Shown here in pieces: positions 1-64,000 of a stretch of 64,000 nt of DNA (positions are counted from its first letter, which is position 1; each line of letters starts with the position of its first letter). The notes below the pieces were generated by a model. The model saw only the letters and a list, made by a program, of their open reading frames with translations, had not been told where the DNA came from and ran no database searches. The stretch is taken from contig NZ_AP018338.1 in NCBI RefSeq assembly GCF_002356415.1, positions 1,178,001 through 1,242,000 on the forward strand, written 5' to 3'. Made by a program: the position numbers and the translations under genes. This stretch comes from Streptococcus oralis subsp. tigurinus (GTDB lineage Bacteria; Bacillota; Bacilli; Lactobacillales; Streptococcaceae).

Positions 1-241
1 CAAACTGGTATTCCTCCGAGCTGGTGTCAGACATTTGGGAGAGCTTCTCTTCATTTTCATTGATAGCTCTCTCGTTGGCTACAAGATGAGTTTCCAACCT
101 AGTCTCCAAGCTGACTGAGTTTGCAGTCCGACTATTGAAATAAAAGGTAATACCAAGAGCTGAAACAAATAAAACTAAGATAATCCAGTTTAAGCGACTT
201 TTGAAAACTTTCTTTAACAAAAATAGGCTAATATCTTTCAT
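1..241 (-). CDS. Putative membrane partner of ABC transporter, partial at window edge
   Basis: Only the first 80 codons are in the window; the gene runs off the left edge. The ATG overlaps the stop of the upstream ATPase gene as ATGA, so the two are translationally coupled. The visible protein starts MKDISLFLLKKVFKSRLNW, then has one hydrophobic helix (about residues 19-34) and a polar, Glu- and Ser-rich stretch that looks extracytoplasmic. This is how the permease-like partner of a small ABC ATPase often begins. I cannot name the family from the N-terminus alone. Its place after a secreted peptide gene and an ATPase suggests export or immunity for that peptide. Confidence 0.7.
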   Translation of the reverse strand, partial: MKDISLFLLKKVFKSRLNWIILVLFVSALGITFYFNSRTANSVSLETRLETHLVANERAINENEEKLSQMSDTSSEEYQF

Positions 242-831
242 AACGGAACCTCTTCTATCTGACCCTGACGAATGGTTACCATGCTATCGCAAATCTCCAC
301 TAACTCCTCTTTGTAGTGAGAACTCAAAAGAACCAGCTGTTCTTGCCTATTGATTTGTGCCAATCTATCAAAAAACTTCTGTCGATAATACTCGTCTAAA
401 CCATTTGTTACCTCATCCATGAGCCAGCATTTCGCCTGACTGAGGAAATACATGGCAATCACCAAGCGTTGCTTCATGCCTAAGGAATACTTACGGATGG
501 GAAGGCTGATATAGTCAGACATTTCCCAGTAATTAATTTCATCCATCAAGTTCAGTTCTGACTTCCAGATGTTTTTGATAAGACGAAGGTAGTCCATCCC
601 ACTTAAGTTTCCATCCAGCCATTCAACACTTTCATAATAAAATAAAGAAGGAGGGACTGCGATATTTCCACTACTTATTGGAATTAAGTTGCTAATGGCG
701 CGGAACAGGGTTGTCTTTCCTGAGCCATTGATAGCAAGAAGGCCATAAATCCTACCCTTTTTAAAGGTAAAATCCGCATCTTGCAAGATGACTTGTCGCG
801 TTTTTAAGGTAACATGAGTAAGAGTTATCAT
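238..831 (-). CDS. ABC transporter ATP-binding protein
   Basis: A 197-residue ABC ATPase, cytoplasmic and short for the family. Walker A is INGSGKTT near residue 35. The signature motif is degenerate (YSLGMKQRL near residue 117), and Walker B is CWLMDE near residue 136, followed by a D-loop-like NGLD. A strong ribosome site (AGGAGG) precedes the ATG. The gene sits 31 bases after the small secreted-peptide frame and overlaps the next membrane-protein gene by four bases, so the three look like one operon. A secreted peptide plus ATPase plus membrane protein is the usual layout of small bacteriocin or immunity cassettes. The function in that cassette is inferred from neighbours; the ATPase call is secure. 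Confidence 0.88.
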   Translation of the reverse strand: MITLTHVTLKTRQVILQDADFTFKKGRIYGLLAINGSGKTTLFRAISNLIPISSGNIAVPPSLFYYESVEWLDGNLSGMDYLRLIKNIWKSELNLMDEINYWEMSDYISLPIRKYSLGMKQRLVIAMYFLSQAKCWLMDEVTNGLDEYYRQKFFDRLAQINRQEQLVLLSSHYKEELVEICDSMVTIRQGQIEEVPL

Positions 832-862
832 ATACAGCCCTCCTTTTTTTACTCTTTAACGA

Positions 863-1125
863 TTAATAACCTCCGCTGTAGTAGTTTATGACTTCATAAC
901 GATAGTAATTCCATCCTTCGCCAATTTTATACTCATCGTAGCCTTTATAACGAGACCATGATGGGATAGAAATGTATTGATGGTTGTGATAATTCATACT
1001 ATTCTCCAAAGCGGTATTCCAATCATACCGGTAACTTTTAGTGACTGTTACAGCAGATGCACTTGACTGAAAAAGACCAATAGATAACAAACTAGCAAAT
1101 AAAGCGACTTTTACTGATTTTTCAT
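863..1125 (-). pseudogene. Lactococcin 972-like secreted peptide, start frameshifted in an A-run
   Basis: From TTG at 1090 the open frame encodes 75 residues, but that start would fall inside the hydrophobic core of a signal peptide. The natural start, ATG at 1125, is followed by five A residues and reaches a stop after four codons. One more A would join it in frame to KKSVKVALFASLLSIGLFQ and SSASA, a classical signal peptide. The mature part would be about 62 residues, rich in Tyr, Trp and His (motifs NYHNHQY, GEGWNYY, terminal INYYSGGY). That composition and layout resemble the lactococcin 972 family by eye. ABC ATPase and membrane genes follow. The break may be a real inactivation, slippage-based phase variation or a sequencing error. 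Confidence 0.55.
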
Positions 1126-1167
1126 GGTTATCATTGCATTTGTATCATTAGTATCGAAGACGCTTTC

Positions 1168-1196
1168 ATTATATCGTTTTTATTGCTATAATGCAA
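1168..1196 (-). promoter_or_regulatory. Promoter of the putative bacteriocin cassette
   Basis: TTGCAT at 1196-1191, a 17-base spacer, and consensus TATAAT at 1173-1168. It lies about 45 bases upstream of the ATG at 1125. A sigma-70 promoter of this quality suggests that the locus is, or recently was, expressed. Confidence 0.75.
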
Positions 1197-1237
1197 CAGA
1201 TTTTAGTTTATTTTACTAATATATAACACTTTTCTTC

Positions 1238-3478
1238 CTAACGAACACTTTCGATTTGCCAACTTTTCCAACCTTTAAAGCGAATAGCTCCGTTCTGGTC
1301 AGTTCGGTAAATTTTACTATTGATAGTTTCCAGTCGTGTCAAGGCTTCCTGATGGGGTAGCTTCGTACGATTGTTCTTTCCAACTGAAATGAGAGTAATT
1401 TCTGGTTTGAGTTTTTCTAGGAAAGCTAGATTTGATGAGGTTTTAGAACCATGTTGACCGACTTTTAAGACATCCACCTCTAAGGTAGAGTATTGCTTTA
1501 GAAGATCCTTTTCTCCCTTCTCCTTCAAGTTTCCAGTAAAGAGAAAGTGCTTATCCAAAAGCCTCCCATAAAGAAAAAGAGAATCATCATGACTTCCATC
1601 TCCCATCTTCCTTGTAGATAGGACTTCTAAGTAACTGCCAAAAATCGGTAAATTCTCCCCCCCTGTCACACTGCGTACCTTGGTTTGAGTCGCTTGTAGT
1701 TCTGCCACAAATTCTTTCTGTGTCAAACTTCCTTTTGATACTAAAATCTCCCCGACTTGGAAAGCCCTGGTCACCTCTAGTAAATCTCCAACATGCTCTT
1801 TCTCTGTGTTGGTCAAAATCAGCTGGTCAATCTTGTCTACTCCACGACTTTTAAGATAGGGAATCAAGGTTCGCTGGGCATTGCTAGCCGTCGACTTTTG
1901 CTGCCAAGCTTGGATTTTTTTGTCGGATTCTGCCTTTCCACCCACATCTATGAGAATGGTTTTCCCAGTTACATCCCTTAGAAAAATGCTTTCTCCCTGC
2001 CCTACATCCAGCATGGTGATTTCATTTTCCAGCGGATGCTTGGTCAAGAAAAAGAGTCCTACGATAAAGAGACTGAATCCTGCTAGTCTTTTGATGTTTT
2101 TCCTCATGTCATAGACCAAGGCTAATGAAACTAAGAGAAGAATCAAAAGCCATGCGTTGGGTTGTCCAAAGACCAAGGGCCTAGTTGCTAGCTGTGAAAC
2201 CAAGCGAATGACGCCCTCCAACCACTCAAAGATAAGGTTAAATTGAACGGCAGGATAGACAAAAGAAAAGGCAAACAAGATAGACAAAAGTGGTAAGAAA
2301 ACCAAGTCAAAAAGAAAGGAAAAGACAAATGTTAAAAGAATTGACCAAGGCTGAAATTCTGCAAAATAAAAGGAAAGAATGGGCAATATTCCCAAGGAAA
2401 TGACCAGACTTTCTCTGGCAACAGCCTTGAGCCCCTCGCCTTCTTTACTAGTCATGGTCAAGATAAAGGCGTAGGCGCAGGACAAGACTCCTCCTGCAGT
2501 TAGGAAAAAGTTGGGCATGATGATAAAGAGAACAAGCACCGTCAAGGCAAAATTGTCCAAACCCTTGTAGCCATGTTGGGCCAGTAACTTTTGGAAGAGA
2601 CTACGAATGACCGATGCTGAAAATCCTGTCAGACCTGCATAGATAAGGGAAAAGGGATAGGTCAGCCACTTCAACTTTTCTTGAGTCAAGCCCAATCGCA
2701 AGAGGTGTTTCTTAAAACCATCCATAAAGAAACCCACCTGCATACCCGACAAGGCAAAGAGATGGATAATTCCAAGACTGGAATAGAGCTCATTCATCTC
2801 CTCGAAGTCCGTATCCAGATGTCCCAGCAAGAGCCCCGTCATGTAGTTACGCATAGGGTCGGGAAAATGGCTCTTAATCCAAACAATAGCCTTTCTACGT
2901 AGACTCGATAGGTTTTCACCTATATCCCAACTGCTAACTTTTTTAAGTGACTGGATGCTCTTGATAGTCAGTGTCTGGTAAATCCCTTGAGTTTTCAGAT
3001 AGGCTTGGTAGTCAAATCCACCAAAATTTCTCTGGCCTTCTGGCTCTGACAGTTTTCCTTCCAGTTCTATCTCATAGAGGTCTGTCAAGGCTTGAAATTG
3101 CTCTTTCTCTTCCTCGGACTGGAGTTTATAGTAAATTTGGAAGGTACGGCCGTCAGCCTTGCCCCGAAAGGACAGACTATCTCCATTGACTTTGATAGTA
3201 TCCGGTAAAATCCGTACCCTCTCAACAGAATCCATTAGGTTTTGATTAGCTTGTGTCTGTTGCCAGTTATGAAACAAAAACCAAAATCCAAAAACTCCAC
3301 AAATCGCTAAAATTTTACCAGCCGATTTCCAAGAAAATTGGAAAAAGAGACAGATGAGCAAAAAAACAAAACCTAGCAGTGCTAGATAGGACACTCCAAA
3401 AATGGCATAGTAAAGCCAGAGCAACAGAAAGCTCAGGTAGATTAGGGGGATAGGAAAATTCTTAATCCACTGTGACAT
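1238..3478 (-). CDS. comEC: ComEC/CelB competence DNA-translocation channel
   Basis: A 746-residue polytopic membrane protein that carries transforming single-stranded DNA across the membrane. The N-terminal 70 residues hold several membrane helices, followed by an extracellular segment. The competence core follows (IIHLFALSGMQVGFF near residue 235, then many helices). The C-terminal metallo-beta-lactamase-like domain starts near residue 485 (LDVGQGESIFL) and contains a second motif, GQHGSKTSS. The usual metal-binding HxHxDH cluster reads TNTEKEHVG, so at least the first histidines are missing. The gene overlaps comEA by 17 bases and is co-transcribed from the com-box upstream of comEA. Length matches pneumococcal CelB. 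Confidence 0.95.
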   Translation of the reverse strand: MSQWIKNFPIPLIYLSFLLLWLYYAIFGVSYLALLGFVFLLICLFFQFSWKSAGKILAICGVFGFWFLFHNWQQTQANQNLMDSVERVRILPDTIKVNGDSLSFRGKADGRTFQIYYKLQSEEEKEQFQALTDLYEIELEGKLSEPEGQRNFGGFDYQAYLKTQGIYQTLTIKSIQSLKKVSSWDIGENLSSLRRKAIVWIKSHFPDPMRNYMTGLLLGHLDTDFEEMNELYSSLGIIHLFALSGMQVGFFMDGFKKHLLRLGLTQEKLKWLTYPFSLIYAGLTGFSASVIRSLFQKLLAQHGYKGLDNFALTVLVLFIIMPNFFLTAGGVLSCAYAFILTMTSKEGEGLKAVARESLVISLGILPILSFYFAEFQPWSILLTFVFSFLFDLVFLPLLSILFAFSFVYPAVQFNLIFEWLEGVIRLVSQLATRPLVFGQPNAWLLILLLVSLALVYDMRKNIKRLAGFSLFIVGLFFLTKHPLENEITMLDVGQGESIFLRDVTGKTILIDVGGKAESDKKIQAWQQKSTASNAQRTLIPYLKSRGVDKIDQLILTNTEKEHVGDLLEVTRAFQVGEILVSKGSLTQKEFVAELQATQTKVRSVTGGENLPIFGSYLEVLSTRKMGDGSHDDSLFLYGRLLDKHFLFTGNLKEKGEKDLLKQYSTLEVDVLKVGQHGSKTSSNLAFLEKLKPEITLISVGKNNRTKLPHQEALTRLETINSKIYRTDQNGAIRFKGWKSWQIESVR

Positions 3479-4112
3479 AATCTTTTAGCTTTTCTATGGT
3501 CTTTGCGCCAATGCCAGAAACTTTCTTTAGTTCATCAACCGACTTGAACTTGCCATTTGCCTCGCGATGGTCGATAATATCCTGAGCTCGTTTTCCTCCC
3601 AAGCCTTTGACCTGCTTGAGTTCTTCCAGACTAGCTCTATTGAGGTTGACCTTCTTTTCTTTACTTGTTGAAGGAGTCGTTCCAGAGGCAGCCTGCTGAC
3701 TAGCTGCTTCTTCTCCCTTAGTTGGAACATAGACAAGAGCCTCGTCACTGACTTTCTGAGCGAGATTTAGCGATTTGCTATCTGCCTCCTCTGTCAATCC
3801 ACCAGCTTTCTGAACAGCATCATGAACTCGACTGCCAACTGGCAAATCATAAATTCCTGGCGATTTAACGGCACCTTTGACATCCACTGTGATTAGATCT
3901 TGTTCAGTAGATTCTTCCTTTTCCTCCTTCTTCACTTCTTTTTCAGACGATGAATCCTTTGAAACGGCTGCAACTTCAGCCTGCAAATTCGTTTCTTTCA
4001 TAGATGTTTGTGAACTTGGCTTTAGCAGGAAAAAGCCTCCTAAGCCCATACCCAAACAAGCACAGATGGCAATGATTTTATATTCTTTGATTTTCTCGAT
4101 AATTGCTTCCAT
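3462..4112 (-). CDS. comEA: ComEA/CelA competence DNA receptor
   Basis: A 216-residue membrane-anchored double-stranded DNA receptor needed for transformation. It has an N-terminal membrane anchor (about residues 14-31), a Ser/Glu/Lys-rich linker, an SLBB-like domain (VDVKGAVKSPGIYDLP, about residues 75-130), then two helix-hairpin-helix motifs (NRASLEELKQVKGLGGKRA and VDELKKVSGIGAKTIEKL) at the C-terminus. The start has a good ribosome site (AGGAG). It is the first gene of the comEA-comEC operon and sits directly behind a com-box, so expression should be limited to the competent state. Confidence 0.96.
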   Translation of the reverse strand: MEAIIEKIKEYKIIAICACLGMGLGGFFLLKPSSQTSMKETNLQAEVAAVSKDSSSEKEVKKEEKEESTEQDLITVDVKGAVKSPGIYDLPVGSRVHDAVQKAGGLTEEADSKSLNLAQKVSDEALVYVPTKGEEAASQQAASGTTPSTSKEKKVNLNRASLEELKQVKGLGGKRAQDIIDHREANGKFKSVDELKKVSGIGAKTIEKLKDYVTVD

Positions 4113-4131
4113 ATTTTCTCCTCTCTTAAGT

Positions 4132-4139
4132 TATTCGTA
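4132..4139 (-). promoter_or_regulatory. Com-box (SigX/ComX-dependent late competence promoter)
   Basis: The minus strand reads TACGAATA, an exact match to the streptococcal cin-box/com-box. It lies 20 bases upstream of the comEA ATG and has the usual T-rich stretch (TTTTTTC) about 12 bases further upstream. No sigma-70 -10/-35 pair is needed here. Placement before comEA confirms the call. Confidence 0.92.
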
Positions 4140-4178
4140 AGAGAAAGAAAAAACAGTCGAAAATTTCTTTTCAACTGC

Positions 4179-4748
4179 TTATTTATTTGCAAAATAGTCT
4201 TCCTTAGTCAAGACATAATAAACTCTTGTGATAATTCGACCTGGTTCTTTATTATCCATTCTGGCATAGGGTTCTTCGTGGGAAAAACGCATACCTGATT
4301 TCTCCATGACCTTGCCAGATGCGGGATTGTCTTTGTCGTGAAGAGCGGTCAACTTGTTCATTCCAATCTTCTCAAAAGCCAGTTCAATCACGGCACGATT
4401 GGCTTCTGTCGTCAATCCTTGATTCCAATATTTTTGGTTAATAATGTAACCAATAGCTGCTTTTTTGAGAATGGGGTCAATCTTATGCAAATCAATAGTT
4501 CCGATAAACTGGCCATTGCTTTTTAGTTCAATCCCCCAACGTCCCAAGGGATTAGCCAAGTAAAACTGAGCAATGTTACTCTTAGTTTCTTCTAAGCTTT
4601 GATTTGTTGGAAAAGTGTAGCGTGTATTTTCTCTGTCTGAAGCATACTCAAACATAGCTTCTGCATCATCCAAGGTTACAGGTCGGAGCAATAAACGCTT
4701 CGTTTCTATAGATGGATACTGGGCAAATTTAACAAATATTGATTCCAT
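4179..4748 (-). CDS. GNAT family N-acetyltransferase, RimJ/RimL type
   Basis: A 189-residue cytoplasmic acetyltransferase. The N-terminal ETKRLLLRPVTLDDAEAMFEY is the typical RimJ/RimL-like entry. The central IGYIINQKYWNQGLTTEANRA carries the acetyl-CoA-binding region, and NPASGKVMEKSGMR is the conserved closing segment. This group includes ribosomal-protein and small-molecule acetyltransferases; the substrate cannot be predicted. ATG with a strong GGAGG-type site. It stands alone on the minus strand, divergent from ald and upstream of the comEA com-box. Confidence 0.85.
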   Translation of the reverse strand: MESIFVKFAQYPSIETKRLLLRPVTLDDAEAMFEYASDRENTRYTFPTNQSLEETKSNIAQFYLANPLGRWGIELKSNGQFIGTIDLHKIDPILKKAAIGYIINQKYWNQGLTTEANRAVIELAFEKIGMNKLTALHDKDNPASGKVMEKSGMRFSHEEPYARMDNKEPGRIITRVYYVLTKEDYFANK

Positions 4749-4816
4749 ACTTTCCCCTCCATTAGAGCTTGATTCTCACTAGTCTAGCATAAATAAATTT
4801 TAATGACAAGTTTTCC

Positions 4817-4845
4817 TTGATTTTTGAAGCGGTTTCATATACAAT
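4817..4845 (+). promoter_or_regulatory. Promoter of ald
   Basis: TTGATT at 4817-4822, a 17-base spacer and TACAAT at 4840-4845, about 80 bases before the ald ATG. The spacer contains the cre-like site listed separately. Confidence 0.75.
4824..4837 (+). promoter_or_regulatory. Candidate cre (CcpA) site inside the ald promoter
   Basis: TTGAAGCGGTTTCA matches the cre consensus TGNNANCGNTNNCA at all fixed positions except the second. It sits between the -35 and -10 of the ald promoter, where bound CcpA would exclude RNA polymerase. Carbon control of alanine catabolism is plausible; binding is inferred. Confidence 0.5.
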
Positions 4846-4924
4846 AAAATCATCACATTTTTGATTTATGAACTGAAATGTGACAACTAAAACAATCCCG
4901 TCAATTGAAAGGTAAGTTATCTCT

Positions 4925-6037
4925 ATGTTAATCGGAATCCCAAAAGAAATTAAAAATAACGAAAACCGTGTCGCCCTCACTCCTGCTGGCGTCCACAGTT
5001 TAGTCAGTCGTGGACATCGTGTTCTCATCGAAACAAATGCTGGTCTCGGTTCAGGATTTACTGATGCAGACTATCAAAAGCAAGGAGCTGAGATTGTCGC
5101 AACTGCTGCTGAAGCCTGGGCTGCCGAGTTAGTCGTGAAAGTAAAAGAACCACTAGCTTCTGAATACGGTTATTTGCGCGACGACCTTCTCCTCTTCACC
5201 TATTTGCACATGGCTGCTGCGCCAGAATTAGCAGATGCTATGTTAGCAGCCAAAACAACAGGAATTGCCTATGAAACTGTTCGTGACAATCAAGGACAAC
5301 TACCGCTCCTCGTTCCTATGAGTGAGGTTGCAGGTCGTATGGCTGTTCAAATCGGAGCTCACTTCCTTACCAAGCAAGCTGGTGGCTCTGGTGTTCTACT
5401 TGGTGGTGTACCAGGTGTTCCAAAAGGAAAAGTAACCATCATCGGTGGTGGTGTCGTCGGTACACATGCTGCCCGCATCGCCCTTGGTCTTGGTGCTCAA
5501 GTGACTATTTTAGATATCAGTGCCAAGCGTCTCTCAGTTCTAGAAGAAGTCTTTGGAAACCAAATTCAAACTCTTATGTCTAATTCATTCAACATCGAAG
5601 CAAGTGTGAGAGATGCTGATGTGGTGATTGGTGCAGTTCTCATCCCTGGTGCCAAAGCACCAAAATTGGTGACAGATGAGATGGTCAAACAAATGCGTCC
5701 AGGCTCTGTCATTGTTGACGTTGCCGTTGACCAAGGTGGCGTTATCGAGACAGCTGACCGTGTGACAACGCACGATGAACCTGTCTATGAAAAACACGGT
5801 GTTCTCCACTATGCCGTTGCCAATATCCCTGGTGCGGTTGCTCGTACTTCAACCATCGCCCTAACCAATGTCACTCTTCCTTATATCGAAGCATTGGCTG
5901 ACAAAGGTTTTGCACAAGCAATTGCTGAAGATGAGGGCTTGCGTCAAGGTGTGACCACTTATAAAGGTTACTTAACTAGCCTCCCAGTTGCTCAAGGCCT
6001 CGATAAAGATTATACGTCTATCGACGAACTTGTTTAA
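4925..6037 (+). CDS. ald: Alanine dehydrogenase
   Basis: A 370-residue NAD-dependent enzyme that reversibly deaminates L-alanine to pyruvate and ammonia. The N-terminus [20 protein letters not shown] is diagnostic for alanine dehydrogenase and PNT-like enzymes. The substrate domain includes KVKEP. The NAD-binding Rossmann fold has [21 protein letters not shown] near residue 175. The C-terminal region has [18 protein letters not shown]. Length is normal and the frame is intact. It is transcribed alone from a good promoter with an overlapping cre-like site, and ends at a bidirectional terminator shared with phoH. From memory this locus is damaged in some pneumococcal genomes; I could not check that. 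Confidence 0.95.
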
Positions 6038-6052
6038 AACTAGACACTCATT

Positions 6053-6085
6053 AAAAAAAGCAGTTCACATCTGAACTGCTTTTTT
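6053..6085. terminator. Bidirectional terminator between ald and phoH
   Basis: An A-run, then the perfect 8-base stem GCAGTTCA/TGAACTGC with a four-base loop, then six T. Because A and T runs flank both sides, it serves the convergent ald (plus) and phoH (minus) transcripts. Confidence 0.9.
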
Positions 6086-6086
6086 G

Positions 6087-7073
6087 CTATTCTGTTTCTT
6101 GGTTCTTTTCTTCAACCTTAACTGGAGCTGGTTCATAGGCTCGGATAATCTGAGCAACAACAGGATGGCGAACCACATCCTTAGCTGAAAAATGAACAAA
6201 GTCGATTTGGTGAATGTTCTTAAGTTTTTCTTGAGCATCAATCAAACCGGACTTGACATTACGTGGTAGGTCAATCTGGCTGATATCTCCATTGACAATC
6301 ATCTTCGAATTAAAGCCTAAACGAGTCAGGAACATCTTCATCTGCATGATGGTCGTATTTTGTGCCTCATCGAGAATGACAAAGGCATCATCCAAGGTCC
6401 GCCCACGCATGTAGGCAAGGGGCGCGATTTCGATAATTTCACGCTCCATGAGACGGGTCGTCTGATCTTTGCCGAGAATCTGATACAAGGCATCGTAAAC
6501 AGGTCGAAGGTAAGGATCGACCTTCTCTTTGAGATCACCCGGAAGAAATCCTAGACTCTCACCTGCTTCCACTGCTGGACGAGTGAGGATAATCCTCTTG
6601 ACTTGCCCACGTTTAAGGGCAGTCACTGCCAAGGTCACTGCAAGAAAGGTCTTCCCTGTCCCTGCAGGTCCGATTCCAAAGGTCACATCATGCTGTTTGA
6701 CACTATCCACATAAAGCTTTTGACCCAAGGTTTTGACACGGATAGGCTTCCCAGTATTGTCTTTGATAATTTCTTCTTCGTAAAGGGCGACAAACTTGTC
6801 GATTTCATCGTTTTTGACCATGCTAATCGCAGTCACCACATCTGGCGTGCCAACGGTCATCCCCCGATTCACCAAGACCATCAAGGCTTGGATAACCTGA
6901 CGGGCTTCTTCACAGGCAGTCTCTTCTCCCAAAACCTGGACAATCTCCGTACGGGCATGAATCACCACATCGAGCTCTTCTTCCATCAAACGAAGATGGC
7001 GCTCATTGGAACCAAAAAGATGGAACAAGTCATCTGGGTGACTTAGTTGAATGTCTATTGAATGTTCCTTCAA
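6087..7073 (-). CDS. phoH: PhoH family ATPase
   Basis: A 328-residue cytoplasmic P-loop protein of the PhoH/YbeZ family, associated with RNA metabolism and usually linked to the rRNA maturase YbeY. Walker A is GPAGTGKTFLA near residue 139 and Walker B is FVILDEAQN near residue 235; the N-terminus carries a KH-like region. The start is TTG at 7073, preceded at suitable distance by GAGAGGT; no better ATG lies upstream. A -10-like TATAAT occurs at 7108-7113. ybeY is not adjacent here on the visible side. Confidence 0.92.
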   Translation of the reverse strand: MKEHSIDIQLSHPDDLFHLFGSNERHLRLMEEELDVVIHARTEIVQVLGEETACEEARQVIQALMVLVNRGMTVGTPDVVTAISMVKNDEIDKFVALYEEEIIKDNTGKPIRVKTLGQKLYVDSVKQHDVTFGIGPAGTGKTFLAVTLAVTALKRGQVKRIILTRPAVEAGESLGFLPGDLKEKVDPYLRPVYDALYQILGKDQTTRLMEREIIEIAPLAYMRGRTLDDAFVILDEAQNTTIMQMKMFLTRLGFNSKMIVNGDISQIDLPRNVKSGLIDAQEKLKNIHQIDFVHFSAKDVVRHPVVAQIIRAYEPAPVKVEEKNQETE

Positions 7074-7107
7074 ATAAAGAACCTCTCTAATCCGTTTATT
7101 TCTTTTT

Positions 7108-7115
7108 ATTATAGC
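7108..7115 (-). promoter_or_regulatory. Extended -10 promoter of phoH
   Basis: TGC followed by TATAAT on the minus strand (-10 at 7113-7108), 35 bases upstream of the TTG start. No convincing -35 hexamer is present, as expected for an extended -10 promoter. Confidence 0.6.
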
Positions 7116-7153
7116 AAAGAGAACAATAAAATACTAGCCTCATCTCATTGTCT

Positions 7154-7369
7154 CTAGTGTTCTAAGTATTCTTGCCAGATGGCGTCAAAGTCTCCTAGGT
7201 TAAAAGAGAAGCTGGCATGCTCCTCCAAAAAGCGACTCACCTCATCAAAATCATCCGTGTGTTTTGGAAAAGCTGACTCCTCAAAAGCGAGGTCTGCCAA
7301 GATAGCTTTAGGACTGTTACTTTTAGGATTGCGCTCGGTCATGAGCCAAGTGTAAAATGATTTTCTCAA
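7154..7369 (-). CDS. yozE: YozE family protein (UPF0346)
   Basis: A 71-residue cytoplasmic protein of the YozE/SAM-like fold family. Typical features are the N-terminal [14 protein letters not shown], the central [20 protein letters not shown] and the C-terminal FDAIWQEY. The biochemical function is unknown. Length matches the family. It lies between phoH and a GrpB-like gene on the same strand, 23 bases after the latter, and may share its transcript. Confidence 0.88.
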
Positions 7370-7392
7370 TTCTTTCTCCTATCAAGAGTTTT

Positions 7393-7971
7393 TTAATGAC
7401 ACTTTTCTGATTCTTGAAAATTACTAGACTTAGCCTCTGAAACGTAGTGGTTTATAAAATCTGTTTTCGCATCTGTATAGGCGTCTCGGTTGTGTTCAAA
7501 TTTTTTCCACAAACTTAGTTTTAATTCCTGATACGCTTGGGCAATATCTGGATGCTGGCAGAGATAATCTCTAAAATAAATCTCGTCATGATCTCCCGTC
7601 ATTCGCAAATGTAAATGAAAAACTTTCTCGGCAAAGCCCTGCTCTGTATAGCCTTTATTTAGCGAAATCCTGTTAGGACTCTCCGACATCACTAGCCACC
7701 CATTCTTCACCAATAAATCCCTAACTCTTGCTAAATCCTCTATTTTACCTACTTCTAGCAGAATATCAACGATATTTTTAGCCCAAATATTAGGGATAGC
7801 AGTGCTACCGATATGTTCTATTCTTTTAATAACATTTGCACCCAATATTTTTTTCAGATTTGCTTTTTCCGATTCATACCAGTCTTTCCACTCTGACTTG
7901 TGCTCTACTAGAAAAATAGGAAAAAGTTGCCAGAGTTCCTCTAAACTCATTTCTTCAAGTTTCTTTATCAT
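7393..7971 (-). CDS. GrpB family protein (UPF0157)
   Basis: A 192-residue cytoplasmic protein of the GrpB/UPF0157 family, related to nucleotidyltransferase folds. The recognisable stretch is VIKRIEHIGSTAIPNIWAKN, followed by IVDILLEV, near residues 47-75. The family active site usually reads VGSTSVPGLxAKPxID, so the residues are present in altered form. Function is unknown; some members are fused to CoaE. It starts 11 bases downstream of cvfB and is probably co-transcribed with it. Confidence 0.8.
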   Translation of the reverse strand: MIKKLEEMSLEELWQLFPIFLVEHKSEWKDWYESEKANLKKILGANVIKRIEHIGSTAIPNIWAKNIVDILLEVGKIEDLARVRDLLVKNGWLVMSESPNRISLNKGYTEQGFAEKVFHLHLRMTGDHDEIYFRDYLCQHPDIAQAYQELKLSLWKKFEHNRDAYTDAKTDFINHYVSEAKSSNFQESEKCH

Positions 7972-7982
7972 GTCTATAAGGT

Positions 7983-8837
7983 TTAAATCAACTCTGTCCC
8001 AAACTGATCTTGCTTGATTTTACCAGCCTTCATCAAGCCACCGAGTGCTTTCTTGAACTGACCTTTAGAAATGCCAAAGGTTGCCTTGATGTCCTCAGGA
8101 GATGACTTATCATTTAAGGTCATGAAACCGCCATTGCTTTCCAAGTAGGTCAAAATCATCTGAGCATCATTTTCCAACATTTCAAAGGAACGTGGTTTGA
8201 GGGATAGGTTCAAAGTACGATCCACTTCACGGAAACCAATGACACGCACATCTAACACTTGCCCCAAACGTGGCTCTGCGTAGCGTTCACTTGGGTGAAT
8301 GAAACCAAGCATGTTATTCTCTGGCAGATAGACAAAGGTCCCTGACAGCTTGAGACGGTAAACAATAGCTGGCCAGTTTTGGTTCTGCATGTTGTTGTAG
8401 GCAGGACGAGCCAGACGTTGGAAATCTTCTTGATAAGCCAAGAGTCCCCAGATACGGTCTTTCTTGTCCACTTCAAGGCGGATGTAGAGTTTGTCCCCCT
8501 TCTTAGGCCAGAGTTCCTTGAGCTCAGGGAGAATATCAAGCGAAACCACAATTTCCTTATCGGGTAGACTTGTATCCACAAAGACACCCAAGTCCTTACG
8601 AACTTCTGTTACGGTTCCCCAACCAAATTGGTCCTGAGTCGCAGTCACTTCTAAGGTTGTCAGGCGAAGTTTTTGCTTCATGTCCGTGTAGGCAAAACCT
8701 TTGACCGTATCCCCTACTGTATGTTGACCTTCTTCCTTGGCAAGTGCATAGGTTTGACCATCCTTTTGCACAAAGTAAAAACGGTCATTTTCATCGATGA
8801 TAAGTCCAACGATAAAACTTGCAAGATTTGTATTCAT
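7983..8837 (-). CDS. cvfB: CvfB, S1-domain RNA-binding virulence regulator
   Basis: A 284-residue cytoplasmic protein with three S1-like RNA-binding segments followed by a C-terminal winged helix (DIKATFGISKGQFKKALGGL). The CvfB/YitL family influences virulence-gene expression in Staphylococcus and Streptococcus. I chose ATG at 8837 because AAGGA precedes it directly; an upstream TTG extension would add 13 unrelated residues that overlap the frr terminator. It follows frr after a terminator-like hairpin, so it is only partly coupled to that operon. Confidence 0.9.
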   Translation of the reverse strand: MNTNLASFIVGLIIDENDRFYFVQKDGQTYALAKEEGQHTVGDTVKGFAYTDMKQKLRLTTLEVTATQDQFGWGTVTEVRKDLGVFVDTSLPDKEIVVSLDILPELKELWPKKGDKLYIRLEVDKKDRIWGLLAYQEDFQRLARPAYNNMQNQNWPAIVYRLKLSGTFVYLPENNMLGFIHPSERYAEPRLGQVLDVRVIGFREVDRTLNLSLKPRSFEMLENDAQMILTYLESNGGFMTLNDKSSPEDIKATFGISKGQFKKALGGLMKAGKIKQDQFGTELI

Positions 8838-8852
8838 ATTTCCTTCTTTCGA

Positions 8853-8882
8853 ATAAAACTCAGCCAGCAATGCCAACTGAGT
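8853..8882 (-). terminator. Terminator after frr
   Basis: An 11-base-pair stem with several G-T pairs, closed by ACTCAG/CTGAGT, three-base loop, followed on the minus strand by TTTTAT. It separates frr from cvfB and is probably partly read through. Confidence 0.7.
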
Positions 8883-8897
8883 TTTTCTGTTTATTTC

Positions 8898-9455
8898 TTA
8901 GACTTCCAAAAGTTCTTTTTCCTTGTTGGCAGTCATATCGTCGATGTGTTTCACAGCATCGTCTGTTACTTTTTGAATATCTTTTTCAAGGGTCTTCAAT
9001 TCATCTTCAGTGATTTCTTTTGCTTTTTCTTGTTTCTTAGCTTCGTCCATAGCATCACGACGGATGTTACGAATAGCTACTTTGGCATTTTCACCGACCT
9101 TCTTCACTTCTTTAGCAAGGTCACGACGAGTTTCTTCTGTAAGAGCTGGAATAACCAAGCGAATCACAGAACCGTCATTAGCTGGTGTGATACCAAGGTC
9201 AGAAGCGTTCAAGGCGCGTTCGATGTTTTTCAATGAAGACTTGTCAAATGGCGTTACTAACAAAACACGCGCTTCTGGAATAGTGATAGAAGCGATTTGA
9301 TTAAGAGGTGTTTCGACACCATAGTATTCAACAGTAATACGGTCAAGCAAGCTTGCATTAGCACGACCTGCACGGATACCTCCAAATTCACGAGCAAGTG
9401 AGTGGTGAGACTGAGTCATTCTCTCTTTCGCTTTTTCAATAATTGCGTTAGCCAT
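8898..9455 (-). CDS. frr: Ribosome recycling factor
   Basis: A 185-residue tRNA-mimic protein that, with EF-G, splits post-termination ribosomes. It has the canonical elements [28 protein letters not shown] at the N-terminus (cited here only in part as [17 protein letters not shown]), the domain II segment [16 protein letters not shown], and a long C-terminal helical arm ([13 protein letters not shown]). Length is exactly typical. It lies 8 bases after pyrH, the usual pyrH-frr operon of Firmicutes. Confidence 0.97.
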
Positions 9456-9463
9456 AATCTTTC

Positions 9464-10201
9464 TTATTCCTTTTCTTCGATATTATTTGAAACTGTTGTT
9501 CCGATATTTTCACCAAATACGACACGTTTGATGTTGCCTGGTTGGTTCATATTGAAGACAACCAAGTCAATGTCGTTATCCATTGAGAGGGTTGAAGCTG
9601 TTGAGTCCATGATACGAAGACCTTTGTTGATAACATCACGGTGAGTCAATTCTTCAAACTTAACGGCTGTCTTATCTTTCTTAGGATCGGCATTGTAAAC
9701 ACCATCTACGCCATTTTTAGCCATCAGAATGGCATCTGCTTCGATTTCAGCTGCACGAAGAGCCGCTGTTGTATCTGTTGAGAAGTAAGGTGAACCAATT
9801 CCGGCACCAAAGATAACGATACGGCCTTTTTCAAGATGACGAAGGGCACGTCCACGTACATAAGGTTCTGCCACTTGTTGCATAGCAATGGCAGTTTGCA
9901 CACGCGTATCTACGCCAACTTGCTGCAATGAATCTGCCATCACAAGAGCATTCATAACGGTCCCAAGCATTCCAGTGTAATCTGCCTGAACACGGTCCAT
10001 TCCTGCTTCTGCAGCAGGCTCTCCACGCCAGAGATTCCCTCCACCAATAACAAGGGCAATTTCAATACCTAAGCTATGAACTTCTTGAATCTCTTTTGCG
10101 ATTGTTTGAACTGTTTGGATATCAATCCCTACGCCACGTTCACCAGCAAGGGCTTCACCTGATAACTTGATTAAAATACGTTTATACTTGGGGTTCGCCA
10201 T
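9464..10201 (-). CDS. pyrH: UMP kinase
   Basis: A 245-residue hexameric kinase of the amino-acid-kinase fold that phosphorylates UMP to UDP. It shows [14 protein letters not shown] at the N-terminus, [12 protein letters not shown] (phosphate binding) near residue 55 and [19 protein letters not shown] near residue 130. First gene of the pyrH-frr operon, with an extended -10 promoter about 30 bases upstream. Enzymes of this group are usually controlled allosterically by UTP and GTP; the sequence shows no PyrR loop here. Confidence 0.97.
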
Positions 10202-10228
10202 TTTTACTCTCCTTTTTTCATCCTACCT

Positions 10229-10236
10229 ATTTTATC
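10229..10236 (-). promoter_or_regulatory. Extended -10 promoter of pyrH-frr
   Basis: TGA followed by TAAAAT on the minus strand (-10 at 10234-10229), 28 bases before the pyrH ATG. The -35 region is weak. Confidence 0.5.
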
Positions 10237-10284
10237 ACAATTTCTAAGATTTTTATAGTACCATGAGCAATTCTTTCAAAAAAA

Positions 10285-11619
10285 TTAGACAGTTAAAAAT
10301 TCCTCTAAGTCGGTAAGGGCACGCTCTGCAATTTTTTCATAACGAGCCTTCTTATCACGGATACTCTCGCCTTCCAACTCCTTGATAATGCCAAAGTTGA
10401 CATTCATGGGTTGGAAATGTTTGCTATCTGCATGAGTGATGTAATGAGCCAGACTTCCAATCGCTGTTGTCTCTGGGAAAATAGCCTCGCTTTCTCCTTT
10501 AAAGAGTCGAGCTGCGTTAATACCTGCAACCAAGCCTGAGGCTGCTGACTCAACATAGCCTTCCACACCCGTCATTTGACCAGCAAAGAAAAGGTTTGGT
10601 TGTTTCTTAGAACGGTAAGTCTGTTCAAGAAGATTTGGTGAATCCATATAAGAATTGCGATGCATGACCCCATAGCGAACAAACTCCGCATTTTCAAGAC
10701 CTGGAATCATTTGGAAGACACGTTTTTGTTCTCCCCATTTGAGGTGGGTCTGGAAACCAACGATATTGTAGAGACTACCAGCCGCATTATCCTGACGAAG
10801 CTGGACGACCGCATAAGGTGTTTTAAATTCTCCATCACGAGGGCCTGTGTAGTCCTCTGGGTACTCCAGACCAACTGGTTTCATAGGGCCATAAAGCATG
10901 GTTTTAATGCCACGTTTTGCCATGACTTCAATCGGCATACAACCTTCAAAGTACTTTTCTTTTTCAAAAGAATTGAGCGGAGCTTCCTCCGCATTGACCA
11001 AGGCTTCATGGAAATCCATAAACTCTTGCTTGGTCATCGGAGCATTGAGGTAGGCTGCCTCTCCCTTATCATAACGAGATTTGAGATAAACTTTGCTCAT
11101 ATCGATAGTATTGACATCGATAATAGGTGCTGCAGCGTCGTAGAAATAGAAACCATCACCGTCATTGAGGGCATGAATCTTCTCAGCTAGGGTATCACTA
11201 GTCAAAGGACCAGTAGCGACAACTGTAATAACATCAGTCGGCAACTCTGTAATTTCATCACGCACCACTTCAATCAAGGGATGATTAGCTACTTTTTCGG
11301 TCACCATTTGAGAGAAGCCATCGCGGTCCACCGCAAGGGCCCCGCCTGCAGGAACACGTGTAGCTTCTGCTGATTCCAAGATAACAGAACCCAAGCGACG
11401 CATTTCTTCCTTGAGAAGCCCAACAGCATTTGTCAGAGCATCTCCACGAAGAGAATTGGAACAAACTAACTCAGCAAAATTGTCTGTTTTGTGCTGGGGT
11501 GTTGACTTGACACCACGCATTTCATAGAGTTTAACTGGAATACCACGCTCTGCGATTTGGTAGGCAGCTTCAGACCCTGCTAAACCTGCTCCGATAACAT
11601 TGATATAAGATTGAGACAC
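10285..11619 (-). CDS. trmFO: TrmFO, folate-dependent tRNA m5U54 methyltransferase
   Basis: A 444-residue FAD enzyme that makes ribothymidine at position 54 of tRNA using methylenetetrahydrofolate (old name gid). The FAD motif [20 protein letters not shown] is at the N-terminus, and the catalytic-type cysteines lie in [10 protein letters not shown] and FEGCMPIE. C-terminal [26 protein letters not shown] is family-specific, quoted here as [17 protein letters not shown]. The start is GTG at 11619 behind AAAGAGGT. It has its own extended -10 promoter after the rsmI terminator. Confidence 0.96.
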
Positions 11620-11714
11620 GACACTAATACCTCTTTGGGTGGAATATCAGTCCATATTCAAACAAGCCACTGGATTGTTTGACACCCACAAATCTTTCTA
11701 ATTTTTCTTTTACT

Positions 11715-11723
11715 AGTATAACA
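11715..11723 (-). promoter_or_regulatory. Extended -10 promoter of trmFO
   Basis: TGT then TATACT on the minus strand (-10 at 11720-11715), overlapping the end of the rsmI terminator T-run. It predicts a leader of about 90 bases. Confidence 0.5.
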
Positions 11724-11749
11724 AAAAAAGGGAAGAAGGCAAACTTCCC
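11723..11749 (-). terminator. Terminator of the tmk-holB-yabA-rsmI operon
   Basis: Stem GGGAAG/CTTCCC, eight-base loop, then seven T on the minus strand, immediately after the rsmI stop codon. Confidence 0.88.
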
Positions 11750-11752
11750 TGT

Positions 11753-12631
11753 TTAGTCGTTGGATTGTTTCTCTTCCCAATCGTGGTAGGCAGCATAGAG
11801 CTGACTTTTATTCCACTGGTAGAGTTTCGCAACTTCCTTAATGGCTTGATTTTTCTTCATTCCTTGCTGGATACGAGCTTGGATTTCTGAAAACAAGTCC
11901 TCCTCGTCCTTTTCCTCCACATCCTGACTGGCACCTTCAACGATGAGAAGGCACTCACCCTTGAGTGGCGTTTCAGCCACGCTTTCAAGCAATTCAGAGA
12001 TCTTTCCTCGTTGGTATTCTTCATAGATTTTGGTCAATTCCCTGACCAAGACAACCGAGCGGTCGCCGTAGACTTCTAGCATATTTTCCAATGTATCTGC
12101 CACACGATGGGGCGATTCGTAGAAAATCTGAGTTTCTGGATAGTCTTTTTTTGAGTCGAAAAATTGCTTCTGCTGGCCTGATTTTCTCGGTAAGAATCCG
12201 TAAAAAATATGTGGTTGTGGCGCCAATCCGCTAGCAATCAAGGCAGAAATCCCTGCAGAGGCACCTGGAACTGTGACAACTGCAATCTCTTCCTCGATGG
12301 CTGCCTTGACTAAATCGTGACCAGGATCCGAGATGCTGGGCAGACCCGCATCAGAAACCTGAGCAATACTTTGTCCCGCCTTCAGAAAACCAATCAGATC
12401 AGAAATTTTTTCCTTGGCATTGTGCTCATGAAAACTGATCTGTTTGGTCGAAATATCAAAATGCTTGAGTAAGAGACCTGTATTGCGCGTGTCCTCAGCA
12501 GCAATCCAGTCCACCTCTTTCAATGTCTGGATGGCACGAAAGGTCATATCATCTAGATTACCAATCGGCGTTGCCACTAGATATAGCTTGCCATAGGGAG
12601 ACTGCCCCTTAAAACTTTTTTGAATCTGCAT
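11753..12631 (-). CDS. rsmI: rRNA (cytidine-2'-O)-methyltransferase RsmI
   Basis: A 292-residue SAM-dependent enzyme that 2'-O-methylates C1402 of 16S rRNA. It has the tetrapyrrole-methylase fold: LYLVATPIGNLDDMTFRA at the N-terminus, IAAEDTRNTGLLLKHF near residue 45, VSDAGLPSISDPG near residue 105 and VTVPGASAGISALIASGL near residue 130. Last gene of the tmk-holB-yabA-rsmI operon, starting two bases after yabA, and followed by a clear terminator. Confidence 0.96.
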   Translation of the reverse strand: MQIQKSFKGQSPYGKLYLVATPIGNLDDMTFRAIQTLKEVDWIAAEDTRNTGLLLKHFDISTKQISFHEHNAKEKISDLIGFLKAGQSIAQVSDAGLPSISDPGHDLVKAAIEEEIAVVTVPGASAGISALIASGLAPQPHIFYGFLPRKSGQQKQFFDSKKDYPETQIFYESPHRVADTLENMLEVYGDRSVVLVRELTKIYEEYQRGKISELLESVAETPLKGECLLIVEGASQDVEEKDEEDLFSEIQARIQQGMKKNQAIKEVAKLYQWNKSQLYAAYHDWEEKQSND

Positions 12632-12633
12632 GC

Positions 12634-12951
12634 CTACTCCCTGTACAACAACTCGTCACAGAACATACATTCCTCGTCCTGCTCTCGACGTTGTCCATAA
12701 AAATCATTACAAACGTGAAATCCGTCTTTATAGATCCTACGGACGCTTTCACGAACATGCTTGGCCTTGACAGGTGTATCTGCTTCTACCTCGCCCAAGC
12801 GTTCACGCAACTTACTGTTTTCCAAGCGAAGAGCTGTATTTTCCTCTACCAGGCTCTTGAGATTTTTCTTGATGGCTTCCACATCGGCTAAGGTCACCAA
12901 TAACTGTTGGGAAAAATCGTCCAGCGCATCAAATAATTCTTTTTTGTCCAT
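12634..12951 (-). CDS. yabA: YabA, replication initiation control protein
   Basis: A 105-residue negative regulator of chromosome replication that binds DnaA and the DnaN clamp. The N-terminal half is a leucine-zipper coiled coil (about residues 1-60, [20 protein letters not shown]). The C-terminal zinc domain is seen as HVCNDFYG and ECMFCDELL. Length and context between holB and rsmI are typical of streptococci. The yaaT gene found beside yabA in some Firmicutes is absent here. Confidence 0.95.
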
Positions 12952-12987
12952 AAACCAGCCCTTTCCTTTCTTTATCCTTCATTGAGT

Positions 12988-13878
12988 TTATATTTCTTTC
13001 AAGACCAGATATTCCATGGCATTTTGAAAGCTGACATTAGCCTGCCACATTTTTCTAGCTTCTAGCAAATCTTGTAAAATCTGTCGGATCCTTGCTTGCA
13101 AGAGGTCCTGCCCACAGAGAACTTCAAGGATTCGCAAGACCTGATCCTGCTTTTCCTTATCATCAGCTAAGCTGGCTAATTTAGCCACTTGCAAATAACT
13201 CTCTTTTTTCTTGGCTACTAACCAAGTCAGTAAGCGCTCGCTTTCATCAACTATAGTCCAAAAGCTTGCCTGATTGACCAACTTTTCAGCTTCAGCTTGT
13301 GATTGACAAAACTGGGCTAAAAGAGTCGCCTTTTTCTTAACCAGTCCCATTTGTTCTAAGAGCAAGATGAGCTTTTCTTCTTGCTTTTTAAAGTGGAAAA
13401 TCTGGGTCCGACTACGGATAGTCGGCAACACCTTTTCCTCATCACTAGTTAAGAAGAAAATGTAAACTTCACTCTGGGGTTCTTCGATGACCTTGAGCAG
13501 AGAATTAGCCGCGTTAGGATGCATTTTCTCCGCCTGCTCGATAATAAAAACCTGCTGCTGACTTTCAATCCCTGCTTGAGAAAACTGACCCACCAATTCC
13601 CGAATGCGTTCTGTCTTGATGACCTGATTAACAGGCTTAATCAAGGTGACATCTGGAAATTCTTCCTGCTCAATCAGCTTACAGTTTCGGCATTTCTCAC
13701 ATGGTAGAACGCCTACTTTATCCGTACAAAAGAGGCTCTTAGCCAAAAACTGCGCCATTTCCAAGCTTCCAAAGAAACCTGAAAAGAGATAGGCGTGATT
13801 GAGCTGATCTTGTTCTAGGATACGGACAAAGCGGTCAAACTGGTCTGGTTGCCAAGCCTTTAGTTGATCTTGTTTCAT
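12988..13878 (-). CDS. holB: DNA polymerase III subunit delta'
   Basis: A 296-residue clamp-loader subunit. The AAA+ fold lacks a working Walker A ([11 protein letters not shown] where GxxGxGK is expected), normal for delta'. It keeps the zinc-binding [12 protein letters not shown] near residue 60, the sensor region [20 protein letters not shown] near residue 118, and [11 protein letters not shown] near residue 165. It overlaps the end of tmk by four bases (ATGA) and precedes yabA, a conserved replication operon. Confidence 0.94.
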
Positions 13879-14513
13879 TTAGCCAAGCCCATTCTGTCAA
13901 ATAAGACTGCCTTGGTAGTTTCCACAACTTGGTCCAAGGGAAGACTGGCATCAATCTTAACAATACGATTTCCTTCTTTGTCCAGAAGAGAAAGGTAGCC
14001 TTGGCGGACTTTTTTGTGCAAGTCTAAGCCTTCCAAATCCAAACGATTGACCTCGCGATCACTATTAGCAGCAATGCGAGCCAGCCCTTCTTCCACCTCA
14101 ATGTCAAAATAAAGGGTCAAATCGGGTTTGAGGCCATCTGTCGCAAAGTGATTGAGCCAATCAATGGCATCAATATCCAAGCCACGACCAAATCCCTGAT
14201 AAGCAACAGAACTATCGATGAAGCGGTCCATAATGACCAACTTGCCAGCTTCAAGGGCTGGAAGAACTTTTTCTACCAAATGCTGCCTACGACTGGCGAT
14301 ATAGAGAAGGAGTTCCGTTTTAGGATCCATCTGCGTATGACTTGGATCCAAAATCACTTGACGAATCTTCTCCCCAATCAAGACTCCACCTGGCTCACGG
14401 GTCGTCAACACCTCTATTCCTTTTTCCTCTAAAATTGGGAGAAGAGCCTCTAAAACGCTGGTCTTCCCTGCTCCCTCCGGTCCCTCAAGAGAAACTAAAA
14501 ATCCTTTTGACAT
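13875..14513 (-). CDS. tmk: Thymidylate kinase
   Basis: A 212-residue kinase that converts dTMP to dTDP. P-loop [13 protein letters not shown] is at residues 8-20, the DR(Y/F/H) motif is [19 protein letters not shown] near residue 92, and LTTREPGG near residue 37 binds the nucleotide. First gene of the operon, with a promoter-like pair upstream. The ribosome site is weak (GAGTTAGAC before ATG). Confidence 0.97.
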
Positions 14514-14543
14514 GTCTAACTCATTTCTTTTTTTCTACCTTCT

Positions 14544-14574
14544 ATTCTATCAAAAAAATAGAGGTTTGTGACAA
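14544..14574 (-). promoter_or_regulatory. Probable promoter of the tmk operon
   Basis: TTGTCA at 14574-14569 and TAGAAT at 14549-14544 on the minus strand. The spacer is long (19 bases), which lowers confidence. Confidence 0.45.
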
Positions 14575-14605
14575 TCTTTTTATCTTCTCATTCCATGCAC
14601 CATAA

Positions 14606-14629
14606 AAGAGGCAGGCAAAGCCACCTCTT
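14606..14629 (-). terminator. Weak terminator at the end of proBAC
   Basis: Hairpin AAGAGG/CCTCTT with an inner GGC/GCC pair; its 5' arm overlaps the proC stop codon. Only four T follow, so termination may be incomplete. Confidence 0.5.
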
Positions 14630-15425
14630 ATTTACCTAGTTCTTGTGTTCGTTTATAGGCTTGACCAACTGCATCCATGACTATACCTCTAAAGGCATGT
14701 TCTTCCAGACTCGCTACACCAGCAATAGTCGAACCTCCTGGGCTGCAAACTTGGTCTTTCAAAACTCCAGGATGTTGCTGGCTTTCGAGAACCATTTGTC
14801 CAGCGCCGACTACTGTTTGGGCTGCCATTTTCAAAGCCCTTTCTCGGGGCAATCCTGTCTGCACACCCGCATCTGCTAAAGCCTCGATAAAAAGGTAGAC
14901 AAAGGCTGGTCCACAACCTGCAAGACCTGTCGCAGCATCGATTAAGCCATCCCCAAGTTCAACCAAGAGGCCAGCCTTGGCTAATAACTGACAAAAGAGT
15001 TCCCTGTCCTCAGCACGACAGTTTGCTGACATGGAATAACTAATCACTCCTTGGCCGATAGCCACTGGTGTATTGGGCATGATGCGAATAATCCGGTGTT
15101 GACTTGGCAGAAGACTTGCCAGTTTTTCCAAAGTCAATCCAGCCGCCATAGAAATCAAAAGAAGACTCTCTCTTTTTTCAAGGATGGTCTGGTATTGAGA
15201 AAGCAAGTCTGAGAACTGAGCAGGCTTAACTCCTAGAAAAATCACATCTGCTTCTGCAAAAATTTCTTCATTGCTGGAAGCCTGACCACCGAAATTAGTG
15301 ATGAAAGCATCTACTTTCGCTTGACTACGATTGGCAAGGAGAATCTGAGCACCCGTCTTGGCCTGCAAAACAGCCTTAGCCAAGCTAGCTCCCATATTTC
15401 CCAAACCGATAAATCCAATCTTCAT
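14628..15425 (-). CDS. proC: Pyrroline-5-carboxylate reductase
   Basis: A 265-residue NAD(P)H enzyme for the last step of proline synthesis. Rossmann motif MKIGFIGLGNMGASLA is at the N-terminus, MPNTPVAIGQG near residue 115, and the C-terminal dimer domain has AGCGPAFVYLFIEALADAG and CSPGGSTIAGVASLE. Length is normal. Third gene of the proB-proA-proC operon, four bases after proA. Confidence 0.97.
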   Translation of the reverse strand: MKIGFIGLGNMGASLAKAVLQAKTGAQILLANRSQAKVDAFITNFGGQASSNEEIFAEADVIFLGVKPAQFSDLLSQYQTILEKRESLLLISMAAGLTLEKLASLLPSQHRIIRIMPNTPVAIGQGVISYSMSANCRAEDRELFCQLLAKAGLLVELGDGLIDAATGLAGCGPAFVYLFIEALADAGVQTGLPRERALKMAAQTVVGAGQMVLESQQHPGVLKDQVCSPGGSTIAGVASLEEHAFRGIVMDAVGQAYKRTQELGK

Positions 15426-15428
15426 CTC

Positions 15429-16691
15429 TTACTCCCTTATCTGTCCGTCACCAGTAACCACATACTTGTAGCTGGTCAACTCTTTCAAGCCCATAGGCCC
15501 ACGCGCATGCAGTTTCTGAGTAGAAATCCCCATCTCACATCCAAGACCAAATTGCCCACCATCAGTGAAACGCGTTGAGGCATTGACATAAACTGCTGCA
15601 GAGTCCACTTGATCTGTAAAGTAAGCTGCAGCTTCAGCATTTTCCGTCACAATGGCATCCGAATGATGGGTACTGTGAGCTTCAATATGGGAAACTGCTT
15701 CTTCTAAACTGCTCACAACCTTAACTGCTAGGATATAATCTAAAAACTCGGTATCAAAGTCTTGAGTCTCAGCTGCTCGACCTGAAAGAAACTGACTTGC
15801 TTTGCTATCTAGGCGGAATTGAATCGGTTCCAGCCCAGCTTCTTCCCGACTTGTAACCAGAACTTGCTCCAAGCGAGGAAGGAAATCCGCTGCCTTGTCT
15901 TCATGAACCAGCAAAACCTCCATGGCATTGCAGACAGAAGGACGACTAGTTTTAGCATTGTTGATGATCGATAGAGCCTTGTCTTCGTCTGCATCCTTAT
16001 CTACATAGACATGGACAATCCCAGTCCCTGTCTCAATAACAGGTACGATAGCATTCTGAACCACGGCATTTATCAAACCAGCCCCTCCACGAGGAATGAG
16101 GAGGTCTAGATAGCCCTTGGCCTTCATCATGGCATAGCTGCTTTCACGGCTAGTATCTTCCACCAGTTGAATCACATCTGGGTGAATGGTAGTCGTCTCC
16201 AAGCCCTTCTTCAAGGCTGTGACAATGGCATGGGCTGTTTGATAGGCATCCTTACCACTACGAAGAACAACCGCATTTCCACTCTTGAGAGCCAAAGCAG
16301 CCGCGTCAGACGTCACATTTGGACGACTTTCGTAGATAATACCAATAACCCCCATGGCCACACGTTTTTTGGTGATAAGCAAGCCATTTTCAAGATGACT
16401 TGTTTCTAAGACTTCACCAATGGGATCTGGTAAAGCAACCACTTCACGAATCCCTCTTGCCATCGCTTCTATACGTCCCGCATCCAAATAAAGACGGTCT
16501 AGCATAACATCTGAGATTTTACCTTTGGCCGCTGCCATATCAAGGGCATTGGCCGCTAAAATCTCCTCAGTAGCTGCCAATAAATAATCAGCCATGGCTA
16601 GCAAGGCTTGGTTTTTTACTGCTTCACTGGCAGTATTGATTGATTTTTTAACAGCCTGTACCTGTTCAAATTGTTCTTGTGTACTTACCAT
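15429..16691 (-). CDS. proA: Gamma-glutamyl phosphate reductase
   Basis: A 420-residue aldehyde-dehydrogenase-fold enzyme that reduces gamma-glutamyl phosphate in proline synthesis. Family marks are [20 protein letters not shown] near residue 110, [13 protein letters not shown] near residue 200, and [15 protein letters not shown] with the catalytic Cys near residue 255. The C-terminal [20 protein letters not shown] is typical. Second gene of proBAC, nine bases after proB. Confidence 0.97.
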
Positions 16692-16700
16692 CGTTCACCT

Positions 16701-17810
16701 CTAAAATTCTGTAAAGAGCAGCTGGATTTCAGGAGTGATGGAAATCCAGTCATCACGGTGAATCAAGCCTCCCTTAGCTTTTTGAGAACGGAGCATATCT
16801 TCTAGAGCTGAGACGCCAAATTGGACACGTCCCTTTCCAAGAGATTGACCTGTTTCTTTATCTGCTACTGTTACAATATCGTGGTAAGAGAAGTTTCCTT
16901 CCACTTCTACCACACCCGATAAAAGGAGACTTTTCCCGTTTTTTGAAAGTGCCTCTGCAGCTCCACCATCTACCCAAATCGTTCCCTGACTTTGTGCATA
17001 GAAAGCCAGCCATTGTTTCTGGGTACGAAGTCCCTTCTCTTGCGCAACAAAGAAGGAACCATCCCTAGTTTCTTCCGCTGCCTCAATCAAGGCATCTGAT
17101 TTCAAGGAAGAGCAGATATAGACTGGCACACCCGACTCCGTCGCAATCGTAGCCGCCTTGATTTTTGTCAGCATACCCCCAGTTCCGTTTGACGAACCTG
17201 CTCCACCAGCCATATCAATAATCTCATGATTGATGGTCTCAATTCTCTCCAAACGCTTAGCTGTTGGATCCAAATTAGGATTTCCAGTATAGAGGCCGTC
17301 CACATCAGTCAAGAGAACCAAAAGATCCGCCTGAACCATCGCCGCTACCTGGGCACTCAGGGTGTCATTATCACCCACCTTGAGTTCGTCAATGACGACA
17401 CTGTCATTTTCATTGATGATGGGAATGGCACCACGATGAAGCAATACAGACAAGGCCTGATGGGCATTCTTATAGCGACGTTTATCTACAAAATCATCCT
17501 GTGTCAGCAAGATTTGTGCAGAAACGATCTGGCGCATGAGGAGGTTGGTTGTGTATTCCTCCAACAAAAGTCCCTGACCAACTGCAGCCGAAGCTTGTTT
17601 ATCTGCAATCTTGGTCGGACGTTTTTTAAAACCCAAAGCCCCAAATCCAGCGGCAACTGCCCCAGATGACACTAAAATCAACTCATGTCCAGCCTCATGC
17701 AGCATAGCCAATTGCTGGGTAATTGCCTTTACTTTACTTCTTAATAAACTCCCGTCTTCATTTGTCAAGGAGGAGGTCCCCACCTTAAAGACGATTCGTT
17801 TGTACTTCAT
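16701..17810 (-). CDS. proB: Glutamate 5-kinase
   Basis: A 369-residue enzyme committing glutamate to proline. The kinase domain has [27 protein letters not shown] and [21 protein letters not shown] is the catalytic loop; a C-terminal PUA domain follows from about residue 275. I chose ATG at 17810, preceded by GGAG. The alternative ATG at 17831 would lie almost on the transcription start predicted from the TATAAT at 17845-17840, so it cannot carry a ribosome site. Confidence 0.95.
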
Positions 17811-17839
17811 ATTCTCACTCCGATTCTTCATATTTATCC

Positions 17840-17848
17840 ATTATAACA
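17840..17848 (-). promoter_or_regulatory. Extended -10 promoter of proBAC
   Basis: TGT followed by consensus TATAAT on the minus strand (-10 at 17845-17840). Predicted start near 17833 gives a leader of about 23 bases to the ATG at 17810. Confidence 0.7.
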
Positions 17849-17879
17849 TGAATACTTTAAAATAGAAAAGACTTGAAAT

Positions 17880-17907
17880 AAAAAAGGTTGAGACAAGACA
17901 TCTCAAC
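17880..17907 (-). terminator. Terminator after rluD
   Basis: Perfect 7-base stem GTTGAGA/TCTCAAC, seven-base loop, followed on the minus strand by C and six T. Confidence 0.88.
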
Positions 17908-17911
17908 TCTT

Positions 17912-18811
17912 TTATCTATTCTCAGTTTTACGCAATCTTTCCAGCGTTTCTTTAAAAATCTCTGGAATATCTGCTGTGAATTCCAAGGTCTCACCTGTTC
18001 TCGGATGGGTAAAACCTAGAGTCTTGGCATGGAGGAATTGTCCATGTCCTTTCAGTGTTTTTCGAGGACCATAGACTTCATCACCAGCGACCGGATGGCC
18101 AATATAAGCCATATGAACACGAATCTGGTGGGTACGCCCTGTTTCCAGTTGAAACTCCACTAAGCTATAATCTCCAAAGCGTTCCAAGACGTGAAAACGT
18201 GTTACTGCAGGCTTTCCTTTAGCAGTCACAGCCTGTTTCTTACGGTCTTTTTCACTACGACCAATCGGCGCTTCAATGACACCACGATCATTGGGAAGAT
18301 TGCCATGAACAATCGCCCAGTATTTGCGGAGAGACTTCTTGTCCTTGAGTTCTTGAGCGAGTGCTAAGTGGGCCTCATCATTTTTTGCAATCATGAGAAG
18401 TCCAGATGTGTCCTTGTCAATGCGGTGAACGATACCCGGTCGGAGAACCCCATTGATACCTGACAAGTCTTTGATATGGTACATGAGGGCATTGACCAAG
18501 GTTCCGCTAGTATGACCAGCACTCGGATGCACCACCATTCCCTGAGGTTTGTTAACAACGGCTACATCCTCATCTTGGTAGATGATATCTAGTGGCAGAT
18601 TCTCAGCCACATACTCTAAAACCTCTGGTTCTGGCACATGGTAGGTGACGATATCTCCCTCTTGGACAGTGTATTTTGCTTTCTTGGCTTGCCCATTAAC
18701 CAAAACTTGTCCAGCCTTGATTTGTTCATTCGCGAGACTGCGTGACAATTCTGTCAGATCCGACAGAGCCTTGTCTAGACGTTGCCCACTAGTTTCAATT
18801 TTTATTTCCAT
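17912..18811 (-). CDS. rluD: Large-subunit pseudouridine synthase RluD family
   Basis: A 299-residue RNA pseudouridine synthase. An N-terminal S4-like RNA-binding domain ([20 protein letters not shown]) precedes the catalytic domain with the RluA-class motif [18 protein letters not shown] near residue 128, containing the catalytic Asp. [22 protein letters not shown] near residue 210 is the conserved C-terminal signature, quoted as [16 protein letters not shown]. It overlaps lspA by 17 bases, the classical lspA-rluD pair. Confidence 0.94.
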
Positions 18812-19262
18812 TTACTTCCTCTTTAAGCATTGCAATCAATAAAACGATAACACCAACTGTCAAATAGCTGTCAGCAACATTGAAAATCGCAAAGTTGATA
18901 AAGTCTAGGTGAAACATATCCACCACAAAACCTTGACTCATTCTGTCGATAAAGTTGCCCAGACCTCCAGCAATTATCAAAATCAGTCCAAAAACCAACC
19001 ATAGAGAATCCTCCATGTGTTTATGTAGATACCAAATGGCACCTACCATGACGACCAGTGTAATAACAGCAAATAACCACTGCTGATCTTGCAGCATGGA
19101 GAAGGCTGCCCCACGATTTTGCAGGTAGGTCAAGCTAACGAGATTGGGGATCCACGAACGAACTTCACCCAGTGGAATCTGCTGGACAACATAATTTTTG
19201 ACCAACTGATCCAACCCAATCAAAAGCAGTACAATGACTGCTACTATTCCTCTTTTTTTCAT
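18795..19262 (-). CDS. lspA: Prolipoprotein signal peptidase
   Basis: A 155-residue aspartyl protease with four membrane helices that cleaves lipoprotein signal peptides. The family motifs are present: NRGAAFSML near residue 49, [10 protein letters not shown] near residue 104 and [11 protein letters not shown] near residue 128; the two aspartates form the active site. The start overlaps the LysR-gene stop by four bases, and its 3' end overlaps rluD, giving a LysR-lspA-rluD transcript. Confidence 0.96.
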
Positions 19263-20167
19263 GATTTCCTCTTTTGATCAAAATATTCTTGCATGACTTC
19301 TACGAAGAGAGTCCCAGCTTGGCTAAGCTCCACTTCCTCACGTTTGACGTAGACCATGCGGTTATCTAGATTATCCTTGAGACGAATGACTGTGATTCCA
19401 TTGACACTGTCACTATCTAAAAATCCTGAACCTGTCGCATAGGCATCCGTCCGCTCCAAAATACCATTCAAAGTAGCACGGTCGGTCACATTGAACATCT
19501 GTGAGCTCGCGCTGGTGTCGACAAAGTTCTCTGAATAGTATAGATACTCATCCTTTTCCTGGGTGAAACGAACTGTTGGTAAATCCGCTAGGTCCTCCAT
19601 GACCAATTCCTCTTTCTGTGCTAAAGGATGCCCTTCACGAAGATAAATGTGAGTCTGGAAAGGAATTAGTTCAATAACTTCTAAACCAAGCTTTTCAACC
19701 CGTTGCATAATTCCTTTTTGATTTTGATTGTTGAGGTAGATAATCCCAATCTCACTGTGTCCTTGGGCTACTTCGTCTAAGATTTGAACAGTAGTTGATT
19801 CAAAAATACGGAAGTTTTTGTAGTCAGGATAACGTTCTGAGAAGGCCGTAATGGTTGGTGGCAAGAAGTCATAGTGCTGACTGGCAATGGAAAATTCATC
19901 CTTTTCTTCCTCAGGATTGGCATACTGATTTTGAAAAACATCAAAGCCTTTGACCAACTCCTGCGCTTTTTCATAAAATTCCATACCACGACGGGTCAAA
20001 AACGTTCCCGAACTCGTCCGACGGAAAATCTTAAAGCCTAACTCTTTTTCCAAATCGCGCACAGAAATAGATAGACTTGGCTGACTAACATACATCTTTT
20101 CAGCAGCTTCACGGAAAGTACCACTATTGGCAATAGCCACAACATAGCGTAATTGTTGAATGTTCAT
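19259..20167 (-). CDS. LysR-type regulator, CpsY/MtaR-like
   Basis: A 302-residue LysR-family regulator. The N-terminal winged helix is [20 protein letters not shown] followed by [24 protein letters not shown]. The C-terminal effector domain spans about residues 90-295. The sequence resembles streptococcal CpsY/MtaR regulators linked to methionine uptake and surface traits; the assignment is from memory. It heads an operon with lspA and rluD and has an extended -10 promoter (TGG TATAAT) 30 bases upstream. The target genes cannot be read here. Confidence 0.85.
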
Positions 20168-20195
20168 CTTTTACCCCCAACTTCTCTATCTGTTC

Positions 20196-20204
20196 ATTAT
20201 ACCA
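20196..20204 (-). promoter_or_regulatory. Extended -10 promoter of the LysR-lspA-rluD operon
   Basis: TGG then TATAAT on the minus strand (-10 at 20201-20196), about 29 bases before the ATG; GGGGGT serves as ribosome site. Confidence 0.65.
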
Positions 20205-20293
20205 TATTTTAGAAGTTTTCCAAAAAGGAAAAAAGTGGCCATCGCAAGTTTAAATCCAACTATTCTCTATTACATTCAAAATGGGTATCAAAA

Positions 20294-20327
20294 CAAAAAA
20301 TAGGCTCTCCGAAAACTCGGAAAGCCT
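20294..20327 (-). terminator. Second terminator after rpmA
   Basis: Eleven-base-pair stem AGGCTTTCCGA/TCGGAGAGCCT, four-base loop, followed by ATTTTTTG on the minus strand. It backs up the terminator at 20379. Confidence 0.88.
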
Positions 20328-20378
20328 TATTTTATGCTACTTCTAGCTTCCTCGCCTTTTCATTTTAAGGCTCGGGAT

Positions 20379-20401
20379 AAAAAGGTTCACTGAACCTTTT
20401 T
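20379..20401 (-). terminator. First terminator after rpmA
   Basis: Near-perfect palindrome AAAAAGGTTCA/TGAACCTTTTT directly at the rpmA stop codon, ending in five T on the minus strand. Two strong terminators in a row are consistent with a highly transcribed ribosomal operon. Confidence 0.85.
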
Positions 20402-20693
20402 ATTTAGCGATTGGGTAAACAGAAACCTGCTTCTTATCGCGACCTTTACGTTCAAAGCGTACTACGCCTTCAACTTTAGCGAACAAAGTATCGTCTCCAC
20501 CACGTCCAACGTTTACACCTGGGTAGATGTGTGTACCACGTTGACGGTAAAGGATTGATCCACCTGTTACAGTTTGTCCGTCAGCTGCTTTAGCTCCAAG
20601 ACGTTTCGCTTGTGAATCGCGTCCGTTTGATGTAGAACCTCCACCTTTTTTGTGGGCGAAAAGTTGCAAGTTGTTAAGAGTCATTTTTAACAT
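20400..20693 (-). CDS. rpmA: Ribosomal protein L27 with cleavable N-terminus
   Basis: A 97-residue 50S protein near the peptidyl-transferase centre. The body [20 protein letters not shown] is standard L27. The N-terminal extension [13 protein letters not shown] is the Firmicute-type leader removed by the protease Prp after the FA pair. Removal is needed because the mature N-terminus reaches the catalytic site. The prp gene is directly upstream (16 bases). Third gene of rplU-prp-rpmA. Confidence 0.97.
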
Positions 20694-20709
20694 AATGTTT
20701 TCCTCCGTG

Positions 20710-21063
<354 letters not shown>

Positions 21064-21070
21064 TTAAAAA

Positions 21071-21385
21071 TTAAGCGTTGATCGCGTTGATGACAACTTT
21101 TGTATATGGTTGACGATGACCTTGTTTGCGGTGGCTACCTTTCTTAGGTTTGTACTTGTAAGTAACAACTTTCTTTTGTTTTCCTTGTTTTTCAACAGTT
21201 CCAACTACAGTAGCTCCAGCAACAAGTGGAGTTCCGACAACAGTGTTTTCACCACCAACAAGAACAACTTCGTTAAAAGTAACTTCTTGACCAGCTTCAA
21301 CGTTCAATTTTTCAACGTAAACTGCTTGACCAACTTCAACTTTAACTTGTTTTCCGCCAGTTTTGATAATTGCGTATGTGCTCAT
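21071..21385 (-). CDS. rplU: Ribosomal protein L21
   Basis: A 104-residue 50S protein. Standard elements are [17 protein letters not shown] at the N-terminus, [20 protein letters not shown] in the middle and the basic C-terminal [18 protein letters not shown]. First gene of rplU-prp-rpmA, preceded by AGGAGG and by a structured leader of about 170 bases. Confidence 0.98.
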
Positions 21386-21552
21386 TATGCACCTCCTATG
21401 ATTTTTAGGGTTTCCCCGTATTTTTGTGAAGACTCGCCTAGCATCGTGGGACGAACCACTTAAAAGAAGAGCTCTAAGTATAACAAAGTTTAAATTTTGT
21501 ATACGATGAGCAACGATGTTCGTGCGGTTGCACAGGACTGTGCATAGTCAAC
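21386..21552 (-). ncRNA. L21-type ribosomal leader
   Basis: The 5' leader between the promoter and rplU. It contains paired segments such as TGCACAG/CTGTGCA near its 5' end and a conserved AGGCGAGTCTTC near the 3' end. Position and form match the L21 leader family of Firmicutes, thought to mediate autogenous control. A possible second start (TGT TATACT near 21480) lies inside. The family call comes from position and pairing, without a covariance search. Confidence 0.65.
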
Positions 21553-21558
21553 TCTTCG

Positions 21559-21587
21559 ATTATAGCATATCTTCTTTTTTCTTACAA
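21559..21587 (-). promoter_or_regulatory. Promoter of rplU-prp-rpmA
   Basis: TTGTAA at 21587-21582, 17-base spacer ending in TGC, TATAAT at 21564-21559. This combines a good -35 with an extended -10, as expected for a ribosomal operon. Confidence 0.85.
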
Positions 21588-21593
21588 GCAAAA

Positions 21594-22289
21594 TCAATTA
21601 AAATTCAGTTTTTTCTCTCCTTTTTTTCTCCAAGAAGCAAAAAGCATACTGAAGTAAAAGATACTCATCATAAGAGGAACACCTAGAATTGTCTTCTCCT
21701 GATAGTAAATCGTCAAATAAGCTGAAAAAACAACTCCGAAGACAAAACTGCTAAGCAAGCTAACAAAAATCAAGCCCTCTCGTAGGAAAGGCGTATGCTT
21801 AGTCCGAAAATAATCTCCAAAAGCCAACATGGTTCGTTTGATATTCCCGGTCATAAAAGCATTATTATAGGCAATCCCTGATACTTCTCCAAAAGCAGTT
21901 GTCACCAGTCCCATACAGAAGGCCAATGGCGGTACGAGATAGATATTCTCTACAGTTTGCGGCACAAAGCCAATAATTAGGGACAAGACTGCAAGTGGAA
22001 TTACGGACAAAATTGGCTTTTTAACAATTCTCAATTTTTCCTTATAGACAGTTAATAAAAGGACCCCCATCATAAAAGCTAGCAAGGTCATTACTTTGGC
22101 ACTGGCATCTGACACATTGTGTTGAATGAGTCCTACTGATAGAAAAACCACATTTCCAGTCTGTCCTGCCACAAGGGTATTTCCTCGCACGATAAAGGTA
22201 TAGGCATCTACATATCCTGCGCAAAAAGTCAAAAAAAGCGCTAGCCTCTTAGACTGACGTGATATTTTTCTTATTGGTAATAATCTCAT
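21594..22289 (-). CDS. YoaK family (DUF1275) membrane protein
   Basis: A 231-residue polytopic membrane protein of the DUF1275/YoaK family. It has six hydrophobic segments. The N-terminal FCAGYVDAYTFIVRGNTLVAG with ATGQTGNVV-like continuation (AGQTGNVVFLSVGL) is the family signature, as is NAFMTGNIKRTM near residue 142. Function is unknown. The start ATG has a strong GGGGGAG site. It is divergent from the oxidoreductase gene and has no same-strand partner. Confidence 0.85.
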   Translation of the reverse strand: MRLLPIRKISRQSKRLALFLTFCAGYVDAYTFIVRGNTLVAGQTGNVVFLSVGLIQHNVSDASAKVMTLLAFMMGVLLLTVYKEKLRIVKKPILSVIPLAVLSLIIGFVPQTVENIYLVPPLAFCMGLVTTAFGEVSGIAYNNAFMTGNIKRTMLAFGDYFRTKHTPFLREGLIFVSLLSSFVFGVVFSAYLTIYYQEKTILGVPLMMSIFYFSMLFASWRKKGEKKLNFN

Positions 22290-22380
22290 TTTCTCCCCCT
22301 TTTCATTTTATCTACCTATCTAAATATTGTACCACTTTCTTTGAGAAAAGCGTAGTCCATTTGAAAATTTTTACCATCTG

Positions 22381-22410
22381 TTGGATAGTCCTTCTTTTCT
22401 ATGTTATAAT
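22381..22410 (+). promoter_or_regulatory. Promoter of the oxidoreductase-helicase pair
   Basis: TTGGAT at 22381-22386, 18-base spacer ending in TGT, and consensus TATAAT at 22405-22410. The gene ATG lies 35 bases downstream. Confidence 0.75.
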
Positions 22411-22444
22411 GAAGGAAGGATCTAAAATCGGAAAAGGAGTATCT

Positions 22445-23422
22445 ATGCTTAAATTAGGTGTCATCGGAACAGGAGCTATCAGCCATCATTTCATAGAGGC
22501 AGCCCATGCCAGTGGTGAGTACCAGCTGGTCGCTGTCTACTCTAGAAAGATAGAGACAGCGGCAACCTTTGCTTCTCGCTATCAAGATATCCAGCTCTTT
22601 GATCAATTAGAAAACTTCTTTAAGTCTTCCTTTGATGTAGTTTATATCGCCAGTCCAAATTCCTTGCATTTTGTTCAAGCCAAGACTGCCTTGTCTTTTG
22701 GGAAACACGTCATTCTTGAAAAGCCAGCTGTCACTCAGCCACATGAATGGCTAGATTTGAGGCAAACAGCTGAGAAAAATCACTGTTTTATCTTTGAAGC
22801 AGCTCGTAATTACCACGAAGAAGCTTTTACCACTATCAAAAACTTTTTAGCAGACAAGCAAGTGCTGGGAGCAGATTTCAACTATGCCAAGTATTCTTCC
22901 AAGATGCCTGACTTGTTGGCTGGGCATACGCCCAATGTCTTTTCAGACCGTTTTGCTGGTGGAGCTCTTATGGACTTGGGGATCTATCCTATCTACGCTG
23001 CTATTCGTCTCTTTGGAAAGGCTCATGACGCGACCTACCAGGCTCAACAGCTTGACAATAGCATTGACCTAAATGGTGATGGTATCCTCTTCTACCCTGA
23101 CTTTCAAGTTCATATCAAGGCAGGAAAAAACATCACTTCCAATCTTCCTTGCGAGATCTACACAGCAGATGGTACCTTGACACTCAACACGATTGAGCAT
23201 GTACGCTCAGCTATTTTTACCGACCACCAAGGAAATCAAGTCCAGCTCCCTATCCAACAGGCTCCTCATACGATGGCTGAGGAAGCCGCTGCATTTGCAC
23301 ACATGATTCAGCAACCAGACCAGACACTTTACCAGAACTGGCTGGATGATGCAGGTTCTGTTCATGACCTATTATATACCATGCGCCAGACTGCTGGCAT
23401 TAGATTTGAGGCAGAAAAATGA
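22445..23422 (+). CDS. Gfo/Idh/MocA family oxidoreductase
   Basis: A 325-residue NAD(P)-dependent oxidoreductase. The N-terminal Rossmann motif is KLGVIGTGAISHHF, and VILEKPAVTQPHEW near residue 94 has the conserved EKP lysine. The substrate is unknown; relatives act on sugars or sugar-like compounds. I start at ATG 22445, preceded by AAAAGGAG and lying downstream of the promoter; a longer in-frame extension would start before the promoter. The stop overlaps the helicase ATG by four bases, so the two genes are coupled. Confidence 0.9.
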   Translation: MLKLGVIGTGAISHHFIEAAHASGEYQLVAVYSRKIETAATFASRYQDIQLFDQLENFFKSSFDVVYIASPNSLHFVQAKTALSFGKHVILEKPAVTQPHEWLDLRQTAEKNHCFIFEAARNYHEEAFTTIKNFLADKQVLGADFNYAKYSSKMPDLLAGHTPNVFSDRFAGGALMDLGIYPIYAAIRLFGKAHDATYQAQQLDNSIDLNGDGILFYPDFQVHIKAGKNITSNLPCEIYTADGTLTLNTIEHVRSAIFTDHQGNQVQLPIQQAPHTMAEEAAAFAHMIQQPDQTLYQNWLDDAGSVHDLLYTMRQTAGIRFEAEK

Positions 23423-24501
23423 AAACCAAACTACCTACTGAATGGCAAGAACTAAGTGACCAACTTGGTTTCCAAGAATTCACCCCCATTCAAACTCAAC
23501 TATTTGAGCCTATACTTGCTAGAGAAAACCTTCTGGGAGTGAGCCCAACAGGAACTGGTAAGACCCTCGCTTACCTCCTGCCAAGTCTTCTCAGACTACA
23601 AAAGAAAAAAGCCCAACAACTCTTGATTCTAGCACCGAATACAGAACTTGCTGGACAGATTTTTGATGTATGTAAAACGTGGTCAGAGGCTATCGGCTTG
23701 ACTGCTCAGCTCTTCTTATCAGGTTCGAGTCAGAAACGCCAGATTGAACGCCTAAAAAAAGGACCAGAAATTCTGATTGGAACTCCTGGCCGTATCTTTG
23801 AGTTGATTAAATTGAAAAAAATCAAGATGATGAATGTGGAAACTGTCATTCTGGATGAATTTGACCAATTGCTCGATGATTCTCAGATTCACTTTGTAGA
23901 GAAAATTACCCACTACGCACCTCGTGACCACCAACTCATCTACATGAGTGCGACGACCAAGTTTGACCAAGAAAAGATTGCTCCAAACACGCGCACCATC
24001 GACCTTTCTGACCAAAAGTTAGACAACATCCAACACTTCTACATGCAGGTTGACCAACGTCACCGAGTGGATATGCTACGAAAACTAGCTCATGTTGAGG
24101 ATTTCCGCGGTCTGATCTTCTTTAATGGCCTCTCAGACCTTGGAAGTGCTGAGGAAAAACTACAGTATCGGGATATCTTGGCTGTTTCCCTCGCTAGTGA
24201 TGTCAATGTCAAGTTTAGAAAAGTTATCTTGGAAAAGTTTAAGGACAAGCAGCTAACCTTGCTCCTTGCAACAGACCTTCTGGCTCGTGGAATTGATATT
24301 GATAGCCTAGAATGCGTCGTAAACTTTGATATTCCTAGAGACATCGAAACTTACACCCACCGCGCTGGCCGTACAGGTCGCATGGGCAAAGAGGGCTACG
24401 TAATCACTCTCGTAACCCATCCTGAAGAACTTAAAAAACTCAAGAAATTCGCAAGTGTACGTGAAATTGTTCTAAAAAATCAAGAACTCTATATCAAATA
24501 A
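23419..24501 (+). CDS. DEAD-box-type RNA helicase
   Basis: A 360-residue compact helicase with few extensions. The Q motif is FQEFTPIQTQLFEPIL, Walker A is SPTGTGKTLAYLLP, motif Ib is GTPGR, and motif II reads DEFD rather than DEAD. Motif III is MSATT, and motif VI is HRAGRTGRMG near residue 315. It lacks a C-terminal RNA-binding tail, so partners would set its target. Coupled by ATGA to the oxidoreductase gene upstream, and followed at once by a terminator. Confidence 0.92.
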   Translation: MKTKLPTEWQELSDQLGFQEFTPIQTQLFEPILARENLLGVSPTGTGKTLAYLLPSLLRLQKKKAQQLLILAPNTELAGQIFDVCKTWSEAIGLTAQLFLSGSSQKRQIERLKKGPEILIGTPGRIFELIKLKKIKMMNVETVILDEFDQLLDDSQIHFVEKITHYAPRDHQLIYMSATTKFDQEKIAPNTRTIDLSDQKLDNIQHFYMQVDQRHRVDMLRKLAHVEDFRGLIFFNGLSDLGSAEEKLQYRDILAVSLASDVNVKFRKVILEKFKDKQLTLLLATDLLARGIDIDSLECVVNFDIPRDIETYTHRAGRTGRMGKEGYVITLVTHPEELKKLKKFASVREIVLKNQELYIK

Positions 24502-24524
24502 GGTTGGCATTTGCCAACCTTTTT
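24501..24524 (+). terminator. Terminator after the helicase gene
   Basis: Stem AGGTTGGCA/TGCCAACCT, very short loop, then five T, beginning inside the stop codon. Confidence 0.85.
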
Positions 24525-24525
24525 C

Positions 24526-24903
24526 TTATCCCCAAGTAATTTCTAATTGATAGCTGGCAAAAAGATGTCCCTCTTGGTTTTGCAGTTGGTAGGCGAGCTC
24601 AATCTTTTGCCCATCCAGTTTGTAGTGATTCGTTTGAATGATAAACTCCTGCATCCCCATTGGAGTAGGAATATAGGCCAAACTATCACTATCTTTTAGA
24701 AAACGCATGATGGTTTTGGGACTCGAGAAACGGGTCATCACCAGTTCTTGACTATGAAACTTGAGAACCACTTTTTCCTTTTCCTCATTGTAGAAAAGCA
24801 GATAGCTATAATCTCCCTTTTCACGCACTTCCACGTTATAGAGCTGGTCTATGACTTCCAACTGTTCATCAAACTGAATCGTATTTCGCATCCGAATCTT
24901 CAC
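24526..24903 (-). CDS. DUF1934 (YwiB-like) protein
   Basis: A 125-residue predicted lipocalin-like beta-barrel of the DUF1934 family. It has alternating polar and hydrophobic strands and the typical segment AYIPTPMGMQEFIIQTNHY near residue 76, then an EGHLFASYQLEI ending. The function is unknown. It is convergent with the helicase gene and separated by its terminator. Its start lies 71 bases from the divergent HD-hydrolase gene. Confidence 0.75.
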   Translation of the reverse strand: MKIRMRNTIQFDEQLEVIDQLYNVEVREKGDYSYLLFYNEEKEKVVLKFHSQELVMTRFSSPKTIMRFLKDSDSLAYIPTPMGMQEFIIQTNHYKLDGQKIELAYQLQNQEGHLFASYQLEITWG

Positions 24904-24960
24904 ATCAGGTCCTCTTTCTTGTCTCTTGTCCTACTATTTTACCAAAAACTCTAGCTTTTT

Positions 24961-24968
24961 GCTATAAT
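24961..24968 (+). promoter_or_regulatory. Extended -10 promoter predicting a leaderless mRNA
   Basis: TGC followed by TATAAT (-10 at 24963-24968). Only six bases separate the -10 from the ATG at 24975, so transcription should begin at or next to the start codon. No ribosome site can fit. Confidence 0.7.
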
Positions 24969-24974
24969 GGTCAT

Positions 24975-26282
24975 ATGAACGAAAAAGTATTCCGTGACCC
25001 AGTTCACAACTACATCCATGTAAACAACCAGGTCATCTATGACTTGATCAATACAAAGGAATTTCAACGTCTACGCCGTATTAAGCAACTAGGAACTTCC
25101 AGTTATACCTTCCACGGTGGGGAGCACAGTCGCTTCTCCCATTGTCTTGGAGTGTATGAGATTGCACGACGTATCACGGAGATTTTTGAAGAAAAATATC
25201 CTGAAGAATGGGATCCTGCTGAGTCTCTCTTGACCATGACCGCTGCGCTCCTACATGACCTTGGACATGGGGCCTACTCCCATACTTTTGAGCATCTCTT
25301 TGATACAGATCATGAAGCCATTACCCAGGAAATCATCCAAAGTCCTGAGACAGAGATTCACAAAGTCCTGCTACAAGTGGCACCTGATTTCCCCAAAAAG
25401 GTGGCTAGCGTCATCGACCATACCTATCCTAACAAGCAGGTCGTACAGCTCATTTCTAGTCAGATTGATGCAGACCGCATGGACTATCTCTTGCGTGACT
25501 CCTATTTTACAGGAGCATCATATGGGGAATTTGACCTGACACGGATCCTTCGAGTGATTCGTCCTGTCGAAAATGGCATCGCCTTTCAGCGCAATGGCAT
25601 GCACGCTATTGAAGACTATGTCCTCAGTCGCTACCAAATGTATATGCAGGTTTATTTCCACCCAGCAACTCGGGCCATGGAAGTCCTCCTACAGAATCTC
25701 CTCAAACGCGCCAAGGAACTCTATCCTGAAGATAAGGACTTCTTTGCACGCACTTCTCCTCATTTGCTACCTTTTTTTGAAAAGAAAGTTACTCTATCTG
25801 ACTACCTGGCACTTGATGACGGTGTGATGAATACCTACTTCCAGCTCTGGATGACTAGTCCTGATAAGATACTAGCAGACCTGTCGCAACGCTTTGTCAA
25901 CCGCAAGGTCTTTAAATCCATTACTTTTTCACAAGAAGACCAAGACCAACTCGCAACCATGAGACAACTGGTTGAAGAAATCGGTTTTGATCCAGACTAC
26001 TATACTGCTATTCATAAGAACTTTGACCTCCCTTATGATATCTATCGTCCCGAATCTGAAAACCCGCGGACACAGATTGAGATTTTACAAAAAAATGGTG
26101 AACTGGCAGAACTCTCTAGCCTGTCTCCTATCGTCCAATCCCTTGCTGGCAGTCGCCACGGAGACAATCGTTTCTATTTTCCAAAAGAAATGTTGGACCA
26201 AAACAGTATCTTTGCAAGTATCACCCAGCAATTTTTACACTTGATTGAGAACGATCATTTTACCCCAAATAAGAAGGAATAG
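24975..26282 (+). CDS. HD-domain phosphohydrolase (YwfO/dGTPase-like)
   Basis: A 435-residue metal-dependent HD hydrolase. The opening RDPVHNYIHVNN and EFQRLRRIKQLG is shared with SamHD1-like dGTPase relatives. The metal site is built from HSRFSHCLGVYEIARRI, ALLHDLGHGAYSHTFEH (HD pair) and a later SSQIDADRMDYL Asp. The exact nucleotide substrate is unknown. A Cof-type phosphatase gene follows after nine bases. The mRNA appears leaderless: the -10 ends six bases before the ATG. Confidence 0.88.
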   Translation: MNEKVFRDPVHNYIHVNNQVIYDLINTKEFQRLRRIKQLGTSSYTFHGGEHSRFSHCLGVYEIARRITEIFEEKYPEEWDPAESLLTMTAALLHDLGHGAYSHTFEHLFDTDHEAITQEIIQSPETEIHKVLLQVAPDFPKKVASVIDHTYPNKQVVQLISSQIDADRMDYLLRDSYFTGASYGEFDLTRILRVIRPVENGIAFQRNGMHAIEDYVLSRYQMYMQVYFHPATRAMEVLLQNLLKRAKELYPEDKDFFARTSPHLLPFFEKKVTLSDYLALDDGVMNTYFQLWMTSPDKILADLSQRFVNRKVFKSITFSQEDQDQLATMRQLVEEIGFDPDYYTAIHKNFDLPYDIYRPESENPRTQIEILQKNGELAELSSLSPIVQSLAGSRHGDNRFYFPKEMLDQNSIFASITQQFLHLIENDHFTPNKKE

Positions 26283-26291
26283 AGGAAATAT

Positions 26292-27098
26292 ATGAGTATT
26301 AAACTAATCGCCGTCGATATCGATGGTACCCTGGTTAACAGTAAAAAGGAAATCACTCCGGAAGTCTTTTCGGCCATCCAAGATGCCAAACAAGCTGGTG
26401 TCAAAGTCGTGATTGCAACGGGTCGTCCTATCGCAGGTGTTGCCAAATTGCTGGACGACTTGCAGTTGAGAGACGAGGGTGACTATGTGGTAACCTTCAA
26501 CGGTGCCCTTGTCCAAGAAACTGCTACTGGCCATGAGATTATCAGCGAATCTTTAGCCTATGAGGATTATCTCGATATGGAATTTCTCAGTCGCAAGCTT
26601 GGTGTCCACATGCACGCCATTACCAAGGACGGTATCTATACTGCCAATCGCAATATCGGAAAATACACGGTGCACGAATCAACCCTCGTCAACATGCCCA
26701 TTTTCTACCGTACTCCCGAAGAAATGGCTGACAAGGAAATCGTCAAGTGTATGTTTATCGATGAACCAGAAATCCTCGATGCTGCGATTGAAAAGATTCC
26801 AGCCGAATTTTACGAGCGCTACTCTATTAACAAATCAGCTCCCTTTTACCTCGAACTCCTTAAAAAGAATGTAGACAAGGGTTCAGCCATCACTCACCTA
26901 GCTGAAAAACTCGGATTGACCACAGATGAAACCATGGCGATTGGTGACGAGGAAAATGATCGTGCCATGCTGGAAGTCGTTGGTAATCCTGTTGTCATGG
27001 AAAATGGAAATCCAGAACTCAAAAAAATCGCCAAATACATCACTAAAACAAATGATGAATCCGGCGTTGCTCATGCTATTCGTACGTGGGTATTGTAA
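26292..27098 (+). CDS. Cof-type HAD phosphatase
   Basis: A 268-residue HAD-superfamily phosphatase of the Cof/YidA type, acting on sugar phosphates or nucleotide cofactors in the cytoplasm. Motif I is AVDIDGTLVNS with the catalytic Asp pair, motif II is VIATGRP near residue 40, motif III Lys is near residue 196, and motif IV is MAIGDEENDRAMLE near residue 217. The ribosome site is GAGGAA. Co-transcribed with the HD-hydrolase gene. Confidence 0.93.
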   Translation: MSIKLIAVDIDGTLVNSKKEITPEVFSAIQDAKQAGVKVVIATGRPIAGVAKLLDDLQLRDEGDYVVTFNGALVQETATGHEIISESLAYEDYLDMEFLSRKLGVHMHAITKDGIYTANRNIGKYTVHESTLVNMPIFYRTPEEMADKEIVKCMFIDEPEILDAAIEKIPAEFYERYSINKSAPFYLELLKKNVDKGSAITHLAEKLGLTTDETMAIGDEENDRAMLEVVGNPVVMENGNPELKKIAKYITKTNDESGVAHAIRTWVL

Positions 27099-27113
27099 AG
27101 TATGATAAAATAT

Positions 27114-27139
27114 GAAAACCGCTCAGCTGAGCGGTTTTT
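27114..27139. terminator. Terminator after the HAD phosphatase gene
   Basis: Palindrome AACCGCTCAG/CTGAGCGGTT followed by T on the plus strand and T (from the A-run) on the minus strand. It can serve both the HAD gene and the convergent AbiV-like gene. Confidence 0.88.
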
Positions 27140-27141
27140 AT

Positions 27142-27744
27142 CTATTTCATCTTAGAATTAGCAATAGTTTCAAAAAATAAATCAGTTTTCTTTGATAACT
27201 CGATTGAGTGATCTGTCCATCCCACCAGATTATCATCAAATGATTCTATCGCAAATAAAAGTAGATTTCTTGCAAGTTCTTGAGTAATTAAATCTTTTGG
27301 TGTCACAATATTGTTATTTTTTCTATCACAATAAATTGCTTTTTCTCTTAAATCTTTTAATTCACCAGAATAAATAAATTTAAAAATCTTCTCCAAATTT
27401 TCATTAGAAATTGAATTTTTAATCCTTTCGCCAATACAAATAGTGTGACTCGCACCTACAATTTGTTTAGACTTATGATCTCTTAATTTATCTTTTCTCA
27501 TATAGGAATCTGAACCTTTAATAAATATTCCCATTTGAATTTTTCCAACCTCTTCCAACACACTAATAGCTAAAAAAGATGAGGAGGTATATGAATCATT
27601 TATATATAAAACATATGAATCCGAAATCAACTGAACAACATGATCTAAACATTTATTCAATTGTTCAGTTGAAGAAATATAAAAATTGCTAGATCCGTTT
27701 AAGATAGATTCTATCTTATCAAAATAACAATCTTTATCAACCAT
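27142..27744 (-). CDS. AbiV family abortive-infection-like protein
   Basis: A 200-residue, all-helical cytoplasmic protein. Two stretches carry the AbiV family pattern: SYTSSSFLAISVLEEVGKIQ (helix with ALxLEELGK-like motif near residues 51-70) and KDKLRDHKSKQIVGA near residues 84-98 (the FxDHxxK region). AbiV from Lactococcus blocks phage translation. Codon use is markedly more AT-rich than in neighbours (many ATA, TTA, AAT codons), suggesting acquisition. The gene fills the slot between the HAD gene and the 3' end of tRNA-Arg, a typical integration hot spot. ATG with a GGAG site. No toxin-antitoxin partner is seen. Confidence 0.72.
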   Translation of the reverse strand: MVDKDCYFDKIESILNGSSNFYISSTEQLNKCLDHVVQLISDSYVLYINDSYTSSSFLAISVLEEVGKIQMGIFIKGSDSYMRKDKLRDHKSKQIVGASHTICIGERIKNSISNENLEKIFKFIYSGELKDLREKAIYCDRKNNNIVTPKDLITQELARNLLLFAIESFDDNLVGWTDHSIELSKKTDLFFETIANSKMK

Positions 27745-27897
27745 TATTACTCCAAATTTTATAATCCATGATATTTTGTTAAAGTACTTCTAGCAGTTGC
27801 TTATCGATTCTACATCGACACTTTATATAATTCTTGTAATTTAGGGGCGGATTTGGGGCGAAACACCTCAAACCCCTAGTAAAATCAATAATTTATA
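27745..27897. other. AT-rich segment at the tRNA-Arg 3' side, possible integration scar
   Basis: Gene-free segment between the AbiV-like gene and tRNA-Arg. It contains an imperfect direct repeat (TTAGGGGCGGA at 27841 and TTTGGGGCGAA at 27853) in otherwise AT-rich DNA. A plus-strand frame ends with NLGADLGRNTSNP and TAG at 27877-27879, next to the tRNA 3' end. That is where the last codons of a tyrosine integrase of a tRNA-targeted element would lie. No integrase body remains and no second copy of the tRNA end was noticed. Confidence 0.35.
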
Positions 27898-27969
27898 TGC
27901 CCCCTGCAGGAATCGAACCTGCAACTACTCCTTAGGAGGGAGTTGTTATATCCATTGAACTAAGGGAGC
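27898..27969 (-). tRNA. tRNA-Arg (anticodon CCT)
   Basis: A full cloverleaf of 72 bases. Acceptor stem GCTCCCT pairs with AGGGGGC, discriminator A, CCA not encoded. The anticodon stem ACTCC/GGAGT encloses CTCCTAA, giving anticodon CCT (reads AGG). The T-arm is TGCAG-GTTCGATTC-CTGCA. It follows the rplS terminator by four bases. Its 3' end borders the AT-rich AbiV-like gene. Confidence 0.97.
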
Positions 27970-27973
27970 TAGA

Positions 27974-27999
27974 GAAAAACCCTGCTGGGTAAGCAGAGT
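27974..27999 (-). terminator. Terminator after rplS
   Basis: Stem ACTCTGC/GCAGGGT, seven-base loop, followed by TTTTTC on the minus strand, between rplS and tRNA-Arg. Confidence 0.8.
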
Positions 28000-28011
28000 T
28001 TTTTAGTCGAA

Positions 28012-28359
28012 TTAACGACGGATTTCTTTGATACGAGCTGCCTTACCTTGAAGTGCACGCAAGTAGTACAATTTCGCACGACGTACTTTACCGTAACGAA
28101 CAACTTCGATCTTTTCAACACGTGGAGTGTGGATTGGGAAGATACGCTCAACACCTACACCGTTAGAGATTTTACGAACTGTGTAGTTTTCTGAGATGCC
28201 AGCACCTTTACGTGCAATAACAACACCTTCAAAAATCTGGATACGTTCACGGTTACCTTCGACAACTTTCGCGTGTACACGAACAGTGTCACCAGGACGG
28301 AATGATGGGATATCTGTACGAAGTTGACCTTCAGTCAAGCTTTGGATTAATGGATTCAT
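28012..28359 (-). CDS. rplS: Ribosomal protein L19
   Basis: A 115-residue 50S protein at the 30S-50S interface. Standard elements: [19 protein letters not shown] at the N-terminus, [20 protein letters not shown] in the middle, and the basic [20 protein letters not shown] at the C-terminus. It is monocistronic, with its own promoter, a structured leader, an AGGAGA ribosome site, and a terminator. Confidence 0.98.
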
Positions 28360-28437
28360 TTTATTCTCCTATCTTTGTCAATCTTGAGGAACCTTCCTCA
28401 GCGGATAAACTGTATTTTTGTGCGTCCATTACACACA
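28360..28437 (-). ncRNA. L19-type ribosomal leader
   Basis: The rplS leader folds strongly: AAACTGTAT pairs with ATACAGTTT, enclosing GTGTG/CGCAC, and a second hairpin TGAGGAA/TTCCTCA follows before the ribosome site. Position and size fit the L19 leader family of Firmicutes. I made the call from pairing and position only. Confidence 0.6.
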
Positions 28438-28443
28438 AGATAC

Positions 28444-28472
28444 AGTTTACCAAATTTCCACCTAAAAGTAAA
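28444..28472 (-). promoter_or_regulatory. Promoter of rplS
   Basis: TTTACT at 28472-28467, 17-base spacer, TAAACT at 28449-28444 on the minus strand. Both hexamers match four of six positions. Confidence 0.5.
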
Positions 28473-28477
28473 GAAAT

Positions 28478-28807
28478 TTATAGCAGAATTCCTAAAAAGA
28501 TCGCTAGAAAACCGCCTATGTAGGTTAAGAATAAATAGCTATAAAATACCTTCTTATTGCTTAACAGTCTTTGTAGCTCGTCATTCAAGGTTGAAAAGGT
28601 CGTCAACCCACCACAAAAACCTGTTGCTAGGGTGGCATAGACTTCCTTGGACTCCACATGATTGTAGAGTAAGCCAATCAAAAAACAACCTAGAAGATTG
28701 GCAATGAGAGTGCCCAGCGGCAATTTAGAAGCTTGATTGTAGCGGGAAAAAAAATAGCGCACTAGGGCTCCAAGCCCGCAGGCGATTGCAAGATAAACGA
28801 TTACCAT
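28478..28807 (-). CDS. crcB2: Fluoride channel CrcB/Fluc, subunit 2
   Basis: A 109-residue membrane protein with four helices, half of a dual-topology fluoride channel that protects against cytoplasmic fluoride. The signature TGFCGGLTTFSTLNDE is near residue 68, with Asn in LLGCFLIG-type helix 2 (TLIANLLGCFLIGLL). It overlaps the other crcB by seven bases. Paired crcB genes usually encode a heterodimer. Confidence 0.93.
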   Translation of the reverse strand: MVIVYLAIACGLGALVRYFFSRYNQASKLPLGTLIANLLGCFLIGLLYNHVESKEVYATLATGFCGGLTTFSTLNDELQRLLSNKKVFYSYLFLTYIGGFLAIFLGILL

Positions 28808-29175
28808 TTCTTCCTCCCTAGAACATAAGCCAAGAGCAGACCTCCACCAATGCTCAAAAATAAGTAGATGCCTAAACTAAGATAACGCCCGGTATCGAGC
28901 AATTTCACAGCATCAAGCATTAAGCTAGAAAAGGTTGTTAAACCTCCGCAAAAACCCGTCCCCAGCGCCAAAACCAAACCTTTACTGCTTTCCTTATAGA
29001 CCAGATAGCCTTTCACCAGATAGACCAGGCAGAAAATGCCCAGATAGTTGACAAGGAGGGTACTCCATGGAAAGTCTGGACTGGCTGGTAACCAAGTGGA
29101 AATGAGATAGCGGACAAGGCCTCCCACCATTGCAGCCAGAAAAATTCCTAGCGGATAGAATTGCTCTTTTTTCAT
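28801..29175 (-). CDS. crcB1: Fluoride channel CrcB/Fluc, subunit 1
   Basis: A 124-residue four-helix membrane protein. The channel signature is TGFCGGLTTFSSLMLDA near residue 72, and STLLVNYLGIFCLVYL carries the conserved Asn. It partners the adjacent crcB. The start overlaps the chorismate mutase stop by four bases. No fluoride riboswitch is visible upstream of this three-gene unit. Confidence 0.93.
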   Translation of the reverse strand: MKKEQFYPLGIFLAAMVGGLVRYLISTWLPASPDFPWSTLLVNYLGIFCLVYLVKGYLVYKESSKGLVLALGTGFCGGLTTFSSLMLDAVKLLDTGRYLSLGIYLFLSIGGGLLLAYVLGRKKW

Positions 29176-29438
29176 TTGATGTTTTGATCCTGATATTCAC
29201 GCGAACGTTTGAGTATGTCCGAAAAAGTTGCGACAATAGTCTCCTGATAGCGCTTATCTTCTACACGACTTCTGACTTTTTCAAAAATAACTTCTTCTCT
29301 CTTAGTATCTAAGATTGGCATACCAGATGCTTTCTTATAAGCGACAACCCCTTCAACTAAGTGCATCCGTTCTTCTAGGAGCTTGACGATTTGGTCGTCT
29401 ATTTGATCAATTTCTTGCCGAATACTATTTAAATCCAT
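29172..29438 (-). CDS. Chorismate mutase, AroQ type
   Basis: An 88-residue all-helical enzyme that rearranges chorismate to prephenate. The first helix IRQEIDQIDDQIVKLLEERM has the active-site Arg, and VAYKKASGMPILDTKREEVI follows. Monofunctional and short, as in other streptococci. First gene of a unit with the two crcB genes, coupled by ATGA; the pairing with fluoride channels probably reflects operon packing rather than shared function. Confidence 0.93.
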   Translation of the reverse strand: MDLNSIRQEIDQIDDQIVKLLEERMHLVEGVVAYKKASGMPILDTKREEVIFEKVRSRVEDKRYQETIVATFSDILKRSREYQDQNIK

Positions 29439-29512
29439 AGTGTCTCCTCCTTTATTTGAATTATTGTATCAAAAAGCCACCAAATAGGCTAGTAAAATCC
29501 CAAAATAACTAA

Positions 29513-29551
29513 TAAAAAAACTGCATCGACTCCTTCCAGTCAGCGCAGTTT
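29513..29551 (-). terminator. Terminator after the flavodoxin gene
   Basis: Long stem beginning AAACTGC/GCAGTTT with an inner GACT/AGTC pair and purine loop, followed on the minus strand by seven T. Confidence 0.85.
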
Positions 29552-29556
29552 GATTC

Positions 29557-30000
29557 TTATCCTACTTTTGCAGCCAATTCTTCTGCGAATTGTTCCAAGC
29601 GTTCGATGTCTTCTTCTTCGGCAGAGAGGTCCACTTTAACACACTCTGAACCTTTTTCTGCTCCTGTCGCTACAAATACACGATCAAAGTCATCAACAGC
29701 CTTACAGAATTCGTCGTAGAAGGTGTCACCTGAACCAACAACTCCATAGATTTTCCCATTCAAGTTGAGATCTGCTAGGTCTTCGTAGAAGTCCATCATC
29801 TCATCTGGCAATTCTCCATCTCCGTAAGTGTAAGTCGCAACGATTGCGATGTCTGCTTCCAAAAAGTCTGAAGCGTCAACAGTCGTACATTCATCAACAT
29901 CGACATCCAAACCCAAGTCACGCAATTTATCTGCAACAATATCTGCAATCTCTTCGGTATTACCGGTCATACTGGCAAATACAATTTTTGCTAATGCCAT
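29557..30000 (-). CDS. Flavodoxin
   Basis: A 147-residue FMN electron carrier. The phosphate-binding loop is FASMTGNTEEIAD (residues 9-21), and the FMN-flanking segments are ATYTYGDGELPDEMMDFYED near residue 55 and GVVGSGDTFYDEFCKAVDDF near residue 87. Acidic overall. Monocistronic with its own TATAAT and terminator. Electron partners are not in the window. Confidence 0.95.
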   Translation of the reverse strand: MALAKIVFASMTGNTEEIADIVADKLRDLGLDVDVDECTTVDASDFLEADIAIVATYTYGDGELPDEMMDFYEDLADLNLNGKIYGVVGSGDTFYDEFCKAVDDFDRVFVATGAEKGSECVKVDLSAEEEDIERLEQFAEELAAKVG

Positions 30001-30027
30001 ATCGTCCTCCTCAATTTATCTTTCTCC

Positions 30028-30036
30028 ATTATATCA
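30028..30036 (-). promoter_or_regulatory. Promoter (-10) of the flavodoxin gene
   Basis: TGA then TATAAT on the minus strand (-10 at 30033-30028), 28 bases before the ATG; the ribosome site is GAGGAGG. Confidence 0.6.
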
Positions 30037-30068
30037 TATCTTTTTCATTTTAAAAATAAAAATTCTTG

Positions 30069-30077
30069 TGCTACAAT
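30069..30077 (+). promoter_or_regulatory. Extended -10 promoter of the DHH gene
   Basis: TGC followed by TACAAT (-10 at 30072-30077), 27 bases upstream of the ATG at 30104. Confidence 0.6.
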
Positions 30078-30103
30078 AAAATGAGAAAGAATTGAGGTTA
30101 CTT

Positions 30104-31039
30104 ATGGAAATTTGCCAGCAAATTTTAGAACAAATTAAAAAATACGATACAATTATTATCCACCGCCACATGAGAGCGGATCCCGATGCGTTGGGGAGTC
30201 AAGTAGGACTTAAAGAGTTGCTCCAATATAATTTTCCTGAAAAAAAGATCAAGGTTGTTGGTTATGATTTACCGACTTTAACTTGGCTAGCCACAATGGA
30301 TCAAGTTGAAAATGATGAATTCGAGGGTTCTCTTGCGATTGTTTGTGATACGGCTAATACTGCTCGTATTGATGATAAGCGCTATCTTAAGGCAGAGACC
30401 ATCATTAAGATTGACCACCATCCAAACGATGAGGAATACGGCGATTTGGTCTGGATTGATACCAGCTCTAGTAGTGCTAGTGAAATGATCGCAATCTTTG
30501 CTGAAGAGAACAATCTTGAACTCTCTGACAATGCAGCTTATCTTTTGACTGCTGGAATCATTGGTGATACAGGCCGTTTTCTCTATCCTTCCACTTCTGC
30601 AAGAACACTTCGTATCGCCAGTCATCTGAGAGCATTTGATTTTGATTATGCTGGTTTGACACGCAAGATGGATACCATTAGCTATAAGATTGCAAAACTT
30701 CAAGGCTACATCTACGACCATCTAGAAGTTGATGAAAACGGAGTTGCTCGCGTTCTTCTAAGTCAAGAAGTCTTGAAACAATTCAATGTTACCGATGCTG
30801 AAACTGCAGCCATTGTCGGTGCACCTGGACGCATTGACAGTGTGAGTCTATGGGGAATTTTTGTGGAGCAGACTGATGGCCACTACCGTGTTCGCTTACG
30901 CAGTAAAATCCATCCTATCAATGAAATTGCCAAGGAACATGATGGTGGAGGCCACCCTCTAGCAAGTGGTGCCAATTCCTATAGCCTAGAGGAAAACGAA
31001 ATCATCTACCAAAAGTTAAAAAACTTACTTAAAAACTGA
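30104..31039 (+). CDS. DHH/DHHA1 phosphoesterase (NrnA-like)
   Basis: A 311-residue cytoplasmic phosphoesterase of the NrnA type, which degrades oligoribonucleotides, pAp or linear cyclic-dinucleotide products. The metal motifs are IIIHRHMRADPDALGSQ near residue 21, VCDTANTARI near residue 82, and IKIDHHPNDEE (DHH) near residue 108. The C-terminal DHHA1 motif is GGGHPLASGA near residue 287. I chose ATG 30104, with GAGGT before it; the longer TTG start adds four residues. In S. pneumoniae two such enzymes share cyclic-di-AMP breakdown; this is the smaller, soluble kind. Confidence 0.93.
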   Translation: MEICQQILEQIKKYDTIIIHRHMRADPDALGSQVGLKELLQYNFPEKKIKVVGYDLPTLTWLATMDQVENDEFEGSLAIVCDTANTARIDDKRYLKAETIIKIDHHPNDEEYGDLVWIDTSSSSASEMIAIFAEENNLELSDNAAYLLTAGIIGDTGRFLYPSTSARTLRIASHLRAFDFDYAGLTRKMDTISYKIAKLQGYIYDHLEVDENGVARVLLSQEVLKQFNVTDAETAAIVGAPGRIDSVSLWGIFVEQTDGHYRVRLRSKIHPINEIAKEHDGGGHPLASGANSYSLEENEIIYQKLKNLLKN

Positions 31040-31047
31040 TAAAATAC

Positions 31048-31076
31048 TTGCCAAACTTTTCATAATCTGATAAACT
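31048..31076 (+). promoter_or_regulatory. Promoter of the L31 gene
   Basis: TTGCCA at 31048-31053, 17-base spacer, TAAACT at 31071-31076, about 60 bases upstream of the start codon. Confidence 0.7.
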
Positions 31077-31134
31077 AGTAAGGTAACAATCTATGGCTCG
31101 CAAAGAGACCATGGCAGAAAGGAAATATTGCAAA

Positions 31135-31377
31135 ATGAAAAAAGATATCCATCCAGAATATCGCCCAGTTGTCTTCATGGACACAACTACTGGTTACAAA
31201 TTCCTTAGCGGTTCAACTAAACGCTCTAACGAAACTGTTGAGTTCGAAGGCGAAACTTACCCATTGATCCGTGTGGAAATTTCATCAGACTCACACCCAT
31301 TCTACACTGGACGTCAAAAGTTCACTCAAGCAGATGGACGTGTGGATCGTTTCAACAAAAAATACGGTCTCAAATAA
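31135..31377 (+). CDS. rpmE: Ribosomal protein L31 type B
   Basis: An 80-residue 50S protein of the type B (zinc-free) form: [20 protein letters not shown] at the N-terminus and no CxxC pair anywhere. I start at ATG 31135, preceded by AAAGGA at about 11 bases; a longer frame from 31093 adds 14 residues not found in L31. Zinc-free L31 is the only form common in streptococci, consistent with low zinc demand. Own promoter and strong terminator. Confidence 0.95.
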
Positions 31378-31381
31378 TGAT

Positions 31382-31413
31382 AAAAAAGAACAGTTTCAAC
31401 TGTTCTTTTTTTT
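31382..31413 (+). terminator. Terminator after the L31 gene
   Basis: Stem AGAACAGT/ACTGTTCT, four-base loop TTCA, followed by seven or more T, preceded by an A-run. Confidence 0.9.
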
Positions 31414-31492
31414 ACTTCTTTTTATGAATCAACTACGACTACCTCCTCTTTACCAATCTTCCCGATACCGAGACTTGACTTCAAAACCACTC

Positions 31493-32827
31493 TTAAAAAA
31501 TATCGAAAAGAAGCTTGATGTTAAGAATGGTCAAGATGATTGAAACTGCGTAACCTAGGATTGTGTTCCACTTGGCATTGGTAAATTCACCCATAAGTGA
31601 CTTCTTAGAGGTCAAATAAATCAAGGGGAAGATTGAAAACGGAAGAGCGATTGAAAGAAAGACCTGTGAATAGACCAATAACTGATCCAAGGTTTTTTCT
31701 TGATGTCCAAACAAGACGGCGACTATAATCACAGGGATCAAGGCAAAAATACGTGTACCGATACGGATAATCCACTGAGGTAATCTTAGATGTAAGAAAC
31801 CTTCCATGACAATCTGTCCTGTCAAAGTGCCTGTAATGGTCGAATTTTGACCACTTGCTAAGAGGGCTAGAGCAAATAAAGTTGACAAGGTTGAGCTGGC
31901 TATTGCTCCTGCTATCGTCGAATCCTGTAAAGCATTGTACATTTGGGAGAAAGCTGAAATTTCAGATGCATGACCAAAAAAGAGGGAGGCACCTAAAATG
32001 AGAAGCAAGGAATTGACAATAAAGGCTAGGGACAACTGAAGATTTGAATCCCAGGTCATAAAGCGTACTGCTTTTCGAACATCCTTCTTATCTTTGTGAT
32101 TGATTTTCCTTGTTTGGGATAGAGAGGAATGGAGATAGAGATTATGGGGCATGACTGTCGCACCTACAATCCCTAGAGCCAAGGTCAATTGACTTTCATG
32201 ACCTGGTAACGGTGTTTCAAATAAAGTTGAAGTTGGTAAATAACCACCAATAATCCCCTGGATACTTGGATTGGATAAGGCCACAAGATAGGCAAAGATG
32301 GCTAATATGGTTAAAATAAGAGTCGTAACAATGGCTTCAATTTTTTTGAAACCAAATTTCATCAATAAAAGTAACAAAAATACATCTAAAACGGTTAGAA
32401 GGATAGCAATCATAATCGGTATTTTAAACAAAAGATTTAAGGCAATTGCTGAACCTAAAACTTCAGCCAAATCTGTCGCCATTAAAGCTAATTCTAAAAT
32501 CACCCATAAACTATAGCGAAGCCACTTGGGAGCATGATGAGCCGTTGCCTGCGCTAGGTCCATCCTAGTCACGATACCGAGCTTTCCAGCCATCTGTTGT
32601 AACTGCATAGCAATGATGGATGAAATTAAAATAACAAATAAAAGGCTGTACTTGTAGGAGGCGCCACCAACCACGCTGGTGATCCAGTTTCCTGGATCCA
32701 TGTAGCCAACTGCCACAAGTGCACCAGGTCCTAAAAATGCTTTTAGATTTTGCCAAAAATGATTGTTATTTGGAGTCTCAATAGATTGATTGATCTCAGA
32801 AAGAGAGACTTTTTCATAAGAGGACAT
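31493..32827 (-). CDS. mntH: Nramp-type Mn2+/H+ transporter MntH
   Basis: A 444-residue, 11-helix metal importer. The metal site in helix 1 reads VGYMDPGNWITS (DPGN motif, near residue 41) and helix 6 has ATVMPHNLYLHSSL (MPH motif, near residue 226). It imports manganese with protons. The start ATG is preceded by a long leader of about 90 bases. A near-palindromic Fur-family-like site overlaps the -35 region. Pneumococci mainly use PsaABC for manganese, so this gene may be a strain or species marker. Confidence 0.95.
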   Translation of the reverse strand: MSSYEKVSLSEINQSIETPNNNHFWQNLKAFLGPGALVAVGYMDPGNWITSVVGGASYKYSLLFVILISSIIAMQLQQMAGKLGIVTRMDLAQATAHHAPKWLRYSLWVILELALMATDLAEVLGSAIALNLLFKIPIMIAILLTVLDVFLLLLLMKFGFKKIEAIVTTLILTILAIFAYLVALSNPSIQGIIGGYLPTSTLFETPLPGHESQLTLALGIVGATVMPHNLYLHSSLSQTRKINHKDKKDVRKAVRFMTWDSNLQLSLAFIVNSLLLILGASLFFGHASEISAFSQMYNALQDSTIAGAIASSTLSTLFALALLASGQNSTITGTLTGQIVMEGFLHLRLPQWIIRIGTRIFALIPVIIVAVLFGHQEKTLDQLLVYSQVFLSIALPFSIFPLIYLTSKKSLMGEFTNAKWNTILGYAVSIILTILNIKLLFDIF

Positions 32828-32925
32828 AGGGATTTCCCACTTTCTAATCTGTCTTTACATATTTCTTAATAGAATATTTTTTGAAAGAATGATGAAAATA
32901 GTTTACCTATTTCCAATTCATCCTT

Positions 32926-32931
32926 ATTATA
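32926..32931 (-). promoter_or_regulatory. -10 box of the mntH promoter
   Basis: Consensus TATAAT on the minus strand at 32931-32926, 98 bases before the ATG. The -35 position is weak (TTAGGA) and lies inside the putative operator. Confidence 0.65.
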
Positions 32932-32938
32932 TCACATT

Positions 32939-32954
32939 TTAGAATGATTCCTAA
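32939..32954 (-). promoter_or_regulatory. Candidate metalloregulator operator upstream of mntH
   Basis: TTAGAATGATTCCTAA is an almost perfect inverted repeat, with one extra C. It resembles a PerR box (TTATAATNATTATAA) and covers the region 8-23 bases upstream of the -10. A PerR- or MntR-type repressor bound here would block the promoter. The assignment is by pattern. Confidence 0.45.
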
Positions 32955-32997
32955 TAAAAGAAATGATAATTGAAATAGGCAATATCAGTATTGTAAA

Positions 32998-33023
32998 AGC
33001 CAGCGTTTTTTGACGCTGGCTTT
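32998..33023 (-). terminator. Terminator after carB
   Basis: Stem GCCAGCG/CGCTGGC with an A-rich eight-base loop, followed by TTTTA on the minus strand. It closes the pyrimidine operon. Confidence 0.85.
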
Positions 33024-33047
33024 AAAACTGTGAAAAATATTTCTCAA

Positions 33048-36000
33048 CTAGATCGCTTCTGTGACAAAACTACGGCTTTCAAGCACTCTAAGCATGGCAT
33101 TAGCTGTATCTAAGGCTGTAAAAAGTGGCACACCGTGTTCAATGGCTGAACGACGGATTTGCTCACCATCTTCGTCAGCAGTTCGTTTGGTTCCGACAGT
33201 ATTGATGATCGCTTGGACTTTTCCTTTACGGACATAGCTTGGGATATCCTGTTCATCGTCACCAATCTTACCAACAGGTTGGGCTTCGAGTCCATGACTG
33301 GCAAAGAAGGCTGCTGTCCCTTCTGTCGCGAGGATACCGTAGCCGATATTTTGGAAACGGCGAGCCAAGTCCAAGGCTTCATCTTTGGCATCATCAGCGA
33401 TGGTGAAGACCACATTCCCAAAGGTTGGCAAGTGTAAGTAAGAAGCTTCAAAAGCTTTATAGAGAGCTTTTTCCAAAGTCGTATCAGAACCCATGACTTC
33501 ACCTGTTGACTTCATTTCAGGGCCGAGCAAGCTGTCTACCTTAGCTAGTTTGGTAAAGGAGAAGACTGGAGCCTTGATATGAACGCGAGTACTTTCAGGA
33601 TAAAGTCCATCTTGGTAGCCAAGTTCTTCAAGACTTTGCCCAAGAATCAGCTTAGTCGCTACCTGAGCCATAGGAATATTAGTTACCTTAGAAAGGAATG
33701 GCACTGTACGGCTGGCACGTGGATTAACCTCAATCACATAAACTTTTTCATCCTTGATGACAAACTGGATGTTCATCATGCCAAGACAGTTAAGACCAAT
33801 TGCTAGGCGTTTGGTATAGTCTGCGATGGTTTCCTGAACCTTTTGCGACAAGGTTTGTGGTGGGTAAACGGCCATTGAGTCACCTGAGTGAACACCGGCA
33901 CGTTCGATATGTTCCATGATACCAGGGATAAGGACATTTTCTCCGTCTGAAATGGCATCAACTTCACACTCTTGCCCAACGATGTAAGAGTCAACAAGTA
34001 CTGGGTGGTCTGGACTAGCCTTAACAGCGGTACGCATGTAAGAACGAAGGTCTTCTTCGTTTTCTACAATTTCCATAGCACGTCCCCCCAAGACATAAGA
34101 TGGGCGAACGAGGACTGGGAAACCAATCTTGCGAGCTGCAAGCACTGCTTCTTCTTCATTGGTAGCCGTTTGACCTGGTGGCTGTGGAATATCCAAGTCT
34201 TTAAGGGCTTGTTCAAAGAGGTCACGGTCTTCGGCACGGTCCAAGTCAGCTACTTGGGTACCAAGGATGGTCACACCTGCTTTTGCCAAAGGCTCCGCAA
34301 GGTTGATGGCTGTTTGACCACCAAACTGAACAATAACACCTTTTGGTTGTTCCAAATCGATAACATTCATGACATCTTCGAATGTCAATGGTTCAAAGTA
34401 GAGCTTGTCAGACACAGAGAAGTCTGTAGAAACGGTCTCTGGATTTGAGTTCATGATGATAGCTTCATAGCCAGCAGCCTGGATAGCCTTAACTGAGTGA
34501 ACAGTTGCGTAGTCAAACTCAACTCCTTGTCCGATACGGATTGGACCTGAACCTAGGACAAGTACAGATTCCTTATCAGATTTGATAGATTCATTTTCCC
34601 AACCATATGTTGAATAGAAATATGGTGTTTCAGAGTCAAACTCTGCCGCACAAGTATCAACCATCTTGTAGACTGGGATAATCTTGTTTTCCAAACGAAG
34701 TTGGCGAACTTGGTCAGCTGTCGTTTTCCAGAGTTCAGCAATCTTACGGTCTGAAAATCCATTGAGTTTAGCTGTTTTCAAGACTTCTAGATCTTGTGGA
34801 TGGGCACCCAATTCTTGCTCAATTTCAAAGATGTGCAAGAGCTTATCAAGATAAAAGATATCAATCTTAGTCAATTCAGCAATTTCTTCTGGTGTGTAAC
34901 CACGGCGAATAGCTTCTGATACGTAGAAGAGACGGTCGTCTTGGGCCTTGACAACCTTTTCAATCAAGGCATCATCAGAAACGGTTGCCAGTTCAGGCAT
35001 TTCATTGTGGTGAACCCCAATTTCAAGTGAACGACAGGCTTTTAGAAGAGATTCCTCGATGTTACGACCAATGGCCATGACTTCCCCAGTCGCTTTCATC
35101 TGAGTTCCAAGACGACGCTCACCTTTTTCAAACTTGTCAAATGGGAAACGTGGAATTTTCGCAACGACGTAGTCAAGGGCTGGCTCAAACATGGCATAAG
35201 TTGAACCTGTAACTGGGTTGATGACCTCATCCAGGGTCAAACCGACAGCAATCTTGGCAGCTAATTTGGCAATCGGATAACCCGTCGCCTTAGAAGCAAG
35301 GGCTGACGAACGCGATACACGAGGGTTTACTTCGATAACATAGTACTTGAAGCTATGCGGATCAAGGGCCAGCTGAACGTTACACCCACCTTCAATCTTG
35401 AGAGCGCGGATAATGCTCAAGCTCGCGTCACGGAGCATTTGGTTTTCATAGTCCGACATGGTTTGCGCAGGAGCAAATACAATAGAATCCCCTGTATGAA
35501 TCCCAACTGGGTCAAAGTTTTCCATGTTACAAACAACGAGGGCATTGTCAGCTGAATCACGCATGACTTCGTATTCAATTTCCTTGAAACCGGCAATGGA
35601 ACGTTCAATCAAACATTGGGTAACAGGTGACAATTTCAACCCATTTTCAGCGATTTCACGCAATTCTTCCTCGTTGGCACACATACCGCCACCAGTACCA
35701 CCAAGGGTAAAGGCTGGACGAACTATAACAGGATAGCCAATTGACGCCGCAAAGGCAATAGCTTCTTCAACTGTGTTGACAATTTCAGATTCAGGGATTG
35801 GTTGCTCAAGCTCTTCCATCAATTGTTTAAAGAGGTCACGATCTTCCGCTTGATCAATGGCAGATAATTTAGTTCCCAGAAGTTCAACACCAAGCTCATC
35901 AAGGATACCGTTTTTAGACAATTCCATGGCCATGTTGAGACCTGTCTGACCACCAAGTGTTGGTAGCAAGGCATCTGGACGTTCCTTACGAAGAATACGT

Positions 36001-36224
36001 GTCACAAACTCAAGTGTAATCGGTTCGATGTAAACCTTATCAGCAATCTCCTTGTCCGTCATGATGGTTGCAGGGTTTGAGTTCACCAAAACAACCTCAT
36101 AGCCCTCCTCTTTCAAAGACAAGCAAGCCTGGGTCCCAGCGTAGTCAAACTCAGCAGCCTGACCAATAATAATCGGACCAGAACCAATCACCATAATTTT
36201 TTGAATATCAGTACGTTTAGGCAT
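33048..36224 (-). CDS. carB: Carbamoyl-phosphate synthase large subunit
   Basis: A 1058-residue enzyme with two ATP-grasp halves that makes carbamoyl phosphate for pyrimidine and arginine synthesis. It starts [20 protein letters not shown]. Each half has its own repeat ([40 protein letters not shown]). The C-terminal domain (about residues 930-1058) is the allosteric UMP/PRPP-binding region. Length is normal. No ribosome site is visible before the ATG (CTTAATATCTTATAA). It is separated from carA by 448 bases containing PyrR-like loops and a promoter. Confidence 0.97.
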
Positions 36225-36256
36225 TTATAAGATATTAAGGGCGTCAAGCGGACAAA

Positions 36257-36314
36257 GCTAAAATAGGAGTTATGACGAAGAACTGTCAGTTCTAGGAATA
36301 ACTATCTTTTTAGC
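36257..36314 (-). terminator. Large hairpin before carB, possible attenuator
   Basis: Outer stem GCTAAAA/TTTTAGC, middle stem AGTTAT/ATAACT and an inner perfect stem AGAACTG/CAGTTCT. It is followed by TTTG only, so its strength as a terminator is uncertain. It lies 33 bases before the carB ATG. Confidence 0.45.
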
Positions 36315-36372
36315 ACAGTCCGTAGCCCGTATTCAGTTCAGCAAATACGGATCACCCTTCTCCTTTCTATTC

Positions 36373-36390
36373 GGCAACTCTCTGGTTGCC
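36373..36390 (-). promoter_or_regulatory. PyrR-like binding hairpin 2 before carB
   Basis: GGCA-ACCAGAGAGT-TGCC on the minus strand. The loop has the PyrR core CCNGNGAG; the last loop base differs from the consensus G. Confidence 0.6.
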
Positions 36391-36508
36391 ATTAAATAAA
36401 TTCTCCGACGATTTTTTAGAGAAACGATATTTTTCGATAAAAAATCTAGTGCAGGGAGTTTTTAGTTCACCCAATAGCGACTAAAAGAAACGACCTGTCT
36501 TTCTATTC

Positions 36509-36526
36509 GTCGCCTCACAGAGCGAC
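36509..36526 (-). promoter_or_regulatory. PyrR-like binding hairpin 1 before carB
   Basis: GTCG-CTCTGTGAGG-CGAC on the minus strand. The loop matches NYCNGNGAGG, the same geometry as the canonical loops before pyrR and the uracil permease. Confidence 0.65.
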
Positions 36527-36564
36527 ATTAAATAAGATACAAAGGACGAATAGAAAGCGATTGA

Positions 36565-36593
36565 ATTTTAGGAAACCAAGGAAGGATTGACAA
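36565..36593 (-). promoter_or_regulatory. Internal promoter for carB
   Basis: TTGTCA at 36593-36588, 17-base spacer, TAAAAT at 36570-36565 on the minus strand; each hexamer matches five of six positions. It lies inside an inverted repeat (GAAACCAA/TTGGTTTC). It would give carB its own transcript with a leader of about 330 bases. Confidence 0.7.
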
Positions 36594-36672
36594 TTCAAGT
36601 TGGTTTCTCTAAATTCCGAGCTTTCCGTCCGTGTTCAGTTACATAAATTCTCCGACGAGCTTTTACTCGTTC

Positions 36673-37752
36673 TTAGTTTGCTTGTTTAAAGGCTTCCATC
36701 ATCTCGATAAATTCATCAAATAGGTAGCTTGCGTCGTGTGGACCAGGAGCTGCGTCTGGGTGGAATTGTACAGAAAAACCTGGTTGGTATCTGTGGCGAA
36801 CTCCTTCAACTGATTTGTCATTGATTTCTTCGTGGGTAATGATCAAATGATCTGGCAAATCCTCGCGGCTGACTGCATAACCATGGTTCTGGCTGGTGAA
36901 GTCTATACGACCTGTAGCAATTTCACGTACTGCATGGTTAAAGCCACGGTGACCAAACTTCATCTTGTAAGTCTTTGCCCCGTTTGCCATAGCAAAGAGT
37001 TGATGACCCATACAGATACCAAAGATTGGAATTTTCCCTTGCACACCACGAATCATGTCCAGTGCTTCTGGAACGTCTTCTGGGTTACCTGGACCATTTG
37101 ACAACATAACTCCATCAGGATTGAGGTGGAGAATTTCTTCCGCCGTTGTTGAGTACGGAACGACGGTCACATTACAGTTGCGCTTGGAAAGTTCACGTAA
37201 GATTGAGTGCTTGAGCCCAAAGTCTACTAAGACCACACTCAAACCAACTCCAGGAGCTGGATATGAAGTTTTAGTAGAAACCTGCTTGATATTATCTGTC
37301 GGAAGGACTGTTGCTTGGAGCTGATCCGTCACATGGTCCATACTGTCTCCAACATGAGTCAAGGTTGCACGCATAGTACCATGCTTACGAATAATCTTGG
37401 TAAGTGCACGGGTGTCAATTCCTGAAATACCAGGGATTTTCTTAGCTTTCAAAAATTCATCCAAGGTCATTTGGTTGCGCCAGTTACTTGCTCTACGCGC
37501 TTCTTCGAAAACGACAACTCCCTTACAAGTCGGAATAATGGATTCGTAATCATCACGGTTAATTCCATAATTTCCCACCAAAGGATAGGTAAAGGTCAAG
37601 ATTTGTCCATTATAAGACTGGTCTGTAATGGATTCTTGATAGCCGGTCATCCCTGTATTAAAGACGATTTCGCCTGTTACATCAATATCTGCTCCGAAGG
37701 CCTTGCCTTCAAAAACTGTGCCATCTTCTAATACTAGAAGTCTTTTTGTCAT
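36673..37752 (-). CDS. carA: Carbamoyl-phosphate synthase small subunit
   Basis: A 359-residue glutamine amidotransferase that supplies ammonia to CarB. The N-terminal domain starts [19 protein letters not shown]. The class I glutaminase domain has [15 protein letters not shown], the catalytic Cys in [16 protein letters not shown], and His-containing [16 protein letters not shown]. Third gene of pyrR-pyrB-carA-carB, 49 bases after pyrB; that short gap holds a PyrR-like hairpin. Good GAGAGGTG ribosome site. Confidence 0.97.
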
Positions 37753-37768
37753 ATTTTCACCTCTCGTG

Positions 37769-37784
37769 GACGCTCACTGGCGTC
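37769..37784 (-). promoter_or_regulatory. Short PyrR-like hairpin between pyrB and carA
   Basis: GACG-CCAGTGAG-CGTC on the minus strand; read with a shorter stem the loop is GCCAGTGAGC, 10 bases with the CCNGNGAG core. It lies just before the carA ribosome site. No terminator follows, so any PyrR effect would be on translation or RNA stability. Confidence 0.4.
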
Positions 37785-37801
37785 TTTTAACGTCTTGTGT
37801 T

Positions 37802-38725
37802 TTAGTTGGCGTTTCTACTCGCCAATACGGATTCTAAGATTGCCATTCGAACAAAGACACCGTTGGTCATTTGTTGGACAATGCGTGATTTTGGCGCTTC
37901 AACCAAGTGGTCAGCAATTTCCACATCTCGATTAACTGGAGCAGGATGCATAATGATTGCTGTTTCTTTTAAGCGATTATAGCGCTCTTGGTTCAAGCCG
38001 TGTTGAGCATGGTAATCTTCTTTTGAAAAAACGGCTCCACTTTCGTGGCGTTCATGTTGAACTCGGAGTAACATCAAAACATCCACCTGATCAACAATCT
38101 CATCAATAGTTACAAACTGTCCATAGTCCGCAAACTCTTGACTTCTCCATTCCTCAGGCCCTGCAAAAAAGAGTTCAGCACCCAAGCGTTTCAAAATCTG
38201 CATATTGGATTTGGCAACACGTGAGTGGTCCAAGTCACCTGCAATAGCAACCTTGAGACCCTCAAAGTGACCAAATTCCTCATAAATGGTCATCAAATCA
38301 AGCAGGCTCTGGCTAGGGTGTTGACCTGAACCATCTCCACCATTGATAATGGAAGTCGTAATGGTTGGACTCGCAATCAGTTCTTTGTAATAATCGACCT
38401 CTGGGTGGCGAATCACGCAGACATCTACACCAAGCGCAGACAAGGTTAAGATGGTATCATAAAGTGTCTCACCCTTGTTTACTGAGCTGGTCTTCACATC
38501 AAAGTCAAGTCGCTCCAGCCCTAGCTTAATCTCTGCCACTTCAAAAGATTTATGCGTCCGTGTAGAATCCTCAAAGAAAAGATTGGAAACAATCGGATGG
38601 TCTTCATAAGGGAGCTGGGCTCCGTTTTTAAACTCAATCCCTCGTTTGATCAATTTCATCACTTGATCAACAGTGAGGTCTTCCATGGAAACCACATGGT
38701 TCAATGCTTGTTGATTTTCTGACAT
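37802..38725 (-). CDS. pyrB: Aspartate carbamoyltransferase catalytic subunit
   Basis: A 307-residue enzyme joining carbamoyl phosphate and aspartate. The carbamoyl-phosphate loop is [16 protein letters not shown] near residue 51, then [12 protein letters not shown] near residue 80. The middle has [10 protein letters not shown], and the C-terminal half has RVQHERHES and [13 protein letters not shown]. No regulatory subunit gene accompanies it, as usual in Firmicutes. Starts 18 bases after pyrR with AAGGAG. Confidence 0.97.
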
Positions 38726-38743
38726 GGCTACTCCTTCAGCTTT

Positions 38744-39265
38744 CTAAGCTTCTTCAGTAATCAGAACTCTGTCTTGGCCATCAAGTTCTGTCATCTCTAC
38801 GATGATTTCTTCAGAACGACTGGTTGGGATATTTTTCCCGACGTAATCTGGACGAATTGGCAATTCTCTATGTCCACGATCGACTAGAACTGCTAAACTC
38901 ACTCGCGCAGGACGACCATGACCAACAATATTATCAATAGCGGCACGGATGGTACGGCCTGTATAGAGTACATCATCCACCAAGATAACTTCACGGTCAG
39001 TCACATCAACAGAAATCAAAGAAGTATCTTCTCCGCTTTTAACATCGTCACGGAAAGGTTTAGTGTCCAATTCCACAACAGGAACTGTGATGTTTTCCAA
39101 CTGCTCCAAGCGCTCTTTGATACGATGAGCGATGAAAACACCACGCGTTTTTATCCCAGCTAAGATAATTTTATTCAAATCTTTATTGCGCTCGATAATC
39201 TCATAAGTAATTCGCGTAATCGCTCGTTTGACAGTCAATTCGTCTACAACTTCTTTTGTCTTCAT
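38744..39265 (-). CDS. pyrR: PyrR, pyrimidine attenuation regulator
   Basis: A 173-residue RNA-binding attenuator protein with residual uracil phosphoribosyltransferase activity. PRPP motif [19 protein letters not shown] is near residue 90. With UMP bound it stabilises an anti-antiterminator hairpin and shuts off pyr transcription. I start at ATG 39265, directly after TTTGGAGG; a longer in-frame extension of 30 residues would read through the attenuator terminator. First gene of pyrR-pyrB-carA-carB, so it controls its own operon. Confidence 0.97.
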
Positions 39266-39417
39266 GACAAACCTCCAAAAAGAAAAGTCTCCTTCTGCAA
39301 GGAGACTTGAAATGTATAGCCAAGCGAGCCCTACTGTAAACAGTATAGACTTCACCCTTCTACTTTATCGCGCTCCTTGCCTGCCTCACGGGACAGGTTT
39401 AAAGGACTATTTAGTTA
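39266..39417 (-). ncRNA. PyrR-dependent attenuator leader of the pyr operon
   Basis: Leader from the predicted start to pyrR. The PyrR-binding hairpin CCTG-TCCCGTGAGG-CAGG lies at 39397-39380 and matches the consensus UCCNGNGAGGY exactly. A middle antiterminator region follows, then the intrinsic terminator at 39308-39277. This is the complete PyrR attenuator order. Confidence 0.92.
39277..39308 (-). terminator. Attenuator terminator upstream of pyrR
   Basis: Ten-base stem AAGTCTCCTT/AAGGAGACTT with loop GCAG, then TTCTTTTT on the minus strand, 12 bases before the pyrR start. It is the regulated terminator of the pyr operon. Confidence 0.9.
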
Positions 39418-39423
39418 TCATTT

Positions 39424-39452
39424 ACTATAGCACAAAGCACCCTTAAAATCAA
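39424..39452 (-). promoter_or_regulatory. Promoter of pyrR-pyrB-carA
   Basis: TTGATT at 39452-39447, 17-base spacer ending in TGC, TATAGT at 39429-39424 on the minus strand. Start near 39417. Confidence 0.8.
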
Positions 39453-39475
39453 GCAAAAACTTTTTCAGAGTCCGC

Positions 39476-40105
39476 TTAAACATTGCTAAAATCATATAAC
39501 TGGGGATAGTGGTCACATTCTGGATTTTTAGGATGACAGATAGCTCGTCCAAAGTAAATCATGGCCTGGTGGGCTGCTAACCATTCTTCTGGTGGCAGAA
39601 CGTCCATGACACGTTTTTCTACTTCAAGTGGCGTAGCTGATTTTTTAACGATATCGTGATGCTTACAGATACGCTCCACATGAGTGTCCACTGCAAAAGC
39701 AGGAATTCCAAAGCCCACACTCAATACTACATTTGCTGTTTTACGACCAACACCAGCTAGACTTTCTAATTCCTCTCGAGTCTGAGGCACTTGACCATCA
39801 AAATCGTCTAGTAACTGTTGGGCACATTTTTTAAGGAATTTAGCCTTATTTCGATACAGTCCCAGACGAGAAATGTGTGAAGCAATTTCACTTTCAGTCG
39901 CGACAGACATGGCATGTGGTGTTGGAAAGGCAGCGAAGAGACCTGGTGTGGCCTTATTTACCGCTGCATCTGTCGTCTGAGCTGACAACATCACCGCAAC
40001 CAAGAGTTCAAAATGATTGGTAAAATCAAGACTAGGCTTAGCATCTGGAAAAAGGGCAATGATTTCCTCTATGACATGACGGGCACGTTTCTTGGATAAA
40101 ACCAT
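39476..40105 (-). CDS. nth: Endonuclease III without a complete Fe-S cluster motif
   Basis: A 209-residue DNA glycosylase/AP lyase for oxidised pyrimidines. The helix-hairpin-helix with catalytic Lys is LESLAGVGRKTANVVLS near residue 106, and the catalytic Asp is in FAVDTHVERICKHH near residue 130. The C-terminus normally has four cysteines (C-x6-C-x2-C-x5-C) that bind 4Fe-4S. Here only CHPKNPEC is present and the rest reads DHYPQLYDFSNV, so two ligands are missing and the cluster is probably absent. Starts one base after the YceD gene. Confidence 0.93.
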   Translation of the reverse strand: MVLSKKRARHVIEEIIALFPDAKPSLDFTNHFELLVAVMLSAQTTDAAVNKATPGLFAAFPTPHAMSVATESEIASHISRLGLYRNKAKFLKKCAQQLLDDFDGQVPQTREELESLAGVGRKTANVVLSVGFGIPAFAVDTHVERICKHHDIVKKSATPLEVEKRVMDVLPPEEWLAAHQAMIYFGRAICHPKNPECDHYPQLYDFSNV

Positions 40106-40648
40106 CTACTCGTCTCCATTAAATAGTCCTTGCAAGCCAGCAAATGGACTGTTTTCTTCTTTCTTGACTGCTTGTTGGGCTTGGTATTCTTCCTCAGTCA
40201 TGATTTTCCAGTCATTTCCTGACACAAAACCTTGGCCCGCCTCTTCTTCTGCCGTCAAGACTTTGATAGGAATATTGAGCAGAATATTATCTGCTACGCT
40301 CTCAGCAAGGTCAATTTCCCCATTTTCGATAGGCAAGACTAAGTCATCGTCTAGAACTTCCTGGTCCAGTTGGTTGGTCTCTCCTTCCATGAAAACTTCT
40401 GTGACTGGATAAGATTCATCTAACTCAACTGGCTCCATACTACGACTTGAAGCAAGAACAATGGTATATGACAACTGATAGTCTAAGAAATACAGACGGT
40501 CTTCGTACTGCACCTTCCCAACAGCAAGGATATCTTTGACATCTAAAATTTCTTGATTTCGTTTACGCAAGTCTGCTGCCAGGTCTAAAGCTTGTTCAAA
40601 GTGTAGACCTTCAGGCTGCTTACTAATTTCTTGAATATGTAACTTCAT
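40106..40648 (-). CDS. YceD family (DUF177) protein
   Basis: A 180-residue acidic protein of the DUF177/YceD family, linked elsewhere to 23S rRNA and L32 expression. Typical regions are DILAVGKVQYEDRLYFLDYQ near residue 38, LVLPIENGEIDLAESVADN near residue 104 (family motif), and a C-terminal short FAGLQGLFNG. In many Firmicutes it precedes rpmF; here it precedes nth. It has a TATAAT with extended -10 upstream and a GGAGG site. Confidence 0.85.
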   Translation of the reverse strand: MKLHIQEISKQPEGLHFEQALDLAADLRKRNQEILDVKDILAVGKVQYEDRLYFLDYQLSYTIVLASSRSMEPVELDESYPVTEVFMEGETNQLDQEVLDDDLVLPIENGEIDLAESVADNILLNIPIKVLTAEEEAGQGFVSGNDWKIMTEEEYQAQQAVKKEENSPFAGLQGLFNGDE

Positions 40649-40676
40649 ATTTCCTCCATAAAGATGTACTCACTTG

Positions 40677-40685
40677 ATTATACCA
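40677..40685 (-). promoter_or_regulatory. Extended -10 promoter of the YceD-nth unit
   Basis: TGG then TATAAT on the minus strand (-10 at 40682-40677), 29 bases before the ATG. Confidence 0.65.
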
Positions 40686-40770
40686 TGAAAAGGCTATAAG
40701 TCAGCCTCCCAAACTTTGATATTAAAATTTCATTTTTTAACATATTTACTATGGCATATTTTCTGATTAG

Positions 40771-40779
40771 TGCTATACT
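40771..40779 (+). promoter_or_regulatory. Extended -10 promoter of the immunity-like gene
   Basis: TGC followed by TATACT (-10 at 40774-40779), 38 bases upstream of the ATG. The -35 region is poor. Confidence 0.55.
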
Positions 40780-40816
40780 ATAGGCAAGAATACATCAGAG
40801 CAAGGAGGATGCTCAT

Positions 40817-41146
40817 ATGGAAGACAAAGCACTCATCACTGAAGCTTACCAACTACTTTCCGAGTTAAATCAAAGTTTCCAAAATTGCAAACAAGGTACA
40901 GCCGATGATTTTCGTCTACAAGAACTGCTGAACACCACTCTTAAGAAACTAAAAAAAGCGGAAAAGATTGACAACAGTATCTTAATCGACCTTGAGAAAT
41001 TTTACCAACGTACCAGTCTACTGATTGGACTGGGTAGCCTAAAACTGAATGATCAAGCTCGTGCTGCTTGGCGCAACTATGACAAGTTCCACTACGAACA
41101 TGTCAAACACGTACTGACTCTCTATGGACCTGTTTTCGGATTCTGA
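40817..41146 (+). CDS. Bacteriocin-immunity-like small helical protein
   Basis: A 109-residue, all-helical, cytoplasmic protein. The pattern ITEAYQLLSELNQSFQNC, then FRLQELLNTTLKKLKKA and a C-terminal HVKHVLTLYGPVF resembles the enterocin A/pediocin immunity fold, a four-helix bundle. The resemblance is by eye. It stands alone with its own promoter and a strong AAGGAGG site, and no bacteriocin gene is adjacent. It may be an orphan immunity gene that protects against class IIa peptides of neighbours. A BOX repeat follows immediately. Confidence 0.5.
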   Translation: MEDKALITEAYQLLSELNQSFQNCKQGTADDFRLQELLNTTLKKLKKAEKIDNSILIDLEKFYQRTSLLIGLGSLKLNDQARAAWRNYDKFHYEHVKHVLTLYGPVFGF

Positions 41147-41299
41147 TACTTTTCGAAAATCTCTTCAAACCACGTCAGCTTCGCCTTGCCGTTAGTATGG
41201 GTTACTGACTTCGTCAGCTCTATCTGCAACCTCAAAGCTGTGCTTTGAGCAGTCTTTGGGTCGCTTCCTAGTTTGCTCTTTGATTTTCATTGAGTATAA
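41146..41299 (+). repeat. BOX element (boxA-boxB-boxC type)
   Basis: About 154 bases matching the pneumococcal BOX element from memory. BoxA-like start: ACTTTTCGAAAATCTCTTC then CTTCGCCTTGCCGT. BoxB-like middle: GTTACTGACTTCGTCAG and AACCTCAAAGCTGTGCTTTG. BoxC-like end: CTAGTTTGCTCTTTGATTTT and CATTGAGTATAA. It begins at the stop codon of the immunity-like gene. BOX elements are non-autonomous repeats typical of S. pneumoniae and close relatives. Confidence 0.88.
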
Positions 41300-41322
41300 A
41301 AACTAGAATTTCCTGTTTTCTA

Positions 41323-41351
41323 TTGACAAAATTTCCTCAAAAGTATAGGAT
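41323..41351 (+). promoter_or_regulatory. Promoter of the ABC-F leader
   Basis: Consensus TTGACA at 41323-41328, 17-base spacer, TAGGAT at 41346-41351. Start near 41358 gives a leader of about 313 bases to the ABC-F start codon. Confidence 0.78.
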
Positions 41352-41383
41352 AGAGGGTACTAATACTCGGAGGTAAGGGAGAC

Positions 41384-41395
41384 ATGAACAACTAA
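41384..41395 (+). CDS. Three-codon upstream ORF (Met-Asn-Asn) in the ABC-F leader
   Basis: ATG AAC AAC TAA with a strong ribosome site (GGAGGTAAGGGAG) directly before it and about 26 bases after the predicted transcription start. The stop codon lies one base before the first arm of the downstream terminator hairpin. Tiny upstream ORFs of this kind act as drug sensors in ribosome-mediated attenuation of ABC-F genes. That it is translated is an inference from the strong site and position. Confidence 0.6.
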   Translation: MNN

Positions 41396-41396
41396 G

Positions 41397-41438
41397 TCTA
41401 TCAAATAAAGAATCTTTATTTAGTAGATCTTGTTTTTG
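41397..41438 (+). terminator. Leader terminator 1, just after the upstream ORF
   Basis: Stem AAATAAAG/CTTTATTT (41403-41421), flanked by TCTA/TAGA, then a T-rich tract TCTTGTTTTTG. A ribosome held at the upstream ORF stop would cover the 5' arm and prevent folding. Confidence 0.6.
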
Positions 41439-41460
41439 TCTCTTTTTGTGTGCTCTTTTT

Positions 41461-41479
41461 ATACTAGATTTTCTAGTAT
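41461..41479 (+). other. Perfect hairpin in the ABC-F leader
   Basis: ATACTAGA-TTT-TCTAGTAT, an eight-base-pair perfect stem in the middle of the leader. The bases after it are not T-rich. It may act as a pause or an alternative pairing partner. Confidence 0.5.
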
Positions 41480-41487
41480 CTTGTCCC

Positions 41488-41520
41488 CATTGAAAATCAA
41501 AAAACTAGAAAGCTAACCGT
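41488..41520 (-). repeat. Degenerate BOX-like fragment, reverse orientation
   Basis: CATTGAAAATCAAA, then AACTAG and AAAGCTAACCG on the plus strand correspond to the reversed end of boxC with a short deletion. It lies inside the ABC-F leader, so a relic repeat may contribute leader sequence. Confidence 0.45.
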
Positions 41521-41605
41521 CTGCTCCTTTTGGGTTGGGGTAGGCAGCTCCAAGCTAGTTTGACGAGCTTTTTAACGAGGAAAATAGAGTTTTGACAGTG
41601 ACTTT

Positions 41606-41637
41606 GAGCTCTACTAGATAAAGTAGAGCTTTTTGTT
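41606..41637 (+). terminator. Leader terminator 2, directly before the ABC-F gene
   Basis: Stem AGCTCTAC/GTAGAGCT with loop TAGATAAA, followed by TTTTGTT, 33 bases before the ABC-F start. Upstream TAGAG (41585-41589) could pair with CTCTA (41609-41613) as an antiterminator. A strong terminator in front of its own gene indicates attenuation. Confidence 0.8.
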
Positions 41638-41670
41638 ATGCACTATCGACATTCTAGAAAGGGCAACAAT

Positions 41671-43197
41671 ATGATAAAAATCAATCATCTATCCATCACT
41701 CAAAACAAAGATCTACGAGATCTTGTATCTGACTTAAGCATGACTATCCAAGACGGGGAAAAGGTTGCTATTATTGGCGAAGAAGGAAATGGCAAATCAA
41801 CCTTGCTACGAGCTTTAATGGGGGAAAAATTGACTGATTTCACTATCAAGGGAGACATCCAATCTGATCTTCAATCACTGGCCTACATTCCTCAAAAACT
41901 CCCTGAAATCCTGAAAAATAGGACTCTACACGACTACTTCTTTTTGGATTCTACTGAATTAGACTACAGCATTCTTTATCGTTTGGCGGAGGAGTTGCAC
42001 TTTGATAGCGACCGTTTTGCTAGCGACCAAGAAATTGGCAGCCTATCAGGGGGAGAAGCTTTGAAAATTCAGCTCATTCACGAGTTAGCAAAACCTTTTG
42101 AGATTCTTTTTTTAGATGAACCTTCAAATGACCTTGACCTTGAGACGGTTGATTGGCTAAAAAGGCAGATTCGAAAGATTAGGCAAACTGTTATTTTCAT
42201 TTCCCATGATGAAGACTTTCTTTCTCAAACGGCAGATACTATTGTCCACTTGCGACTGGTCAAGCATCGGAAAGAAGCGGAAACGCTAGTCGAGCATTTA
42301 GACTATGATCGCTATAGTGAGCAGAGAAAGGCTAATTTTGCAAGACAAAGCCAGCAAGCTGCTAACGACCAGAGAGCCTATGACAAAACCATGGAAAAAC
42401 ATCGCCGCGTCAAGCAAAATGTAGAAACTGCACTTCGAGCTACCAAAGACAGTACTGCCGGTCGCCTATTGGCTAAAAAGATGAAAACTGTTCTCTCTCA
42501 AGAAAAACGCTTTGAAAAGGAAGCTCAGTCCATGACCCAAATGCCACTTGAAGAGGAGCAAATCCAACTTTTCTTCTCAGACATCCAACCATTACCGGCT
42601 TCTAAAGTCTTAATTCAACTTGAAAAAGAAAATTTGTCCATTGGCGAGCGTATTTTAGCTCAGGAGTTACGACTAACGGTCCGTGGCCAAGATAAAATCG
42701 GTATCATCGGGCCAAATGGTGCTGGAAAATCAACTCTGTTAGCCAAGTTGCAGCAACTACTAAGCGCCAAAAGAGAGATTTCCCTTGGTTATATGCCACA
42801 AGATTACCACAAAAAACTGCAATTGGATTTATCTCCAGTAGCCTACCTCAGCCACACTGGACAAAAAGAAGAACTACAGAAAATCCAATCTCACCTAGCC
42901 AGTCTCAATTTCAGCTATCCAGAGATGCACCACCAAATCCGCTCCCTATCTGGCGGGCAACAAGGTAAACTCCTAATTTTGGATTTAGTGTTGCGCAAAC
43001 CAAACTTTCTCCTTCTGGATGAGCCTACACGAAACTTTTCTCCAACTTCCCAACCCGAAATCAGAAAACTCTTTGCATCTTATCCCGGCGGTCTGATCAC
43101 TGTTTCTCATGACAGACGTTTTCTAAAAGAGGTCTGTAGGGCCATCTATCGTTTGACAGAACATGGTTTGGAGGTAGTTAATTTAGACGATTTATAA
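41671..43197 (+). CDS. ABC-F family ATPase, probable ribosome-protection factor
   Basis: A 508-residue soluble protein with two ABC domains and no membrane segments. Domain 1: Walker A GEEGNGKST near residue 35, signature LSGGEALKI, Walker B LFLDEPSNDLD. The charged, helical interdomain linker spans about residues 195-310 (SEQRKANFARQSQQAANDQR). Domain 2: Walker A GPNGAGKST, signature LSGGQQGKL, then an unusual LLDEPTRNFSPTSQPE instead of the usual LDEPTNxLD. ABC-F proteins of this length often dislodge antibiotics from ribosomes. I start at ATG 41671 (AAAGGG before it). The long attenuator-like leader fits a drug-inducible resistance factor; this is inferred. Confidence 0.88.
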   Translation: MIKINHLSITQNKDLRDLVSDLSMTIQDGEKVAIIGEEGNGKSTLLRALMGEKLTDFTIKGDIQSDLQSLAYIPQKLPEILKNRTLHDYFFLDSTELDYSILYRLAEELHFDSDRFASDQEIGSLSGGEALKIQLIHELAKPFEILFLDEPSNDLDLETVDWLKRQIRKIRQTVIFISHDEDFLSQTADTIVHLRLVKHRKEAETLVEHLDYDRYSEQRKANFARQSQQAANDQRAYDKTMEKHRRVKQNVETALRATKDSTAGRLLAKKMKTVLSQEKRFEKEAQSMTQMPLEEEQIQLFFSDIQPLPASKVLIQLEKENLSIGERILAQELRLTVRGQDKIGIIGPNGAGKSTLLAKLQQLLSAKREISLGYMPQDYHKKLQLDLSPVAYLSHTGQKEELQKIQSHLASLNFSYPEMHHQIRSLSGGQQGKLLILDLVLRKPNFLLLDEPTRNFSPTSQPEIRKLFASYPGGLITVSHDRRFLKEVCRAIYRLTEHGLEVVNLDDL

Positions 43198-43211
43198 ATG
43201 TTGAACATAGC

Positions 43212-43242
43212 AAAAATCCAGAGACGACCTCTGGATTTTTTT
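43212..43242. terminator. Bidirectional terminator between the ABC-F gene and htpX
   Basis: Stem AAATCCAGAG/CTCTGGATTT, five-base loop, with an A-run before and a T-run after. It serves both converging transcripts. Confidence 0.9.
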
Positions 43243-44149
43243 ACATTTGTTTCAAGCGTTCGATTCGTTCTGAGATAGGTGGGTGGGTATAAAAGAGTTT
43301 TTGAAGTCCCCCACCTTTCTTCGGATCATTGATATAAAGAGCGCTGCTGGCATCATCGACATGGTGATGCATCGGCTCGCTATTTTCCAACTTACGCAAG
43401 GCATTGATCATCCCTTGAGGATTACGAGTCAGCTCCACACTGGATGCATCCGCCAGAAATTCCCTCTGACGGGAAATGGCTAATTGCACCAAGGTTGCTG
43501 CGAGAGGTGCTAGAACAATGGCTAAGAGAGAGATAACAAGCATGATAATCTCCAAACCATTTCCATCACGATCATTATCACTCCGTCTGCGACCTGCGCC
43601 ACCCCACCACATCATCCGTCCTGCCATACTAGACAGAAGGGTAATGGCACTGGCGAGGGCGACAGCAATGGTCGAAATGCGGATATCGTAGTTTCGGATA
43701 TGACTGACCTCATGCCCCATAACAGCTTCCAGTTCCTCGCGATTCATGATAGCTAGAAGACCCGAAGTGGCTGCTACTGCTGCATTCTGCGGGTTTGAAC
43801 CTGTTGCAAAGGCATTTAAAGAAGAATCCTCAATGATGAAAACACGCGGCATGGGAATCTGAGCCACCATGGCCATATCTTCTACTACATGGTAGAGGTC
43901 TGGAGCTGTTTGCTCATCAACCTCACGCGCCCCATTCATAGACATGACAATCTCTGTCGATTGAAAGATCATGGTCAGAGCGTAGATAAGACCAATAATC
44001 AAGGCAATAATCATGCCACCAAGACCTGAACGCATGAAGAGATAGCCAACCGCATAACCAACCAAGCCTAAGAGTAGGAAGAAAACCAGCAACAAAATCC
44101 AGGTTTTTCGTTTATTGCTCGCAATTTGATCAAACAACATCTTAGTCAC
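43241..44149 (-). CDS. htpX: Membrane zinc metalloprotease HtpX
   Basis: A 302-residue membrane protease for quality control of membrane proteins. Two membrane helices lie at about residues 15-65, the zinc site is [13 protein letters not shown] (HExxH) near residue 142, and two further helices lie near residues 155-215. The third ligand Glu is in [16 protein letters not shown]. It overlaps lemA by eight bases; lemA-htpX pairs are common in streptococci. Confidence 0.95.
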
Positions 44150-44702
44150 CTAATCCGCTAAAGTCAACTTTAGGAACAGCCTTTTCCTCTTCAGGTGTTT
44201 GAAGGAAGTCTGCAGCTTTAAAGCCAAATAGCCCTGCGATGATGTTACTTGGGAAGCTTTCAAGTTTTACATTGTAGTTGCTGACAACACTGTTGTAGAG
44301 TTGGCGTGAATATGAAATTTTATTTTCTGTATTGGTCAACTCTTCTTGCAATTTGATAAAATTAGCACTAGCTTTCAAGTCTGGGTAATTCTCTGCTACT
44401 GCAAAGATACCAGAAATCTGGCGGGTAAGGGCATCACTGGCCTTCATAGCTTCTGCCGGTGAAGTTGCTGCGGCTACTTGTCTACGAAGTTCTGTCACTT
44501 TTTCCAAGGTAGAACCTTCATATTTCGCATAGCCTTTGACTGTTTCAATCAAGTTTGGGAGGAGATCATTACGACGCTTCAACTGAACATCGATCTGGCT
44601 CCAAGCCTCCTTGGTCTGCATACGATTTTTAACCAAACCGTTATAGCTAACAATCACAAAAATAACAATCAGAGCCAAAACTCCAAGAATAATCCAAGTC
44701 AT
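44142..44702 (-). CDS. lemA: LemA family membrane protein
   Basis: A 186-residue protein with one N-terminal membrane helix ([20 protein letters not shown]) and a helical extracytoplasmic domain ([38 protein letters not shown] at the C-terminus). LemA proteins have no assigned chemistry. Coupled with htpX by overlap, suggesting shared envelope-stress work. Divergent from rsmG. Confidence 0.93.
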
Positions 44703-44758
44703 AATCTTATTCCTTTCTGCTTTTAGATTACTACCAGTATATCAAAATTTTAACGAAT

Positions 44759-44767
44759 ATGGTAAAA
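44759..44767 (+). promoter_or_regulatory. Extended -10 promoter of rsmG
   Basis: TGG then TAAAAT (-10 at about 44762-44767), some 30 bases upstream of the ATG at 44796. Confidence 0.5.
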
Positions 44768-44795
44768 TAAGATGATACTAGAGAAGGAAATAACT

Positions 44796-45509
44796 ATGAA
44801 ACCAGAAACATTTTACGACTTGCTAGCGAAGCAAAACCTTCCACTTTCAGACCAGCAAAAAGAACAATTTGAACGGTATTTTGAACTCTTGGTCGAGTGG
44901 AATGAAAAGATTAACCTGACCGCTATCACTGACAAAGAAGAAGTCTACCTTAAACACTTTTATGATTCGATTGCACCTATCCTACAAGGTTTGATTTCAA
45001 ATGAAACTATCAAACTTCTTGATATCGGCGCTGGAGCAGGATTTCCTAGTCTTCCTATGAAAATCCTCTATCCTCAGTTAGATGTGACCATCATTGATTC
45101 GCTAAATAAGCGCATCAACTTCCTCCAACTCTTGGCTCAGGAGCTGAACTTGGACGGAGTTCACTTCTACCATGGTCGTGCAGAAGACTTTGCCCAAGAC
45201 AAGAACTTCCGTGCTCAATATGATTTTGTAACGGCTCGTGCTGTTGCTCGTATGCAGGTTTTGTCTGAACTGACCATTCCCTATCTTAAAGTCGGTGGAA
45301 AACTATTGGCACTCAAGGCCAGCAATGCGCCCGAGGAATTGCTAGAAGCCAAGAACGCCCTCAACCTCCTCTTTAGCAAGGTAGAGAACAACCTCAGCTA
45401 TGCCCTGCCAAATGGAGATCCGCGCTACATCACTGTCGTCGAAAAGAAAAAGGAAACACCTAACAAGTACCCAAGAAAGGCTGGCATGCCCAACAAACGC
45501 CCACTTTAA
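44796..45509 (+). CDS. rsmG: 16S rRNA m7G527 methyltransferase RsmG
   Basis: A 237-residue SAM-dependent enzyme (old name gidB) that methylates G527 of 16S rRNA; loss gives low-level streptomycin resistance. Typical parts are [20 protein letters not shown] near residue 33, the SAM site [20 protein letters not shown] near residue 70, and [15 protein letters not shown] near residue 147. I start at ATG 44796 with GAAGGA before it, rather than the longer frame starting at the promoter. A terminator follows. Confidence 0.95.
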
Positions 45510-45586
45510 ACAATGGTGAGCCCTTGTTTAAAGTTCAGAAAACAATTTACAAAATCATACCTCGCTCTCGTATTTCTAGGCTCGGG

Positions 45587-45614
45587 AAAAATTCGTTTAC
45601 AAAACGAATTTTTT
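45587..45614 (+). terminator. Terminator after rsmG, overlapping the next promoter
   Basis: Twelve-base-pair stem AAAAATTCGTTT/AAACGAATTTTT, loop ACA, then T. Its loop and 3' arm form the -35 and spacer of the uracil permease promoter. Confidence 0.85.
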
Positions 45615-45624
45615 CTGCTATACT
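45596..45624 (+). promoter_or_regulatory. Promoter of the uracil permease gene
   Basis: TTTACA at 45596-45601, 17-base spacer ending TGC, TATACT at 45619-45624. Start near 45631. Confidence 0.7.
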
Positions 45625-45630
45625 ATCCTA

Positions 45631-45781
45631 AGCAAAGGTTTTTAATGTCATCCTGTGAGGTGACGAAGGCGCAGATTTATATAAATTTTTAAAAGATAGC
45701 TATTTTTTAAAAAGTCTTACTCTGAGGGCCTATTGCTGTAAAATAATGGGCTCTTTTTTGGTGCCCAAAAGTGAGGTTTTT
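45631..45781 (+). ncRNA. PyrR-dependent attenuator leader of the uracil permease gene
   Basis: PyrR-binding hairpin GTCA-TCCTGTGAGG-TGAC at 45647-45664 matches the consensus loop exactly. An A/T-rich middle follows, then the terminator stem with GAG/CTC and CCTATT/AATGGG arms and six T (45724-45759), ending before the ribosome site. It has the same order as the pyrR leader. Confidence 0.9.
45724..45759 (+). terminator. Attenuator terminator upstream of the uracil permease gene
   Basis: Stem GAG-(GG bulge)-CCTATT paired with AATGGG-CTC, followed by TTTTTT, 22 bases before the start codon. Confidence 0.8.
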
Positions 45782-47065
45782 ATGAAACAGGAATCAACTG
45801 TTGACTTGTTACTAGACGTTGATCAACGTCCTTCTGCTGGTAAAGGTATTCTTCTAAGTTTCCAGCACGTATTTGCCATGTTTGGTGCAACCATTCTCGT
45901 TCCCTTAATTTTGGGAATGCCCGTATCGGTTGCTCTCTTTGCTTCTGGTATTGGAACACTTATCTACATGATTTCTACTGGCTTTAAGGTTCCAGTTTAT
46001 CTAGGTTCTTCATTTGCCTTTATCACAGCGATGTCTCTAGCCATGAAAGAAATGGGAGGCGATGTCTCTGCCGCTCAAACTGGGGTTATCCTGACTGGTT
46101 TAGTCTATGTCCTTGTAGCAGCAAGTGTTCGTTTTGCAGGTACGAAATGGATTGACAAACTCTTGCCACCAATCATTATCGGACCTATGATTATCGTTAT
46201 CGGTCTTGGTCTTGCTGGTTCTGCTGTAACGAATGCTGGACTTGTAGCAGACGGAAACTGGAGGAACGCTCTTGTAGCTGTCGTGACGTTCTTGATTGCC
46301 GCCTTTATCAATACAAAAGGAAAAGGCTTCCTCCGTATCATTCCTTTCCTCTTTGCCATCATCGGTGGTTATATCTTCGCTATGATGCTTGGTTTGGTTG
46401 ACTTTACCCCAGTCCTTCAAGCCAACTGGTTTGAAATTCCTGGTTTCTACTTGCCATTTAGTACAGGTGGAGCATTTAAAGAGTACAACTTGTACTTCGG
46501 TCCTGAAACAATCGCCATCTTGCCAATCGCTATTGTAACAATTTCAGAACACATCGGAGACCACACAGTTTTAAGCCAAATCTGTGGCCGTCAATTCCTG
46601 AAAGAACCAGGACTTCACCGTACGCTTCTCGGTGACGGTATCGCGACATCAGTATCTGCTTTCCTCGGTGGACCAGCTAATACGACTTACGGAGAAAATA
46701 CAGGGGTTATCGGGATGACTCGTATCGCTTCTGTCTCCGTTATCCGTAACGCGGCCTTCATCGCCATTGCTCTTAGCTTCCTAGGTAAATTCACTGCCTT
46801 GATTTCAACCATTCCAAATGCTGTGCTTGGTGGCATGTCCATCCTTCTCTACGGAGTTATCGCCAGCAATGGTTTGAAAGTTTTGATTAAGGAACGTGTT
46901 GACTTCAGTCAAATGCGTAACCTCATCATTGCCAGTGCCATGTTGGTACTTGGACTTGGTGGAGCCATCCTCAAACTTGGCCCAGTTACACTTTCAGGTA
47001 CTGCTTTATCAGCCATGACAGGAATTATCTTAAACTTGATTTTGCCACACGAAAATAAAGACTAA
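45782..47065 (+). CDS. uraA: Uracil permease
   Basis: A 427-residue membrane transporter of the nucleobase-cation symporter 2 family that imports uracil with protons. It has about 14 helices. Family marks are FQHVFAMFGATILVPLILG near the N-terminus, ITISEHIGDH-like VTISEHIGDHTVLSQICGR near residue 257, and GGPANTTYGENTGVIGMT near residue 300. Start at ATG 45782 after GTGAGG. Controlled by the PyrR attenuator upstream, so uptake is on when UMP is low. Confidence 0.96.
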   Translation: MKQESTVDLLLDVDQRPSAGKGILLSFQHVFAMFGATILVPLILGMPVSVALFASGIGTLIYMISTGFKVPVYLGSSFAFITAMSLAMKEMGGDVSAAQTGVILTGLVYVLVAASVRFAGTKWIDKLLPPIIIGPMIIVIGLGLAGSAVTNAGLVADGNWRNALVAVVTFLIAAFINTKGKGFLRIIPFLFAIIGGYIFAMMLGLVDFTPVLQANWFEIPGFYLPFSTGGAFKEYNLYFGPETIAILPIAIVTISEHIGDHTVLSQICGRQFLKEPGLHRTLLGDGIATSVSAFLGGPANTTYGENTGVIGMTRIASVSVIRNAAFIAIALSFLGKFTALISTIPNAVLGGMSILLYGVIASNGLKVLIKERVDFSQMRNLIIASAMLVLGLGGAILKLGPVTLSGTALSAMTGIILNLILPHENKD

Positions 47066-47084
47066 TCATCTATACACACAAAAC

Positions 47085-47108
47085 CCACTCGATTGAGTGG
47101 ATTTTTTT
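47085..47108. terminator. Terminator after the uracil permease gene
   Basis: Stem CCACTC/GAGTGG, loop GATT, then A and seven T; A-rich flank on the other side, so it may also serve the converging DMT gene. Confidence 0.88.
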
Positions 47109-47109
47109 A

Positions 47110-48015
47110 TTACTTACTCTTTATTTCCAGCAATAAATCTTTCAATGAAATAATGGTCACGGCTAGTAAAATCATGGCCATACCGACAAAATCAATCGCA
47201 TAAAACTGTTCCTTCATAATCAGAAAGGCAAAGAAAACAGCAGAAATTGGCTCTATGGAAGCTAATAAACTAGACTTAACAGGGCCTATCAGACTAGCCC
47301 CTTTTAGAAAAGCTGTATAGGCAAAGACCGTTCCGATAATGATAATCCCAGCAAATGCAAAGAGAAAATCTAAGCTAGTCGGTATGCTGGCCTGTAAGAC
47401 TCCTGTAAAGGGAAGAGCCACTACACCAGAAATAACCATCCCAACACCAATCACCGAAATACTGCCCCACTTCTTAATCAAAGCGATGGGAAGGATAATA
47501 TAGAGAGCATAGGTCAAGGCAGAAAAGAGACCCCAGAAAAGACCAGCAGGTGTGACAGACAACTGGTCAACTTTCCCGTGCGTCGCAATCAGAAAAGTTC
47601 CTCCAATTGCTAAACCAATCGAAATAATCTCAGCCAGTGTCGGTGCTACCTTGTCCTTGATACAGGTATAAATCAAGATCCCAACGGGGCATACATACTG
47701 GAGAACTGTCGCCGTTCCAGCATTGGTTTCCTGAATGGCAGAAAGATAAGCAAACTGGTTTAAGAAAAGTCCAAACAAGGCAAATAACAGCAGAGATAAA
47801 AGGCTTTTTCTGTCTTTAAAAAAAGCATAGAGTTTATCCCTTGCAGTCATATAGGATAAGGCTACCAGTGCCAAGCCTGCAATGATAAGTCGAAAATTGG
47901 TCAAGACCAGAGCAGAAACCCCGTGTGCCATCAGGTATTGACCACTAGTTCCAGACAAGCCCCAAGCAATCCCTGCCACTACTGTATACAGAGTTCCTTT
48001 TAATGTTTTTGACAT
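47110..48015 (-). CDS. EamA/DMT family transporter
   Basis: A 301-residue membrane protein with ten helices in two EamA repeats. It starts LKGTLYTVVAGIAWGLSGTS; the second repeat begins near residue 155 (AGLFWGLFSALTYALYIILP). Substrate unknown; relatives export amino acids or metabolites. Nine bases after the serine hydrolase gene on the same strand, suggesting one unit cppA-hydrolase-transporter. Confidence 0.88.
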   Translation of the reverse strand: MSKTLKGTLYTVVAGIAWGLSGTSGQYLMAHGVSALVLTNFRLIIAGLALVALSYMTARDKLYAFFKDRKSLLSLLLFALFGLFLNQFAYLSAIQETNAGTATVLQYVCPVGILIYTCIKDKVAPTLAEIISIGLAIGGTFLIATHGKVDQLSVTPAGLFWGLFSALTYALYIILPIALIKKWGSISVIGVGMVISGVVALPFTGVLQASIPTSLDFLFAFAGIIIIGTVFAYTAFLKGASLIGPVKSSLLASIEPISAVFFAFLIMKEQFYAIDFVGMAMILLAVTIISLKDLLLEIKSK

Positions 48016-48024
48016 GCTTCACCC

Positions 48025-48960
48025 CTACTTATCTTGACGAATCATTTCCATTACTTGATTTCGATCGACTATCCACTGGGCACGCTCATCCTTCTCATAC
48101 GTTCGATTGGATAAAAAGATGGCAGCCTCCTGCTTCTCTCGATTCCACATGATAAAGGTACCAGTATAGCCCGTATGGTCGAGCCAAGCTCCTTCCAGAT
48201 TCCAGGCTAGGGAACGCTCCTTATCATCTAAGGGAGAAAAATTTTGGCTCAAATCTGCTGCAAAATCATCTTTTAAGTAATGTTCCAGAAAGATTTGCAA
48301 ATCCTTAACAGTTGAAAATAAACCAGCACTTCCAGCATGTTTACCCAAAAGACGAGCTTTGGGATCGTGGATACTACCTGCCGCTACTCCTCTAACTGTT
48401 GGTACAGCAAACTCAACGGGACCAAACATTGTTTCTTTCATCCCCCACGGGTTCAAAACTTGTTCTTCTATAATCTGATCCAAGTCTTGATTAAAGATTT
48501 TTTCCAAAAGAAAGCCCAAGAGTAAAAAGTGAACGTCCGAGTATAGGAAGGCTGGCTGACTTCGTCTATTGAGGTGAAACATGGCTTCTTTTAATTCTTC
48601 AGAATCCAACTGGTCTCTATGAGGAATAAAGGGGTCCAGATCTGTTGCGTGGGTCAAGAGTTGACGAATAGTGATATCTGGGTAATCACATGCAACAAAA
48701 AAGTCCGTCACTGGTCGATCAATGTCTAGTTTCCTCTGTTGCCACAAGAAGGTCAAGACTGTCCCTACTCCCACAACCTTACTCACACTGGCTAGGTCAT
48801 AGACTAGCCCTGACTCTGTTTTCAAACCTTTCTCAGGATCACTTAAGCCTAGGTAAGATTCTTTCCATTTACCATCCTTAAAATACGCAAAAGAGGCCCC
48901 GGGATAGACCCCTGCCTCGATTTGATCTTCTATTTTTCTTAGAATTTTTGTCCACTTCAT
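48025..48960 (-). CDS. Beta-lactamase-fold serine hydrolase
   Basis: A 311-residue hydrolase of the penicillin-binding/class C beta-lactamase fold (COG1680). The catalytic SxxK is in YDLASVSKVVGVG near residue 60, the tyrosine motif is FLYSDVHFLLLGF (YSD) near residue 142, and the third motif is KHAGSAGLFST near residue 205. No signal peptide, so it is cytoplasmic and probably an esterase or peptidase rather than a true beta-lactamase. Overlaps cppA by four bases. Confidence 0.88.
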   Translation of the reverse strand: MKWTKILRKIEDQIEAGVYPGASFAYFKDGKWKESYLGLSDPEKGLKTESGLVYDLASVSKVVGVGTVLTFLWQQRKLDIDRPVTDFFVACDYPDITIRQLLTHATDLDPFIPHRDQLDSEELKEAMFHLNRRSQPAFLYSDVHFLLLGFLLEKIFNQDLDQIIEEQVLNPWGMKETMFGPVEFAVPTVRGVAAGSIHDPKARLLGKHAGSAGLFSTVKDLQIFLEHYLKDDFAADLSQNFSPLDDKERSLAWNLEGAWLDHTGYTGTFIMWNREKQEAAIFLSNRTYEKDERAQWIVDRNQVMEMIRQDK

Positions 48961-49682
48961 GCTTCTTCAAACCACAATTCGATGTTATTGGTATCTTTAC
49001 CAAGGAAGAATTTTTCAGACTTTGGAATAAAATAGTCTGTGCCTTCAAATTTCTGACGAAGACTAGTCAACTCTAGATCCTTTACCAAAAATTTCAGCAT
49101 AGACAAGTCCCAGGTAACATTGTTTTCAACAGCCAAATCTGGACCTTGCCCTTGAGTAAAGGTAATGGCATTGGTCGCCAATTCTGAATCAAGTAAACTC
49201 TCCCTGTCCTCAGGCAGACGGAGTTCAACGGAAACTTCAAATTGACTCAAGTATTTTATACTTTTATTTGAATAAAATTCAGGAATCGTATCTAGCGGAA
49301 CTAAGTCTTCAATATGATTTTCCGCATGAACAAGGATCACATCCTGTTCAGGAGAAACAATCTCAAAAGCATAACCACAGCTTCCTTTAAATAGGCGAGG
49401 AAGGGACTTCATCTGTGAAAGAAGGTCCTCGATTTCAGAAGGATTATCAACCTTCACCACGAGTCTAGCGAGTTTCTTAAGCCCTTCAACTCTGCGTGTT
49501 CGCATGCTCGGAGCTTCTTCTAGAATCAACCTCTCAGTACCTGTCTGGTCTCCCAAGGAAAGAAAGGCCGACTCTTCTAACAAGGGTTTCATCCCTAGGG
49601 TTTCAATGTAAAATTTTTCATTTAATTTTCGGTTATTAACTTTCAAAGTCGGAATGATCCGAACAATCTCATTCACACTCAT
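48957..49682 (-). CDS. cppA: CppA-like protein (glyoxalase fold)
   Basis: A 241-residue protein matching streptococcal CppA, named as a putative complement C3-degrading proteinase. The N-terminal half (residues 1-120) is a vicinal-oxygen-chelate fold: VRIIPTLKVNNRKLNEKFYI with ETLGMKPLLEE. There is no signal peptide and no protease motif, so the historical name may not describe its real role. Start at ATG 49682 with GGAGG before it; the longer TTG start overlaps that site. A good promoter lies 20 bases upstream. Confidence 0.85.
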   Translation of the reverse strand: MSVNEIVRIIPTLKVNNRKLNEKFYIETLGMKPLLEESAFLSLGDQTGTERLILEEAPSMRTRRVEGLKKLARLVVKVDNPSEIEDLLSQMKSLPRLFKGSCGYAFEIVSPEQDVILVHAENHIEDLVPLDTIPEFYSNKSIKYLSQFEVSVELRLPEDRESLLDSELATNAITFTQGQGPDLAVENNVTWDLSMLKFLVKDLELTSLRQKFEGTDYFIPKSEKFFLGKDTNNIELWFEEA

Positions 49683-49701
49683 AAATTCCTCCAACTCTTT
49701 T

Positions 49702-49730
49702 ATTTTAAAGGATTTTCGAATATTTTACAA
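49702..49730 (-). promoter_or_regulatory. Promoter of the cppA unit
   Basis: TTGTAA at 49730-49725, 17-base spacer, TAAAAT at 49707-49702 on the minus strand. Confidence 0.75.
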
Positions 49731-49762
49731 GACATATCTGATTTATTTAGAAATTTTATAAC

Positions 49763-49784
49763 AAAAAACTGGGTTTCCCCAGTT
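49763..49784 (-). terminator. Terminator after the aquaporin gene
   Basis: Stem AACTGGG/CCCAGTT, loop GAAA, followed by TTTTG on the minus strand. Confidence 0.88.
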
Positions 49785-49791
49785 TCGTTTC

Positions 49792-50661
49792 TTATAGGTA
49801 AAGTAGTTTGAATACTGCTACTGCTGCAATACCCGCTGCAATTGGAGCTACAACCGGAACCCAAGCATACCACCATTTTGAATCACCCTTGTGTTGACCA
49901 AGAACCGATTTTGGAAGAACAGCGTGAAGGAGACGTGGTCCAAAGTCACGAGCTGGGTTCAAAGCAGGTCCAGTAGGTCCACCGAGTGAAGTTACCAAGG
50001 CCATTACTAGGAAACCAAGTCCTAAATGAGCTACTGAAAGACCTGCTGTTGTGTGTGGTGCTATTTGAGCTTTGATAGCTAATTCAGAAAAGTCAACTGT
50101 TTGATTAGCCTGCGTTGCCATTTGTTTCATGTATTGCATTACTTCTGCACCAAAAAAGTTTTTAGTCATACCTAGTGCTGCAAAAAAGAGAACGAACGAA
50201 CCAACAAACTCGTTGATAAACCCGTTAACAGATGCTGCAAAGTGTGATTCTTTTGTTCCTTGGTCAACATTTGAAATCGTTGAGAAAGTTCCCAAGATAT
50301 TATTTGGATTTTCTGTTTTCAAGTAGTAAGGACGATGAGTTGCAACAACCAAAGCTTGTCCGAAGATTGCTCCCAAAACTTGTGCGATAATGTATGGCAC
50401 TACTTGAGCCCAAGGGAAAAGTCCGCTAACTGCAAGACCAAGAGTGAAAGCTGGGTTGATGTGGTTACCAGATACATTACCAAACATCAAGGCCGGAATC
50501 ATAACCCCCATACCATAACCAACAGCGATAACGAGCCAGCCACTTTGGTGACCTTTCGTACCTTTAAGTTCAACGTTAGCAACTGCACCATTACCAAGAA
50601 TGATCAAAATAGCAGTTCCCAAGAATTCAGTGGCATATTTAATAGCCCATGTAAAATCCAT
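49792..50661 (-). CDS. Aquaglyceroporin (MIP family)
   Basis: A 289-residue membrane channel with six helices and two NPA half-helices: SGNHINPAFTLGLAV near residue 66 and GPALNPARDFGPRLL near residue 232. Asp after the second NPAR (NPARD) and the long loop between helices 3 and 4 indicate a glycerol-conducting aquaglyceroporin; relatives also pass water and hydrogen peroxide. No glpK or glpO is adjacent. Monocistronic with promoter and terminator. Confidence 0.93.
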   Translation of the reverse strand: MDFTWAIKYATEFLGTAILIILGNGAVANVELKGTKGHQSGWLVIAVGYGMGVMIPALMFGNVSGNHINPAFTLGLAVSGLFPWAQVVPYIIAQVLGAIFGQALVVATHRPYYLKTENPNNILGTFSTISNVDQGTKESHFAASVNGFINEFVGSFVLFFAALGMTKNFFGAEVMQYMKQMATQANQTVDFSELAIKAQIAPHTTAGLSVAHLGLGFLVMALVTSLGGPTGPALNPARDFGPRLLHAVLPKSVLGQHKGDSKWWYAWVPVVAPIAAGIAAVAVFKLLYL

Positions 50662-50698
50662 TTGATAGATTCTCCTTCAATTTTTTTAGACAATCCTT

Positions 50699-50727
50699 AT
50701 TCTATCAATTTTTAGGCCTTTTAGCAA
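50699..50727 (-). promoter_or_regulatory. Promoter of the aquaporin gene
   Basis: TTGCTA at 50727-50722, 17-base spacer, TAGAAT at 50704-50699 on the minus strand. Confidence 0.72.
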
Positions 50728-50776
50728 CAGATTTTCTAAAAGAATCTCTGGAAAACGCTTTATTTAATCTATCTTT

Positions 50777-50816
50777 AAGAAAAGGACAAAAGAAGTCAAA
50801 CTCCTTTCATCCTTTT
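50777..50816 (-). terminator. Terminator after the ATP-grasp gene
   Basis: Long imperfect stem closed by AAAAGGA/TCCTTTT with loop TTTG, followed by CTT on the minus strand. It separates the trio from the aquaporin gene. Confidence 0.65.
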
Positions 50817-50818
50817 CA

Positions 50819-51985
50819 TTAATCTTGACGTTGACCAAAGTCTGCAATCATCTGCTCCATTTCTTGTCGACTCGGAGTTGTCATCATATACAGGTAATCT
50901 CCTTGAAGTTCCGCAAAGGCAGCTGGCATGATCTTCTTAACCTTGAACTGATGGCTGTATTTGGCAAGCAAGTCTTCTTCTGAATAAACATAGTTGACAT
51001 TGGCACGACGTGAAGTTGCCAAGCAATACTGGGGCTCAAACTCTGAACTTGGAAACTCTTCTCCTGCGACAATAGCTGCATAGCCACGATAGAGGTCCAA
51101 AGAGTGAGCAAAGTTATAAACATCAATGGTAAAGCCACCTGCAGGACGGTTATTGTACTCAATGGCAATGTAGTCGTCCCCGTCACGAAAGAACTCGATA
51201 TGGAAAAAGCGTTCTCTCATGCCAAATTCCTTGACAATGGCCTCCCCATACTTGCGCAGTTTGGGATCCATATCCTTAAGCACATAGTAGGAATTGTCCA
51301 TCTTATAAATCATGAGATCAAGTGGTGTATGGGCGTAGTCAAAAGTCGTTGAAAAGACGATATTACCATCCTTGTCCACTAGTCCATCAAAGGTACAGAT
51401 TTCGCTGGAAGTGACAAATTTCTCAAAGAAATAAACGGTTGAATGGTCCCATTCTTCCTTGAAGTGATTTACATCGTCTTCTGTCTCAAGCTTAAAGGTT
51501 GCTGCCGCTCCCACTCCATTATCCGGTTTGGCAATCATTGGTAGGCCAATCGTCTCGACTGCTTGGTCTACATCTGCTTCTGTCTGGATAACAGTGCCAG
51601 GTACAACAGGTACACCTGCCTTTTGGAAGAGTTTCTTCATTTCAGACTTAAACTTGGTTTTTTTAAGGTCTTCGGGTTTGGCACCAAAGACATTGAATTG
51701 TTCTCGTAGGGCTGCGTCTAGTTCAAGCCAGTATTCATTGTGCGACTCGATACGGTCGATAGGACCATGCTTGTAGAAAAGAAAGGCAACAGCACGCTTG
51801 ACTTCGTCTATGTTCTCAAGATTATCTACACGGAAATACTCGGTTAGGCTATTGCGCAAAGGTTCATCTAGTTGTTCGTAAGGCTCCTGACCAATTCCCA
51901 AAACGGTGATGCCTTTATTAGCTAGCTCGATGGTAAACTGTTGAAAGTTTTGCGGATAGTAGGGAGAAATAACAAGGTAATTCAT
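50819..51985 (-). CDS. ATP-grasp ligase of unknown substrate
   Basis: A 388-residue soluble ATP-grasp enzyme, which would join a carboxylate to an amine or thiol through an acyl phosphate. The N-terminal region is NYLVISPYYPQNFQQFTIEL, the ATP-binding core has GLPMIAKPDNGVGAAATFKL near residue 147, and the Mg-binding end has YIAIEYNNRPAGGFTIDVYN near residue 270. The substrate is not predictable. Start at ATG 51985 after AAAGGAG; the longer TTG start lies inside that site. Last gene of a trio with two esterase genes; the third starts six bases after the second. Confidence 0.85.
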   Translation of the reverse strand: MNYLVISPYYPQNFQQFTIELANKGITVLGIGQEPYEQLDEPLRNSLTEYFRVDNLENIDEVKRAVAFLFYKHGPIDRIESHNEYWLELDAALREQFNVFGAKPEDLKKTKFKSEMKKLFQKAGVPVVPGTVIQTEADVDQAVETIGLPMIAKPDNGVGAAATFKLETEDDVNHFKEEWDHSTVYFFEKFVTSSEICTFDGLVDKDGNIVFSTTFDYAHTPLDLMIYKMDNSYYVLKDMDPKLRKYGEAIVKEFGMRERFFHIEFFRDGDDYIAIEYNNRPAGGFTIDVYNFAHSLDLYRGYAAIVAGEEFPSSEFEPQYCLATSRRANVNYVYSEEDLLAKYSHQFKVKKIMPAAFAELQGDYLYMMTTPSRQEMEQMIADFGQRQD

Positions 51986-51997
51986 AGGCAACTCCTT

Positions 51998-52738
51998 TTA
52001 TAGATACAGGTGTCCAAGAAAATAGGGCATTTGTTTACGCCACCATTCCCAGTCGTGGGCGACATCGTGCCCCCATTCAGCAAACCAGGCTGGAATTTGT
52101 TTCTGGTCAAAGGCTTCTTTGAGCTTGTAGAAGGATGGCAGACCGTCTTGTTCCCAGGCACCAAGGCCCGTACAAACGACAATCTCCGCCTGACGATAAC
52201 GATCGATAAACCAGCCGTCGTTTTGATTCCAGATATAATCTACAGGTGAGTTTTGGTAAATAGCATCATCATTGTAGTAATCGCCAACGAAGAAACGTGC
52301 ATCATAAACACCACTGAGGGCAATCACCTTGGTAAAGACATCTGGATGCTGGAGGAAGAAATTAAGTGCATGGTAGGCCCCCATTGAGCAACCTGTTGTC
52401 ATCATACCGTCAAACCAACCTGTCTTATGCTTTATAAAAGGAATCGCCTCCTCAATCACATAACGCTCATAGGCACGGTGCATTTCAGCTTGGTCATGAC
52501 TATTTTTCCAAGTGGCCAACCAGCTCTCACTGTCAACACTGGATAGGGTAAAGAACTGAACACGACCTTCTTCGATAAAGGAAGAACAGGCATCAATCAT
52601 GCCAAAATCATAGTATTCATTGTGACTACCACCAGATGAAGCAAAAACAACAACTGGAATCCCAGCATGTCCATAACGGTTTAGGTACATTTCACGGTTG
52701 AGATTGCCACTCCAGTGGCTAAGGTTTTCAATATGCAT
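51998..52738 (-). CDS. Esterase-D-like alpha/beta hydrolase
   Basis: A 246-residue alpha/beta hydrolase of the putative-esterase family. The nucleophile elbow is MTTGCSMGAYHALNFFLQHP (GCSMG, Ser near residue 118), the acid is probably in the GVYDARFF region, and the histidine is in AEWGHDVAHDWEWW near residue 222. No signal peptide. The elbow Cys-Ser-Met is less common than GxSxG with small residues. Twenty bases after the first esterase and six before the ATP-grasp gene. Confidence 0.87.
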   Translation of the reverse strand: MHIENLSHWSGNLNREMYLNRYGHAGIPVVVFASSGGSHNEYYDFGMIDACSSFIEEGRVQFFTLSSVDSESWLATWKNSHDQAEMHRAYERYVIEEAIPFIKHKTGWFDGMMTTGCSMGAYHALNFFLQHPDVFTKVIALSGVYDARFFVGDYYNDDAIYQNSPVDYIWNQNDGWFIDRYRQAEIVVCTGLGAWEQDGLPSFYKLKEAFDQKQIPAWFAEWGHDVAHDWEWWRKQMPYFLGHLYL

Positions 52739-52758
52739 TGGCTTTCTCCTTTCCTAAC

Positions 52759-53583
52759 TTACCATTTCTCTGCAAAAAATCGGAGACAGTCTGGTAAATT
52801 TTCCGACCAAGGGATTTCACTATGGATGGCACCAGACTGAACTTTCAAGACAAGATTATCCAAGCCTACTCCACCTGCAATCAAATCATGGTAATAGCGA
52901 AGCGATGAGTCGATATAGGCTTGCTTAATATTGCCAGCCATCAGGGTCTTGTCCGTATCGTCTGCTTCTTCTGTCCCTACATAGATGAAAATGCGCTGTT
53001 CAGGCGACAATTTCTTACGCTCAATGTAGCGGTTAAAGGCTTCTTGGTGAAGCCAGTTAGCAGATGAAAAGACACCTAGACAACCAATTCGATCTTGGTA
53101 CTCTAGTCCGATAAACTGGGTAATATTGCCTCCTAGAGACGAACCAATCATAGCTGTATGCTGGCGATCAGCTTTGGTTCGGTACGTTTCATCGATAAAA
53201 GGCTTGACCACCTCCATGACAAACTCGGCATACTCCACACCCTTACCACCAAACTGCTGGCCTGGGATAGGAGATTCTTGAAACTTCCAAGCCGCATACT
53301 CATTCATCCGTCCCATGCCGTCATTATCAATAGCAACAACAATCATGCGACTGATGTCTGGATTTCGTTTAATGGCTGGAATAATTTTCCAAGAGTGTCC
53401 GATATAAGACTCCTTGCTGTAAAAGACATTTTGCCCATCATGAAAGTAAACTACAGGATAAAAACGGTCTGTGTCCTTCTCGTAGTCCTTAGGCAGAAGA
53501 ACACGCACACGACGCTCCTTTCCTGTATAAGGAACCTTGAGTTTGTGTTCTTTCATTTTTAAGTAAAAGTAGGAATGATTCAT
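52759..53583 (-). CDS. Putative esterase (enterochelin-esterase-like fold)
   Basis: A 274-residue alpha/beta hydrolase. It has VRVLLPKDYEKDTDRFYPVV then VYFHDGQNVFYSKESY near residue 45, the nucleophile elbow AMIGSSLGGNITQFIG (GSSLG) near residue 145, and a C-terminal HSEIPWSENLP with the catalytic His. The fold is that of Fes/IroE-like esterases. No signal peptide. Start chosen at ATG 53583; the upstream TTG at 53607 lies only a few bases from the predicted transcription start. First gene of the trio. Confidence 0.87.
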   Translation of the reverse strand: MNHSYFYLKMKEHKLKVPYTGKERRVRVLLPKDYEKDTDRFYPVVYFHDGQNVFYSKESYIGHSWKIIPAIKRNPDISRMIVVAIDNDGMGRMNEYAAWKFQESPIPGQQFGGKGVEYAEFVMEVVKPFIDETYRTKADRQHTAMIGSSLGGNITQFIGLEYQDRIGCLGVFSSANWLHQEAFNRYIERKKLSPEQRIFIYVGTEEADDTDKTLMAGNIKQAYIDSSLRYYHDLIAGGVGLDNLVLKVQSGAIHSEIPWSENLPDCLRFFAEKW

Positions 53584-53618
53584 TGTCAGAAAACTCTCTA
53601 TATTCAAAATTTTATCTT

Positions 53619-53627
53619 ATTATACCA
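53619..53627 (-). promoter_or_regulatory. Extended -10 promoter of the esterase trio
   Basis: TGG then TATAAT on the minus strand (-10 at 53624-53619). Start near 53612 leaves about 29 bases to the ATG at 53583. Confidence 0.68.
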
Positions 53628-53719
53628 TAAAAATAGAAAAAAAGTCAGCAAATGTCCATTTTAAGGATAAATAACTAACTTTTTTCATTTGTTTTTCTGA
53701 ATTCTTCTGGGTTTTCTGA

Positions 53720-54934
53720 TTAAAGGAGATTGTCAATCAAGTTATCGACTTCATCTTTTTCAGCTTGAGGTGTAATCTCAGTAATCATGATACCAGCCAC
53801 TGCTCGCTCAACCAAACCTTCAACATCCATGCGTGCTTCATACTGCTCTGCATTCTTAATTTTAGGATTGGTCTTAGGACGATCAGGCGCAAAAATAGTA
53901 CAGCAGTCCTCAAAAGGTTGAATTGAAATTTCAAAGGTATCGATTTCCTGCGCGATATCAATGATTTCCAACTTGTCCATGGTAACCACGGGACGAATGA
54001 TTGGAGTGCTAGTCACAGCGTTGATAGTCTGCATGCTTTCCAAGGTCTGGCTGGCTACTTGACCAAGACTTTCCCCATTGATGATAACTAAACCATTTCT
54101 CACCTCACGAATACGGTCGGTAATGCGCATCATAAAACGACGTGTTAAGGTCATAAGGTAGGCTTCTGGCGCCTTAGCCTTGATTTCCTCTTGAATCTCT
54201 GTGAAAGGCACCTCGATAAACTGGATATTGCCCCCAAACTTGGTCAATTTACGAGTCAAATCTTGGGCTTTCTTAAGGGCACCAGGACTCGTGTATGGCG
54301 GACTGGCAAAGTGAACCGCCTCAATATCTACCCCTCGTTTAAGGGCTAGATAACCTGCTACAGGCGAGTCAATTCCTCCTGACAACATGAGCATCCCCTT
54401 ACCAGAAGTCCCCACAGGCAAGCCACCTGCTCCACGAATAGTTTCATAGGAAAGATAGGCCGCCTCCTCACGAATCTCCACCTGAAGATTGATATCAGGA
54501 TTTTTCATTTGAACTTGGACATTTGGAATTGCCTCAAATACAGCTCCACCAAGTGTTTGGTTGAGTTCACGACTATCGAGCTCAAAGTTGTGATCGCTAC
54601 GCTTACTAGAAATCTTAAAGGTCATGCCTTCCTTGTAGATATCTGTCATAATCTCTTGGACAGAAGACTTCAGAACTTCTACAGATTTTTCAACCTTATA
54701 TACTGGAGAAAAATTCTGAATCCCGAAGACTTGTTTAAGAGATTCTGCAACTGCTGTGTAGTCGGCTCCATTGAGGTAAACGTGGGCACGGTCGCGATCA
54801 GCAGTTACCTTAACTTGGGGATAGATGGACAAAACGCCCGAAATATTATTGCGAAGTTTATTGATGAAACGCATACGGTTTTTGCCCTTAGTTGACAACT
54901 CTCCGTAGCGAATCATAATTTCTGAATACTGCAT
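53720..54934 (-). CDS. thiI: tRNA 4-thiouridylation enzyme ThiI
   Basis: A 404-residue enzyme that adenylates U8 of tRNA for thiolation. Order: N-terminal ferredoxin-like and THUMP domain (about residues 1-165), then a PP-loop ATPase with [17 protein letters not shown] near residue 182. The protein ends without a rhodanese domain, as in Bacillus. ICDCC-like [13 protein letters not shown] near residue 340 holds conserved cysteines. It follows the cysteine desulfurase gene by eight bases; the pair forms a dedicated sulfur relay. Confidence 0.96.
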
Positions 54935-54942
54935 GAATGCTC

Positions 54943-56085
54943 CTATCTTACTTTTCTAGTTTGATTGTAAATTAATTTTAGCTTGGTCAAAAACTGCTCA
55001 ACCTGACTCATATCATTTTCAAGGTCTAGGCTAAGACGCACAGCTGACTGGGCCTTATCTTTGTCCACTCCCATGGCAATCAAGGTTCCCGCAGGTTTTC
55101 CAGCCTTGGATGAACAAGCAGAGGTTGTGGAGATGAAAATATCATAGTCTTCAAAGGCGTGAACAATGACTTCACCACGAACACCCTTGATTCCAAAAGT
55201 CAGGATATGAGGGGCAAAGTCTTCCTCATCTGAAAAGACAAAAATATCTGGATAGTCCAAAAGCGCTTGGCGAATGACTGATTTCATCTGCCCTGCCTTA
55301 TTAGTAAAGATATCTAACTTTTCCATAGACAAACGGAGGGCCTTGGCTGTCGCTGCAATCCCTGCTACATTTTCAGTTGTCGAACGATAATCACGCTCTT
55401 GACCACCACCTGTCAAAAGAGGCGTAATTTTCTTACCAGACTTGATATAGACAAAGCCAACACCTCGGACACCATGAAATTTATGACTTGAGAAGGTCGC
55501 AAAATCTACACGATCTGTCAGATATTTTTCAGTCGGAATCTTAGCGAGTGCCTGAACTGCATCAACGTGGAAGGAAATAGTTGGCTTGTCTGCCAACAGT
55601 TCTGAGATGGCCTCAATAGGTTGAATAGATCCAATTTCGTTGTTTACTGCCATAATGGAGACGAGGGTCGTATCAGGTCGTATCAAAGCTCCTAGAGCCT
55701 CAACATCCACAAACCCTTTCTCATCAACTGGAGCAAAATCCACCTCAAAACCCTGACTTTTCAGCCAGAGGGCTGACTCCTTGACTGCTGGATGTTCAAT
55801 GGCTGATACGATGATGTGCTTGCCAAACTGGGCTTTTTCAAGGGCCACACCTTTGATGACCCAGTTATCCCCTTCTGTTCCTCCAGAAGTAAAGAAGATT
55901 TCATCACTCTTCTTGCCAATCAAATCTGCAATTTGCTGCCGGGAAGCATCTAAAATTCGTGTCGCCTGGTCTCCCAAATGATGGAGGCTAGAAGGATTTC
56001 CTACAATTTTCGAAGCGACCTGCGTATAGGTTTCAAGTGCTTCAGGATAAGGCTTGGTCGTTGCCGAATTATCAAAGTAGATCAT
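54943..56085 (-). CDS. Cysteine desulfurase (NifS/IscS-like, ThiI partner)
   Basis: A 380-residue PLP enzyme that moves sulfur from cysteine. It opens [18 protein letters not shown]; the PLP lysine is in [20 protein letters not shown] near residue 205; the catalytic cysteine is in [17 protein letters not shown] near residue 325. Class II-like short form used in tRNA thiolation rather than Fe-S assembly. Operon with thiI. Confidence 0.94.
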
Positions 56086-56117
56086 GTTTTCTCACGCTTT
56101 CTAAAATCACTTCTTCT

Positions 56118-56146
56118 ATTGTATCATGAAACAAAGCTTGCGACAA
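56118..56146 (-). promoter_or_regulatory. Promoter of the desulfurase-thiI operon
   Basis: TTGTCG at 56146-56141, 17-base spacer, TACAAT at 56123-56118 on the minus strand. Confidence 0.68.
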
Positions 56147-56192
56147 GAAAGGGCAAGTCCTCTTTTTTTAAGATTTTTTTAAAGAAATGAGG

Positions 56193-56198
56193 TATAAT
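56193..56198 (+). promoter_or_regulatory. -10 box upstream of the Ser/Thr-rich membrane protein gene
   Basis: TATAAT at 56193-56198, 24 bases before the ATG; AAAGGAGAG is the ribosome site. The -35 is poor. Confidence 0.55.
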
Positions 56199-56222
56199 AA
56201 ATCATAATTAAAGGAGAGTATC

Positions 56223-56648
56223 ATGTCTAACTATCATAGAACTTCAAAACCAAAAACAGAACACATCAAAAAGGGATTTACTGTCTTTCAAAAAACGATT
56301 GCTACCATCGGTAGTATCCTTGGCCTAATCACCGCTACTATCACTATCATGAACGCCATGGATAATAGCAAAAACAATAAAAAAGAACCGACGACAACCC
56401 AAACAACTGTTGTCAAGGAAATTCAAAAAGAAGCCCCTCAGGAGAATACTACTCCTAACAAGGACAACACTTCCACTAAAGAAAATACCTCGCAGGAAGA
56501 AACTCCTCAATCCAATAAAAAGGAAGAGAAAAAAGAAGAGAAGAAAACAACAACTCAGGATTCTTCTACACCTTCCTCAACAAAAGAAACAACTGATAGT
56601 GGAAACTCGTCCAAAACGACTAGTTCCGAAAACAAAAGCAATCAATAA
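56223..56648 (+). CDS. Small membrane-anchored protein with Ser/Thr/Lys/Glu-rich tail
   Basis: A 141-residue protein of unknown function. The basic N-terminus (about 1-25) precedes one hydrophobic helix (about residues 27-46, TIATIGSILGLITATITIMN). The remaining 95 residues are almost only Thr, Ser, Lys, Glu, Gln and Asn and are predicted disordered, with (KEEK)-like blocks. With a basic N-terminus inside, the tail would face the wall. No LPXTG is present. It is convergent with ftsK and shares its terminator. Confidence 0.8.
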   Translation: MSNYHRTSKPKTEHIKKGFTVFQKTIATIGSILGLITATITIMNAMDNSKNNKKEPTTTQTTVVKEIQKEAPQENTTPNKDNTSTKENTSQEETPQSNKKEEKKEEKKTTTQDSSTPSSTKETTDSGNSSKTTSSENKSNQ

Positions 56649-56653
56649 CTACT

Positions 56654-56693
56654 AAAATAGCTTCCTTCCAGCTTTGGAAAGAAGCTATTTTTT
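56654..56693. terminator. Bidirectional terminator between the small membrane protein gene and ftsK
   Basis: Long stem AAATAGCTTC/GAAGCTATTT with inner TTCCA/TGGAA, T-run after and A-run before. It overlaps the ftsK stop codon. Confidence 0.88.
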
Positions 56694-58998
56694 ATTGTTG
56701 CAATACTTTTCGTGGTTTGGTTCCCTCAGCTGGACCGATGACACCTGCCATTTCGAGTTCTTCCATAAGGCGGGTCGCACGGTTAAATCCAACCGACAAA
56801 CGACGCTGAATCATAGAGGCACTAGCTTTCTGCGTCTCGATAACCAGAGCCTTAGCTTCTGCAAAGAGCGGATCGCCACCAGCTTCACCATCTGAAAATT
56901 CACCGTCATTTTCAGAAACCTCACCTGGATCAAAACTCTCATCGTAGTCCGCATCCGCCTGAGCCTTGATGAAGTTTACGATGCGTTCAACATCATCATC
57001 CGAGATAAAGGATCCTTGCAGACGGACTGGGTGATTTTCATCGATTGGTTTAAAGAGCATGTCTCCTCGACCGAGCAATTTTTCTGCTCCATTCTCATCC
57101 AATATGGTTCGTGAATCTGTGCCTGATGAAACTGCAAAAGCCACACGAGATGGGACATTGGCCTTGATGAGACCAGAGATGACATCAACCGATGGACGTT
57201 GCGTTGCGAGAATCATGTGAATCCCTGCGGCACGCGCCTTCTGTCCGAGACGAATGATGGCATCTTCCACTTCCTTGCTAGCCACCATCATGAGGTCTGC
57301 CAACTCATCAACAATGACAACAATCAAAGGCAGCGGTACTTGTTTGTACTCAGATTGACTATTAAATTCCTCAACCTTGGCATTGTAACCAGCAATATTT
57401 CGTACTCCAACCTTAGCAAAGAGTTCGTAACGATTTTCCATCTCATCCACAACCTTTTGCAGGGCCTTGCTGGCCTTGCGTGGATTGGTCACAACTGGAA
57501 TCAAAAGGTGAGGAATGTCGTTGTAAACGGATAACTCAACCATCTTAGGATCGACCATCATAAACTTGACCTGGTCGGGTCTTGCTTTCATGAGAATGCT
57601 CGCGATAATACCGTTAACTGCAACCGACTTCCCTGATCCTGTCGAACCTGCAACGAGTAGGTGGGGCATCTTGGAAAGGTCAAAGGTGCGAGCAGTTCCA
57701 TTGACCGCCTTACCTAGAGGAATTTCGAGGAGATTTTCTGGTTTAGTTTGAGACTGTTCCCAGAGTTCACGGAAGGAAACGGTCGCAATCTCAGAGTTGG
57801 GTACTTCAATTCCGACTAAGGATTTACCAGGGATCGGAGCCTCAATCCGAACATCCTTGGCTGCCAGAGCTAGCGCTAAGTCGTCTGCCAGATTGGAAAT
57901 GCGGTTAACCCGTACACCAACGGCTGGCTTGACTTCATACTTAGTTACTGATGGGCCGATTTCAGCCCGTTCAACCGTTACCTTGATACCAAAGCTGGCA
58001 AAGGTTTCTTCTAAGATTTTGATATTTTCTCGAACAATCTTCTTTTCCTTGGACTGATCTTTGGGTTTATCTGGCGCAAAGAGTTGCAAGCTTGGCAGCT
58101 TGTATTCAAGGGCTTCCTTAGCAGAAAAATCAACCTGCACCTCTTCATCCTCAAAATCTTCTTTCTCGTCTGGAACTTCAACGTCAGCTTGAGGGAGGAT
58201 AATCTCGGGTTCACTCCATTCTTTTTCAGGAATTGGTGGAAGATCATAGTCTGGAACTTCTGGTAAGATTTCTCCAGTTTCAGGATCTACAGAAGGAAGC
58301 GGTAGTGCATCCTGTTCTTCTTGTTCTCTCTTGATTCTTGCTGCTTCTTCAGCTTCTTGACGAGCCTTATCTTCTTCTCTCTTGATGAAGCGTTCCTGTT
58401 TTCTCTGTTCCTGTTTTTCCATGAAGGATCTGAACTGAGCTCCAATAAAGGCCGCAACATCATAAATAGACCAAGGACTGACCAAGAGAGCCCCAACTAG
58501 AATCAAAAGAACTCCAATAAAGTACGATCCGATATTGGAGAAAAGAAAGGATATGGGGATGTAAAGTCCAACACCTAGCAGACCTCCACCAGCAAAGCTA
58601 GTCACCCGGATACCAGTCAGATCCGTCATAACTTGAGCCAAGGTCCCTTTTAGAACTGACTGCTCCAAACCAAACTTCCAGACAAGATAGGCCTCAAAAA
58701 TCAAGAGCAAGCCAGCGAAGATACAGAGAAATCCTGACAGAAGCCCCTCTTGCTTGCGTATCCATTTAAAAAGAAAAAGATAGATGAGGAGGCCGCCTAT
58801 AGCCACATAGGCTAAACTTCCGACTAACAGTCGAATGAGATTATAAAGGGTGATACCCGCAGCACCAAGCTTGAGAGCTGCAATAATCAACAATAAGGCA
58901 ATTCCTAAGGAAATCAACATCCTCTGGATAGCCTGTTTTCTTTCGAGTTCTGCTTTAGACGGTCTCCGTCTTGTTTTACTTATATTTTTGTTTGCCAT
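56692..58998 (-). CDS. ftsK: DNA translocase FtsK/SpoIIIE
   Basis: A 768-residue septal DNA pump for chromosome segregation. Four membrane helices lie within about residues 25-190. A Glu/Lys/Pro-rich linker follows (about 195-300). The motor has Walker [15 protein letters not shown] near residue 435, Walker [15 protein letters not shown] near residue 525, and [12 protein letters not shown]. The gamma winged helix ends the protein ([20 protein letters not shown]). I start at ATG 58998, the MANKN start; an extension upstream would precede the promoter. The extended -10 lies six bases before the ATG, so the mRNA looks leaderless. Confidence 0.95.
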
Positions 58999-59004
58999 AT
59001 TTCT

Positions 59005-59013
59005 ATTATACCA
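59005..59013 (-). promoter_or_regulatory. Extended -10 promoter of ftsK predicting a leaderless mRNA
   Basis: TGG then TATAAT on the minus strand (-10 at 59010-59005). Six bases (AGAAAT) separate it from the ATG at 58998. No ribosome site exists between. Confidence 0.68.
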
Positions 59014-59129
59014 TATTTCAGAAACATCTAGAGAAATCAAAAAAATGACTGCATCTACTAGACACAATCATCTTTCGTTGATATTTCTGAATTTTCTATT
59101 CTATATGATTTTTCAACAACCTTGTCTCA

Positions 59130-59918
59130 CTACTTCTTCAAAAATCTAATTGCTGATTTTCTTGCCTTCTCAATCTTTTCGATTTCCAACTTCTCTACAG
59201 CAGATGTAGGAATCCATTTTTTCCCAAATAAAACTTGAGCTGCTTCTATCATCAGAGCACAAGCCAGAAAGTCCTTTTCTTCTGGAATCGCCTCTCGAAA
59301 CAAATCCTTCGTTTTCTCCATCAAGACTTCTTTTTCAATTTGATGAAAAGATAATTGCATCAAACTACTGGCAGACCAGGCACGACAAAGTGCATCTGGG
59401 TCAGTCAAGAGATGTTGCCCTAAGATTTCTATCTCACTTATTGAACCAATCCAACCTAGGGCAATGATTAGCTTTCTACGATTCGAAGCTTCTGAACTAG
59501 GTAAAAGAGAGATTAGAACGGGAAGTACTTGCTTGCAAGAAGATGCATAAAAATCTCTATGTCTTACTTTGGAAAGGATTTTCGCTAGGAAATAAACAAT
59601 TAAAATGCGTTGACTCTCATCTTCCTCTTGATTGAGAGTCCCCAAAAGATAGTCTATTCCCTCCTGCCCATGCTGGTCAAAACTTGCTTCAAAATTTAGG
59701 TCAGTTCCTTCCTCCCAATCGTTGCAAATGAGTTCAAAATGAAAGGCAATTTCTGGGCTCCTACCTAAATCAGCTATAAAATGAATTCGTTTAGAATCAG
59801 GAAAATCTTCCTCCACCAAGCTGGCATAGGTTCCTTGTAACGCTTCTTTTGTAAGACTTTTGCGACCGAACTGTTCCTTCTCTAGTTTGTCGATTCCTTC
59901 TTTTCTAGAATCACTCAT
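59130..59918 (-). CDS. HEAT-repeat-like protein of unknown function
   Basis: A 262-residue all-helical cytoplasmic protein. Several helix pairs have a HEAT pattern: GIDYLLGTLNQEEDESQRIL, SNRRKLIIALGWIGSISEIE and DPDALCRAWSASSLMQLSFH (about residues 85-200). Such repeats bind proteins; no catalytic motif is seen. Monocistronic between ftsK and the fru operon. AGAGGAGA ribosome site and TATAAT about 90 bases upstream. Confidence 0.7.
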   Translation of the reverse strand: MSDSRKEGIDKLEKEQFGRKSLTKEALQGTYASLVEEDFPDSKRIHFIADLGRSPEIAFHFELICNDWEEGTDLNFEASFDQHGQEGIDYLLGTLNQEEDESQRILIVYFLAKILSKVRHRDFYASSCKQVLPVLISLLPSSEASNRRKLIIALGWIGSISEIEILGQHLLTDPDALCRAWSASSLMQLSFHQIEKEVLMEKTKDLFREAIPEEKDFLACALMIEAAQVLFGKKWIPTSAVEKLEIEKIEKARKSAIRFLKK

Positions 59919-60030
59919 GACACTTATCTCCTCTAAGATATTTGTAGAACTTCAGCATTCTATCATTTAAATTCTCTAAGATTTACCTCTATTATATCAC
60001 TTTGAAGACCGTTCTCCCTAACTCCATCAT

Positions 60031-60065
60031 CAAAAAATGACTGCCCACTTTCGTGTTCAGTCATT
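60031..60065 (-). terminator. Terminator of the fru operon
   Basis: Stem AATGACTG/CAGTCATT, about 14-base loop containing CAC/GTG, followed by TTTTG on the minus strand. Confidence 0.82.
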
Positions 60066-60078
60066 TGAGTATTTGTGA

Positions 60079-62034
60079 TTATTTTTCTAATGGTTTACGA
60101 AGGTAACCATAAACCACACCACTTACAATTGCGCCTACCAAGACAGAGGCAAGGTAAAGAAGGGCATTTGAAGTTAGGGCGATAACGAAGATTCCTCCGT
60201 GTGGTGCCATGAGTTTGATACCTGCAAGACCAACGAGTCCACCTGCTACTGCCGATCCAAGGATGAAACTTGGAATCGCACGAGCTGGGTCAGCTGCACC
60301 AAAAGGAATCGCTCCCTCAGTGATGAATGACAAGCCCATGATGATGTTTGTCAAACCAGAGTTGCGTTCTTCTTTGCTAAATTTGTCTTTGAAAAGAAGA
60401 GTTGCGACAAAGATTGCAAGTGGAGGCACCATTCCTCCAGCCATAACTGCTGCCATGGCTACAGAACCGCCTGAAGAAACAGTCGCTGCAAGCGTACCTG
60501 TACCAAAGACATAGGCTGCTTTATTGACAGGTCCACCCATGTCGACAGCCATCATACCACCAAGAACGATACCGAGAAGGACCGCTGAGCCTCCTCCAAG
60601 TCCGCCTAGGAAGTCATTCATAGCAGTGTTAATTGCTGCCATTGGGATGTTAACAGCCAACATGACAAATCCTGTCAAGATTGTTCCAAGAAGTGGCAAG
60701 AGAAGAATTGATTTAGCACCCTCAAGTGAACGAGGAACTTTAACGTATTTCTTGATAGCAAGAACTAAAGCACCTGCGATAAATCCACCAACAAGGGCAC
60801 CTAGGAAACCAGATGAGACACCTGCAAGTGTTGAAGTTGCTTCACCACCAGCTGCATAAGGGATTTTACCAAAAGCAAAACCTTCTTTAGCAATAGCACC
60901 AGCCACGAAACCAGCTACCAAACCTGGTTTTTCAGCGATAGAGTAAGCTACATATCCTGCAAAAACTGGAAGCATCAAACCAAAGGCTGCTCCACCAATT
61001 TTCATGAACATGGAAGCGAGCTCATGGTAGGATCCGAGATTGCCAAGACTATCCTGTGGCACACCAAAAGCTCCGTCGATCAAGAAAGCAAGGGCAATCA
61101 TGATACCACCACCGATAACGAATGGCAACATTTGAGATACACCACTCATCAAGTGTTTGTAGAAAGCACCACCAACACTTTGTTTTTCATTAGATGCTGT
61201 TGAAGCTTGTGCTCCATTAGCAGCATGATAAACTTCAGCATTTCCAGAAAGGGCCAAGTTGATCAATTCTTCTGTCTTGCGGATACCGTCTGCTACTGGA
61301 CGATTTACCAATGGTTTGCCATCGAAACGATCCATATCAACTGCTTTATCTGCAGCGATGATAACAGCTTTAGCCTTGCGGATATCCTCCGCTGTCAATT
61401 GATTACCGACACCACTAGCACCGTTGGTTTCAACCTTGATACCAACACCCATCTCAGCAGCCACTTTTTGAAGGGCTTCTTGGGCCATATAAGTGTGGGC
61501 GATACCTGTTGTACAAGCTGTAACTGCTACGATAAAGTCACCAGATTCATTGGCAGGTGCTTGAACAGGCTCCTCAGCTTTTTCTGAAGCTTGGTTAAAG
61601 AGTTCAATAACTTGATCTGCAGATGTTACTTGACGAAGTTTGTCAGCGAAACCGTCTTTCATCAAGTATTGTGACAATTCTGCCAAGGCTGCCAAGTGAG
61701 TATCATTGGCACCTTCTGGAGCAGCAATCATGAAGAAGAGGTCTGTTGGTTGCCCATCCAAGCTTTCGTAGTCAACACCCTTATTTGACTTAGCAAAGAG
61801 AACCGTTGCTTCTTTGACAGCAGAGTTTTTACTGTGGGGCATAGCAATTCCGTCACCCAGACCAGTAGAAGTCAGAGCTTCACGCGCCAAAATGCCTTCT
61901 TTAAAGGTTTCAAAATCCGTCACATAACCGTGATCTACCAAGCTATGAATCATCTCTTCGATGACAGCTGTTTTTTCAGTCGCCTGCAAATCCAGCAACA
62001 TGACATCTTTTCTCAATAGGTCTTGAATTTTCAT
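60079..62034 (-). CDS. fruA: Fructose PTS enzyme IIABC
   Basis: A 651-residue fructose permease that phosphorylates fructose to fructose 1-phosphate. Domain order: EIIA (about 1-150, phospho-His in GIAMPHSKNSAV), EIIB (about 168-270, phospho-Cys in VTACTTGIAHTYMA), EIIC (about 290-650, about ten helices; GGIMIALAFLIDGAFG). Last gene of fruR-fruK-fruA, overlapping fruK by four bases. Confidence 0.96.
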   Translation of the reverse strand: MKIQDLLRKDVMLLDLQATEKTAVIEEMIHSLVDHGYVTDFETFKEGILAREALTSTGLGDGIAMPHSKNSAVKEATVLFAKSNKGVDYESLDGQPTDLFFMIAAPEGANDTHLAALAELSQYLMKDGFADKLRQVTSADQVIELFNQASEKAEEPVQAPANESGDFIVAVTACTTGIAHTYMAQEALQKVAAEMGVGIKVETNGASGVGNQLTAEDIRKAKAVIIAADKAVDMDRFDGKPLVNRPVADGIRKTEELINLALSGNAEVYHAANGAQASTASNEKQSVGGAFYKHLMSGVSQMLPFVIGGGIMIALAFLIDGAFGVPQDSLGNLGSYHELASMFMKIGGAAFGLMLPVFAGYVAYSIAEKPGLVAGFVAGAIAKEGFAFGKIPYAAGGEATSTLAGVSSGFLGALVGGFIAGALVLAIKKYVKVPRSLEGAKSILLLPLLGTILTGFVMLAVNIPMAAINTAMNDFLGGLGGGSAVLLGIVLGGMMAVDMGGPVNKAAYVFGTGTLAATVSSGGSVAMAAVMAGGMVPPLAIFVATLLFKDKFSKEERNSGLTNIIMGLSFITEGAIPFGAADPARAIPSFILGSAVAGGLVGLAGIKLMAPHGGIFVIALTSNALLYLASVLVGAIVSGVVYGYLRKPLEK

Positions 62035-62942
62035 CGTTTTTCTACCTCAACTTTTTCATATGTTTCTTTAATAAATTCCGCTGTTGCCAAGTCATCCGAG
62101 AAGGTAGTTGCTGTTCCACAAGCTACTCCCCACTTGAAGGCTTCTACTGCATCTTTAGATTTGACAAATTCACCTGTAAATCCAGCAACCATAGAGTCAC
62201 CAGCTCCCACTGAATTTTTGACTGTTCCCTTGATAGGTTTTGCGAAGTATGCTCCCTCAGATGTGACAAGAAGGGCACCGTCACCAGCCATGGAGATAAT
62301 GACGTTTTGAGCTCCTTTGGCCAGTAACTGACGAGCATAGTTCTCGATTTCATCTAAACTTTCGAGTTTCACTCCAAAGATAGCTCCAAGCTCGTGATTG
62401 TTTGGTTTAACCAAAAGTGGTTGGTAGTCCAAACTATCAATCAAGGTCTGTCCTTCAAAGTCACAAACCACTTGCGCACCAGTCTGGCGTGTCAAGGCAA
62501 TCAAATCTTTGTAAATAACATTACCTAGGTTCTTAGCACTCGAACCCGCAAACACAACCGTATCATCTGCTGTCAGACTAGACAAAATAGCTTTCAATTC
62601 TTCTAGCTGAGCCGGTTCAACATTAGGACCCGTTCCGTTGATTTCTGTTTCTTGGTCTGCTTTGATTTTAACATTAATACGAGTATCTTCTGCTACTTGG
62701 ACAAAACGAGTCTCGATTTCTTCCTCTGCCAAAGTATCTGTGATAAATTTACCAGTAAATCCTCCGATAAATCCAGTCGCAGTATTAGGAATATCCAAAC
62801 GTTTCAAAACACGACTGACATTGATTCCTTTCCCACCAGCAAACTTATCATCACTGTCCATACGATTGACACTACCGACTTGAACTTGGTCCAAGCGCAC
62901 GATATAGTCAATGGATGGATTGAGTGTGACTGTATAAATCAT
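62031..62942 (-). CDS. fruK: 1-phosphofructokinase
   Basis: A 303-residue PfkB/ribokinase-fold enzyme that converts fructose 1-phosphate to fructose 1,6-bisphosphate. N-terminal MIYTVTLNPSIDYIVRLDQV is diagnostic. SDDKFAGGKGINVSRVLKRL near residue 30 is the PfkB signature 1 and VKNSVGAGDSMVAGFTGE near residue 240 has the catalytic Asp. Overlaps fruR and fruA by four bases each (ATGA). Confidence 0.97.
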   Translation of the reverse strand: MIYTVTLNPSIDYIVRLDQVQVGSVNRMDSDDKFAGGKGINVSRVLKRLDIPNTATGFIGGFTGKFITDTLAEEEIETRFVQVAEDTRINVKIKADQETEINGTGPNVEPAQLEELKAILSSLTADDTVVFAGSSAKNLGNVIYKDLIALTRQTGAQVVCDFEGQTLIDSLDYQPLLVKPNNHELGAIFGVKLESLDEIENYARQLLAKGAQNVIISMAGDGALLVTSEGAYFAKPIKGTVKNSVGAGDSMVAGFTGEFVKSKDAVEAFKWGVACGTATTFSDDLATAEFIKETYEKVEVEKR

Positions 62943-63679
62943 ACTTCTATTACCTCCGTTTTCTCCTTAATAGCCTGCAAGAGCTCATGCCCTTGACTTG
63001 TGATAACAATAGCGCGTTTGAGAGGTGCTACCTTGGCAAAGCAAGTTTGTCCAATCTTAGACGAATCGACCAAGACATAGGTTTGTTTGGCATTCTCCAA
63101 AATGGCACGTTTCACAGCTCCCTCCTCCATGTCAGGAGTCGTATAATAGCCATCGTCTACACCATTCATCCCGATAAAGGCACGGTCAAAGTGCAATTGG
63201 TTAATTTGATTAAGAGCAACTCCACCGATACATGCATCTGTTGCCATCTTGACACTTCCTCCAACCATGACAGTTGGAATCTGTTTTTCAACCAACTGAA
63301 CCGCATGATGAATGGAGTTGGTCACAACTGTGATATTCTTATTAACCAATTCCTTGATTAAAAAAGCAGTTGTCGTTCCAGCATCAATAAAGATAACATC
63401 TTGCTCCTTAATAAGAGAGGCTGCTTTTTGAGCCAGTAGCTTCTTCTCTTGAAGGTTTTTGACAGATTTTTCTTGGATGGTTTCTTCTTCCTGCAAGGAG
63501 TGGGGCAATTCTGCTCCACCATGCACACGGCGAAGCTTGTTTTCAGCCTCCAACTCATCCAAATCTCTTCGTACTGTCGATTCTGATGTTTCTAATAGAT
63601 TAACCAATTTTTCTAGGGAAACTACATGATGTTGATTTAACTCCTCTAAAATCAGTTGCTTCCGCTCAGTTTTTAACAC
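62939..63679 (-). CDS. fruR: DeoR-type fructose operon repressor
   Basis: A 246-residue DeoR-family repressor. The N-terminal helix-turn-helix is HHVVSLEKLVNLLETSESTV with RRDLDELE, and the C-terminal sugar-phosphate sensor domain has FIDAGTTTAFLIKEL near residue 95. Its ligand is presumably fructose 1-phosphate. The start is GTG at 63679, seven bases after AGGAGG; TTG at 63682 is one codon upstream and less well spaced. First gene of fruRKA and so autoregulated. Confidence 0.93.
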   Translation of the reverse strand: MLKTERKQLILEELNQHHVVSLEKLVNLLETSESTVRRDLDELEAENKLRRVHGGAELPHSLQEEETIQEKSVKNLQEKKLLAQKAASLIKEQDVIFIDAGTTTAFLIKELVNKNITVVTNSIHHAVQLVEKQIPTVMVGGSVKMATDACIGGVALNQINQLHFDRAFIGMNGVDDGYYTTPDMEEGAVKRAILENAKQTYVLVDSSKIGQTCFAKVAPLKRAIVITSQGHELLQAIKEKTEVIEV

Positions 63680-63691
63680 CAAATCACCTCC

Positions 63692-63705
63692 TGTTATCGT
63701 TTACA
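63692..63705 (-). promoter_or_regulatory. Perfect cre site in the fru leader
   Basis: TGTAAACGATAACA matches the cre consensus TGNNANCGNTNNCA at every fixed position. It covers about +1 to +14 of the fru transcript, between the promoter and the ribosome site, a good place for CcpA blocking. Confidence 0.85.
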
Positions 63706-63711
63706 CTATTC

Positions 63712-63739
63712 ATTCTAGCACAATTTCTATCAAAGTCAA
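63712..63739 (-). promoter_or_regulatory. Promoter of fruR-fruK-fruA
   Basis: TTGACT at 63739-63734, 16-base spacer ending in TGC, TAGAAT at 63717-63712 on the minus strand. Confidence 0.8.
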
Positions 63740-63774
63740 GCATTTTTTATCATTTTCTTTCAAATTCTATCATT
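63721..63774 (-). promoter_or_regulatory. Three direct repeats at 20-base spacing, putative FruR operators
   Basis: On the plus strand CAATTTCTATCAAA (63721), CATTTTTTATCATT (63741) and CAAATTCTATCATT (63761) share CANNTTNTATCA and start exactly 20 bases apart. The first overlaps the promoter spacer and the others lie upstream of -35. The layout suits cooperative binding of FruR on one DNA face. Confidence 0.65.
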
Positions 63775-63796
63775 TTTCTTATTTCCAAAATTTTTA

Positions 63797-63825
63797 TTGC
63801 AAGATAAGTGGCTTTATGGTAGACT
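63797..63825 (+). promoter_or_regulatory. Promoter of tRNA-Ser
   Basis: TTGCAA at 63797-63802, 17-base spacer, TAGACT at 63820-63825, 15 bases before the mature tRNA. Confidence 0.75.
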
Positions 63826-63840
63826 ATTTGAGTAAGTATT

Positions 63841-63928
63841 GGAAGATTACTCAAGAGGCTTAAGAGGCCGTGTTGGAAACGCGGTAGGCGTGTAACAGCG
63901 TGCGTGGGTTCGAATCCCATGTCTTCCG
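63841..63928 (+). tRNA. tRNA-Ser (anticodon GGA)
   Basis: An 88-base class II tRNA. Acceptor GGAAGAT pairs with GTCTTCC, discriminator G, no encoded CCA. The anticodon stem CCGTG/CGCGG encloses TTGGAAA, giving anticodon GGA (UCC and UCU codons). A long variable arm and T-loop GTTCGAATC follow. Own promoter and terminator. Confidence 0.97.
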
Positions 63929-63941
63929 TAGAAAAACAAAA

Positions 63942-63965
63942 ACTGCATTTCGGTGCAGTTTTTTT
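63942..63965 (+). terminator. Terminator after tRNA-Ser
   Basis: Stem ACTGCA/TGCAGT, loop TTTCGG, flanked by A-run before and seven T after. Confidence 0.9.
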
Positions 63966-64000
63966 ATCACAAGTATTTAAAAATCAAATAATACAAACAC

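What the first reader, a model, noticed from the sequence alone, without database searches (positions are those of the whole stretch)
41323..41671. Attenuator-like leader with a Met-Asn-Asn upstream ORF controls an ABC-F gene
Seen: consensus promoter; strong ribosome site; three-codon ORF ATG AAC AAC TAA (41384-41395); a hairpin with T-tract starting one base after its stop; a middle perfect hairpin; and a second clear intrinsic terminator ending 33 bases before the ABC-F ATG. Known: ribosome-mediated attenuation in response to translation inhibitors is described for ABC-F genes such as vmlR and lmo0919. Inference: a drug-stalled ribosome on MNN-stop covers the 5' arm of terminator 1, and further refolding (TAGAG at 41585 with CTCTA at 41609) opens terminator 2. 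A three-codon sensor would be among the shortest.
Basis: partly seen in the sequence, partly recalled or inferred. Interest (0 to 1): 0.72.

Follow-up and report, generated by a model that had tools for sequence, protein, structure and literature searches.

The report
Three-codon ribosome-sensing switch before ABC-F gene
A streptococcal gene for a ribosome-helper protein is preceded by an RNA switch that appears to read whether a ribosome has stalled on a three-codon mini-gene; the known pneumococcal 'small RNA of unknown function' at this place looks like the switch's OFF product.

Summary
The leader is real and fits a ribosome-mediated transcription attenuator. Bases 41359-41457 match Rfam SpF43_sRNA, a 99-nt pneumococcal RNA confirmed by Northern blot; a second published RNA, srf-19 (178 nt), matches the length from start site to terminator 2. 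Both look like terminated leaders of this gene. The three-codon uORF with its ribosome site is in 104 of 107 unique Streptococcus upstream regions (34 of 1070 shuffles have any such ORF). A ribosome on the uORF would block hairpin 1 and free this strand. The layout resembles Bacillus vmlR (uORF MIN), so this is a new member of a known kind; three-codon sensors have precedent. Induction, inducer and protein function are untested. Against: at equilibrium terminator 2 mostly survives even with the ribosome in place, and the vmlR pause motif is not enriched.

The parts
41323..41351 (+). Promoter: -35 TTGACA, 17-nt spacer, -10 TAGGAT
   Evidence: 10 of 12 consensus matches; the SpF43 5' end (41359) lies 8 nt downstream.
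41359..41457 (+). SpF43 RNA (Rfam RF02436): transcription start to tail of hairpin 1; read here as the terminated leader
   Evidence: 117.3 bits, gathering 70; F43 is 99 nt between SP1281 and SP1282, Northern-confirmed (PMC3395615).
41369..41373 (+). Shine-Dalgarno site of the uORF
   Evidence: Sequence; conserved.
41384..41395 (+). Three-codon uORF ATG AAC AAC TAA (Met-Asn-Asn)
41375..41446 (+). Basal stem P0 of SL-1 (41375-41391 with 41430-41446): SD-start region of the uORF paired with sequence just after hairpin 1
   Evidence: MFE; Rfam consensus structure; swap test 7 of 20000.
41396..41428 (+). Hairpin 1 (T1), arms 41396-41410 and 41414-41428
   Evidence: I1; swap test 11 of 20000.
41414..41427 (+). 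Antiterminator strand 1 (= 3' arm of hairpin 1)
   Evidence: Pairs 41610-41623; (I4).
41610..41623 (+). Antiterminator strand 2 (= 5' arm and loop of terminator 2)
   Evidence: As for strand 1.
41606..41636 (+). Terminator 2 (T2): arms 41606-41615 and 41622-41631, T tract to about 41636
   Evidence: in four compact leaders it ends 176-178 nt after the start site, and srf-19 is 178 nt.
41461..41479 (+). Middle perfect hairpin, lineage-specific
   Evidence: absent from the compact leaders printed.
41489..41580 (+). Degenerate BOX-like insert in the spacer (boundaries approximate; the name BOX is recalled)
   Evidence: I2, I5.
41671..43197 (+). ABC-F protein, 508 aa (SP_1282 / SPD_1137 counterpart); the ATG at 41638 opens a 519-aa reading without an SD

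Best explanation
The leader is a ribosome-mediated transcription attenuator, of the kind known from vmlR, controlling an ABC-F gene that most Streptococcus genomes carry. OFF: a ribosome finishes the three codons and leaves, or none is there; SL-1 (P0 plus hairpin 1) folds, hides the 3' arm of hairpin 1, and polymerase stops at the tail of SL-1 (SpF43, 99 nt in pneumococcus) or at terminator 2 (srf-19, 178 nt). ON: a ribosome stalled on start or stop covers the 5' strands of P0 and hairpin 1; the freed 3' arm captures the 5' arm and loop of terminator 2 as they emerge, and polymerase reads into the ABC-F gene. Shown here by computation: anatomy, conservation, covariation, folding. From papers: the two short RNAs. 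Inferred: that they are terminated leaders, that the ribosome is the trigger, that peptidyl-transferase drugs of the pleuromutilin-lincosamide-streptogramin A (PLSA) type stall it, and that the protein then relieves the stall.
For: uORF: 104 of 107 unique Streptococcus 450-nt upstreams, the hit being the leader uORF in each, against 34 of 1070 shuffles with any three-codon TAA ORF. Codon 2 varies (N, K, I, R, D, L); length and TAA hold. Antiterminator swap test on 27 representatives: own -15.14, other -10.66 kcal/mol, 0 of 20000; 12-mers own 10.69, swapped 9.77, shuffled 9.22 pairs, 0 of 20000. An inverted-repeat search finds the same pair. The whole leader folds with SL-1 and T2 formed; without the uORF and the 5' arm of hairpin 1 the MFE is the antiterminator with T2 gone. 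With RNA ending at the T2 loop, antiterminator probability is >=0.5 in 5 of 27 free, 27 of 27 with a ribosome at AUG, 27 of 27 at stop. Published RNAs match T1 and T2 ends. vmlR-like leaders share uORF type and order of parts, and for B. subtilis vmlR uORF translation and lincomycin induction are reported.
Against: At equilibrium the T2 probability falls by more than 0.3 in only 8 of 27 (AUG) or 5 of 27 (stop) blocked leaders, so switching would need co-transcriptional timing. The decision-point measure has a high background: swapped T2 arms reach 0.5 in 63% and 45%, shuffled arms in 44% and 35% (n = 108 each); five representatives form the antiterminator without a ribosome. TTNTTT motif behind a hairpin in 3 of 27 against 6% of shuffles. 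T tract of 5 or more at the SL-1 base in only 3 of 27 (2 of 16 vmlR-like leaders), so termination at hairpin 1 is not general. I saw no induction data; the srf-19 changes I saw concern competence, blood and CSF, not drugs.
Confidence: 0.85

Rival explanations
1. SpF43/srf-19 is a trans-acting small RNA, and the ABC-F gene lies downstream by accident.
For: Catalogued as sRNA and as ncRNA of unknown function.
Against: The leader sits before this ABC-F gene in the 127 Streptococcus loci read and is still there where the gene is frameshifted or reduced to a relic (three genomes). Its 3' arm covaries with terminator 2 of the same transcript. srf-19 is placed in the 5' UTR of SPV_1137. The F43 deletion is not among the 8 attenuated of 15 tested.
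Confidence: 0.05
2. Constitutive gene: tandem terminators insulate the ABC-F gene and the three-codon ORF is chance or untranslated.
For: No expression data with drugs; consensus scans near expectation.
Against: uORF in 104 of 107 versus 3% of shuffles, promoter inside the unit, covarying mutually exclusive pairing.
Confidence: 0.05
3. Amino-acid attenuator reading asparagine supply.
For: Two Asn codons in the window; the last codon is Asn in 96 of 107 unique leaders.
Against: Codon 2 is Lys, Ile, Arg, Asp or Leu elsewhere and the last codon can be Lys, His or Ile; the gene is ABC-F.
Confidence: 0.03
4. The trigger is general slow initiation or termination (competence, cold, ppGpp, release-factor limits) rather than drugs.
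For: srf-19 follows a competence-like expression pattern and is listed as changed in blood or CSF; the last codon is conserved next to an invariant UAA.
Against: Characterised leaders with uORFs of this size answer PLSA drugs.
Confidence: 0.2

Closest known systems
Bacillus subtilis vmlR leader (uORF MIN; SL-1, AT, SL-3)
   Same: Three-codon uORF inside SL-1, SL-1 3' arm complementary to the terminator 5' arm, intrinsic terminator before an ABC-F gene (paper passages); in vmlR-like loci uORFs of the form M-x-N/H/I-TAA.
   Different: Different ABC-F subfamily and leader sequence; spacer of up to about 258 nt with BOX inserts; TTNTTT motif not enriched; a 99-nt RNA ending at SL-1 is known in pneumococcus.
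Clostridioides cplR leader (uORF MRI)
   Same: Three-codon uORF, ABC-F, transcription attenuation.
   Different: cplR adds translational attenuation by SD sequestration; not tested here.
Streptococcal msrD leader (MYLIFM)
   Same: Ribosome-mediated attenuation of a streptococcal ABC-F gene; the same leader ORF is present elsewhere in this genome.
   Different: Six codons; macrolide- and peptide-specific arrest at the stop codon.
Rfam SpF43_sRNA / D39V srf-19
   Same: Same RNA by covariance model and, for srf-19, by position and length.
   Different: Catalogued as an sRNA or ncRNA of unknown function, at most 'potentially an RNA switch'.

Membership tests
Ribosome-mediated transcription attenuator of ABC-F genes | Short uORF with its own ribosome site upstream of an ABC-F gene | tested here: met
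Ribosome-mediated transcription attenuator of ABC-F genes | Mutually exclusive terminator and antiterminator | tested here: met
   By covariation and folding.
Ribosome-mediated transcription attenuator of ABC-F genes | Anti-antiterminator (SL-1) overlapping the uORF so that a stalled ribosome opens it | tested here: met
   By folding only: (SL-1 base formed in 27 of 27 MFE folds); the equilibrium test is mostly negative for loss of T2.
Ribosome-mediated transcription attenuator of ABC-F genes | Inducer-dependent read-through requiring uORF translation | not testable with these tools
   Needs Term-seq, toeprints and reporters.
vmlR leader in the strict sense | NusG pause motif TTNTTT after a pause hairpin between SL-1 and the terminator | tested here: not met
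   3 of 27 representatives, shuffles 6%. Filed under the wider kind, not as a vmlR leader.
Rfam SpF43_sRNA RF02436 | Score above gathering threshold | tested here: met
   117.3 versus 70 bits.
Antibiotic-resistance ABC-F (NCBIfam NF000355) | Curated cut-off 380 bits | tested here: not met
   303.3 bits; not filed as a resistance protein.
Antibiotic-resistance ABC-F by fold | Closest fold among PLSA-type resistance ABC-Fs | tested here: inconclusive
Amino-acid attenuator (Asn) | Conserved run of codons for the sensed amino acid | tested here: not met
   Codon 2 varies freely.

The most novel reading that the evidence does not exclude
The M-x-N-UAA leaders of streptococcal ABC-F genes, the vmlR leaders of Bacillales and the four-codon MINR/MSNR leaders upstream of Clostridia relatives belong to one ancient RNA sensor class. 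The unpaired last codon next to an invariant UAA is the element read, so the switch senses arrest at Asn-stop (termination or pre-termination) as well as start-codon arrest, and in streptococci it also answers physiological ribosome stress such as competence.
Probability: 0.25. Interest if true: 0.72.

Novelty: new member of a known kind. Interest (0 to 1): 0.55.

Why it matters
It assigns a likely cis function to two catalogued pneumococcal RNAs of unknown function (SpF43, srf-19) and proposes what regulates an otherwise anonymous ABC-F gene found in 251 of 284 Streptococcus genomes. It provides natural variation of a very short sensor (18 peptide types) for asking what a tripeptide uORF can discriminate, and it warns that deleting such an 'sRNA' also deletes a gene's switch.

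Tried and rejected
NusG TTNTTT pause: not enriched. Hairpin 1 as a genus-wide terminator: rejected, T tract at the SL-1 base in 3 of 27. Equilibrium folding as a test of switching: mostly negative; the decision-point test that I ran next is positive but has a high background. Genome pattern counts: the backward control pattern also hits and hits in many genomes (not tallied), so 209 of 279 is only supportive. An alignment of seven leaders used uneven ranges and was not used. The terminator finder crashed on one leader and was rewritten; it still chose a wrong hairpin for L022, which I set by hand to the one found; for six representatives (L021, L073, L079, L151, L155, L160) its search stopped 300 nt after the uORF. 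In one search the uORF of L160 was picked by hand among candidates. In one search the best 12-mer in a few leaders lies away from hairpin 1. Rows dropped before the leader counts: L009, L023, L027, L030 (no ABC-F gene with enough upstream DNA in the locus); loci fetched later (L202-L211) were not added. SrpA/Vga(F) of S. suis as the same gene: a paper describes it in some strains only and the Vga(F) model scores 126.6 against 975, so no. None of my ten paper searches showed me a paper that describes this leader as an attenuator; I saw listings, abstracts' beginnings and passages only. Dar et al. 2016 is not held. Families not in the VIA-align list are not excluded.

Full report
What is there. 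The window is from a Streptococcus, by ABC-F identity of the mitis group: the nearest named loci are Streptococcus sp., S. oralis, S. mitis and S. pneumoniae contigs at 90-93%. Promoter, ribosome site, ATG-AAC-AAC-TAA, hairpin 1, middle hairpin and terminator 2 are present at the stated places. Rfam identifies 41359-41457 as SpF43_sRNA (117.3 bits, gathering 70), and its consensus structure is the fold found here. The 5' end of that RNA sits 8 nt after the -10 box.

Published RNAs. In PMC3395615 (passages seen) F43 is a 99-nt RNA between SP1281 and SP1282, Northern-confirmed; its deletion mutant was among fifteen tested but not among the eight attenuated. In PMC6212727 (passages) srf-19 is D39V 1170746-1170923, 178 nt, 'ncRNA of unknown function'. 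PMC9812572 (passages) places it in the 5' UTR of SPV_1137 and lists it as changed in blood or CSF conditions. PMC6560143 (passage) calls it 'potentially an RNA switch' behind an RpoD site, with a competence-like expression pattern. The listed SPD_1137 change H431Q (CAC>CAG) fits the 519-aa reading of this gene, where residue 431 is His, codon CAC (508-aa residue 420). Taking the second coordinate column as D39V (heading not seen), the gene would start at 1170927 and srf-19 would end 4 nt before it, which is where the T tract of terminator 2 lies. In four compact leaders the distance from start site to the end of that tract is 176, 177, 177 and 178 nt. I infer that F43 and srf-19 are products of termination at SL-1 and at terminator 2. 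D39 and TIGR4 DNA were not read here.

Conservation of the uORF. Of 284 Streptococcus genomes searched, 251 hold the ABC-F gene at E <= 1e-60. I read leaders from 127 loci (107 unique; not all 251 genomes; four loci dropped, see Tried and rejected). With a pattern limited to three or five codons, TAA and a GAGG-type ribosome site, 127 of 127 have it. With an unrestricted definition (ORFs of 2-8 codons, any stop, SD match of 5), 104 of 107 unique 450-nt upstreams have the three-codon uORF with TAA, against 34 of 1070 shuffles having any such ORF. The three misses are two S. suis leaders with five codons (MDNKK, MDNNK) and one uORF lying 651 nt upstream. Other short ORFs with an SD match occur in these regions too: 43 of other lengths up to 15 codons against 109 of three codons. 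Unique leaders encode MNN 62, MKN 17, LKN 6, MIN 4, MIH 4, MRN 2, and twelve other types once each. Codon 2 varies while frame, length and stop hold. The pattern GGAGGN3-12ATGNNNAAYTAA occurs in 209 of 279 genus genomes; it misses GTG/TTG starts and other last codons, some hits lie elsewhere, and the backward control pattern also hits in many genomes, so this count is only supportive. In two genomes with a frameshifted ABC-F gene and one with only a short relic of it the leader is still there; one further pattern hit was unrelated. Of 39 non-Streptococcus relatives, 3 have a three-codon ORF and 7 carry MINR or MSNR (L074, L099, L100, L102, L103, L104, L108); folding of seven such leaders shows a large SL-1 in them too (no shuffle control).

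Structure and mechanism. The antiterminator was found by eye and then tested without an alignment. I clustered leaders at 80% core identity (26 clusters, plus L013 = 27 representatives) and compared duplex energy of each leader's own parts with parts swapped between representatives. Antiterminator: own -15.14, other -10.66 kcal/mol, 0 of 20000 permutations as good. P0: -18.20 versus -16.61, 7 of 20000. Hairpin 1: -9.35 versus -7.79, 11 of 20000. A simpler count of pairs in 12-mers centred on the terminator loop gives 10.69 own, 9.77 swapped, 9.22 shuffled, 0 of 20000 permutations; pair types change in concert, for example TTTAG/CTAAA, TCAAG/CTTGA, CCAG/CTGG. An inverted-repeat search of the window lists 41414-41430 with 41607-41623 at 88% complementarity.

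In the window the whole leader folds with SL-1 and T2. Leaving out everything up to the 5' arm of hairpin 1 makes the minimum-energy fold the antiterminator. With a ribosome footprint imposed, equilibrium folding lowers T2 by more than 0.3 in only 8 (AUG) and 5 (stop) of 27. If the RNA is cut at the T2 loop, the moment of decision, the antiterminator reaches 0.5 in 5 of 27 free, 27 of 27 AUG-blocked and 27 of 27 stop-blocked leaders; swapped T2 arms reach this in 63% and 45% of 108, shuffled arms in 44% and 35% of 108. The switch is therefore kinetically plausible, not an equilibrium one, and the last measure alone would be weak.

Comparison with known systems, made last. PMC9226507 (passages) describes vmlR: uORF MIN in a bulge of SL-1, SL-1 as anti-antiterminator, antiterminator, terminator SL-3, induction by lincomycin requiring uORF initiation; MDN and MDK work, MRK less well. 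PMC10201436 (passages) lists MR[I/M], MK[L/Q] and MAGN; the word Streptococcus does not occur in its main text. I fetched 30 vmlR-like loci from unnamed Bacilli; in 29 a frame was found, and 18 of 29 show a three-codon M-x-x-TAA ORF with an SD match of 4 or more (MIN, MIH, MDN, MNN, MLN, MDF, MII, MDI), 5 show MK, the rest none by that rule (no shuffle control). The same order of parts was seen by eye in the seven leaders printed. A TTNTTT pause motif behind a hairpin is not enriched in the streptococcal leaders. A T tract of 5 or more at the base of SL-1 is found in 3 of 27 streptococcal representatives, the window among them, and in 2 of 16 vmlR-like leaders, so termination at SL-1 is a feature of some leaders, while a terminator 2 hairpin was found in all 27 representatives.

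Verdict. Real, widely conserved within Streptococcus, and best read as a ribosome-mediated attenuator resembling that of vmlR. It gives a likely cis role to SpF43 and srf-19. It is a new member of a known kind, with two features of its own: in the window's group SL-1 also seems to terminate, and the switch tolerates spacers from about 62 nt to about 258 nt, including BOX elements.

Noticed in passing
window 45645-45740: Rfam SpF44_sRNA lies directly before the permease-like ORF at 45746 and contains TCCTGTGAGG, which resembles the PyrR-binding loop as I recall it (Rfam PyrR does not reach its gathering score there); it may be a cis PyrR attenuator. The published F44 deletion was attenuated in mice, so a cis effect should be considered.
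   Followed up: partly
L079, L073, L151, L155, L160, L021, upstream of ABC-F: Between terminator 2 and the ABC-F gene some species carry a 46-50 codon, basic and His-rich ORF ending in GNR (for example ...YHNRGNR), probably co-regulated.
   Followed up: no
G000:C1:709382-710806 (L171): The same genome carries an ABC-F gene (534 bits, over the cut-off) preceded by the ORF encoding MYLIFM, the leader known from msrD: a second ribosome-controlled ABC-F. The gene upstream was not identified by a call.
   Followed up: partly
window 41147-41300 and 41489-41580; L007, L041, L044, L135: BOX-like repeats (name recalled) flank and invade the leader; long copies sit in the spacer between SL-1 and terminator 2 in several strains while both hairpins remain.
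   Followed up: partly
SP_1282 upstream region (not in window): PMC4243769 lists a SNP 61 bp upstream of SP_1282 between two variants of one isolate (passage); it lies within this leader, exact place depending on the annotated start.
   Followed up: no
L145, L076, L159 leaders: TTG-start uORFs (LKN, LNN) overlap an upstream two-codon GTG-CAT-TGA frame; vmlR-like leaders also have overlapping GTG frames.
   Followed up: no
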